Source: an uncultured Hungatella sp.
GTDB taxonomy: Bacteria; Bacillota; Clostridia; Lachnospirales; Lachnospiraceae
DNA: 33,477 bases
NCBI GenBank assembly: GCA_947066955.1
Contig: CAMTAF010000035.1
Coordinates: 1 to 33,477, forward strand
Direction: 5' to 3'
Numbering within the stretch: the first letter of the stretch is position 1; every line of letters begins with the position of its first letter. The position numbers were made by a program, and so were the translations under genes. Below are positions 1 through 33,477 of this stretch, in pieces. Under the pieces are notes generated by a model that was given only the letters and a program-made list of their open reading frames with translations, had not been told where the DNA came from and did no database searches.

Positions 1-362
1 GTCGCCGTCTTGTTTTTTTTATTTCCAAAATTCCCCAAGTAAAGTTACACTGTCTCACCGGGCGCATGAAGGCTTAGAAAAAAATGGATGAGGAAACCGC
101 ACATAAGACCGAAACAAAGGGTTATACTGATAGTGTACAAATGAAGTACAAATCAAAAACAGGCGAGTCCATGGTTCAGCCGTGCAAAGAACTGAAGATG
201 GAACAGCGCAGGGGAGGCCGGCAGGTCTCCCCGTTTTTGCATATGGACCCCTGAGAAGAAGTTTGTCAGCAGAACTGACCGGGGCCCGGCGCGGCGGGCA
301 GGGGAAAGGCCTTCCCTGCTGGATTGGGCACGGGCCCGAAAGATGGATCTGTCTGGGCAAAT
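1..362. other. Gene-free left edge
   Basis: No convincing gene is visible here. Overlapping open frames on both strands have no ribosome binding site or recognisable motif and look like chance frames. The stretch holds a small GC-rich hairpin (GGGGAG at 211-216, CTCCCC at 227-232, then a T run at 234-238) and the GC-rich repeat at 288-326. It lies downstream of the minus-strand TPR-like gene and may contain its 3' untranslated region. Confidence 0.5.
288..326 (+). repeat. Dispersed GC-rich repeat, copy A
   Basis: About 39 bp here match 17481-17520 at roughly 80 percent with one gap. Both begin GGCGCGGCG, continue GCAGGGG, contain AAGG and end GATTG. This copy can fold on itself around AGGCCT at 307-312, with GCAGGG pairing to CCCTGC. 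Both copies are intergenic and lie downstream of a gene or operon end, which fits a small dispersed palindromic element. Only these two copies were found in the window. Confidence 0.5.
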
Positions 363-779
363 TCATCTGGCAGCAGTTTCTAAGTCCTGCCGGATCCACT
401 CCAGAAATTCCAGGCAGTCATTTTTTATATGTTCCGGCGGATCCAGCATCAGGGCATTGGAAAAGGCCTCCCGGGCCCGGGACAGGAGCACAGCCATCTT
501 TTTGGGCTCTGCCTTTAAACCGGAGTAATAGAGGGCGTAGCCCATGCGGTACTGCCATGGCCAGGTGCATCCGGAGCGGGACTTGATCTCTTCCAGCACC
601 AGGATGGCCATGGAGTATTGGCCGGTGTTGTTGCAGGCCACCGCCAGCTCTCCCAAAAGCTCATCAGTCCGTTTGGAGGCGGGAAGGGCCAGGACGGCCT
701 GGATAGTCTGTTGGTGCTCTCCGGCCTGGTACCACATGCTGATCTGATCTGTCAATGTTTTTGTCTCTGTGGGTGTCAT
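363..779 (-). CDS. TPR-like small protein
   Basis: Encodes 138 residues of mostly helical, soluble protein with no signal peptide or membrane segment. The alternation of short helices (QTIQAVLAL, LLGELAVACNNTGQYSMAILVLEEI, then YRMGYALYYSGLK and REAFSNALML) is typical of two to three tetratricopeptide-like repeats. The Y-x-x-G-Y-A-L-Y-Y block and the closing ALMLDPP are classic TPR features. Such repeats bind protein partners; no partner is evident here. GAGGAAGACC lies just upstream of the ATG. It stands alone, divergent from the molybdoenzyme gene. Similar TPR segments occur as the N-terminal part of longer clostridial proteins, so it could be a detached module. The fold is moderately supported and the function is unknown. 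Confidence 0.7.
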   Translation of the reverse strand: MTPTETKTLTDQISMWYQAGEHQQTIQAVLALPASKRTDELLGELAVACNNTGQYSMAILVLEEIKSRSGCTWPWQYRMGYALYYSGLKAEPKKMAVLLSRAREAFSNALMLDPPEHIKNDCLEFLEWIRQDLETAAR

Positions 780-1094
780 AGAAGGGTCTTCCTCTCTGTG
801 TTTGTCACAAGATATAGATGGTCTGCGGCAGCAGATAACCTATGAATCGTTATCACAAGCATACCACACAGGCGGGGGAGGACGGAAGGGGATATTTTTA
901 AGTCTTTTTGGGGAAAAATGGTAAAAGTGTGTTGAAAACCTCAAAAGTATGGTAAAATATAAGAAGCAAACCTTTGTGCGCCCGGCAACAGACGTGCCGC
1001 TGTCCCCAAAAAGTATGGCGCACTTGACATACCTGAATGGATGCCGCCTAATGGGAGGCAGGACTTTCAAAAAATAAAACCTTGGAGGTGTCAA
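780..1094. other. Divergent intergenic region upstream of the molybdoenzyme
   Basis: This 315-bp gap separates the divergent TPR-like and molybdoenzyme genes. It holds a weak promoter candidate for the plus strand (TTGAAA at 932-937 with AAATAT at 955-960), a potential structured leader at 976-1023, and a TTGACA at 1024-1029 with only a poor, over-spaced TAATGG at 1049-1054. The imperfect hairpin TGCCGCC/GGAGGCA at about 1039-1057 follows. The ribosome binding site for the molybdoenzyme is GGAGGTG just before 1095. Confidence 0.45.
976..1023 (+). promoter_or_regulatory. Possible structured 5' leader with pseudoknot
   Basis: A perfect 7-bp stem (GTGCGCC at 976-982 with GGCGCAC at 1017-1023) encloses a perfect 5-bp hairpin (CGGCA at 983-987, TGCCG at 995-999). 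The hairpin loop begins ACAG at 988-991, complementary to CTGT at 1000-1003, so an H-type pseudoknot is possible. It sits about 70 bases before the molybdoenzyme start. A cofactor-sensing leader would make sense before a molybdenum gene, but it does not match the Moco riboswitch as I know it. The class is unassigned. Confidence 0.3.
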
Positions 1095-3365
1095 ATGAGT
1101 CATCATGAGGAAGTCAGAATTGTCAACACCACAGGGAGGAACAACTGCGGCGGGCGCTGTGTGATTCACGCCTGCGTGAGGGATGGAAAGATTGAAAAAC
1201 TTACCACGGACACAAGAGAGGACGCGGGGGAAGGCGTGCCTCTCACTGCCTGCGTCCGGGGGCTGAACTATCACAAGACGTTTCTGGGGGAGGACAGGCT
1301 GAAGTATCCTATGAGGCGGGTGGGAGAGCGTGGTGAGGGAAAGTTTGAGAGGATCACCTGGGAGGAGGCTGTGGATACCATTGCCTCGGAGTGGGTGCGG
1401 ATCCGGGATGCCTACGGGCCAGGGTCCCGTTATGTGAACTACGCCACAGGCATCAGCGGGCTCATGAGCGCAAGAAGCCTGGCAAAGAGGCTTTTGAGCC
1501 TGGACGGGGGATTTCTGGACTATTACAATTCCTACAGCACCGCCTGCATCCGCCAGGCCACGGAGCTGATGTACGGCACAGACCAGACAGGCAGCAGCCT
1601 GGAGGAATGGCTCAACTCCAACTTGATCATCCTGTGGGGTCACAACCCGGCTGAGACCAAGTTTGACTGCGAGACCATGTACTACTTAAAAAAAGCCAGG
1701 GAAAAGAAGATCCCTATCGTGGTGGTGGACCCGAGAAAGAACGACACGGTTCTCGGGCTTGGAGCAAAATGGATTCCCATCCGCCCGGCGACCGACAGCG
1801 CCATGATGGATGCCATGGCCTATGTGATCGTGGAGGAGGGCCTCCAGGACCAGGAATTTCTGGACAGGTGCTGTGTGGGGTTTGACAAGGAGCACATGCC
1901 GGAGGGGATCGACCCGTCCCAGTGCTATCTGTCCTATCTCACAGGAGAGCAGGACGGAACACCCAAGACTCCCCAGTGGGCGGAGGGCATCACGGGGGTC
2001 AGCGCCCAGGTGATCCGCGAGCTGGCAGTGGGTTACGCCAGGGCAAAGCCCGGGGCCCTGATCCAGGGCTACGGGCCTCAGCGCCACGCCTGCGGCGAGC
2101 AGTCGGCCAGAGGGGGAATCCTGCTTGCCTGTCTCACGGGCAATGTGGGGGTCAGCGGCGGCTGGGCCAGCGGAACGGCGGATGTGAGCTGCCACAAGAA
2201 TCCCCGTCTGCCGGAGGTGGACAACCCCTATGGACGGAGGATCCCTGTGTTTTTGTGGACCGAGGCCATTGTGCGGGGCCATGAGATGGATCAGCTGGAC
2301 GGGGTGAAGTCGGATAGAGGGGATGAAGGCCAGGTCCGCCTTGACAGCGATATTAAGATGATCTTGAACCTGGCAGGAAACTGTCTTGTGAACCAGCACA
2401 GCGACATCAACCGGACCTCCCGGATCCTGAAGGACACGTCCAAATGCGAATTTATTGTCTGCAGTGACTTGTTCATGACCGCCAGCGCCAAATTCGCGGA
2501 TATCCTTCTTCCGGGGGTGTCCATGTTTGAGTGCGAGAATATCACCATGCCCTGGAAGTACGGGGATTTCCTGGGCTTTAACAACAAGGTCATAGAGCCT
2601 CTGTATGAGGGCAGGTTTGAGTATGACTGGCTGCGGGAGGTGGCCGGGAAGATCGGCCTGGGCTGGGAATTTTCCCAGGGGAGAACTGCCGGAGAGTGGC
2701 TGGAATACGCCTATAACCGCCTGCGGGAGGAGGAGAGGGAACTGCCGGACTATGAGACTTTTAAGAGAGAGGGGATCTACCGGTACCAGCATAACCCGCG
2801 GGTCATTGCCTTTGAGAAGGAGAGGGAGAATCCGGAAAAATATCCCTTTCCCACAGCCAGCGGAAAGATCGAGATCTTCTCGGAGAAGGTCTGGAGGACA
2901 GAATACAGGGACTTTTTCCCGCCGATTCCCAGGTATGTGGAGCCACCAGAAGGGCCTTCGGATCCCCTGGCTCAAAAGTATCCCCTGCAGCTCATCGGAT
3001 GGCACACCAAGCGCAGGTGCCACAGCATCCATGACAACAACCGGGCCATGGACGGGATCGACCCTCAGAGGCTGTGGATCAACCAGGAGGACGCTGCGGC
3101 CAGGGATTTGGAGGACGGGGAGACGGCCCTGGTGTGGAACGACAGGGGGCAGATGAAGGCGGCGGTGAAGGTGACGGACCGGATCATGAAGGGAGTGGTC
3201 GCCATCTCCCAGGGGGCCTGGTATAAGCCGGATGAGGATGGGACGGACAGGGCGGGCTCCATCAATGTGCTCACGTCCCTAAGGCCCACGCCCTACGCAA
3301 GAGGAAATCCCCAGCACACCAACTTGGTGGAGGTGAAGCGGGCCAGACAGGAGACAGGGGGATGA
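1095..3365 (+). CDS. Molybdopterin oxidoreductase, DMSO reductase family
   Basis: A 756-residue catalytic subunit carrying a bis-MGD molybdenum cofactor and one iron-sulfur cluster. The start at 1095 follows GGAGGTG; an earlier in-frame ATG at 1041 lacks such a site. The N-terminus has a C-x3-C-x4-C cluster motif (NCGGRCVIHAC) and a fourth cysteine in LTACVRG. SYSTACIRQ places a serine where DMSO/TMAO-type enzymes have their Mo ligand (inference). LIILWGHNPAET and GYGPQRHACGEQSARGG are cofactor-binding segments, and the C-terminal domain ends near YARGNPQHTN. There is no twin-arginine signal and no adjacent electron-transfer or membrane subunit, so the protein is probably cytoplasmic. It overlaps the mobB-like gene by ATGA. 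The physiological substrate cannot be told from sequence. Confidence 0.9.
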   Translation: MSHHEEVRIVNTTGRNNCGGRCVIHACVRDGKIEKLTTDTREDAGEGVPLTACVRGLNYHKTFLGEDRLKYPMRRVGERGEGKFERITWEEAVDTIASEWVRIRDAYGPGSRYVNYATGISGLMSARSLAKRLLSLDGGFLDYYNSYSTACIRQATELMYGTDQTGSSLEEWLNSNLIILWGHNPAETKFDCETMYYLKKAREKKIPIVVVDPRKNDTVLGLGAKWIPIRPATDSAMMDAMAYVIVEEGLQDQEFLDRCCVGFDKEHMPEGIDPSQCYLSYLTGEQDGTPKTPQWAEGITGVSAQVIRELAVGYARAKPGALIQGYGPQRHACGEQSARGGILLACLTGNVGVSGGWASGTADVSCHKNPRLPEVDNPYGRRIPVFLWTEAIVRGHEMDQLDGVKSDRGDEGQVRLDSDIKMILNLAGNCLVNQHSDINRTSRILKDTSKCEFIVCSDLFMTASAKFADILLPGVSMFECENITMPWKYGDFLGFNNKVIEPLYEGRFEYDWLREVAGKIGLGWEFSQGRTAGEWLEYAYNRLREEERELPDYETFKREGIYRYQHNPRVIAFEKERENPEKYPFPTASGKIEIFSEKVWRTEYRDFFPPIPRYVEPPEGPSDPLAQKYPLQLIGWHTKRRCHSIHDNNRAMDGIDPQRLWINQEDAAARDLEDGETALVWNDRGQMKAAVKVTDRIMKGVVAISQGAWYKPDEDGTDRAGSINVLTSLRPTPYARGNPQHTNLVEVKRARQETGG

Positions 3366-3802
3366 CGGGCCCGGAGAAAAAGCCCTTTGTATTTGCGGTC
3401 AGCGGGTACAAGAATTCAGGGAAGACCACCCTGATCACTGCTCTGATTCCGGAGCTTGTCAGGCGGGGCTATAAGGTGGCCGTGATCAAGCACGACGGCC
3501 ATGATTTTGAGAGCGATGTGCCGGGGACGGACAGCTACCGCTTTCAAAAGTCAGGGGCATACGGCACGGCCGTGTACTCCTCCAAGCGGCTGATGGTGAC
3601 AAAGGAGTGGGAGGAGCCTGACGAGAAGGCGCTTTTGGAGGCTTTCGGGGAAGCGGACATTATCCTGATCGAGGGGCTGAAAAACAGCGCCTACCCCAAA
3701 TATGTGTGCGACTATCCCCGTCAGATTCCCCTCTCCCCGAAGGAGCTGGCGGACCGGATTGAGGCCCTGAAAGCCGGCAGGGATCAGCCGCCCGGCCAGT
3801 GA
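3362..3802 (+). CDS. mobB: Molybdopterin-guanine dinucleotide biosynthesis adaptor MobB
   Basis: A 146-residue GTP-binding P-loop protein of the MobB family. MobB assists MobA in attaching GMP to molybdopterin to make the cofactor used by DMSO-reductase-type enzymes. The Walker A motif GYKNSGKT is at residues 15-22, followed by VAVIKHDGHDF, which is characteristic of MobB, and by the D-x-x-x-I-x-E-G-L-K-N segment (DIILIEGLKN). The length is slightly below the common 160-170 residues. Its ATG overlaps the molybdoenzyme stop codon (ATGA at 3362-3365), implying translational coupling and dedication to maturing that enzyme. No mobA, moaA or moeA is nearby, so the rest of the pathway must be elsewhere. 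Confidence 0.9.
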   Translation: MTGPEKKPFVFAVSGYKNSGKTTLITALIPELVRRGYKVAVIKHDGHDFESDVPGTDSYRFQKSGAYGTAVYSSKRLMVTKEWEEPDEKALLEAFGEADIILIEGLKNSAYPKYVCDYPRQIPLSPKELADRIEALKAGRDQPPGQ

Positions 3803-3823
3803 CCCCTCTGAGGGCAATGTCAC
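3799..3823. terminator. Small dyad at a convergent junction
   Basis: The mobB-like and esterase genes converge with only 17 bp between their stops. The junction contains nested dyads: GTGAC (3799-3803) with GTCAC (3819-3823), and CCCT/AGGG inside. There is no strong T run on either side, so termination activity is uncertain. Confidence 0.3.
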
Positions 3824-4683
3824 GAAACCGTGTATTTTCTTAAAAATTCAAATATAATCTCCATGATTTCCGGCTGATAGAACTCATCCACGCCGTGGCG
3901 GCATCCCTCAAGGCGGTAATAGTCGCAGGGGACGCCGCAGGAAACCAGCTTGTCATAAAATTTGTCGCTCTGAGACACATGGACCTTCTCGTCGCCGGTC
4001 CCGTGAAAGATCAAAAACGGGGCCGTCTGGGGGCATACATGCTCAATGGGGCTGTACCTGCGCATATTTTCCAGTTTTTCGCTGTCCGGCCCCTCAACCT
4101 TCTGCATGTAGGCGATGTAATCGCTGGAATTTTCCTTGTGGCTGTTGAGGCGGTCAATCATGCTGGCGGAACCGTAAAAATCGATGGCCCCGTTGATGCG
4201 GACAGCCTGGTCTAAAAAATCTCCCTGGTCAAATTCCGTGTATTCTCCCAGAACTCCCATCATGCTGGCTATGACGGCGCCGGCGGATTCCCCCATGACA
4301 AAGATATTGTCAGGGTCTATGAGGTATTGCCTGGCGTGGGATTTTAAATAGCGGATTGCCGCCCTGGCGTCGATGATGCCCGCGGGGAGGGGGGCGTCGT
4401 TTGTGGTCCTGTACTCCACGCTTGCCACGATGAAGCCCTGCCTTGCCAGGGGAACAAGCTGGGGGAGCCAGATATCCTTGTCCACTACCTGGAAGGCGCC
4501 GCCGCAGAACCACACCACCAGGGGGAGGGGCGAGGCGTGGAGTTCCTTGTGCTTGGGGAGGAGCAGGCTCATTTTCAGAGGGCGCTCCGTCTCCCCGTAC
4601 CAATAGGATTCCATCTTGTATGTAATATTGGTGATCAGTGATATGGATTCCTGCCGCACACTGACCTGGATCGTTGTCTTCAT
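3820..4683 (-). CDS. Alpha/beta-hydrolase, esterase (HSL/CE10-like)
   Basis: A 287-residue cytoplasmic esterase/lipase. The nucleophile elbow is GESAG with Ser133; Asp231 (FHGTGDEKV) and His263 (GCRHG) complete the likely triad. The oxyanion-hole segment reads WFCGGAF, so the first His of the usual HGG(G) is Cys. GGAGG precedes the ATG by 12 bases. It is the last gene of the minus-strand ABC sugar operon, 17 bp after the second permease. That context suggests removal of acyl (for example acetyl) groups from an imported oligosaccharide. The specific substrate is inference; the fold and triad are well supported. Confidence 0.88.
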   Translation of the reverse strand: MKTTIQVSVRQESISLITNITYKMESYWYGETERPLKMSLLLPKHKELHASPLPLVVWFCGGAFQVVDKDIWLPQLVPLARQGFIVASVEYRTTNDAPLPAGIIDARAAIRYLKSHARQYLIDPDNIFVMGESAGAVIASMMGVLGEYTEFDQGDFLDQAVRINGAIDFYGSASMIDRLNSHKENSSDYIAYMQKVEGPDSEKLENMRRYSPIEHVCPQTAPFLIFHGTGDEKVHVSQSDKFYDKLVSCGVPCDYYRLEGCRHGVDEFYQPEIMEIIFEFLRKYTVS

Positions 4684-4700
4684 GATTTCACTTTTCCTCC

Positions 4701-5531
4701 TCAGCCTTTTACCGCTCCGGCTGTAAGTCCTTTAATAAAGTATTTCTGCAAGAAAATAAATAAAACAGAGATGGGGAGAGAGGCCAGGATGATCCCGGCA
4801 AAGGCATAGCCGTACTCGCTCACGTACTCTCCGAAAAAGGAATTGATGCCAACCATCAAAGTTGGCTTTCTGGCGCTGTTTAACAGAGTGCTGCTTAAAA
4901 GATAATCGTTCCATATGGTGATGCCGGAGCGGATGCAGCAGGTGGCTGTGATGGGGGCCAGCAGGGGCAAAAAGATCTGAAAATAGACCTGAAAAGTGGA
5001 GCACCCGTCGATGTAGGCCGCCTCCTCCAGCTCCATGGGCAGAGCCCCCATAAACCCGGCGTAGAGAAACGTGCAGAAGGGCAGATGCCACGCCGTGTGG
5101 ATAAAGATGCAGCCCCACAGGGTGTTGTACAGGCGGATCTTTGTGGACAAAATCACCAGGGAGAGGAGGCAGCTGATAAAGGGGACCACCATAAGGGCCA
5201 CGTTGGCAGAGTAGTATGCCCGGAAAAATCTCCCCTTGATTCTGGATAAGGCGAATCCGGCCATGGAGCTCACCGCGATCAGCAAAACCAGGGTCATGAT
5301 TGTGATAAAGCCGGTGTTGAAAAGGGACTGGGCCAGCTTCATATTTTTCCATACATAAGAAAAATTTTCCAGGGTAAACCGCTCCCAGATGACTTTAAGA
5401 GGATATTTGACAATGTCCTTTCGAAGCCTGAAGGCGCTGATGACAAAATAGTAGACCGGCAGCCAGCAGACCACGGTGCAGGCCAAGAGGCACAGCTCGC
5501 TCAAAATCGTAAGCATCTTTTTCTTTTCCAT
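4701..5531 (-). CDS. Carbohydrate ABC transporter permease (MalG/UgpE type)
   Basis: A 276-residue inner-membrane permease with about six hydrophobic segments, beginning with one near residues 8-30. The ATPase-contact EAA loop is EEAAYIDGCSTFQVYFQIF, ending in LPLL, in the expected position before the last membrane spans. ISAFR after the first span and the C-terminal KYFIKGLTAGAVKG are hallmarks of MalG-family subunits. The start codon shares one base with the stop of the first permease (TAATG), and GGGAGG lies upstream, implying coupled translation. No ATP-binding subunit is encoded here. Firmicute CUT1 importers of this kind often borrow a shared MsmK-type ATPase, which is the likely explanation. 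Confidence 0.93.
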   Translation of the reverse strand: MEKKKMLTILSELCLLACTVVCWLPVYYFVISAFRLRKDIVKYPLKVIWERFTLENFSYVWKNMKLAQSLFNTGFITIMTLVLLIAVSSMAGFALSRIKGRFFRAYYSANVALMVVPFISCLLSLVILSTKIRLYNTLWGCIFIHTAWHLPFCTFLYAGFMGALPMELEEAAYIDGCSTFQVYFQIFLPLLAPITATCCIRSGITIWNDYLLSSTLLNSARKPTLMVGINSFFGEYVSEYGYAFAGIILASLPISVLFIFLQKYFIKGLTAGAVKG

Positions 5532-6442
5532 TAATAAATATCCTCCCGTTTTTTTAATACAAAGAGCTGCAAAAGAGAGATCAAGGTGATCACAACCACC
5601 AAAAGCACGGACATGGCTGAGGCGATTCCGTATTTGTTGGTGTTGAAGGAGTAAAAATAGATCCTCTGGGTCAAAATGCGGGTGGAATAGCCGGGAAGCC
5701 CTTTGGACACGGTGTAGGGCAGTTCATAGGCCTTAAAGGCCGCTATGGAGGTGGTGATCACGTTGATGGTGATGGACGGGGCCATCAGGGGGATCACGAT
5801 CATGGCTTTTTTCTGAAGCTCGCTGGCGCCGTCTAAATCCGCCGCCTCCAGCATATCTGTGGGAATATTCTGCAGGCCTGCCAGGAAGATGATGGCGCAC
5901 ATGCCGATCTGTCCCCAGACGCTGGCGATGACCACAGCCGCCATGGTCACGCCGTAGGTTTCCAGCCAGTTAACGCTCTTGATCCCCATCTGATTCAGGA
6001 GAAAATTCACCAGGCCTCCGTTGTAGTTGAACATGATCCGCCAGATAATGCCCACAATGGCTCCGCTCAACAGGCAGGGAAAGAACCAGAAAAAACGCAG
6101 CACAGTGCGGTTAATCCGCCATTTTCCCCTCTTGTCCAGGGCAAGGGCCACGAGAAACCCGCACAGCACAACCAGCCCCGTGACCCCGGCGGCGTAGATC
6201 ACGGTGGCTTTGGCCATGTCCCAGAACCCCTCAGTGGAGGGCAGAAGCCTGTAGTTGTCAGCGCCCACAAAATTCATCTGGGACATGCCGTTCCAGTCAA
6301 AGAAGCTGTAGAAGATCACGCTGGCAAGAGGATAGACAATAAATACTGCCAGAAACGCGGACAGGGGCAGCAAAAACAGAACCCCTGTGAGCTGCTTCTT
6401 TTGCCCCCACGTCAGTTTGTGTTTTGACAAATGCTCTTTCAT
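5531..6442 (-). CDS. Carbohydrate ABC transporter permease (MalF/UgpA type)
   Basis: A 303-residue inner-membrane permease, partner of the next gene in the importer. The start is placed at 6442 (MKEHLSKHK) because GAGAGG lies 12 bases upstream; the earlier ATG at 6496 has no good site and lies only a few bases from the upstream stop codon. The long first hydrophobic segment (LFLLPLSAFLAVFIVYPL) is followed by SFFDWNG, typical of MalF-like CUT1 permeases. The EAA loop reads LEAADLDGASELQKKAMIV. The C-terminus ends in LFVLKKREDIY. It is the second gene of the operon, between the lipoprotein and the MalG-like permease. The sugar is not identifiable from sequence. Confidence 0.93.
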   Translation of the reverse strand: MKEHLSKHKLTWGQKKQLTGVLFLLPLSAFLAVFIVYPLASVIFYSFFDWNGMSQMNFVGADNYRLLPSTEGFWDMAKATVIYAAGVTGLVVLCGFLVALALDKRGKWRINRTVLRFFWFFPCLLSGAIVGIIWRIMFNYNGGLVNFLLNQMGIKSVNWLETYGVTMAAVVIASVWGQIGMCAIIFLAGLQNIPTDMLEAADLDGASELQKKAMIVIPLMAPSITINVITTSIAAFKAYELPYTVSKGLPGYSTRILTQRIYFYSFNTNKYGIASAMSVLLVVVITLISLLQLFVLKKREDIY

Positions 6443-6502
6443 AACCGATACCTCTCGTCTTAAAGTTCCCTGCCGCCCCTCTGCGGCCGGCGGCATGAAA
6501 GC

Positions 6503-7867
6503 TTAGTAATGGTACTGGGACAAAAGCTGGGTCATAGATTTTACCGCGTCTTCTATGGAGGCGTTGCCGGAGTACACATCCCGAAGAGCGGTGCAGGCCC
6601 CGTCTTTAAATTCAGCTGTATAGAAATTATATCCCATCATTACAGAATTATGGCTGCTGACCTCGCCCACCAGGCCTTTGATGCCCTCGGGAAGCACGAT
6701 CTGCTCGGAGGTCATGTTGGTGAGGACGGGAACCGTACCTCTGGCATTCTGAATGATCTTAAAGTTTTCCGGCTCAAAAACCCAGTTGAGGAACAGTTCG
6801 GCCGCTTCGCTGACTTTCGGGTCATCCTGCTTGGTCAGTCCGAACCCCACCTCCGTGGAAGTGCTGATCCACAAAGGCTTGCCAGGGTCATTGAAAGGCG
6901 GGAAAATAGCCAGACCGGAGTTTTCCACCCCTGTGCAGGATTCAATGGCCTCCAGGGCAGAGGCGGACACCCAGTTGCCGCCCAGGAGCATGGCGGCCCC
7001 GCCGTCAGCCATGATGGCAACCGCGTCATCCTGGGCAGTGGAAGCGCTGCCCTCCATGATGTAGGGGATCAGCTCATTCATCTTCCGGCAGATGTCCGGG
7101 TAGGCGGAAAAATCAAAGGTTCCGTTGGTCAAGGCCTCCTGATAGGCGGCTGCCTCCTCCTGAGAGCCAAGGCAGTTGGCAAGAAGCAGCTCATAAACCA
7201 TATAGCAGATCGTGGCGTGGTCCCCGTTAAAGAGAAATGGCGCGTAATCGGTCTTCTCCTTGATGTCTTTGCAGCACTGGATAAACTGGTTCCAGTCGGA
7301 GGGCGGGTTATCCCACCCGGCTTCCCTTAAGGCCTCCATGTTTAAGTACAGGGCAGAGAAGGAGGCTCCCTGGGTAACGCCGTACTCCACGCCGTTGTAG
7401 GTAAAAGCCTCCCGGAATCTGTCCGGGACATTGGCCACACATTCCATCCCGGATAGATCCCGGACATATCCCTCATCAATCATATTCAGATAAATATCCG
7501 CGCTGGAGATCTTGATCACAGCGGGCAGGTCCTGGGCAGCGACCCGGGCGGAGATGAACGAGTCGATATTCTGCTGGGCGCCCACGGATTCTAGGGTGAT
7601 CCAGGGGTACTGGCTCTCAAAGGACTCTTTCATGTGGTTCCAGGCATCTGCCCAGTTGGTATCCACGATCTGAACCTCCAGGACAACCTCCTCAGGGGCC
7701 TGGGAGCCTGCCCCGCCTTCTGCCTGGGATTGTCCGGCACCTTCGGCCGGGGCAGCGCCGGAGGTCTGGTCTGCTTTAGGATCCGTTGATTTGCCCGCGC
7801 ATCCCCCAGAGGCGCACATCACGGCCGCTGACAGCAACAGTGCCATAAGTCTTCTTGTTTTTTTCAT
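6503..7867 (-). CDS. Extracellular sugar-binding lipoprotein (family 1 SBP)
   Basis: A 454-residue solute-binding protein that would deliver sugar to the two permeases. The start at 7867 (MKKTRRLM) is supported by GGAAGGAAGG upstream; an earlier ATG at 7912 lacks one. The lipoprotein signal peptide has basic KKTRR, a hydrophobic core, and a lipobox ending at Cys23 (ASGGC), so the protein is membrane-anchored outside the cell. A low-complexity Ser/Gly/Ala/Glu linker follows, then the SBP body, including FESQYPWITLE and GAAMLLGGNW, typical of extracellular family 1 proteins. It is the first gene of the operon, behind a strong promoter and a palindromic operator candidate. The terminal esterase suggests an acylated oligosaccharide ligand (inference). 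Confidence 0.93.
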   Translation of the reverse strand: MKKTRRLMALLLSAAVMCASGGCAGKSTDPKADQTSGAAPAEGAGQSQAEGGAGSQAPEEVVLEVQIVDTNWADAWNHMKESFESQYPWITLESVGAQQNIDSFISARVAAQDLPAVIKISSADIYLNMIDEGYVRDLSGMECVANVPDRFREAFTYNGVEYGVTQGASFSALYLNMEALREAGWDNPPSDWNQFIQCCKDIKEKTDYAPFLFNGDHATICYMVYELLLANCLGSQEEAAAYQEALTNGTFDFSAYPDICRKMNELIPYIMEGSASTAQDDAVAIMADGGAAMLLGGNWVSASALEAIESCTGVENSGLAIFPPFNDPGKPLWISTSTEVGFGLTKQDDPKVSEAAELFLNWVFEPENFKIIQNARGTVPVLTNMTSEQIVLPEGIKGLVGEVSSHNSVMMGYNFYTAEFKDGACTALRDVYSGNASIEDAVKSMTQLLSQYHY

Positions 7868-7920
7868 CAGAGTACCTTCCTTCCCTTTAAAATATTTTGA
7901 AATAAAAAACATTGTGAAAT

Positions 7921-7949
7921 ATAGTAACGTAACATTATTACATAACTAT
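7921..7949. promoter_or_regulatory. 29-bp palindromic operator candidate
   Basis: Arms ATAGTAACGTAA (7921-7932) and TTACATAACTAT (7938-7949) are complementary at 10 of 12 positions around a 5-base centre. The right arm overlaps the -10 box of the ABC operon promoter by two bases. A dimeric repressor bound here would block transcription. The adjacent ROK protein is the obvious candidate (inference). Confidence 0.55.
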
Positions 7950-7976
7950 ATTACATGATAATATGCCCACAATCAA
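7948..7976 (-). promoter_or_regulatory. Promoter of the ABC sugar operon
   Basis: On the minus strand TTGATT (7971-7976) is separated by exactly 17 bases from TAATAT (7948-7953), a good vegetative promoter. It lies about 80 bases upstream of the lipoprotein start at 7867 and overlaps the palindrome at 7921-7949. Confidence 0.65.
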
Positions 7977-8022
7977 GATAATAAACAGATAAATAAAGAA
8001 CAAATTTCTGTACAAAATATAC

Positions 8023-8047
8023 AAAAAGACTGGTGACTACACCAGCC
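8023..8047 (-). terminator. Terminator of the ROK regulator gene
   Basis: On the minus strand GGCTGGTG (8047-8040) pairs with CACCAGTC (8035-8028), including one G-U pair, across a 4-base loop. A run of five T follows (8027-8023). It begins 14 bases after the ROK stop codon and separates that gene from the ABC operon promoter. Confidence 0.75.
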
Positions 8048-8060
8048 TTTGCGAATATTT

Positions 8061-9317
8061 TTATATGTCTTCGTACAGAGAACTATGTTCCAAAAACTGT
8101 TTCTGCATAAGATAATGGGAGCCTACCAGACAGATGTCAAATAAGTCCTCCAGCTGGAAAACCAGCTGCGTCTGCTGCTTCACGTCCCGGAAGTAAAGAA
8201 AATCCTGAAAGTTTAAGTAGATCCTCTCCTCAAAGCACCTGTGGTATTGGCGGGGGAGGCCGTTGAATACCACGTATTGCGGATCAAAGCACACCGCCAT
8301 ATTCATGAGGGCAGCGAAAAACACGTCAGCCATATAGTCCACCAGTTTTTTCGCCTCCTGATTGCCGTGGTCAGCTGCCTGAAAAACAGACAGGCGGAGA
8401 TCCTTCTTGATCTCGGAGTCGTCATGAAACTGCAAGATAGCGTCTCTCTGTTCCTGGGATAACTTGGAAAAAAGCTCCGCGATTTTTTCTTCTGAGATCA
8501 GGTGGCGGAAACTGGCCTTTTCCTCTCTGCCCGGCCCTTTGTAATTGGAAAAGTCGATGACCATATTTTCGATCTCCCCGCAGATGGGGCTGTCTGTGTA
8601 GGAAAAATGCCCCCGGTCAATCATCCGCATGGAGATGCCTGACCCCCAATACAGCACAAGGATCCTGGAGGAGGCCATCTGAGGGTTAGCCAGCACATGA
8701 GCAGAGACCAGGGCGATGAGATTCTCAATCCGGATGCGGGGAATCTCCGCCAGCCGCCCTTCCAGTATTTTCTTTAAGGGAATATCCTCTCCCCAGTGGG
8801 GACTGGTTGTGGTCTTTCTTATGATTCCCTCTTTGGAATCAATCAATCCGTTGTTTCCCACCAAAAATTCATGGATATTGTCAGGCGCTATCTGGTTGCG
8901 GGAGATCAGAGTCCGGATCCCCGTGACGATGATATCCACATAATCTTCCAGGGTGTAGGCCTCCTCGTGGGGAATCACACACCGGTCCACACATGTGCCC
9001 GAAAAGTCAAAGAGGGCGATGCATATCACAAGATTGTAAATCTGGAAAGAACACAGGAAATAGATCTTTGGATTAATGGCAAATATCTCCGGCCTCTTTC
9101 CGCCAAAGTCCGTGGAGCTGCCCTTGCCGCAGCTTACGACCAGCTGTTTGCTGGAAAAAAAGTCTAATTTCTTTTTCACGGTCTGGCGGCTGATCTTTAA
9201 GGCCGCGGAGATCTCGGCCACCGAATGGGGCTTTCCGTCTTTCATGAAATCAAGGATCAATTTTCGGTTTTCGATGTTTAAATCACGAGGCATAGCTTTT
9301 CCGTTAGTAGTTTTCAT
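8061..9317 (-). CDS. ROK-family transcriptional regulator
   Basis: A 418-residue sugar-responsive DNA-binding protein. The start at 9317 (MKTTNGKAMPRD) is set by GGAGG eight bases upstream. Residues about 15-75 form a winged helix-turn-helix (NRKLILDFM, then HSVAEISAALKISRQTVKKKLDFF). The rest resembles the ROK sugar-kinase fold, with FLVGNNGLID, ALVSAHVLAN and a conserved C-terminal QYVVFNG segment. The usual zinc CxCGxxGC motif is not evident, so the effector domain looks divergent. It has its own sigma-A-type promoter and its own terminator. Its position beside the ABC operon and the palindrome at that operon's promoter make it the likely local repressor. It is also divergent from the PTS operon, so control of that operon is possible. 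Confidence 0.85.
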   Translation of the reverse strand: MKTTNGKAMPRDLNIENRKLILDFMKDGKPHSVAEISAALKISRQTVKKKLDFFSSKQLVVSCGKGSSTDFGGKRPEIFAINPKIYFLCSFQIYNLVICIALFDFSGTCVDRCVIPHEEAYTLEDYVDIIVTGIRTLISRNQIAPDNIHEFLVGNNGLIDSKEGIIRKTTTSPHWGEDIPLKKILEGRLAEIPRIRIENLIALVSAHVLANPQMASSRILVLYWGSGISMRMIDRGHFSYTDSPICGEIENMVIDFSNYKGPGREEKASFRHLISEEKIAELFSKLSQEQRDAILQFHDDSEIKKDLRLSVFQAADHGNQEAKKLVDYMADVFFAALMNMAVCFDPQYVVFNGLPRQYHRCFEERIYLNFQDFLYFRDVKQQTQLVFQLEDLFDICLVGSHYLMQKQFLEHSSLYEDI

Positions 9318-9340
9318 CAGGGTATCCTCCAACACTTTGT

Positions 9341-9369
9341 ACTATATGTGACTTTTGGGATTGTGTCAA
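9341..9369 (-). promoter_or_regulatory. Promoter of the ROK regulator
   Basis: On the minus strand a consensus TTGACA (9369-9364) is followed by a 17-base spacer and TATAGT (9346-9341). The GGAGG ribosome binding site and ATG at 9317 follow closely. This is one of the best promoter matches in the window. No equally good promoter is visible on the plus strand for the PTS operon in the same 165-bp gap. Confidence 0.8.
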
Positions 9370-9482
9370 CTGTTTGTTTTTTTGTTATAAACATAAAAAT
9401 TACCGGAATAATATGACAGAAGTAATTTACCGCAGAACGAAAAAAGATGATAGATTATAGGAAACGAGGAAGGAGGTATCAC

Positions 9483-9797
9483 ATGAAGATTTTAGCAGTA
9501 ACAGCCTGCACGGCAGGAATCGCCCACACCTACATCGCCAAGGAGAAGCTGGAGAACGCGGCCAGGGAGTTGGGAGATACGATTAAGGTGGAGACCCAGG
9601 GGTCCATCGGCGTGGAGAATGAGCTTACGCTGGAGGAGATCAGGGAGGCGGATGTCGTCCTGATCTCTGCGGATATCCGGGTCAATAAGGAGCGGTTTAA
9701 GGGAAAGCCGTTGGTGGACATCCCCATCAGCATGGTGATGAAATCTCCCAAAGGGGTGCTGGGAAAGATTCACGAGAAACTGGAAAAACAGGAATAG
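9483..9797 (+). CDS. PTS fructose-family EIIB component
   Basis: A 104-residue cytoplasmic phosphotransferase subunit that passes phosphate from EIIA to the incoming sugar. The phosphorylated cysteine is Cys9 in the signature TACTAGIAHTY, followed by ETQGSIG, as in fructose-type IIB proteins. The start at 9483 follows AGGAGG; the in-frame ATG at 9447 lacks a site. It is the first gene of a plus-strand operon that splits IIB, IIC and IIA into separate polypeptides, unlike the common fused FruA. The sugar is not deducible from IIB alone. Confidence 0.93.
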   Translation: MKILAVTACTAGIAHTYIAKEKLENAARELGDTIKVETQGSIGVENELTLEEIREADVVLISADIRVNKERFKGKPLVDIPISMVMKSPKGVLGKIHEKLEKQE

Positions 9798-9821
9798 ACC
9801 AAGAGAAAAGGGGAAAGCGGT

Positions 9822-10925
9822 ATGGCAAAACAAGAAAAACGATTTATGAGGCATATTCTGACAGGCATTTCTTACATGATACCCATGGTTGTGGCCGGAG
9901 GAATTCTGGGGGCTTTGGCCAAGGCCTTCGGAGGCTGGGATATCGGCAATGCGGTGACGGCGGGCGCGACGCCGTTTTCCAATCTGAATCCCTTTACGTG
10001 GCTGGGCTTCTGGTGGGGCGTGAACAAATTAAGCTCCTATGCCATGGATTTCGCGGTGGCTGTCATGACCGCGGGGGCCGCCTATTCCATAGCGGGCAGG
10101 CCGGGCATTGTGCCGGGCATGATTATCGGATACTGCTCGGCCCAGTCAAAGGCGGGATTTTTGGGAGGCATCCTTATGGCCTTTATCATCGGAGCCGTGG
10201 TGAACTGGATGAAGGGCTGGAAGCTGCCAAAATGGTGCGAGGGGCTGAAATCCGTTATGATCATACCAGTGGGGGCTACATTTTTGTGCGGGATGATCTT
10301 CCTGTGCGTGTTTTCCATCCCATTATCTTTGCTCATGGACCGATTCTCCCAGTGGATAATCGATTTAAACGGCGGTGCCAAGGCGGTGATCGGAGCCGTC
10401 ATCGGGGCTTGTCTTGGGTTTGATATGGGAGGCCCTGTTGGGAAGACGGCTTCCATGGCAGCCAATGCCCTGGGAGCGGATGGGATCAACGGGCCCATGT
10501 GCGCCAAGATCATCGGCGGCATGACTCCTCCCATAGGACTATTTATCACAACGCTGTTAAAGAAAGAAAAATTTACAAAGACCGAGCACGAGACGGCCAA
10601 GACCGCCTTTCCCATGGGCCTTTGTTTTATCACAGAGGGGGTTCTGCCCTTCGCGGCGGCGGACCCTTTGCGGTTTATCCCCTGCAGTATGCTGGGTTCC
10701 GCGGTAGCGGGCGCCATAGCCGTGGGCTCTGGCTGTGAGTCTGTGGCAGGGCACGGAGGGATCTTTGTGATTCCCATGATGAAAAATCCAATGATGTTCG
10801 TGGTGGCCCTGGTTATCGGCTCTCTGGTTACAGGGCTGACCTACGCTGTGCTGAGAAGGCCGCCGGCCGAGGAAGAGACACAAGAACAGGAGCTGGACTT
10901 TGATCTGGATATCAATATCGTATGA
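9822..10925 (+). CDS. PTS fructose-family EIIC permease
   Basis: A 367-residue membrane channel of the fructose/mannitol EIIC family. It opens with the conserved RHILTGISYMIPMVVAGGIL and contains numerous hydrophobic helices, with GGPVGKTA and CFITEGVLPFAAADPLR, the latter matching the family's conserved substrate-site segment (ITEGAIPFAA type). The C-terminal tail is short and acidic (EEETQEQELDFDLD), with no fused IIA or IIB. GGGGAAAG precedes the ATG. Its stop overlaps the following regulator start by ATGA. Together with the IIB upstream and IIA downstream it would import and phosphorylate one hexose-like sugar. Confidence 0.93.
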   Translation: MAKQEKRFMRHILTGISYMIPMVVAGGILGALAKAFGGWDIGNAVTAGATPFSNLNPFTWLGFWWGVNKLSSYAMDFAVAVMTAGAAYSIAGRPGIVPGMIIGYCSAQSKAGFLGGILMAFIIGAVVNWMKGWKLPKWCEGLKSVMIIPVGATFLCGMIFLCVFSIPLSLLMDRFSQWIIDLNGGAKAVIGAVIGACLGFDMGGPVGKTASMAANALGADGINGPMCAKIIGGMTPPIGLFITTLLKKEKFTKTEHETAKTAFPMGLCFITEGVLPFAAADPLRFIPCSMLGSAVAGAIAVGSGCESVAGHGGIFVIPMMKNPMMFVVALVIGSLVTGLTYAVLRRPPAEEETQEQELDFDLDINIV

Positions 10926-12880
10926 AGCAGGATAAAAACGCCTTTTATTATGAGAAAATATTCCGGCTCCTTTTAGAGGGAGAGGTATGTTCCATATCAA
11001 AAATCGGGGAACATGTGGGCTTGTCGGAAAAGACCGTTAGGCTTAAGGTGGATCAGATGAATGATTTCCTGAAAAAGCACGGCATGGGGCAGATTGAGAA
11101 ACGACAGGGAACCGGAATCTGGCTGGCAGCAGACGAGAGGCAGAGGGAAGACTTAAAAAGATATTTGAACTGCACAGTAAGCTTAGAACCGGAGGCGGAC
11201 AACCGGGGAAGACAGATCATAGGGAAACTTCTGAAATTAAAGCCCAATCAGACCGTCACCCTGGGAAGTTTGGCTGAGAGTCTGTATCTGAGCGCCCCTA
11301 CGGCGGGAAGCATCTTAAAGGAGATCATGCCCTGGTTTGAGGAACGGAGGATCCAGGTGGTTTCTGTCCGAAGCAAAGGGCTCTGCCTTGTGGGGAGCGA
11401 ATACGATTTGCGGGTATCGATCAAGGATTATATGCTGGAGATGATGCCGGAGGTGATGGAGGCGCTTTTTGGCACATTTACCCCAGGTGTTGACACGGAC
11501 AGGGTCCGCAGGCTGGTTCTTGAGGCGGAAAACGCCTGGAGGATCGAGCTTGCCGACAGTTCCTTCAAGATGGTCTGGATCATGGCCTGTCTCAGCCTGG
11601 GGAGGAGGCAGTACGGCGGGAAGGAAGCGTTTTTTGCCAGTGAGGAGAATATCCAGCATTATAACGAATACGCCTTCGCTGAATCCATTTACCAGAAAAT
11701 GGAAAGCGCTTTTCAGGTTAAAATCCCGGACAGTGATATCGGTCTTTTGGCCATGCTGCTTCTGTCGGCAAAAAGGCTCAAACATTTCGCGGGGATTCCG
11801 GAGACCGATTATGCCAGACAGTATGACAGAGATCTGAGGGATTTTGTCAACATGGTTATGGACACCATCGACGCTGTCCTGGATATTGACCTCTCAGAGG
11901 ACGAGCTGCTGAGGGAGAGCCTGATTCTTCATCTGCGCTCAGCTATTTTCCGGATGAAATACTCCACTGCCCTTGGTGATAACATAAGCAGATACGTGAA
12001 AAATGAGTATAAGCAGACCTTTCTGGCGGCATGGTCCACCAGCAATCTGTTTGAGGAGTACTATGACGTTCAGGTGACAGAGGATGAGTTGGCCGGCATT
12101 GCCCTTTATATCCAGGCAGCTCTGATCCGGAAGAATAAGAACCGGCCCCTCACGGCCCTCCTGGTGAGCAGAGGGGGGCTGGCTGCCAGCCAGCTGAATA
12201 TCGAGATGCTGAAATACCAGATTCCTGAGATAAGAGAGATCCAGACAATCAGTCTCCATGATTTCAAACCTGGTTCCAACGGCTGGGCAGATGTGATTAT
12301 TAATACCACCGGAAGGGAGATCGACGATGACCGGGCAGTGGATGTGGAGGAGCAGGTGGCCGCGCAGGGAATCGAGGCCATACGGGGGAAAGTGAATCAG
12401 ATTTTCTCCGGCAGAAAAGGTCAGGGCTTTGGTTTCAGCAGTCTCTGTCATCAGCTGTTTGAGCCGGACCTGATTCTGATTAAGCCTGGGGCAAACAATA
12501 AAGACCAGCTGATCACCATGATGGTAAAGAAGCTGGAGGACAAAGGCGATGTGACATCAGACTATCTGCCAAGCGTCTTTGAGCGTGAGAGGGCTACCAC
12601 TACCAGCATCGGCAGAGGAATCGCCATCCCTCATGGAAATATGCGGGAGATCAATGAGCCGAGGATCGTCATAGCAATACTGGATTCGCCAATCAGGTGG
12701 CACGACGATTTGGTAGATGTGGTGTTTCTGCTGGCAGTAAAAATGACGTCAAAATTTGAGATACAGAGGACAAAACAATTTTACAGGGAATTTCTTCAGC
12801 TGACAGACAATGACGAAAATCTGAACACCATGAAAAACATGGGTTCAGCGCTGGAGATTTACCAGTATTTTATCAGATAG
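10922..12880 (+). CDS. PRD/EIIA-containing transcriptional regulator (MtlR/LicR type)
   Basis: A 652-residue activator or antiterminator-like regulator. The order is N-terminal HTH (residues about 1-60, SKIGEHVGLSEKTVRLKVDQM), a second winged-helix region, two PRD modules, an EIIB-like domain (about 405-480) and a C-terminal EIIA (about 505-652). EIIA keeps its phospho-histidine (His571 in GIAIPHGN). By contrast the EIIB-like cysteine position is Ser416 (LLVSRGGLAAS). Of the four expected PRD histidines only one is obvious, His337 (LILHLRSA); the others appear as IMA, LLAML and LYIQ. PTS control may therefore run mainly through the EIIA domain. ATGA overlap with IIC indicates coupled translation, and it probably controls its own operon. 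Confidence 0.88.
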   Translation: MKQDKNAFYYEKIFRLLLEGEVCSISKIGEHVGLSEKTVRLKVDQMNDFLKKHGMGQIEKRQGTGIWLAADERQREDLKRYLNCTVSLEPEADNRGRQIIGKLLKLKPNQTVTLGSLAESLYLSAPTAGSILKEIMPWFEERRIQVVSVRSKGLCLVGSEYDLRVSIKDYMLEMMPEVMEALFGTFTPGVDTDRVRRLVLEAENAWRIELADSSFKMVWIMACLSLGRRQYGGKEAFFASEENIQHYNEYAFAESIYQKMESAFQVKIPDSDIGLLAMLLLSAKRLKHFAGIPETDYARQYDRDLRDFVNMVMDTIDAVLDIDLSEDELLRESLILHLRSAIFRMKYSTALGDNISRYVKNEYKQTFLAAWSTSNLFEEYYDVQVTEDELAGIALYIQAALIRKNKNRPLTALLVSRGGLAASQLNIEMLKYQIPEIREIQTISLHDFKPGSNGWADVIINTTGREIDDDRAVDVEEQVAAQGIEAIRGKVNQIFSGRKGQGFGFSSLCHQLFEPDLILIKPGANNKDQLITMMVKKLEDKGDVTSDYLPSVFERERATTTSIGRGIAIPHGNMREINEPRIVIAILDSPIRWHDDLVDVVFLLAVKMTSKFEIQRTKQFYREFLQLTDNDENLNTMKNMGSALEIYQYFIR

Positions 12881-12893
12881 GGGAGAGACAGGG

Positions 12894-13343
12894 ATGGCAG
12901 TAGAAGAGATTCTGGACAGGCGGGCCATAGATCTGAATATGGAGGCCAGGGACAAGGATCAGGTCATAAGACATCTGGCGGGGCTTTTGGACAGTGCGGG
13001 ATATATCAAGGACCTGGAAGGTTATATTGAGGATGTATATGTGAGGGAGAAGGAGGGAATCACAGGGATCGGCGGTCATGTGGCCATCCCCCACGGTAAG
13101 TCCGACGCTGTAGGGAAGGTGGGGATCGCAGTGGGGAGGACCCGGGAGATGGTTCCTTGGGAATCTTATGACGGGGAGCCATCCAGGCTGTTCTTTTTGT
13201 TCGCGGTTCCCTCTGGCGGCGAAGGGGGAAAGGACCACCTGCGGCTCATCGCGGAGCTGGCGGGAAAGCTGGGGAGAGACAAAACCATGGATAGACTCCA
13301 GACAGCAGAAACTTATGAGGATTTACTGGAAGCATTTTTATGA
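12894..13343 (+). CDS. PTS fructose-family EIIA component
   Basis: A 149-residue cytoplasmic EIIA that receives phosphate from HPr and hands it to EIIB. The active-site histidine is His67 in GIGGHVAIPHGK. The preceding EGITGIG and the later WESYDGEPSRLFFLFAVP fit the fructose-type IIA fold. GGGGAGAGACAGGG stands before the ATG, 13 bp after the regulator stop. Its stop overlaps the next gene's start (ATGA at 13340-13343), tying the PTS directly to the desulfurase-like enzyme. It is a second EIIA in the operon, besides the EIIA domain inside the regulator, so the two may play separate transport and signalling roles (inference). Confidence 0.93.
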   Translation: MAVEEILDRRAIDLNMEARDKDQVIRHLAGLLDSAGYIKDLEGYIEDVYVREKEGITGIGGHVAIPHGKSDAVGKVGIAVGRTREMVPWESYDGEPSRLFFLFAVPSGGEGGKDHLRLIAELAGKLGRDKTMDRLQTAETYEDLLEAFL

Positions 13344-14950
13344 AAAGAGAAGAACTATTAAAAAAGGTCCGGCAGGAATCAGCCGCCGCGCTGGAATCCA
13401 TAAGGAAAATGTCCAGCCAGGAGCGGACACCGGAGAAAATTCTGCAAGCTCTTCAAAAGGCGGCAGCGGCAGAGCTGATGATACCGCTCACCCAGGAGAC
13501 CTCCATCAGGAAGCTGGTGATCATGAGCATCCGGGGCCAGACAGGCCAAAGGCCGGATAAGGTTCAAAAATATGACTGTCATCAGACAAGCCTCCTGGCT
13601 CAAAAAAAGGTGCTGTTTATCATGTCTGTGGAGAAGGCGCTGGGGATCGTTCTGGAAACCCAGGAGGCGGCGGACATAGAGGATCTGAAAGAATTGTCAG
13701 AGGCAGTGGCCTCACACATAAACCAGGCTCAGGCCAGGGAGAGGGGGCGGATGGAGGCGGCGGGGAAGGCCAGGGGCGTACGAAAGGATTTTCCCATATT
13801 TTGCGGAAGAGAACAGACCTTGGTTTATCTTGACAACGGGGCCACCACCCAGAAGCCGGAGCAGGTAATAAGCCGCATGAGCCGGTACTATGCCGGCGAG
13901 AACGCCAACATACACAGGGGACTTTATCCATTAAGCAGCCAGGCGGAGGAATTATATGAATCTGCCAGGGACACGGTGAGGGCATGGATCGGGGCAGAGT
14001 CGGAGGAAGAGATCATATTTACCAAAGGATGTACGGAATCCGTGAACATAACTGCAGCCGGGCTCTTTGAGTCCTGGATCAGAAATGGAGACAATGTGAT
14101 TGTCACAGAGCTTGAGCATCTGGCCAATTTTCTGCCCTGGAAGAGGCAGTGCGAGAAAAAGGGCGCGGATTTGCGGATCGCTGAGTGCGGCCGGGACGGC
14201 GCTCTGGAAGCGGAAGCTGTTTTGGGGCTTATGGACAAAAACACAAAGCTTATAGCCATAACCGCCATGTCCAATGTTACAGGCTTCCGCCCGGACTTAG
14301 AAAGGGTCATCGGGGAGGCCCATAATAACGGGACTATGGTCCTGGTAGACGGAGCCCAGGAGGCGGCCCACCGCCGGATGTCTGTGAGCAGGCTGGGATG
14401 TGACTTTCTGTGCTTTTCCGGGCACAAGGTCTATGGCCCCATGGGGATCGGGGTACTGTACGGAAAGAGACACTGCCTGGAGGTGTTGGAACCGTTTTTA
14501 TATGGCGGAGGCATGACGGGCAGGAAGCCCTGGCGCTATGAGGCCGGGACTCAAAATATAGGCGGAGCATTAGGGCTGGCAGAGGCGCTCCGCTATCTGG
14601 AAAAAAATGATTTTGAAAAACTGACATTTCATGAGAGGGAGTTGTCGGTGTACTTGAAGGAGAGACTTAAGAAAATTCCGGGGATCCATCTGGTGGGGCC
14701 TGATCTTATTTCCCCTATCTTGTCCTTTGAAAGCAGTGTGCGCGGTTCCTATGATTTGGGAGCTTTTCTGGCAGCCAGGGGGATCGCTGTTCGGTGCGGG
14801 AGCCACTGCGCCTGGCCCCTTATGGAGAGGCTGGAACGAGAGAGTGTGTGCCGGATTTCCTTAGGGATATACAATACCAGAGAAGAGATGGACTATGTGG
14901 CGGACTGCCTTGAGGAAATACAGGGGAAAAGCCCGCGGACTTTTGAATAA
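13340..14950 (+). CDS. SufS-like cysteine desulfurase with extra N-terminal domain
   Basis: A 536-residue PLP enzyme of aminotransferase class V. Residues about 150-530 match SufS/CsdA cysteine desulfurase: YLDNGATTQKP, the ANIHRG segment, FTKGCTESVN, the PLP lysine Lys363 in FSGHKVYGPMGIG, and catalytic Cys490 in RCGSHCAWPLM. These residues support persulfide chemistry on cysteine or a cysteine-like substrate. Residues 1-150 are an extension absent from ordinary SufS (about 400 residues). Part of it, about 90-128 (FIMSVEKALGIVL and ELSEAVASHI), resembles the C-terminal half of an acyl carrier protein, but the phosphopantetheine serine position appears to be Ala. Translation is coupled to the PTS IIA gene by ATGA, and no sufBCD or iscU lies nearby. 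A role in sugar catabolism is inference. Confidence 0.85.
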   Translation: MKREELLKKVRQESAAALESIRKMSSQERTPEKILQALQKAAAAELMIPLTQETSIRKLVIMSIRGQTGQRPDKVQKYDCHQTSLLAQKKVLFIMSVEKALGIVLETQEAADIEDLKELSEAVASHINQAQARERGRMEAAGKARGVRKDFPIFCGREQTLVYLDNGATTQKPEQVISRMSRYYAGENANIHRGLYPLSSQAEELYESARDTVRAWIGAESEEEIIFTKGCTESVNITAAGLFESWIRNGDNVIVTELEHLANFLPWKRQCEKKGADLRIAECGRDGALEAEAVLGLMDKNTKLIAITAMSNVTGFRPDLERVIGEAHNNGTMVLVDGAQEAAHRRMSVSRLGCDFLCFSGHKVYGPMGIGVLYGKRHCLEVLEPFLYGGGMTGRKPWRYEAGTQNIGGALGLAEALRYLEKNDFEKLTFHERELSVYLKERLKKIPGIHLVGPDLISPILSFESSVRGSYDLGAFLAARGIAVRCGSHCAWPLMERLERESVCRISLGIYNTREEMDYVADCLEEIQGKSPRTFE

Positions 14951-14973
14951 TGAGAGGAAAGAGGAGAGATCAC

Positions 14974-16425
14974 ATGAAATACGCTATGGATGTAAAAATA
15001 AATATAAAACCTGTTTTCAGCAACCTTGTACATACAGACTGGTGGGAGGGACCGTGCCGGGTAGGACCCCTGGAGGAGGGCACGCCGGAATATGAGCGGA
15101 GAGTGGGAAAGGAGCAGATCAAGATCTGGCACCAAGAACTGAGAAACAATCTGGACCTTTCCAGGTGCTGCCTGATGGAGCCTGCCTATCTGGAATTTGA
15201 CGAAAGTTTTGTCATGAGAGATTCTGAATTTGACAAACTGATTCCGGAAAATCATAAGGTTGACCTTTATCTGATTACATACAGGGTGCCTGGGATCGAG
15301 AGGCTTGGCAGGCCGGTGTCCATGATTAACCTGGGGCCTACCCCCATCGACCTGGTGGGATATTACAGAGACATTGGCCTGGAAGCCTATATGGCCCACG
15401 ACTATGAGGAGTACAACCAGCTGGTAAAATACCTGCAGGTCCGAAAAGCAGTGGCCCACACCAAGGTTTTGATCTTGTCCAACGGGGAACAGACGCCGGC
15501 ATCGGTCAATACAAGCTGCTGCGATCTGGTGACTTTGTTTACAAGGTACGGTATCCGCAATAATCGGATAGATTTTCGTCAGGTGTTCCGGTATTTTGAG
15601 GAAACGCCGGCGGACGAGGCCATCCACAGGGAAGCCAGGGCCCTGTTGGACGGGGCAGTGAAAACGGAGATTGAGGAAGAATACCTGTGTAATGACCTGA
15701 GATATTTTCACAGCGTGCGGAAAATGATGGAGCAGTATGACTGCAACGCCTTCACCACTCCCTGCAAGGAGCTTTGTGCCAGCCGCCTTCCCCAGAAGTA
15801 CAAATGCGTGCCCTGTATGACCCATTCCCTCAACAAGGATGACAGAATCCCGTCAGCCTGCGAGGAGGACTTGGCAGTGTGGCTGGCTATGACCATGATG
15901 ATGTACCTGACCCGCCAGAGCGTGTTTATGGGAAATCCGGTTCTGGTGCTGGCGGGCAGCAAGACCTTAGAGCAGCTGGGAATGCCAAAGCTTCTGACTG
16001 AGCCCGGGCAGACCTTTGACCACGATGTCCTGGAGGTCCATCACGCCGTGCCTGTCCGGAAGATGAGGGGGTTCGACCAGCCGGGACAGAAGTATGAGAT
16101 GGGACATTTTACAACCCAGGGATGGGGAGCCCACTACCATGTAGATATGGCGGAGGAGGAAGGCCAGGTGGTCACCTTTGGCCGCTTTAACCGGAGAGGC
16201 ACGAAGATGATGGTGGCGGTGGGCCGCACTCTGGGATGCGAATTCCGCCCCGTATATTGCAGCCCCGCGGTCTACTATGAAGTGGAGGGCGGCGCCCGCC
16301 AGTTCCGCCAGGCCTTGGCAAAGGGAGGCTATGGACACCATCAGGCGGTTATTTACGGAAACCATGTGAAAGAGCTCCAGGAATTGGGGGAGATTGTGGG
16401 CTTTGAAGTGGAATATTTCCATTGA
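14974..16425 (+). CDS. L-fucose/L-arabinose isomerase-family protein
   Basis: A 483-residue protein of the FucI/AraA-related sugar isomerase family. The start at 14974 (MKYAMDVKIN) follows GAGGAGAG; an earlier ATG at 14950 overlaps the previous stop as TAATG but has no comparable site. Recognisable segments are ACEEDLAVWLAMTMMMYL, DHDVLEVHHAVPVRKM and the C-terminal GYGHHQAVIYGNH, which supplies a likely metal-binding histidine. At the position where FucI has a metal-binding Asp (FGDV-like) the text reads MGNP, a possible substitution. These enzymes interconvert aldoses and ketoses with Mn2+ and usually act on free sugars, whereas this operon imports a phosphosugar, so the substrate may be atypical. 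The next gene is a ketose-phosphate aldolase, consistent with ketose formation before cleavage. Confidence 0.8.
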   Translation: MKYAMDVKINIKPVFSNLVHTDWWEGPCRVGPLEEGTPEYERRVGKEQIKIWHQELRNNLDLSRCCLMEPAYLEFDESFVMRDSEFDKLIPENHKVDLYLITYRVPGIERLGRPVSMINLGPTPIDLVGYYRDIGLEAYMAHDYEEYNQLVKYLQVRKAVAHTKVLILSNGEQTPASVNTSCCDLVTLFTRYGIRNNRIDFRQVFRYFEETPADEAIHREARALLDGAVKTEIEEEYLCNDLRYFHSVRKMMEQYDCNAFTTPCKELCASRLPQKYKCVPCMTHSLNKDDRIPSACEEDLAVWLAMTMMMYLTRQSVFMGNPVLVLAGSKTLEQLGMPKLLTEPGQTFDHDVLEVHHAVPVRKMRGFDQPGQKYEMGHFTTQGWGAHYHVDMAEEEGQVVTFGRFNRRGTKMMVAVGRTLGCEFRPVYCSPAVYYEVEGGARQFRQALAKGGYGHHQAVIYGNHVKELQELGEIVGFEVEYFH

Positions 16426-16453
16426 ACAGTTGGACATAAAAGGGGAGGCAATT

Positions 16454-17371
16454 ATGTATACAGATATTAAGACTATTTTGGAACATGCCAATAAAAATCA
16501 TTACGCTGTGCTGGCGGCTTCTGCCTTTAACATGGAGCTGGCCAGGGGGCTCATCGGAGGAGCCGACCAGATGGACGCGCCTCTTATTATCCTGGTAGGG
16601 CAGGCCCAGATGACAAAACATGCCAGGCCGGAGATCTTTGTGCCAATGGTCAAAACCCTGGCAGAGGAGACCAGGGTGCCTGTGGCTATGATTCTGGACC
16701 ACGGGCGGGACTGGGAGAAAATCACCTGGGCGTACCGGATGGGATTTTCTTCCATCATGATCGACGCTTCCGCCTATGGATTTGAGGAAAATGTAGCCAG
16801 GACAAAAAAGGTGGTGGAACTGTGCCATCCCCAGGGCCTGGCGGTGGAAGGGGAGCTGGGCCATGTGGGGCAGGCCGCCACCCTGGACGGATGCGACACA
16901 GCCCTTTATACAAAACCAGAGGAAGCTGTAAGATTTGTGGCAGAGACAGGGGTGGACAGCCTGGCTATAGCCTGCGGCACTGCCCACGGAAACTATCCCA
17001 AGGGGTTTGTCCCCACCCTTAATTTTGATGTCATCAGGCAGGTGAAGGCGGCCACTGGCATGCCTCTGGCTCTTCACGGCGGTTCCGGTTCCGGAGACGA
17101 CAATATCAGAAAAGCGGTGGAGGCCGGGATCAATAAAGTCAACATCGCCACAGAGATTTTTAACTCCTGCCGGGATCACGCGAAAATCTGTCTTGAAAAA
17201 AATCCGGATCTGGATTATATGTCTTTGATGATGGAGGTGGAGGCGGCCTGCCAAGAGGCGGTAAAACATTTTATCAGTCTCACAGGCTCTGCTGGAAGGG
17301 GAAAAGACTTTGCTCCGAAGTACAGCTTCTGCCATGGTATTAGTAAAATTGATACAGGAGTTGGGGAATAG
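16454..17371 (+). CDS. Class II ketose-(bis)phosphate aldolase
   Basis: A 305-residue zinc-dependent aldolase of the FbaA/GatY/KbaY family, which splits a ketose phosphate into dihydroxyacetone phosphate and an aldehyde. The start at 16454 follows GGGGAGG; the ATG at 16394 lies inside the isomerase gene and has no site. Catalytic Asp82 and zinc His83 are in LDHG, the acidic segment is VEGELGHVG, and the other two zinc histidines are His178 (CGTAHG) and His208 (LHGGSG). NKVNIATE near the C-terminal third matches the phosphate-binding loop. It is the last gene before a strong terminator. No sugar-phosphate kinase is in the operon, so the substrate may be a monophosphate, as in some members of the family (inference). 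Confidence 0.93.
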   Translation: MYTDIKTILEHANKNHYAVLAASAFNMELARGLIGGADQMDAPLIILVGQAQMTKHARPEIFVPMVKTLAEETRVPVAMILDHGRDWEKITWAYRMGFSSIMIDASAYGFEENVARTKKVVELCHPQGLAVEGELGHVGQAATLDGCDTALYTKPEEAVRFVAETGVDSLAIACGTAHGNYPKGFVPTLNFDVIRQVKAATGMPLALHGGSGSGDDNIRKAVEAGINKVNIATEIFNSCRDHAKICLEKNPDLDYMSLMMEVEAACQEAVKHFISLTGSAGRGKDFAPKYSFCHGISKIDTGVGE

Positions 17372-17393
17372 GGGATCCCTGGCTGGATGGGAG

Positions 17394-17430
17394 AGGACTG
17401 CCGGTATAGTTGGACTGGCAGTCCTTTTTT
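17394..17430 (+). terminator. Terminator of the PTS operon
   Basis: AGGACTGCC (17394-17402) pairs perfectly with GGCAGTCCT (17417-17425) over a 14-base loop, followed by six T (17425-17430). It lies 22 bases after the aldolase stop codon and is a textbook intrinsic terminator. Confidence 0.9.
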
Positions 17431-17480
17431 GATGCACACGGGGCGGAAAGGAAATGTGGCCGTTTGCGCGGCCCCACCCT

Positions 17481-17520
17481 GGCGCGGCGAGCAGGGGGAA
17501 GGACCTCCCCTACTCGATTG
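17481..17520 (+). repeat. Dispersed GC-rich repeat, copy B
   Basis: Second copy of the GC-rich element at 288-326, same orientation, roughly 80 percent identical. It shares GGCGCGGCG, GCAGGGG and GATTG blocks. It sits between the PTS operon terminator and the promoter of the first AAA gene, with GC content well above that of the gene that follows. Confidence 0.5.
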
Positions 17521-17552
17521 CTGGGACCAAAAGCAGGCTGCCGCGGTATCCC

Positions 17553-17581
17553 TTGAACTGGAATCTTTGGAATGCTATAAT
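17553..17581 (+). promoter_or_regulatory. Promoter of the first AAA/PD-(D/E)XK gene
   Basis: TTGAAC (17553-17558), a 17-base spacer and a consensus TATAAT (17576-17581) lie 51 bases before the ATG at 17633. It may also have driven sbcDC before the cassette was inserted. Confidence 0.75.
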
Positions 17582-17632
17582 GGTGGTGATATGATATAAA
17601 GCAGATCCGGAATAAAAGAAAGGGCGTGGCAT

Positions 17633-19423
17633 ATGGCAAGGACAGTGGCAATGGGCTATCAGGATTTCGCGAAGATAAGGGAACGGTCTGTCTTTTATGT
17701 AGACAAAACGAATTTTATTAAGGAGTGGTGGGAGGGAAAGGATGAGGTGACACTGATTGCCCGCCCCAGACGTTTCGGCAAGACATTAAATCTGAGCATG
17801 GTGGAAAAATTCTTTTCTGTTCAGTATAAAGGGCGGGAAGATCTGTTTCAGGGGCTGGCCATATGGGAACATGAAAAATACAGGGAGCTTCAGGGAAGTT
17901 ACCCTGTGATCAGCTTATCATTTGCCAATGTGAAAGAAAAAAGCTATGCCGCAACGATCCGAAGAATCAACCAGATATTGACAAATCTGTATTCTGGATA
18001 TAGATTCCTCGTGAGTGACAGGGATTTTGATCATAAGGAACGGCGTTTTTTTGACTCGGTAGACGTAGATATGGATGAGTCCACGGCAACTATGGCGATT
18101 CATCAGTTGTCTTATTACCTGTCCCGTTATTATGGCAAAAAAGTAATTATTCTGTTGGATGAATATGACACGCCGATGCAGGAGGCCTATGTGAACGGCT
18201 ATTGGCCCGAGCTGGTCTCATTTACCAGGAGCATGTTCAACTCTACATTTAAGACAAATCCCTATCTGGAGCGGGCGATCATGACAGGCATCACCAGGGT
18301 GAGTAAAGAATCTATTTTTTCAGATCTGAATAATCTGGAAGTCATAACCACAACCTCAAAAAAATATGAGGATTGTTTTGGCTTCACGGAAGAGGAGGTT
18401 TTTGCGGCACTAGATGAATTTGATCTCAGTGGCAAAAAACGGGAAGTAAAGAACTGGTATGATGGTTTTACTTTTGGGAATCGCACGGACATCTATAATC
18501 CATGGTCCATTTTAAATTATCTGGATAAAAAGAAGTTATCCACCTACTGGGCAAATTCCAGTTCTAACAGACTGGCCGGGGAGCTGATCCGTGAGGGAAG
18601 CAAAGAGATAAAGCAACTCATGGAAGACCTTCTGTCAGGGAAAACCATTGAAATGGAGATTGACGAGCAGATTGTCTATGATCAGTTGAAAACCAAACGG
18701 AATGCTGTCTGGAGCCTGCTCTTGGCCAGCGGGTATTTGAAGGTAGTGAATACGGAATTCGTGGAACAGGAAGGACGCACTTATTACGAATTGAAATTGA
18801 CCAATAAAGAGGTAAAGGTCATGTTTGAGACCATGGTGCGGGACTGGTTCTCGGAGACAGAAGGGACTTATAATGATTTTATCAAGGCAATGCTTTTAGA
18901 TGATATAGATGCCATGAACGAGTATATGAATAGGGTGACAATGACCATATTCAGTTATTTCGATACGAGGAAGAATCCTTCACAGGAAGAACCGGAGCGT
19001 TTTCACGGTGTGAAAGCGATCACTGAGCGTTCTACAGGACAGAACGCAAGTGCCTGCTTTTACCACGGTTTTGTGTTGGGACTGATGGTGGAATTGTCCG
19101 GACGGTATGTACTTACCTCCAACAGGGAGAGCGGTTTTGGCCGGTATGATGTTATGCTGGAGCCGCTGAACCCCCAAAGGGATGGGGGAATCATCATGGA
19201 GTTTAAAGTGTTTCAGCCGAGAAAGGAAAACTGTCTGGAGGATACGGTGGAAGCCGCGTTAAGGCAGATTGAAGAGAAAGAATACCAGACAGCACTTATT
19301 TCCAGGGGAATTCCGAAGGAGAGAATCCGGATGTACGGATTCGCGTTTCAGGGGAAAGAGGTTTTGATTGGGAACCGGGATGAGAGAGGAGCGCGCCAAT
19401 GGGATTTGAAAAAGCCAATTTGA
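17633..19423 (+). CDS. AAA-ATPase-like / PD-(D/E)XK nuclease-family protein, copy 1
   Basis: A 596-residue protein with an N-terminal AAA-ATPase-like domain and a C-terminal DUF1703-type PD-(D/E)XK domain. Walker A is RPRRFGKT at 44-51 and Walker B is VIILLDEYDTP. The nuclease-like core has Asp506 (GRYDV), Glu523 and Lys525 (MEFKV). The family is abundant in gut Clostridia and Bacteroidetes, and its role is unproven. Two oddities distinguish it from copy 2 at 26640. First, residues 458-476 are an in-frame insertion encoded by a palindromic 57-bp segment. Second, the last seven residues (WDLKKPI) come from the cassette inserted downstream; without it the frame would end after GAR-Gln in a TGA overlapping the sbcD ATG. 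A good promoter lies upstream. Confidence 0.88.
   Translation: MARTVAMGYQDFAKIRERSVFYVDKTNFIKEWWEGKDEVTLIARPRRFGKTLNLSMVEKFFSVQYKGREDLFQGLAIWEHEKYRELQGSYPVISLSFANVKEKSYAATIRRINQILTNLYSGYRFLVSDRDFDHKERRFFDSVDVDMDESTATMAIHQLSYYLSRYYGKKVIILLDEYDTPMQEAYVNGYWPELVSFTRSMFNSTFKTNPYLERAIMTGITRVSKESIFSDLNNLEVITTTSKKYEDCFGFTEEEVFAALDEFDLSGKKREVKNWYDGFTFGNRTDIYNPWSILNYLDKKKLSTYWANSSSNRLAGELIREGSKEIKQLMEDLLSGKTIEMEIDEQIVYDQLKTKRNAVWSLLLASGYLKVVNTEFVEQEGRTYYELKLTNKEVKVMFETMVRDWFSETEGTYNDFIKAMLLDDIDAMNEYMNRVTMTIFSYFDTRKNPSQEEPERFHGVKAITERSTGQNASACFYHGFVLGLMVELSGRYVLTSNRESGFGRYDVMLEPLNPQRDGGIIMEFKVFQPRKENCLEDTVEAALRQIEEKEYQTALISRGIPKERIRMYGFAFQGKEVLIGNRDERGARQWDLKKPI
19004..19060 (+). repeat. 57-bp palindromic in-frame insertion
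   Basis: Compared with copy 2, copy 1 has 57 extra bases between the codons for PERF and YHGFVLG, flanked by TTT on both sides (19001-19003, 19058-19060). The insert folds: GCGTTCT (19027-19033) pairs perfectly with AGAACGC (19041-19047) over a 7-base loop. Pairing continues outward through CACT/AGTG and TG-AAAGC/GCTTT-A blocks to about 19010/19063. It adds 19 residues without breaking the frame. Confidence 0.6.
19387..19401 (+). repeat. 15-bp direct repeat, left boundary of the cassette
   Basis: AGGAGCGCGCCAATG occurs here and again, perfectly, at 21080-21094. The right copy is the functional ribosome binding site and start codon of sbcD. The left copy is a fossil of the same site inside the 3' end of the first AAA gene. 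Confidence 0.85.
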
Positions 19424-19463
19424 GAATTTTCCTAAATATTTAGAAGTAGAAAGAAGTGATTGG

Positions 19464-20183
19464 ATGCCATCTAAAATATATTTATGGATTGAGGATAGAG
19501 AGGGAAAGGCAGGTTGCATATTTTGGAACAGCCTTTTGAGATATTTATTTCCGAATGTTATAGTTGAAAGTAAGAAAAACAGCAGCGGCCTTTTAAAAGC
19601 TGTTAAAAATTTAGACGATAGCGAGAGCAGATATGTGATTGTTTTTGACAATTCATTTGATAATACACAGGCAGTAAAGGAACAGAAATTGTTGAATCAA
19701 TATGTGGATAAAAGAAAAAATGTAGTTTTGATGGATATTATTTGCTTTGAGTATATTCTGTTGGAATTCAAAGATCTGATTCATTGGATTTATGCGCCAG
19801 ATGATGAATTTCTGAAAAGGAGAGAAAGGGCAATATCGGCGAGAGAGAGGCTGGTTAAATCCATAGGGAATGGGAATATGAATTATAAAGATATGAGGGA
19901 AATTGTAGAATATGATGAACATATTGATGAACATAATATAGAGCAGTTATCAGCAAAACTTCTATTTGATTTAACCAGGAATACAGGGTTTGAAGTTTCA
20001 AAAGGAAAAATCGGAGACTGTTGGGTTAAATCCTGCTGTGAATGGAAAAAACGGATAGATAATGATGTTTGCGGATTGGAGTATAGCGGCAGATTGACTG
20101 TGTATGATAAAATGAAAAATATATATGAGGGAACGTGTCTTAAGAAGCAGTTCCATGAAGCGGGATTGGAGGAAATCTTATGA
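19464..20183 (+). CDS. TOPRIM-like protein of unknown function (cassette gene 1)
   Basis: A 239-residue soluble protein that I do not recognise as a named family. Its N-terminal half resembles a TOPRIM or DUF4435-like fold: a strand ending in acidic residues (IYLWIEDREGKAG), a helix, then a hydrophobic strand ending YVIVFDNSFDN, and later VVLMDIICFEYIL. In TOPRIM enzymes the Glu and Asp residues at such positions bind metal, but this match is by eye and weak. The C-terminal half is helical, with a charged stretch (RRERAISARERL) and several cysteines (CWVKSCCEW). AT-rich codon use contrasts with the neighbours. A modest GAAGTGATTGG precedes the ATG, and a 12-bp palindrome (19432-19443) lies upstream. 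Its stop overlaps the DUF4869 gene by ATGA. Confidence 0.6.
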   Translation: MPSKIYLWIEDREGKAGCIFWNSLLRYLFPNVIVESKKNSSGLLKAVKNLDDSESRYVIVFDNSFDNTQAVKEQKLLNQYVDKRKNVVLMDIICFEYILLEFKDLIHWIYAPDDEFLKRRERAISARERLVKSIGNGNMNYKDMREIVEYDEHIDEHNIEQLSAKLLFDLTRNTGFEVSKGKIGDCWVKSCCEWKKRIDNDVCGLEYSGRLTVYDKMKNIYEGTCLKKQFHEAGLEEIL

Positions 20184-20623
20184 TTACGATCTTTAAAGAT
20201 AAAAAGGATATACCTGAGGACATGGAATATGTGGAATTAAATGATATATTTTTTAATCAAAACACGGTGGCTTTCATTGATAAACAAGCTGAAAGGATCA
20301 TTGAGACAATAGACAATGCTGAACTTATTGGAAAATATAAGATTTGTTCCAGGTTTAATGATGTCACATTAGATATAGACAGACTTTCAACGGGATGCAA
20401 AACAGTACTAAATGTACTATATTATCCGAATAAAGTATTTTGTCTGAAAGAATGTGGCAATAATGCGCTGGATATTTTATACCATTTTGAAACAGGATAT
20501 GTGTTTAGCGAATATGCATTGATACCTTTTTCTATGGATTCTGTTATTGCGCGGAGTAAGTCGGGTAAAAAAGTAATCAATGATTATGAAAAGTTAAAGG
20601 AGTGGTGGGATATTGAAAAGTAG
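20180..20623 (+). CDS. DUF4869-family protein (cassette gene 2)
   Basis: A 147-residue protein resembling DUF4869, a family of about 150 residues found mainly in Firmicutes and of unknown function. Supporting features are the short N-terminal strand MITIFKD, an acidic ELNDIFF segment, IDNAELIGKYKICS, and the characteristic LSTGCKTVLNVLYYP followed by ECGNNALDILYHF, which matches the family's G-x-K-T-L and CGDN-C-A region. There is no signal peptide or membrane segment. Its ATG overlaps the upstream stop (ATGA at 20180-20183), and its own end overlaps the TTG start of the ATPase. That tight packing suggests the three products are made together and may form a complex (inference). Confidence 0.7.
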   Translation: MITIFKDKKDIPEDMEYVELNDIFFNQNTVAFIDKQAERIIETIDNAELIGKYKICSRFNDVTLDIDRLSTGCKTVLNVLYYPNKVFCLKECGNNALDILYHFETGYVFSEYALIPFSMDSVIARSKSGKKVINDYEKLKEWWDIEK

Positions 20624-21041
20624 ACCTCTTGTTATGGATCATTTTTCTACGGTGCATACTTCATTTATTCTGAACTTTAGATTTACTAACAACATAACCA
20701 TTTTGATGGGCGATTCCGGTACAGGAAAAACAGCAGCCTTTTCATTTATTAGAGAATGTATGGCGGTCAATTCCAAGATCCTTTGCTTAAATTATCTTGA
20801 TTACCAGAATGATATCAGAGATATGATAGGCAGGGCTAATGGTAAGCTGATTGTTATTGATAATGCGGATATTTTATTAAATGATGATACGAGAAAATAT
20901 ATCTCACTGGATGAAAAGAATCAATACCTGATTATTGGAAGAAATCCGAAGAATCTTTTTGCCACGAAGGAGAATTTATTTGAATTGGTGAGCAAGAAGG
21001 TGGGGGAGCAGACGGAATTTACGATAAAGGAATATTTATAA
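20613..21041 (+). CDS. Small P-loop ATPase (cassette gene 3)
   Basis: A 142-residue P-loop NTPase. Walker A is GDSGTGKTA within ITILMGDSGTGKTAAF, and Walker B is KLIVIDNADILL. It then has YLIIGRNPKNLF, a possible sensor-1 strand ending in Arg/Asn. This is far shorter than a complete AAA+ module and has no lid domain, so it may need a partner. The start is TTG at 20613, preceded by AAAGGAG and overlapping the DUF4869 gene by 11 bases; the next ATG, at 20634, lacks a site. AT-rich codon use matches the other two cassette genes. ATPase plus TOPRIM-like protein recalls the logic of ATPase/TOPRIM defence pairs, but homology to any known system is not established. Confidence 0.8.
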   Translation: MKSRPLVMDHFSTVHTSFILNFRFTNNITILMGDSGTGKTAAFSFIRECMAVNSKILCLNYLDYQNDIRDMIGRANGKLIVIDNADILLNDDTRKYISLDEKNQYLIIGRNPKNLFATKENLFELVSKKVGEQTEFTIKEYL

Positions 21042-21079
21042 CTCAGAACAGACACACAGCTTGAAAGATAAAAACGAAA

Positions 21080-21094
21080 AGGAGCGCGCCAATG
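21080..21094 (+). repeat. 15-bp direct repeat, right boundary, and sbcD start site
   Basis: A perfect copy of the sequence at 19387-19401. Here it provides AGGAG plus the ATG of sbcD, so the cassette left sbcD expression signals intact at the translation level. Confidence 0.85.
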
Positions 21095-22228
21095 AAATTG
21101 ATTCATTTATCGGATCTTCATCTGGGAAAGCGTGTCAATGAATTTTCCATGATTGAGGACCAGGCTTATATCTTAAAGAAAATACTGGGCATTGTCAGGG
21201 ATGAGGAGCCGGACGGTGTTTTGATCGCCGGGGATGTCTATGACAAATCTATCCCATCGGTGGAGGCGGTGGGGCTTTTTGATGATTTCCTGAGACACCT
21301 TGCCAGACAGAGGGTGCAGGTGTTTATCATCAGCGGAAATCATGATTCCCCGGAGCGGCTTGCCTTTGGGGCTGAACTGATCCAGCTAAGCGGCATCCAC
21401 ATCGCGCCGGCTTACAGCGGGAGGGTGGAGCCGGTTTCTTTGAAAGACGACTACGGGGCCGTACATATCTACATGCTCCCCTTTATCAAGCCGATTCATG
21501 TGCGCAGCGTTTTCCCGGAGGAGAAGGTGGAATCTTATACGGACGCGGTCCGCGGGGCGATTTCCCACATGGATATTCAGGAGTCGGAGAGAAATATCCT
21601 GGTGACCCACCAGTTTGTCACAGGGGCCCAGCGCTCGGAATCAGAGGACATCTCCGTAGGCGGCTCTGACAATGTGGACGTCTCTGTGTTTGACAGTTTT
21701 GACTACGTGGCCCTGGGGCATATCCACGGCCCCCAGAGCGTGGGAAGGGAGAGCGCACGGTACTGCGGCACGCCTTTAAAGTATTCTTTTTCCGAGGCAA
21801 ATCATCACAAGTCGGTGACAATCCTGGAATTGAAGGAAAAGGGAAGTCTGGAGATCCGTACAGTAGAGCTGTCCCCTCTCCGGGATATGAGGGAACTGAG
21901 AGGCACCTACGAGGAGCTGACCAACAGGAAAAATTATGAGGGGACAAGGACCGACGATTATATCCGCATCACCCTCACCGACGAGGAGGATGTGGTGGAT
22001 GCCATGGGAAAGCTGCGGGTTATTTACCCAAATCTGATGAAACTGGATTATGACAACAGGCGGACCAGGGAAAATCGGGAGCTGACAGGGGGCGAGGCCG
22101 AGGAGTCCAGGACTCCTTTAGAACTGATCATGGATTTTTATGAGCAGCAGAACAATCAGCCCATGAGCGGGAAGCAGGCAGCGTTGGTGTCAGAACTGAT
22201 GGAGAAGATCTGGGAGGAGGAGCTATGA
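21092..22228 (+). CDS. sbcD: Exonuclease SbcD (Mre11-like) subunit
   Basis: A 378-residue nuclease subunit of the SbcCD complex, which opens DNA hairpins and trims double-strand ends. All five metallophosphoesterase motifs are visible: DLHLGKR near residue 8, AGDVYDK, SGNHDSPERL, VTHQFV and GHIHGPQ. The length is normal. It starts with ATG inside the 15-bp repeat, after AGGAG. Its stop overlaps the sbcC start (ATGA at 22225-22228), the usual arrangement for this pair. Upstream of it now lies the inserted cassette, so transcription probably reads through the cassette or starts inside it. No good promoter is visible in the 50 bp between. Confidence 0.95.
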   Translation: MKLIHLSDLHLGKRVNEFSMIEDQAYILKKILGIVRDEEPDGVLIAGDVYDKSIPSVEAVGLFDDFLRHLARQRVQVFIISGNHDSPERLAFGAELIQLSGIHIAPAYSGRVEPVSLKDDYGAVHIYMLPFIKPIHVRSVFPEEKVESYTDAVRGAISHMDIQESERNILVTHQFVTGAQRSESEDISVGGSDNVDVSVFDSFDYVALGHIHGPQSVGRESARYCGTPLKYSFSEANHHKSVTILELKEKGSLEIRTVELSPLRDMRELRGTYEELTNRKNYEGTRTDDYIRITLTDEEDVVDAMGKLRVIYPNLMKLDYDNRRTRENRELTGGEAEESRTPLELIMDFYEQQNNQPMSGKQAALVSELMEKIWEEEL

Positions 22229-25200
22229 GACCGTTAAAACTTGTGATATCGGCATTTGGCCCTTACGCGGGGCGGACGGAGCTGGATTTTGAAAAGCTGG
22301 GTAAAAGCGGGCTGTACCTGATCGCCGGGGACACCGGGGCGGGGAAGACCACCATTTTCGACGCCATCACCTACGCGCTGTACGGGGAGGCCAGCGGGGA
22401 TAAAAGGGAGACAACCATGCTCCGGTCCAAGTACGCCCAGCCGGGAACCCCCACGGAGGTGGAGCTGACATTTTCCCATGGGGGAAAGGAATATAGGATA
22501 AAGAGGAATCCAAAATACCAGCGTCCGGCAAAGCGGGGCAAGGGGATGACGAAAGTCGAGGCAGGCGTGGAACTGATCTGTCCTGACCGGCCTCCTCTGA
22601 CAAAGATAAAGGAAGCGGACGAGGCGGTGGTGGAGATTCTGGGCATTGATCAGAATCAGTTTTCCCAGATCGTCATGCTGGCCCAGGGGGATTTCCGAAA
22701 GCTGCTTATGGCAGATACCAGGGAGCGGCAGGACATCTTCAGGAAGGTGTTTCGGACACAGTATTATCAGGAATTTCAGCAAAAGCTTAAGGAGCAGGCG
22801 GCAAAAGCTTCCGGGGAGTGCGAGGATGCGAAAAAGAGCGTGAGCCAGTATGTTAAGGACATATACTGCGACGAGGAGAATGAATATTTTCCCCAGGCAG
22901 ATAAAGCCAGAAAGGGCGAACTCCCTATAAAGGACACCATGGAGCTTCTGGAAATTCTGGCAGAGCAGGATGCCCAGGAGGAGGAAGCTCTGAGCGGGGA
23001 ATTGAGGCTTCTGGAGCAGAAGCTGACAGAGGTGAACGGGCGGATCATCAAGGCAAAAGAGCAGGAGAAGGACAGAGAGAATCTGGAAAAGGTCCGCCAG
23101 GAGGAGCAGGTCAACCTTGCGCTTCTGAAAGAGCGGAAAGAAGCATTTCAGAAGGAAGAGGAAAAGAAAGGCAGGCAGGAGGAGATCAAGAGGGAGTCTG
23201 CCCTGATGGAACAGGAACTGCCGGAGTATGACAGGCTTGGCCGGCTGGCGGAGGATATAGGAAAATTGGCCAGTGAGCTGGAAGACAGTGAAGAGAAGGC
23301 CGGGGCAGACCAGCAGAAGGCCAGAGAGCTGGGAGAGAAGCTGGAAGAACTGAAAAAAGAACAGGCCGGCCTGGCCGGCGCGGGAGAACAGAAAGAGAGG
23401 CTGAGCGGGCAAAAAGAGAAGGCCAGGCAGCACCTAAAAATCTGTCAGGACTTGGAAAAGGCCAGGCAGCGGGAGCAGGAGGCAACGGTTTCCCTGGACA
23501 AAGCCTGCCAGGATCTGCAGGTTCAGGAGGACAAAAAGGAGAGGCGGGAAGAGTTAAAGGGACAAGCCACACTCCTGGAACAGGACCTGCCAGAGTATGA
23601 CAGGCTGGAGCGATTTGAAGAAGAGGCAGGGATTCTTAAAGGGCAGCTGGAGACGCTTAAAAAAGAAGAAGAGGAAAAAACCAGAGAGTCGAGAGAGATC
23701 CGCCAGCAGCTGGAAGACCACCGGAAAGAACAGGCCGCCTTGTCCCGTGCCGGCGAGGAGAAGGAAAGACTGATTCATCTGAGGGACAAGGCGGAGAAAT
23801 ATAAAGAAGATTGCGAAAGCCTGGAAAAAGTCCGGAAGCAGGAGCAGGAGGCAGCGGAAGGTCTGGAGCAGGCTAAAGGGGCATTTGAGGCAGAGCAGCA
23901 GAAGACGGAGCGAAAGGAGGAGATCGGGAAGATCCTTGCCCGTCTGGAGCAGGATCTGCCAAAGCACGACCGGCTGGACCACATAAGGACTCAGCTGGAT
24001 GAGCTGGAAAAAAGCCTTAAGAGCAATGGGGAACAGGCCAAAGAGAAGAGCCAGGCAAGGGAGGAACTGGAGAAAGACTTGGAGGGGCTGAAAGAAAGGC
24101 AGGCTGCCCTGGCCGGGGCCGGGGAGAGAAAGGAAAGCCTGATGAGGCAGAAGGCCCAGGAGGAAAGCCGCCTGGACAGTTTAAAGAAGCTGGAGGGGGA
24201 GGTACAGGTTTACGAAACTCTCCAGACAGAGCTGAAAAAGAGCCAGGATCAGTACCAGAAGGCCCGGGAACAGGCGGAGGCATTGGAGGACATCTATTCC
24301 AGGCTGAACCGGGCATATTTAGATGGGCAGGCAGGGATACTGGCCAGGGGGCTGGAGGAGGGTCAGGCCTGCCCGGTGTGCGGCGCGACCCACCATCTCA
24401 AGCTGGCCCAGGTTCCGGAGGAGGTGCCTGGAGAAGAGGAACTGGACAAGGCCAAGAGAGATTCTGAAAAGGCATCCAAAAAGGCGGCGGACGCCAGCGC
24501 GGAGGCGGGAAAGATAAGCGGAAAGGCTTCTGAGCAGGAGGCCCGGCTTCTGGAGCTGCTGGAGACGCTGCTGGGGCATAAGGAACTTTCCAGGGCTGCG
24601 GAACAGGCCAGGGAGGAGAGCTTTTTGTCCAGGAAGAAGCTGGAGGAACTAGAAGAACAGATCCAGATGGAAGAGGATCAGATCAGGGAGAAAACGGTTC
24701 TGGATCAAAGGGTCAGGGAAAAAGAGGGGCAGGTAAAAATATTAGAGCCAGAGATCGCCGGATTGAGGAATCAGATTGCCGGGGCAGAGGCCCAGAAAAA
24801 GACCTTGTCAGAACAGGCGGAGGCTGACGTCAAGGAATTGTACTGCAAGAGCAAGAAAGAAACCCAGAGAAAGCAGAAGGAATTGGAGGAGGAGCTTGGG
24901 ATTTTAAAGGAGCGGTATGATAAGGCGAAGCTGGCTTATGAAGAATGGGACCGCAAGAAGACGGAACTGGAAAACCGGATTCAATTTTATAAGGAACAGC
25001 TGGCGGGAACGGAATATTTTGAGAGGACAGAAGAACTGCTGCCAGGGTTAATCGGAGAGATCAGCGAGCTGAAAAGGCAGCAGGAAGAGGAAGAGAAAAA
25101 GATCGCGCGGAAAAGCGAACTGGATGGGCAGATTCCAGCGGAGGAACAGAGGGCCGAGGAAATAAACGGGGAATTGGAAAAGTTAAAAGAAAAAGCGGCT

Positions 25201-26568
25201 CAAGCGGAGAGGAAGAGAGAAAACCTGTCCGGACAGGTGGAAGCGCTGAAGAGAAAGCTGAAATACGGAGGAAGAAAAGAGGCAGAGGAAATACTGGGTC
25301 AGCAGAAGGGAGAGCTGAAAGCCCTGGAGGAGGCTTATGACGAGGCCCAAAAGGCACACAGCGCCCGCCAAAAGGACAAGGAAGCCCTGGGGATTCAGAT
25401 CGATTCCTTAGAACGCCAGCTGGACGATCCCAAGTATGTGGAGGAAACGGAAGAACAGATATCTGTTTTGAGACAAAACATAGACCATTTAGAAGAGCAG
25501 ATCTGCAGGGAAGAAGCAAACCTGGAACGCAAAGGGGAGCTGGATGAGAGGATTCCTGAGATGGAAAAGACCCTGGAACGGCTGGAAAAGGAAACCGGGG
25601 AATTAAAAGAAAGGATTCTGAAAGCCAGAGCTCAGAAAGAGTCTTGGGAAGAGCAAAAACAAGAACTGAAGAAAAAGCTTCGCTGTGAAGACAAAATTCA
25701 GGCCCAGGAGGCAGCAAAGATTTTGCTGGAGGAACTGAAAGCCCTTGAGGAGGCATATGAAGCCGCGGCCCAGGCTTATGACCTTTGTGTCAAAAGGAAA
25801 GCGGAGCTGGAAGGCCAGGCCAGGTCTCTCACAGAGCGGCTGGAACAGGCGGAACCCATCAGCGAATCAGAGGAGACGGAAAAGCAGGCCAAGCTCACAG
25901 AAAAAAAGGCAGAGGTCAAGGAAAAAGAACATGCAGTGCGTTTCAGGCGGCAGACCAACGAGAGCCTTTTGGAAAACATCCGAAAAAGGTCAAAGGATCT
26001 GGCGGCGTTGGAGGAGCGGTACGGGTGGCTCTCTAACCTCTCGGATACCATGAGCGGCGGTCTGAGGGACAAAGAGAAGATCATGCTGGAGACCTATGTT
26101 CAAATGTCTTACTTTGACCGCGTTATCCGCCGCGCCAACTTGAGGCTGATGATCATGTCCGGCGGACAGTATGAGTTCAAACGCCTCATCGGGGCAAGCA
26201 ACTTGAGAAACCAGAGTGGGCTGGACTTAAATGTGGTGGACCACTATAACGGTACGGAGCGCAGCGTCAAGACCCTGTCCGGCGGTGAGTCCTTTATCGC
26301 CTCATTGTCCCTGGCCCTGGGACTGTCGGAGGAGATCCAGTCCAGCGCCGGGGGGATCCAGATGGACACCATGTTTGTGGATGAGGGGTTTGGGAGCTTA
26401 GACGAAAACGCCCTGGGACAGGCCTACAACGCCCTGGTGAGCCAGACCGACGGCAACCGCCTGGTGGGAATCATTTCCCATGTCAGCGAGCTGAAGGATA
26501 AGATCGATAAGAAGATCGTGGTGGTGAAGGAGAAGAGCGGGGGGAGCCGGGCGGAGGTTCAGGTGTAG
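22225..26568 (+). CDS. sbcC: Exonuclease SbcC (Rad50-like) ATPase with enlarged coiled coil
   Basis: A 1,447-residue SMC-like ATPase, partner of SbcD and well above the roughly 1,000-1,200 residues common for SbcC. The N-terminal half-ATPase has Walker A GDTGAGKT at 35-42 and the Q-loop region NQFSQIVMLAQGDFRKLL. The zinc hook CPVC is at 716-719. The C-terminal half has the signature LSGGE at 1351-1355 and Walker B MFVDEGFGSLDE. The extra length is internal repetition: in the outgoing arm a 123-residue unit begins at 333, 456 and 579 (PEYDRL, PEYDRL, PKHDRL), and in the returning arm a 140-residue period places TELENR, EALGIQ and AELEGQ at 913, 1053 and 1193. The arms therefore appear to have grown together. 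The ATPase motifs are intact, so the protein is likely functional. Confidence 0.95.
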   Translation: MRPLKLVISAFGPYAGRTELDFEKLGKSGLYLIAGDTGAGKTTIFDAITYALYGEASGDKRETTMLRSKYAQPGTPTEVELTFSHGGKEYRIKRNPKYQRPAKRGKGMTKVEAGVELICPDRPPLTKIKEADEAVVEILGIDQNQFSQIVMLAQGDFRKLLMADTRERQDIFRKVFRTQYYQEFQQKLKEQAAKASGECEDAKKSVSQYVKDIYCDEENEYFPQADKARKGELPIKDTMELLEILAEQDAQEEEALSGELRLLEQKLTEVNGRIIKAKEQEKDRENLEKVRQEEQVNLALLKERKEAFQKEEEKKGRQEEIKRESALMEQELPEYDRLGRLAEDIGKLASELEDSEEKAGADQQKARELGEKLEELKKEQAGLAGAGEQKERLSGQKEKARQHLKICQDLEKARQREQEATVSLDKACQDLQVQEDKKERREELKGQATLLEQDLPEYDRLERFEEEAGILKGQLETLKKEEEEKTRESREIRQQLEDHRKEQAALSRAGEEKERLIHLRDKAEKYKEDCESLEKVRKQEQEAAEGLEQAKGAFEAEQQKTERKEEIGKILARLEQDLPKHDRLDHIRTQLDELEKSLKSNGEQAKEKSQAREELEKDLEGLKERQAALAGAGERKESLMRQKAQEESRLDSLKKLEGEVQVYETLQTELKKSQDQYQKAREQAEALEDIYSRLNRAYLDGQAGILARGLEEGQACPVCGATHHLKLAQVPEEVPGEEELDKAKRDSEKASKKAADASAEAGKISGKASEQEARLLELLETLLGHKELSRAAEQAREESFLSRKKLEELEEQIQMEEDQIREKTVLDQRVREKEGQVKILEPEIAGLRNQIAGAEAQKKTLSEQAEADVKELYCKSKKETQRKQKELEEELGILKERYDKAKLAYEEWDRKKTELENRIQFYKEQLAGTEYFERTEELLPGLIGEISELKRQQEEEEKKIARKSELDGQIPAEEQRAEEINGELEKLKEKAAQAERKRENLSGQVEALKRKLKYGGRKEAEEILGQQKGELKALEEAYDEAQKAHSARQKDKEALGIQIDSLERQLDDPKYVEETEEQISVLRQNIDHLEEQICREEANLERKGELDERIPEMEKTLERLEKETGELKERILKARAQKESWEEQKQELKKKLRCEDKIQAQEAAKILLEELKALEEAYEAAAQAYDLCVKRKAELEGQARSLTERLEQAEPISESEETEKQAKLTEKKAEVKEKEHAVRFRRQTNESLLENIRKRSKDLAALEERYGWLSNLSDTMSGGLRDKEKIMLETYVQMSYFDRVIRRANLRLMIMSGGQYEFKRLIGASNLRNQSGLDLNVVDHYNGTERSVKTLSGGESFIASLSLALGLSEEIQSSAGGIQMDTMFVDEGFGSLDENALGQAYNALVSQTDGNRLVGIISHVSELKDKIDKKIVVVKEKSGGSRAEVQV
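23221..24327 (+). repeat. Three 123-codon repeats, outgoing SbcC coiled-coil arm
   Basis: Units start at residues 333, 456 and 579 with exactly equal 369-bp spacing. Each has P-x-x-D-R-L at its start, and about 45 residues later KEQA or RQAA, then AGE-x-KE. The second half of a further copy precedes the first unit (NLEKVRQEEQ versus SLEKVRKQEQ). The DNA has diverged, so the duplication is not recent. Confidence 0.8.
24961..25914 (+). repeat. 140-codon periodic repeats, returning SbcC arm
   Basis: Matching segments lie 420 bp apart: TELENR (residue 913), EALGIQ (1053) and AELEGQ (1193). KSELDGQIP at 963 matches KGELDERIP at 1103, and ALEEAYDEA at 1033 matches ALEEAYEAA at 1173. The third unit is partial, ending near residue 1230. 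Confidence 0.7.
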
Positions 26569-26639
26569 TTACTTGATTAAGGAGGGACAGCCACTATCAA
26601 GGCTCTGGATTAATGGGAGAAGAGAAGGGAGGCGATAAT

Positions 26640-28337
26640 ATGGCAAGAACATTGGGAATAGGGAAACAGGATTTTGAAAAAGTGCGGAAAGAAGGTGCTT
26701 TTTATGTAGATAAAACAAAATTTATTCGGGAATGGTGGGAAAGCGAGGATGATGTGACACTGATAGCCCGTCCCCGGCGCTTTGGAAAAACCTTAAATAT
26801 GAATATGTTGGAAAAGTTTTTTTCTGTTCAATATGCGGGGCGTAAAGATTTATTTCAGGGGTTAACAATATGGGATGATGAAAAATACAGGATACTCCAA
26901 GGGACCTATCCTGTTATTAGTTTATCCTTCGCCAATGTGAAAGAAAGAAGTTATGCAGCAACAGTTCATAGAATCAATCAGATACTGACGAATCTATATT
27001 CTGCAAATCGATTTCTTATGCATGATGGGAATTTGGACGATAAAGAACGGCGTTTTTTTGATTCTGTAGATGTAGATATGGATGAAACGACGGCAACAAT
27101 GGCAGTACATCAATTATCTGGTTATCTATCACGTTATTATGGGAAAAAAGTGATTATCTTGTTGGATGAGTACGATACGCCGATGCAGGAAGCTTATGTT
27201 AATGGCTATTGGGACGAACTTGTATCTTTTACTAGAAGTATATTTAATGCATCTTTTAAGACTAATCCATATCTGGAGCGGGCAATAATGACAGGAATTA
27301 CCAGGGTAAGCAAGGAATCAATATTTTCAGATTTAAACAATCTAGAAGTGGTTACTGCAACATCTGAAAAATATGCGGATTGTTTCGGATTTCGTGAAGA
27401 AGAAGTTTTCGCTGCATTGGATGAATATGGATTATCTTCGAAGAAACAGGAAGTGAAGAAGTGGTATGATGGGTTTACCTTTGGCAGACAAAATGATATT
27501 TATAACCCATGGTCAATATTAAATTATCTGGATAGAAGACAGATAGGAACTTATTGGGCAAATTCCAGTTCAAACAGTCTGGCAGGAAAGTTGATTCGAG
27601 AAGGAAGTCGAAATGTAAAGGAATGCTTTGAGTATCTTTTGCAGGGCAAGTCAATTATTGTAGAAATTGATGAGCAAATTGTTTATGATCAATTAGATGA
27701 AGATGAGTCAGCAATTTGGAGTTTACTGCTTGCCAGCGGTTATTTAAAAGTAAAAAACGTAAATACTTATGCAACAGATTTTGGGGAATGGAGGCAGGAG
27801 TATGAACTGGAATTAACTAATTTTGAAGTAGGGGCAATGTTCCGTCTGATGATCAGAAAGTGGTTTGGCCGTTCTGCGGGAGGTTATAATGATTTTATTA
27901 AAGCGTTATTGAACGACGATGTAAAGGGCATGAATGTTTACATGAATAAGGTAGCAATGGCGACATTCAGCTATTTTGATACTGGAAAAAGTCCTTCTGA
28001 AGAAGCACCTGAACGATTTTATCATGGTTTTGTATTGGGACTGATGGTAGAACTGGCGGATCGATATGTATTGACTTCTAACCGGGAAAGTGGTTTTGGG
28101 CGTTATGATGTCATGATGGAACCGAGAAGGCCAGAGGATGTTGGAATAATTATGGAATTTAAGGTACAGGACAAAGCAGAAGAGAAGGAGCTTTTCGATA
28201 CAGCGAACGCGGCATTGAAGCAGATAAAAGAAAAGAAATATGAAACAGTATTGATGGAAAAAGGAATTTCCAGTGAGAAAATCCGCTGTTATGGCTTTGC
28301 TTTTTGCGGAAAGCAGGTATTGATTGGAAAAGGATAA
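26640..28337 (+). CDS. AAA-ATPase-like / PD-(D/E)XK nuclease-family protein, copy 2
   Basis: A 565-residue paralogue of the gene at 17633, closely similar along its whole length. The start at 26640 (MARTLGIGKQDF) follows GGGAGG; the ATG at 26613 lacks a site. Walker A RPRRFGKT and Walker B VIILLDEYDTP are identical to copy 1. The PD-(D/E)XK residues are Asp490 (GRYDV), Glu506 and Lys508 (MEFKV). It has no counterpart of the palindromic insertion and ends ...VLIGKG. Codons here are visibly more AT-rich than in copy 1 and in sbcC, suggesting a separate arrival rather than a recent tandem duplication. It lies about 70 bp after sbcC, so the two copies bracket the sbcDC pair. Confidence 0.88.
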   Translation: MARTLGIGKQDFEKVRKEGAFYVDKTKFIREWWESEDDVTLIARPRRFGKTLNMNMLEKFFSVQYAGRKDLFQGLTIWDDEKYRILQGTYPVISLSFANVKERSYAATVHRINQILTNLYSANRFLMHDGNLDDKERRFFDSVDVDMDETTATMAVHQLSGYLSRYYGKKVIILLDEYDTPMQEAYVNGYWDELVSFTRSIFNASFKTNPYLERAIMTGITRVSKESIFSDLNNLEVVTATSEKYADCFGFREEEVFAALDEYGLSSKKQEVKKWYDGFTFGRQNDIYNPWSILNYLDRRQIGTYWANSSSNSLAGKLIREGSRNVKECFEYLLQGKSIIVEIDEQIVYDQLDEDESAIWSLLLASGYLKVKNVNTYATDFGEWRQEYELELTNFEVGAMFRLMIRKWFGRSAGGYNDFIKALLNDDVKGMNVYMNKVAMATFSYFDTGKSPSEEAPERFYHGFVLGLMVELADRYVLTSNRESGFGRYDVMMEPRRPEDVGIIMEFKVQDKAEEKELFDTANAALKQIKEKKYETVLMEKGISSEKIRCYGFAFCGKQVLIGKG

Positions 28338-28371
28338 ACAGGGAATTTATCCGATAAGTGATTTTCGACAA

Positions 28372-28400
28372 ACATATTCCATCCTTCCCCTGCATAAGAT
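28372..28400 (+). promoter_or_regulatory. Sigma-E-type sporulation promoter
   Basis: ACATATT (28372-28378), a 14-base spacer and CATAAGAT (28393-28400) match the sigma-E pattern (ATATT, 14-15 bases, CATAcAnT). It lies 28 bases before the spoIIID-like start. spoIIID is a classic sigma-E gene of the mother cell, so promoter and gene identity support each other. Confidence 0.6.
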
Positions 28401-28427
28401 GTAAAAAACATTTTCAGGGGGAAGACC

Positions 28428-28628
28428 TTGAAGGAGTATATCGAGGAGCGTGCGGTGGCTATAGCCAATTATATCATAGACCACAATGCCACGGTGCGGC
28501 AGACTGCGAAAAAATTTGGAATCAGCAAGTCTACGGTGCATACTGTAGTAACAAAATGGACAGGAAAGAGAAACAGAGCAGGGTATGGAACCCTGCTCTG
28601 TTTGTGGGTATGTAGGAGACTATTTTGA
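28428..28628 (+). pseudogene. spoIIID: Truncated sporulation regulator SpoIIID
   Basis: A 66-codon frame starting at TTG (28428) after AGGGGG. The first 38 or so residues are clearly SpoIIID: KEYIEERA, then NATVRQTAKKFGISKSTVH, the helix-turn-helix of this mother-cell transcription factor. Normal SpoIIID continues with KDVTERL and a basic C-terminal helix and ends at about 80-95 residues. Here homology fades between residues 39 and 45 (TVVTKW) and the tail is unrelated. No continuation was found in other frames or later in the window. The sigma-E-type promoter is retained. The break coincides with the change to mobile-element-type genes, so disruption by insertion or rearrangement is likely. 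It could instead be a spare fragment with an intact copy elsewhere. Confidence 0.75.
28571..28603. terminator. Strong hairpin between convergent genes
   Basis: A perfect 13-bp stem pairs AAACAGAGCAGGG (28571-28583) with CCCTGCTCTGTTT (28591-28603) across a 7-base loop. It has A/T-rich ends on both sides, so it could terminate transcription from either direction. It lies inside the 3' part of the truncated spoIIID frame and just beyond the end of the DUF927-like gene. Confidence 0.75.
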
Positions 28629-30824
28629 CTCGCCTTCGGTGTATGAGTGGAAGGCCGACAAACTCATTTTTAACATCCGGGGTCTTTTTTTGGCGATGGA
28701 AACTTTGACTTCCAGATGAATCTTGGTCTCTCCGTTTTTCTTTTTTTCCGTCTCTGTGATGAGGAGACCGGCCTGATTAAGAGCACGGGTGGCATTAAGC
28801 TGGCTGAGAGGGAACTCTCTTCCCTGCTGCCGAAAGTGCTGCCGAACTTTGGCATACACAGCGTCATTCTTCAGATAAAGGAAACCCTTCTCGGTGAAGC
28901 CGTCATAGGTTCCCGGCTGATTGGCATAGTTGGCCCGTGAGTCACTTACCAGAATGGTGTTTTGTGCAATCAGCTTGGCGAGAACAAATGCATACTGCTG
29001 TTCGTAGGAGTTTTCAGAAGCGTATTCCTGACTCTCTTGAACAGCATTGTAACAGGCGTCAATACAGGCGGCCAGAAGCTTTTGGATTTCTTGATTGCCC
29101 GGCGCAGCTGTATGAAAGAAGTCCCCCAGGATGTGGAAGACCAGAATCATCTGGACCAGCTGATCCGCAGGGCGCAAATCCTTAAAACTATTTTCATATT
29201 GACTTCGAAGTATGGGGTACTTCTCTCTTACATATGTCACGATGCGCAGATAATTTTTCTCCACATACTGGAGAAAGGCTGCGATAAACGTAGACCAGCG
29301 GAGTGGATTCCTTTGGAAATCCGAGAGAACTTCCTTGTCAAAAGTTTCTTTATTGACGCATAATATCATGCAGCGGAGCAACGTGGACATTTGTCCGGCA
29401 GTGTCCTCGCCGGTGATGATCACGGTTCCGGACGGGCGAGTCCCTTTAATGTCCTGAAGACCCGCATTGCTTCGGTTTTTGCCGATTCCGTCTCCGACAT
29501 ATCGAATGACGGTCTCCAACGTTTTTTGCATACCGGACCGTTCGCTGGACAATCCCGTTGCATAAAAATCGTCGATCAGGATAGGAGAACAGGGCAGTTC
29601 CTTGAGACGGATCTCGATGGACGTTGCCGTATCTTTAAAGCTGGCCGCCAGGTAGGGTGAATCGGAATTGTAAATGTTAAAGAAGACTTTGGCGGAGGCG
29701 GTCTTCAGGATTCCGGTCGGGCCATTGATAAACAGCGCGTAGTGCGGGGCGTAAGCGTTATTGGCCTCTGCGAACGGAACATGCAAAAAGCCGAGGAGGC
29801 AGCTGGCCGTCATCGGGGCCGTGACTTTTAAAGGCCCCAGATTCATCATGGCAAAAAGGGTGTCTGCGTAATTTAAAAATCGGGAGTCCGAAAGTACAGC
29901 TTTCCCGGTATGCATGACAAGCTCCTTGTTACATGATGGCCGTGCGTCATGAGCAAAAATCTTGTGACCTTGCCACGTTGTCCAACCCACTTGTGTCTGA
30001 ACGGTCTCTGTCGGCAAATTTTTGAGAAACTGCCGGAAATACTCGCTAATGTGGGCCTCCGCTTTGACCACATCACTGTACACGATGGCGGAGGGATGGA
30101 CCTTCTTTACGATCTTAGTGAGTTCGTCGATCTTACTGACATCGATGACAAACGTGTGTTGGTGGCCGTGCAGGAGCAAAAGAGATTCGACCGATGTTGA
30201 CTCCAGGTTATCGCCTTTAAGATACCGAATAAACTTTTTAGGAATCATTCTAAAATTACACAGCAGCTCTCTGCGCTGATTCTCCTGATTGATGAAAAAA
30301 ATTCCTTCATCGGTGGTAAAGAATCGTTGTCCGCCAGAATTGACAGGGGAAATAGGCGCTGATGCGGGCAGATTTCCTGTGTTTGGTGAGGAGGAATTCG
30401 GATTCGCTTGGATATCAAGCGTGTTGCGCATGGCGTCAAGAAGCTGTTCCTTGGTTGCATTTTCGGCTGGAATTGCTGTTTGAAAGCCGTTCGATAAGGT
30501 TTGTGGGGCACCTTGACTGTCAAGCACCGCAACTTCTCTGGGCCTCTCAGCGACATAGTATAAATGCGTTCCATCTGTTTGCATCACTGAGGAATAGGTG
30601 GTTTGGGTGTGATGCTCATAAGTCGTGGGCTCTGGCAAGACGGGCTGCTGTGTCAGCTCTTGTCTGGCATCTTTGATGAATGCCTGCGACGGCTTTTCCG
30701 GGTCAACCGTGATGAATGGGTTCATCAGGTTTGGTGAGCCGTCAGGGTTTACTGCCGAGGTGAAGGCCGGACGTAGAGATTTCTCTGTGTTTAAATTGTT
30801 GTTTTTGGGATTCGTGTTTAACAT
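28620..30824 (-). CDS. DUF927-like replicative ATPase of a mobile element
   Basis: A 734-residue protein. Residues 1-150 are low-complexity (Asn, Pro, Ser and Thr rich). The middle and C-terminal part resemble DUF927-type ATPase/helicase-like proteins of plasmids, phages and integrative elements. Walker A is GPTGILKT at 368-375 (FINGPTGILKTASAKVFF) and Walker B is PILIDDFYATG near 418. ITGEDTAGQMSTLLRCM is a plausible sensor/arginine-finger region. The C-terminal 80 residues are basic and may bind DNA. The ATG follows AAGGAGGAG. A perfect dyad overlapping a TATAAT box lies directly upstream. The gene converges on the truncated spoIIID. A role in element replication is inferred from the family. 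Confidence 0.7.
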   Translation of the reverse strand: MLNTNPKNNNLNTEKSLRPAFTSAVNPDGSPNLMNPFITVDPEKPSQAFIKDARQELTQQPVLPEPTTYEHHTQTTYSSVMQTDGTHLYYVAERPREVAVLDSQGAPQTLSNGFQTAIPAENATKEQLLDAMRNTLDIQANPNSSSPNTGNLPASAPISPVNSGGQRFFTTDEGIFFINQENQRRELLCNFRMIPKKFIRYLKGDNLESTSVESLLLLHGHQHTFVIDVSKIDELTKIVKKVHPSAIVYSDVVKAEAHISEYFRQFLKNLPTETVQTQVGWTTWQGHKIFAHDARPSCNKELVMHTGKAVLSDSRFLNYADTLFAMMNLGPLKVTAPMTASCLLGFLHVPFAEANNAYAPHYALFINGPTGILKTASAKVFFNIYNSDSPYLAASFKDTATSIEIRLKELPCSPILIDDFYATGLSSERSGMQKTLETVIRYVGDGIGKNRSNAGLQDIKGTRPSGTVIITGEDTAGQMSTLLRCMILCVNKETFDKEVLSDFQRNPLRWSTFIAAFLQYVEKNYLRIVTYVREKYPILRSQYENSFKDLRPADQLVQMILVFHILGDFFHTAAPGNQEIQKLLAACIDACYNAVQESQEYASENSYEQQYAFVLAKLIAQNTILVSDSRANYANQPGTYDGFTEKGFLYLKNDAVYAKVRQHFRQQGREFPLSQLNATRALNQAGLLITETEKKKNGETKIHLEVKVSIAKKRPRMLKMSLSAFHSYTEGESK

Positions 30825-30835
30825 AAGTTCTCCTC

Positions 30836-30869
30836 CTTGTATGATAGGTTATATTATATATCATACAAG
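30836..30869 (-). promoter_or_regulatory. Operator dyad over the -10 box of the DUF927-like gene
   Basis: Perfect 11-bp arms CTTGTATGATA (30836-30846) and TATCATACAAG (30859-30869) flank 12 bases containing TATAAT on the minus strand (30858-30853). The dyad ends against the AGGAGG ribosome binding site. It could act as a repressor operator or, as RNA, as a hairpin next to the ribosome binding site. The -35 is weak. Confidence 0.6.
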
Positions 30870-30914
30870 AAATAGAGAAATTTAAAAGGTCGATTTAATT
30901 GACAGGTAGTTGCG

Positions 30915-30982
30915 CATGTCCAAAATGTCCATCTTTTTGGAATATATAGGAAATACGGCTCTTTTTATGACAAGGTGGACAT
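30915..30982 (+). repeat. 68-bp inverted repeat, copy 1
   Basis: Matches the reverse complement of 32522-32589 at 56 of 68 positions with no gaps. Each copy contains CATGTCCA and AATGTCCA boxes at one end, ATAGGAAATAC in the middle and the inverted box AGGTGGACAT at the other end. It lies about 90 bp upstream of the DUF927-like gene. Confidence 0.8.
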
Positions 30983-30998
30983 AAAATCTAATGATATC

Positions 30999-31100
30999 CT
31001 AAAAAGCCGATGCTCCCGGCTGCGGCTCTGTGAGCCTGACGGATTTTGAAAAAATGTCGTTACCCTTTACGGGGCAGTTTGCTTCGTAGTCAAAAGTCAT
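30999..31100 (-). CDS. 33-residue small ORF coupled to the HTH gene
   Basis: A short frame beginning MTFDYEANCPVKGND and ending PQPGASAF. Its ATG overlaps the stop of the upstream HTH gene (TAATG), and GGAGGG sits 10 bases before it, a strong case for translational coupling. It has one cysteine, no membrane segment and a charged middle. I do not recognise a family. The well-placed start signals make it more likely real than chance. It ends just before the 68-bp repeat. Confidence 0.5.
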   Translation of the reverse strand: MTFDYEANCPVKGNDIFSKSVRLTEPQPGASAF

Positions 31101-32359
31101 TACTGTTCTTTCCCTCCTTCAAATCTGGGCGTTATATGGCGAATTGCGTTATACAGTTCGTTCAGTTCCGTAATTAGCCGGTTTATCACGGTATCCGCTG
31201 ATTTCGCATTTACTTGAATAATATTGGATCTCAACCCCTTCTTTGTTCCTGGGAGCAGCGCAAAATAGCTAACTAAGTCTCCATCAAAAAAATTCAAATA
31301 CCGCAGTATTCCTCTTATTACATCATTTTTTATCACGATATTTGTCATATCATAATCAGGGCGTTTATAAAAATTAACCGCATCAGTCAGTAAAACACTC
31401 AGCTGGTCATAAACAGATTGGTTATGCCGGATAGCATCCTTCAGCATATATTCTGCAAAAGGTCTGTTGTTTTGAAGGAGCCGCTCAATTAATTCGCCGA
31501 TAAAAGGGAACAGAAACCTGTTTGAGAAACCAACTCTATCGGTAATTTCAAACTCTTCAGAAAAGTATTCCAAAATCCCGTTATCGGCATGAGTGAGTAC
31601 ATCCATGAGTTCTGCGTTATAATATTGCTCACAAGCAGTTGGGGCAGATGAAAAAGCGCTTATTTGGTATAAGGACGGGATTTCCCTTGCGTGAAGCTGA
31701 TCCAGCATTTCAATGTCTCTATGCTGGATTGCCAATGCGGTCATATGTGTTCTTAACTCATCACGCATCTTTAGCTGCGCGTCCAGAACATTCAAATTCC
31801 GGGGATATGGGAATGTTTTCTTTTCTATACTGGTTCCGGCCCCAAATCCTGTAAAATAAGTAGAATGATTTTGCTCGTCCGGCCCTACAAACCAGATATA
31901 CCCTTTACCCATCAGATACTTCAAAAGTTTGTAATTTCTGGCCTCAAGCGCATAATCAATGAAAGTTTTCCCAAACTCATCGGCGTTCAGAATTGGAGAA
32001 TCCTCACGATTCACATATGTCTCCCACTCCTGCTCATCTTGAGAGAACGCAGCTGCATAATTTGTCAGACGGGTTGATGCAGGGGCGGGGCATTTCCCCG
32101 CACTTAAAATATCTTCACAGGATACCTCCAGCAACTGGCAGAACAGTGGGAGATCGTATAGCTGGATTCCTTTTTCTCCCTTCAGAATCTGTGACAGGCG
32201 GTTCGCCATCTTTCCTATTCTCTCGTTATCCGTCTGTTCTCCCTTGACAGCAAGATATTCTCGGCAAAATTGCCGACGGCTCCCAAAGCGTTTGTTGTTG
32301 TCTATACGGCTCATCAAATATTGTCCTATTTCTTTGTTATCAGCCAGTAGAAACATCAT
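31100..32359 (-). CDS. XRE-type HTH regulator with C-terminal helical-repeat domain
   Basis: A 419-residue protein if started at 32359 (MMFLLADNKEIGQYL). That choice rests on GGAAGGG upstream and on the operator-like palindromes that fill the region of a possible 60-residue extension (ATG at 32539). Residues about 8-85 look like a diverged XRE DNA-binding domain (IGQYLMSRID, then RMANRLSQI-like and LPLFCQLLEVSCEDILSAG). The remainder resembles ankyrin-like helical pairs (FIDYALEARNYKLLKYLMGKGY and TALAIQHRDIEMLDQLHARE). Such two-part proteins are common on clostridial mobile elements, and their ligand is unknown. The gene lies between the two inverted 68-bp repeats, and its stop overlaps the 33-residue ORF. 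Confidence 0.65.
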   Translation of the reverse strand: MMFLLADNKEIGQYLMSRIDNNKRFGSRRQFCREYLAVKGEQTDNERIGKMANRLSQILKGEKGIQLYDLPLFCQLLEVSCEDILSAGKCPAPASTRLTNYAAAFSQDEQEWETYVNREDSPILNADEFGKTFIDYALEARNYKLLKYLMGKGYIWFVGPDEQNHSTYFTGFGAGTSIEKKTFPYPRNLNVLDAQLKMRDELRTHMTALAIQHRDIEMLDQLHAREIPSLYQISAFSSAPTACEQYYNAELMDVLTHADNGILEYFSEEFEITDRVGFSNRFLFPFIGELIERLLQNNRPFAEYMLKDAIRHNQSVYDQLSVLLTDAVNFYKRPDYDMTNIVIKNDVIRGILRYLNFFDGDLVSYFALLPGTKKGLRSNIIQVNAKSADTVINRLITELNELYNAIRHITPRFEGGKEQ

Positions 32360-32423
32360 TGTCACCGTCCCTTCCGTCAATATCATATCATATTTCTCGA
32401 AATGGGAATAGCTCCAATCTTGC

Positions 32424-32440
32424 ATATACAAATTGTATAT
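32424..32440. promoter_or_regulatory. Palindromic operator candidate near the HTH gene
   Basis: ATATACAA and TTGTATAT are perfect 8-bp arms around a single central A, 65 bp upstream of the HTH start at 32359. A site for autoregulation by the HTH protein is a reasonable inference. Confidence 0.4.
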
Positions 32441-32464
32441 ATTCTGCTTGGACCTGATTTCGTA

Positions 32465-32495
32465 TATGCTATTCGTATATACAGCATATAGCATA
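32465..32495. promoter_or_regulatory. Second palindrome near the HTH gene
   Basis: TATGCTAT (32465-32472) and ATAGCATA (32488-32495) form a perfect dyad with a 15-base centre containing GTATATAC. It lies between the 68-bp repeat and the HTH gene and may overlap its promoter. Confidence 0.4.
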
Positions 32496-32521
32496 AAAGA
32501 CCAGGATTTAGAGGGATAAAA

Positions 32522-32589
32522 ATGTCCACCTCGTCGCAAAAACCCCGGTATTTCCTATGTATTCTGAAAAGGTGGACATTGTGGACATG
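32522..32589 (-). repeat. 68-bp inverted repeat, copy 2
   Basis: Inverted partner of 30915-30982 (56 of 68 identical). ATGTCCACCT is at 32522-32531, and AGGTGGACATT (32570-32580) runs directly into GTGGACATG (32581-32589). The two copies face each other across the HTH gene and the 33-residue ORF. Confidence 0.8.
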
Positions 32590-32782
32590 GGATGAATCAG
32601 TCCATTTTCAGAACGAATTCCCATTAAAGTGGTGATAAAGTACTCTGGTTCAGCTATATATTATAAGGGTAAGGAAAAGGTAATCAGAGAATTGTAGAAG
32701 AATTGAGAGGAGATGAGAGCATATGCGGGGCTTTATTGGAGATCAGTAAGATTGTAGGTGAGATGAAAGAGTAAAAAATTCC

Positions 32783-32811
32783 TTGAGACTATAAGAGGAA
32801 TCGCATATAAT
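32783..32811 (+). promoter_or_regulatory. Promoter of the toxin-antitoxin pair
   Basis: TTGAGA (32783-32788), a 17-base spacer and a consensus TATAAT (32806-32811) lie 46 bp upstream of the antitoxin-like start. Confidence 0.75.
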
Positions 32812-32856
32812 AGGATTATAGAATAAAATTTGTTTATATGATATGGAGATGGAGAG

Positions 32857-33093
32857 ATGGTTGCAGTTGAAGGTTTGTATGAGAATGGCAGAATTCGGTT
32901 ATCCGAAACAGCACCAATGGAGACGGCAAGGGTTATTGTGATCTTTCCAGGAGACCGGAATGAGGAGAGCCATATATCAGATCAGACTGCAAGAGAGCTG
33001 TTTGACGAATTTACAGGGAGTATTCAAAGAACGATTGATGAAAAAAAGGAGCTCTTAGAGAGGTTAGATAAAAAATATGCGGGTATTGATTGA
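32857..33093 (+). CDS. Antitoxin-like protein (AF2212/DUF2281-like)
   Basis: A 78-residue protein with a short beta-rich N-terminus (VAVEGLYENGRIRLSE and ARVIVIFPGD), as in small antitoxins that pair with PIN toxins. An acidic, helical C-terminal half (RELFDEFTGS, then EKKELLERLDKKY) would wrap the toxin. GGAGATGGAGAG precedes the ATG, and a consensus promoter lies upstream. It overlaps the PIN gene by 17 bases, the usual antitoxin-first order with coupled translation. In such pairs the antitoxin, alone or with the toxin, represses the shared promoter. The family name is a guess from pattern; the antitoxin role is supported mainly by position. Confidence 0.7.
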   Translation: MVAVEGLYENGRIRLSETAPMETARVIVIFPGDRNEESHISDQTARELFDEFTGSIQRTIDEKKELLERLDKKYAGID

Positions 33094-33406
33094 TACCAAT
33101 ATAATTCTGGATTGGCTGATGACCCGGGAGCCATTCCAGGAAAAGGCAAAAAATATTATGGAAACATGCTTTTTCGGTGATATGGACGGATATGTAACAG
33201 CACATACGTTGTCGGATATTTTCTATATTTTACGGAAGGACTTTGATGTGGACAAGCGTAAAAAGCTGTTGCTGCTATTATGTGAACATCTGCAGATCAT
33301 ACCAGAAGATAAGAATGCCATAAGACAGGTTTTAGAATGTGAAAAGTGGAGGGATTTGGAGGACGGCCTGCAGATGCAGTGTGCTGCTAATGAAAAACTT
33401 GATTAA
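33077..33406 (+). pseudogene. PIN-domain toxin, apparently C-terminally truncated
   Basis: A 109-residue frame with a clear PIN start (RVLIDTNIILDWLMTREPF; Asp6 is the first metal ligand) and later conserved segments TAHTLSDIFYIL and DLEDGLQMQCAANEKLD. PIN toxins (VapC-like ribonucleases) are usually about 130-140 residues and continue after this point with an I-x-T-R-N-x-x-D-F strand and helix carrying the last acidic ligand. Here a TAA follows directly after LD, and no such segment is seen in the other frames of the remaining 71 bp. The toxin is therefore probably inactive or relies on a partner. GAGAGG lies before the ATG. The sequence after the stop is more GC-rich, suggesting another junction. 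Confidence 0.65.
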
Positions 33407-33477
33407 CAGGATAGAGTCAACCGTCCGCCGGGTTTACGCGGGCCTATGCCGAAAAAGTGTTAGAACGCAGGGACATT

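Follow-up and report, generated by a model that had tools for sequence, protein, structure and literature searches.

Between an upstream AAA-ATPase_like/PDDEXK_9 gene and the host gene sbcD, the window (the whole stretch of DNA analysed here, 33,477 nucleotides from an uncultured Hungatella sp.) carries an inserted segment with three genes, encoding a TOPRIM-like protein (TOP), a protein of the DUF4869 family, and a small P-loop ATPase (Table 1). The preliminary description had reported that a perfect 15-bp direct repeat bounds the segment, that the cassette genes are AT-rich and overlap one another, that the state before insertion can be read directly, and that no recombinase is present, and all four statements hold, the last for recognisable recombinases. 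The repeat, AGGAGCGCGCCAATG, is identical at both ends and has no further copy at up to one mismatch in the assembly (4.2 Mb in 240 contigs, 92% complete). GC content is 0.336 in the segment, 0.448 in the upstream AAA gene, and 0.526 in sbcD. When the flanks are joined over one repeat copy, the upstream gene encodes a protein of 589 residues whose TGA (19400) overlaps the ATG of sbcD (19399), so that collapse of the segment restores an ATGA overlap between the two genes. Transposase and integrase families are absent among the matches listed for all three proteins.

Several controls bear on how much the repeat itself can say. The longest exact repeat across 60 base shuffles of the 400-nt flanks was 11, and only one of 1,056 mismatched flank pairs from 33 loci reached a length of 15. 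When the window was shuffled with its dinucleotides preserved, one shuffle in 100 likewise held two matches with no more than two mismatches (expected 0.10). When the 1.5-kb flanks were compared by BLAST, the window repeat by itself gave E 0.007, and 6 of 208 control pairs reached 0.01 or lower; since this score lies within the control range, the weight of the repeat comes from its placement at both ends and from the restored frame. A promoter scan of the sequence was without gain (9 found versus 8.6 expected).

Table 1. Features of the inserted segment and the genes that flank it
Feature	Positions	Strand	Details
Upstream AAA-ATPase_like/PDDEXK_9 gene, outside the cassette, now 596 aa	17633..19423	+	PF09820 E 9e-48, PF08011 E 1e-15
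15-bp direct repeat, left copy	19387..19401	.	
Inserted segment, 1,678 bp	19402..21079	+	GC 0.336 (~34%)
TOP, 239 aa, presumptive nuclease effector	19464..20183	+	E10-D11 codons 19491-19496, D62 19647-19649, E96 19749-19751
DUF4869 protein (147 aa), putative half of a divided ABC ATPase, with the signature	20180..20623	+	PF16163
ABC-signature-like motif LSTGCKT, residues 69-75	20384..20404	+	S70, G72, K74, T75 invariant in 15 diverse members
ECGNNAL, residues 91-97, putative degenerate Walker B end and D-loop	20450..20470	+	C92, G93, N95 invariant
Small P-loop ATPase (142 aa, TTG start), putative half with Walker A and B	20613..21041	+	AAA_22 E 9e-4, LmuB E 1.4e-6
Walker A GDSGTGKT in the small ATPase	20709..20732	+	
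Walker B-like IVIDNAD in the small ATPase	20850..20870	+	D83, N84, A85, D86 invariant in a 29-member alignment
15-bp direct repeat, right copy	21080..21094	.	contains sbcD start codon and likely RBS
sbcD, host gene downstream of the cassette	21092..22228	+	SbcD_C E 7e-23, Metallophos

The three cassette proteins

The Pfam model PF16163 (DUF4869) describes a family of unknown function, of which no mention was found in the literature searched. The model matches 15 of 15 diverse members with E values no higher than 1 (4.4e-58 for the best), and the window protein scores 28.7 bits (E 1.3e-6), just under the Pfam cut-off of 28.9. Searches of NCBIfam, PHROGs, PADLOC, and Pfam returned nothing apart from the DUF4869 family itself, and a profile search of the PDB gave no sequence match. 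Motifs are distributed between the two small proteins in a complementary manner: DUF4869 ORFs carry an LSxGxKT-type signature (55/60) and CGxN (54/60) and never a Walker A (0/60), and ATPase ORFs carry a Walker A (50/53) and never the signature (0/53). At the level of motifs only, the two proteins together thus have what marks an ABC ATPase, with Walker A and B supplied by the ATPase and the signature by DUF4869. The predicted DUF4869 structure (pLDDT 91) has weak fold matches, and those shown are ABC-ATPase heads, Rad50 and SMC included; hhalign against the SbcC C-lobe was negative (probability 0.04), so that ABC/SMC homology is not confirmed at the profile level. For the P-loop protein, hhalign gives an alignment to the SbcC N-lobe at probability 44 (pairwise E 3.7e-5), and the profile matches include the Ec83 ATPase, PtuA, and AriA among others (E 0.015-0.79). 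Judging from motifs and a predicted model, DUF4869 seems to be the half that the small ATPase lacks, the one with the signature, a reading that the preliminary description had not anticipated and that makes the analogy with defence systems more specific.

The best AlphaFold2 model of TOP (pLDDT 77) has four beta strands, and its fold matches include OLD, GajA, AriB, and TOPRIM, level with receiver domains. Residues invariant in 11 diverse members include E10, D11, D62, C94, E96, and C191, with E10 at the place of the TOPRIM glutamate after strand 1. TOPRIM domains have a DxD after strand 3, and it is not kept in TOP, D62 alone being invariant there in these 11 members. Pfam, NCBIfam, PHROGs, and PADLOC added nothing, and DUF4435 matches weakly in 3 of 26 TOP members. 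The modelled fold is compatible with TOPRIM and not decisive, as receiver-like folds fit about equally well; we prefer TOPRIM because of the four-strand model and because the OLD match extends over the whole protein. The gene content first proposed, a P-loop ATPase, a DUF4869 protein, and a possible TOPRIM protein, stands for the first by its Walker motifs and for the second by a PF16163 match a little below cut-off, while for the third the suggested comparison with TOPRIM and DUF4435 folds brought up TOPRIM among the matches, tied with receivers.

Linkage, spread and empty sites

The three genes spread as a unit, with strict linkage, complementary motifs, and fusions at both junctions. All three keep their order in every other locus fetched (29/29), at many unrelated sites in gut Lachnospiraceae genomes whose surroundings differ for the most part; a further set gave 51 of 60 DUF4869 ORFs with the ATPase immediately downstream. 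In some relatives the P-loop protein is naturally fused, either to DUF4869 (371 aa, L266:1754-2866) or to the TOPRIM-like protein (L139, L177). The insertions adjoin ordinary genes, and no neighbour gene of any kind keeps a constant place beside the cassette. We rejected the cassette as a part of sbcDC, as sbcD is absent from all 29 other loci within the stretch fetched (two are contigs of only ~3 kb) and the cassette occurs at none of 29 other sbcD loci (flanks of up to 1.5 kb) and in none of 10 longer stretches.

The preliminary description had put the segment forward as a candidate mobile three-gene module, which should recur elsewhere and leave empty sites in relatives. Its recurrence is borne out by the linkage above. 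Empty sites exist at the insertion point between an HD gene and hisS, in 8 of 30 relatives' loci examined, but none was found at the AAA-sbcD junction, where the AAA gene is missing in all sbcD relatives examined (29; 10 longer stretches). The co-occurrence at other sites and the empty hisS sites together support the mobile-module reading. A search for empty sites around G379, from a genus with one genome, was without gain.

Occurrence is patchy (35 of 299 family genomes), one genome contains up to 13 diverged DUF4869/ATPase loci, and the further copies in the genome of the window are only distant relatives of the window copy. TOP is the part most often truncated or absent while DUF4869 and the ATPase remain, and the DUF4869/ATPase pair often occurs with no recognisable TOP beside it. 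With the Pfam DUF4869 model the only genome matched among 398 of the phylum was that of the window (0/14 controls), a count that is too low because the window copy scores below the cut-off of that model. Among ten genomes of the order outside the family, one (G062) has a protein that on reading is unrelated. A directly visible phage or plasmid origin was rejected: scans of viral contigs, each from only two peptide patterns, gave no relative, phage records gave no DUF4869 match and one TOP match at 32%, and plasmids gave no DUF4869 match.

Proposed mechanism, relatives and alternatives

We hypothesize that the locus encodes a split ABC ATPase of two small proteins and a TOPRIM-like effector in a horizontally spread operon cassette, a proposal with, in our judgement, an even chance of being right. 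The 142-aa P-loop protein would contribute Walker A and B, and DUF4869 would be an ABC-head-like protein that has lost the P-loop and retained the signature motif; the two would close round one ATP, each forming one side of a composite ABC site. This ATP switch may hold or license TOP, which would cut nucleic acid once an invader signal arrives, as in AriA/AriB (PARIS) or the ATPase-Toprim proteins OLD and GajA. We infer the ATP-dependent pairing, the nuclease activity of TOP, and the defence role of the cassette. The more specific proposal of an undescribed mobile immune cassette of Lachnospirales, in which signature-only and P-loop-only proteins in permuted order form one composite ATP site solely when they meet and gate a TOPRIM-like nuclease by their assembly, with the 13 diverged loci of one genome as a repertoire, is put forward tentatively, its chances falling a little short of even. 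If true, it would give DUF4869 a role in structure and mechanism, and would show the ABC switch taken apart by nature, with half-sites evolving as separate proteins and a division of labour between signature and P-loop that could be tested by mixing halves; it would also place a dispersed immune candidate within host operons of a dominant gut family (Lachnospiraceae), away from classical defence islands.

The cassette looks like an undescribed relative of anti-virus systems, resembling PARIS and OLD and to be filed in neither. PARIS consists of the ABC ATPase AriA and the Toprim protein AriB, and has been proposed as Class 4 OLD. AriA is a single chain of 464 aa, whereas the cassette ATPase is divided between proteins of 147 and 142 aa, the smaller of which matches the AriA and AriAB models no better than at E 0.0025 and 0.0016; TOP, for its part, is not picked up by PADLOC, and only those few members noted above match DUF4435. 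The P-loop protein resembles the N-lobe of SMC, Rad50, and SbcC proteins and of Lamassu LmuB, and DUF4869 shares with them an LSGGEKT-like signature and fold matches, but the cassette has no coiled coil, its halves are on separate chains, and DUF4869 is without a Walker A. OLD proteins have one ATPase chain fused to Toprim (PMC7049728). The window genes are separate, by contrast with OLD and GajA, and the fusion of P-loop and TOPRIM-like proteins is confined to some relatives; the cassette fusion order (signature half, P-loop half, TOPRIM-like) has the lobes permuted, and the cassette has no helicase gene.

The cassette could instead be a toxin-antitoxin-like addiction module, with TOP as toxin and the DUF4869/ATPase pair as antitoxin, kept without an infection trigger. 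We consider this unlikely: the frequent loss of TOP from units that keep the other two genes, the tight, overlapping operon, the insertions beside ordinary genes, and the PDB names that label AriA an antitoxin are in its favour, but the common pairs without a recognisable TOP are not explained by addiction alone, and no DUF4869 match came from plasmids. A genome-maintenance module, with a Rad50-like split head and a nuclease acting on broken DNA, beside sbcDC by chance or selection, is decidedly improbable, even though the SbcC N-lobe alignment and the Rad50/SMC matches of the DUF4869 model point to it and an archaeal OLD family ATPase is reported to have a cell-cycle role and, apparently, none against viruses (PMC12796447); the patchiness, the spread as a unit, the up to 13 diverged copies, and the frequent effector loss fit accessory conflict genes better, and sbcD accompanies none of the other loci as fetched. 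It is highly improbable that the unit mobilises itself, TOP being a recombinase for which the ATPase pair selects targets and which leaves variable target duplications, for despite many insertion sites, no constant neighbour, and more flanking repeats than in controls, most loci have no repeat, repeat length varies widely, the window copy is without terminal inverted repeats (the inverted pairs found are internal), its copies within the genome are only distantly related, and in most loci no conservation of the ends is seen by eye beyond the likely RBS.

The direct repeat is no constant mark of the unit and is present in a minority of loci. Exact flanking repeats of at least 15 bp occur in 6 of 27 loci versus 1 of 208 control pairs, in a hand-chosen set that includes the window and L022, both already known to have repeats (4 of 25 without them), and BLAST flank repeats below 1e-10 occur in 7 of 70 loci versus 1 of 208. 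Lengths range from 15 bp in the window through 40 (L151), 51 (L022), and 64 (L156) to 265 bp (L132), which is not the pattern of a fixed-length target duplication. Among the seven strong BLAST repeats, three are included in the tally but given no weight here: those of L150 and L015 look like repeats of neighbour genes, and that of L028 lies far from the unit.

A three-gene unit and its insertion sites

Scanning for the TOPRIM-like protein (TOP) of the cassette, one genome per species, yielded 29 loci, and at all of them (29/29) TOP, DUF4869 and the small P-loop ATPase are present in unchanged order, so the three genes do travel together at other sites, as expected of the mobile module suggested in the preliminary description. 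These represent fewer than 29 independent sites: L020 and L021 have a common neighbourhood; L006, L011 and L012 have a common downstream relative and are hence not independent; and the contigs of two loci are only ~3 kb long. Protein lengths are nearly constant across the loci (DUF4869, 146-147 aa; ATPase, 142-143 aa; intact TOP, 236-239 aa from the alignment position of residue 1). By eye, similarity beyond the three genes ends within tens of bases at most loci, and ~100 bp of left flank are common to L006, L011, L012, L014 and L018.

The neighbours are diverse: clustering of 340 neighbouring ORFs gave a largest common cluster covering 8 of the 29 loci, at scattered distances. Among the 10 of 29 downstream genes (and nine upstream genes) scanned for annotation, the downstream matches included hisS, pyrC, cbiD and recQ above NCBIfam cut-offs; weaker ones, below these cut-offs, to a PAP2-type phosphatase and to one RsmF-like and one Alw26I-like methylase; and a TOTE primase-helicase (Pfam). 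The next gene runs in the direction of the cassette at 23 of 29 loci, as judged with a simple longest-ORF caller. In both L006 and L011 the cassette lies 14-16 nt 5' of the next gene, the TOTE gene and its relative, respectively; in L012 the relative starts further from the cassette according to the ORF caller.

In the window, the 15-bp direct repeats described at the segment ends were both located, and occur nowhere else in the genome's own assembly at ≤1 mismatch. Removing the 1,678-bp segment and one repeat copy restores the proposed overlap, with an upstream protein of 589 aa whose TGA overlaps the sbcD ATG; this form looks natural, because close paralogues of the upstream AAA gene align to about residue 580-588. 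The cassette is AT-rich, as noted earlier (GC 0.336, vs 0.526 in sbcD), and since the upstream AAA gene has an intermediate GC of 0.448, it may be a separate, earlier arrival.

Empty sites in relatives were found at one locus and not at the other. Neither the cassette nor the AAA gene adjoins sbcD in 29 other sbcD loci (flanks ≤1.5 kb) or 10 longer stretches, and therefore the pre-insertion state of the window is read from its sequence, unseen in any relative. At the second site, in L026, the cassette lies within a 1,695-nt gap between an HD gene and hisS; of 30 loci retrieved, eight have hisS (>70% identity) 2 to 166 nt beyond the HD gene, and in the other 22 the next match is a 25-28% hisS-like gene or there is none in range. 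No flanking duplication was seen by eye at the hisS site in L026.

TOP in L017 shares an open frame with an upstream ORF, whose end by eye resembles an ABC exporter, as if the cassette had cut into that ORF and become fused to it. In L028 two cassette types stand side by side, a distant set lying ~1 kb 5' of a window-type set with a truncated TOP.

Coordinates of features in the window and in loci from relatives
Feature	Position	Remark
Upstream AAA-ATPase_like gene	17633-19423	window; Pfam scan covered this copy
Left 15-bp repeat	19387-19401	window
Right 15-bp repeat	21080-21094	window; contains sbcD start codon and likely ribosome-binding site
SbcC	22225-26568	window
Second AAA-ATPase_like gene	26613-28337	window
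Two small ORFs	32857-33406	window
TOTE primase-helicase	L006:11577-14555	Pfam on L006 only
TOP frame in phase with upstream ORF	L017:8438-10705	
Distant DUF4869-ATPase-TOP set	L028:7357-8882	
Window-type set	L028:9944-11295	
DUF4869-P-loop fusion	L266:1754-2866	371 aa

Flanking repeats and mode of entry

Exact flanking repeats of ≥15 bp occur at 2 of 33 loci (the window, 15 bp; L022, 48 bp). A hand-chosen set of 27 loci, which included these two with their repeats already known, gave 6/27 vs 1/208 mismatched control pairs, the further cases being L156 (20 bp), L151 (35 bp), L150 (52 bp) and L132 (62 bp). BLAST of 1.5-kb flanks found repeats at 15 of 70 loci vs 6 of 208 controls at E ≤0.01, and at 7 vs 1 at E <1e-10; the window repeat reached an E of only 0.007. 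The clearest are those of L151 (40 bp), L022 (51 bp), L156 (64 bp) and L132 (265 bp). Of the seven strong cases, L150 and L015 look like neighbouring-gene repeats and that of L028 is distant from the unit; the L015 repeat, 955 bp at 84% identity on either side of the cassette, probably represents two paralogous genes that the insertion has separated. Direct repeats are thus not peculiar to the window, and are absent from most loci.

Transposition by an enzyme of its own is disfavoured, because the repeats differ in length, terminal inverted repeats are lacking from the window copy, and family-model searches found no transposase or integrase match in any of the three cassette proteins, in agreement with the earlier remark that no recombinase is present. 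We read the entry instead as general recombination or end joining, at times duplicating the target.

Gene fusions and a proposed mechanism

A P-loop protein and a TOPRIM-like domain share one chain in L139, L169, L172, L177, L179, L182 and, in two instances, L270, the L139 match arising by construction, as the TOP profile contained its domain. A single ORF in L266 joins DUF4869 to a P-loop protein (profile E 3.6e-12 and 7.8e-8, respectively) and bears both motifs, the ABC signature and Walker A, standing outside the motif survey of 60 DUF4869 and 53 ATPase ORFs. Relatives thus supply a single-chain version of each DUF4869-ATPase-TOP joint, evidence in favour of one physical machine whose ABC lobes are permuted in order.

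Most likely, the two small proteins would together make up an ABC sandwich with a single site, in control of a TOPRIM-like nuclease. Within ABC heads, the signature works across the dimer on the P-loop of the partner (PMC7049728). In PARIS, the ATPase and Toprim are encoded by separate genes, fused at times (PMC10568477), and AriB is a Toprim nuclease cutting tRNA (PMC12409363). If this inference holds, the cassette would work like the PARIS and OLD systems; in the cassette the ATPase itself is divided once more. We do not file it as a member of either, because it has neither the single-chain AriA of PARIS nor the ATPase-Toprim fusion of OLD, and the TOPRIM DxD was sought in TOP and not found. 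A literature search returned no mention of DUF4869 or of 'split ABC ATPase', and no description of this cassette at the level of titles and abstract openings, a 2020 survey of ABC ATPases falling outside its scope.

The wider family and the sbcDC surroundings

A DUF4869 profile matches 35 of 299 genomes of the family. A broader profile matches 49 of 392 genomes in the order; ten of these lie outside the family, including one (G062) whose match is probably spurious. One Lachnospiraceae genome, G211, has 13 diverged DUF4869 loci (L128-L140), all with the ATPase (in one case fused to a TOPRIM-like domain) and eight with a TOP-like match, that fusion and one partial match counted in. The Hungatella genome itself has copies on contigs C35, C49, C67, C95 and C131. 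In many distant copies DUF4869 comes first, followed by the ATPase and then TOP. The ATPase is directly downstream on the same strand for 51 of 60 DUF4869 ORFs, several of the remaining nine being fragments or at contig ends, and in L169 it lies upstream.

In the window, AAA-ATPase_like genes of one family flank sbcDC on both sides. This family has at least nine matches at ≥63% identity in the same genome (window gene included; four with stops), a count from 9 of 47 candidates scored, so that more are possible. SbcC has 1,447 aa, close to its length in the nearest relative (L077; 1,446) and longer than in eight others (921-973), and its coiled coil matches itself at ~40% identity, which suggests internal expansion. 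Towards the window end, two small ORFs, judged by eye, may encode an antitoxin and a VapC-like toxin with a PIN domain.
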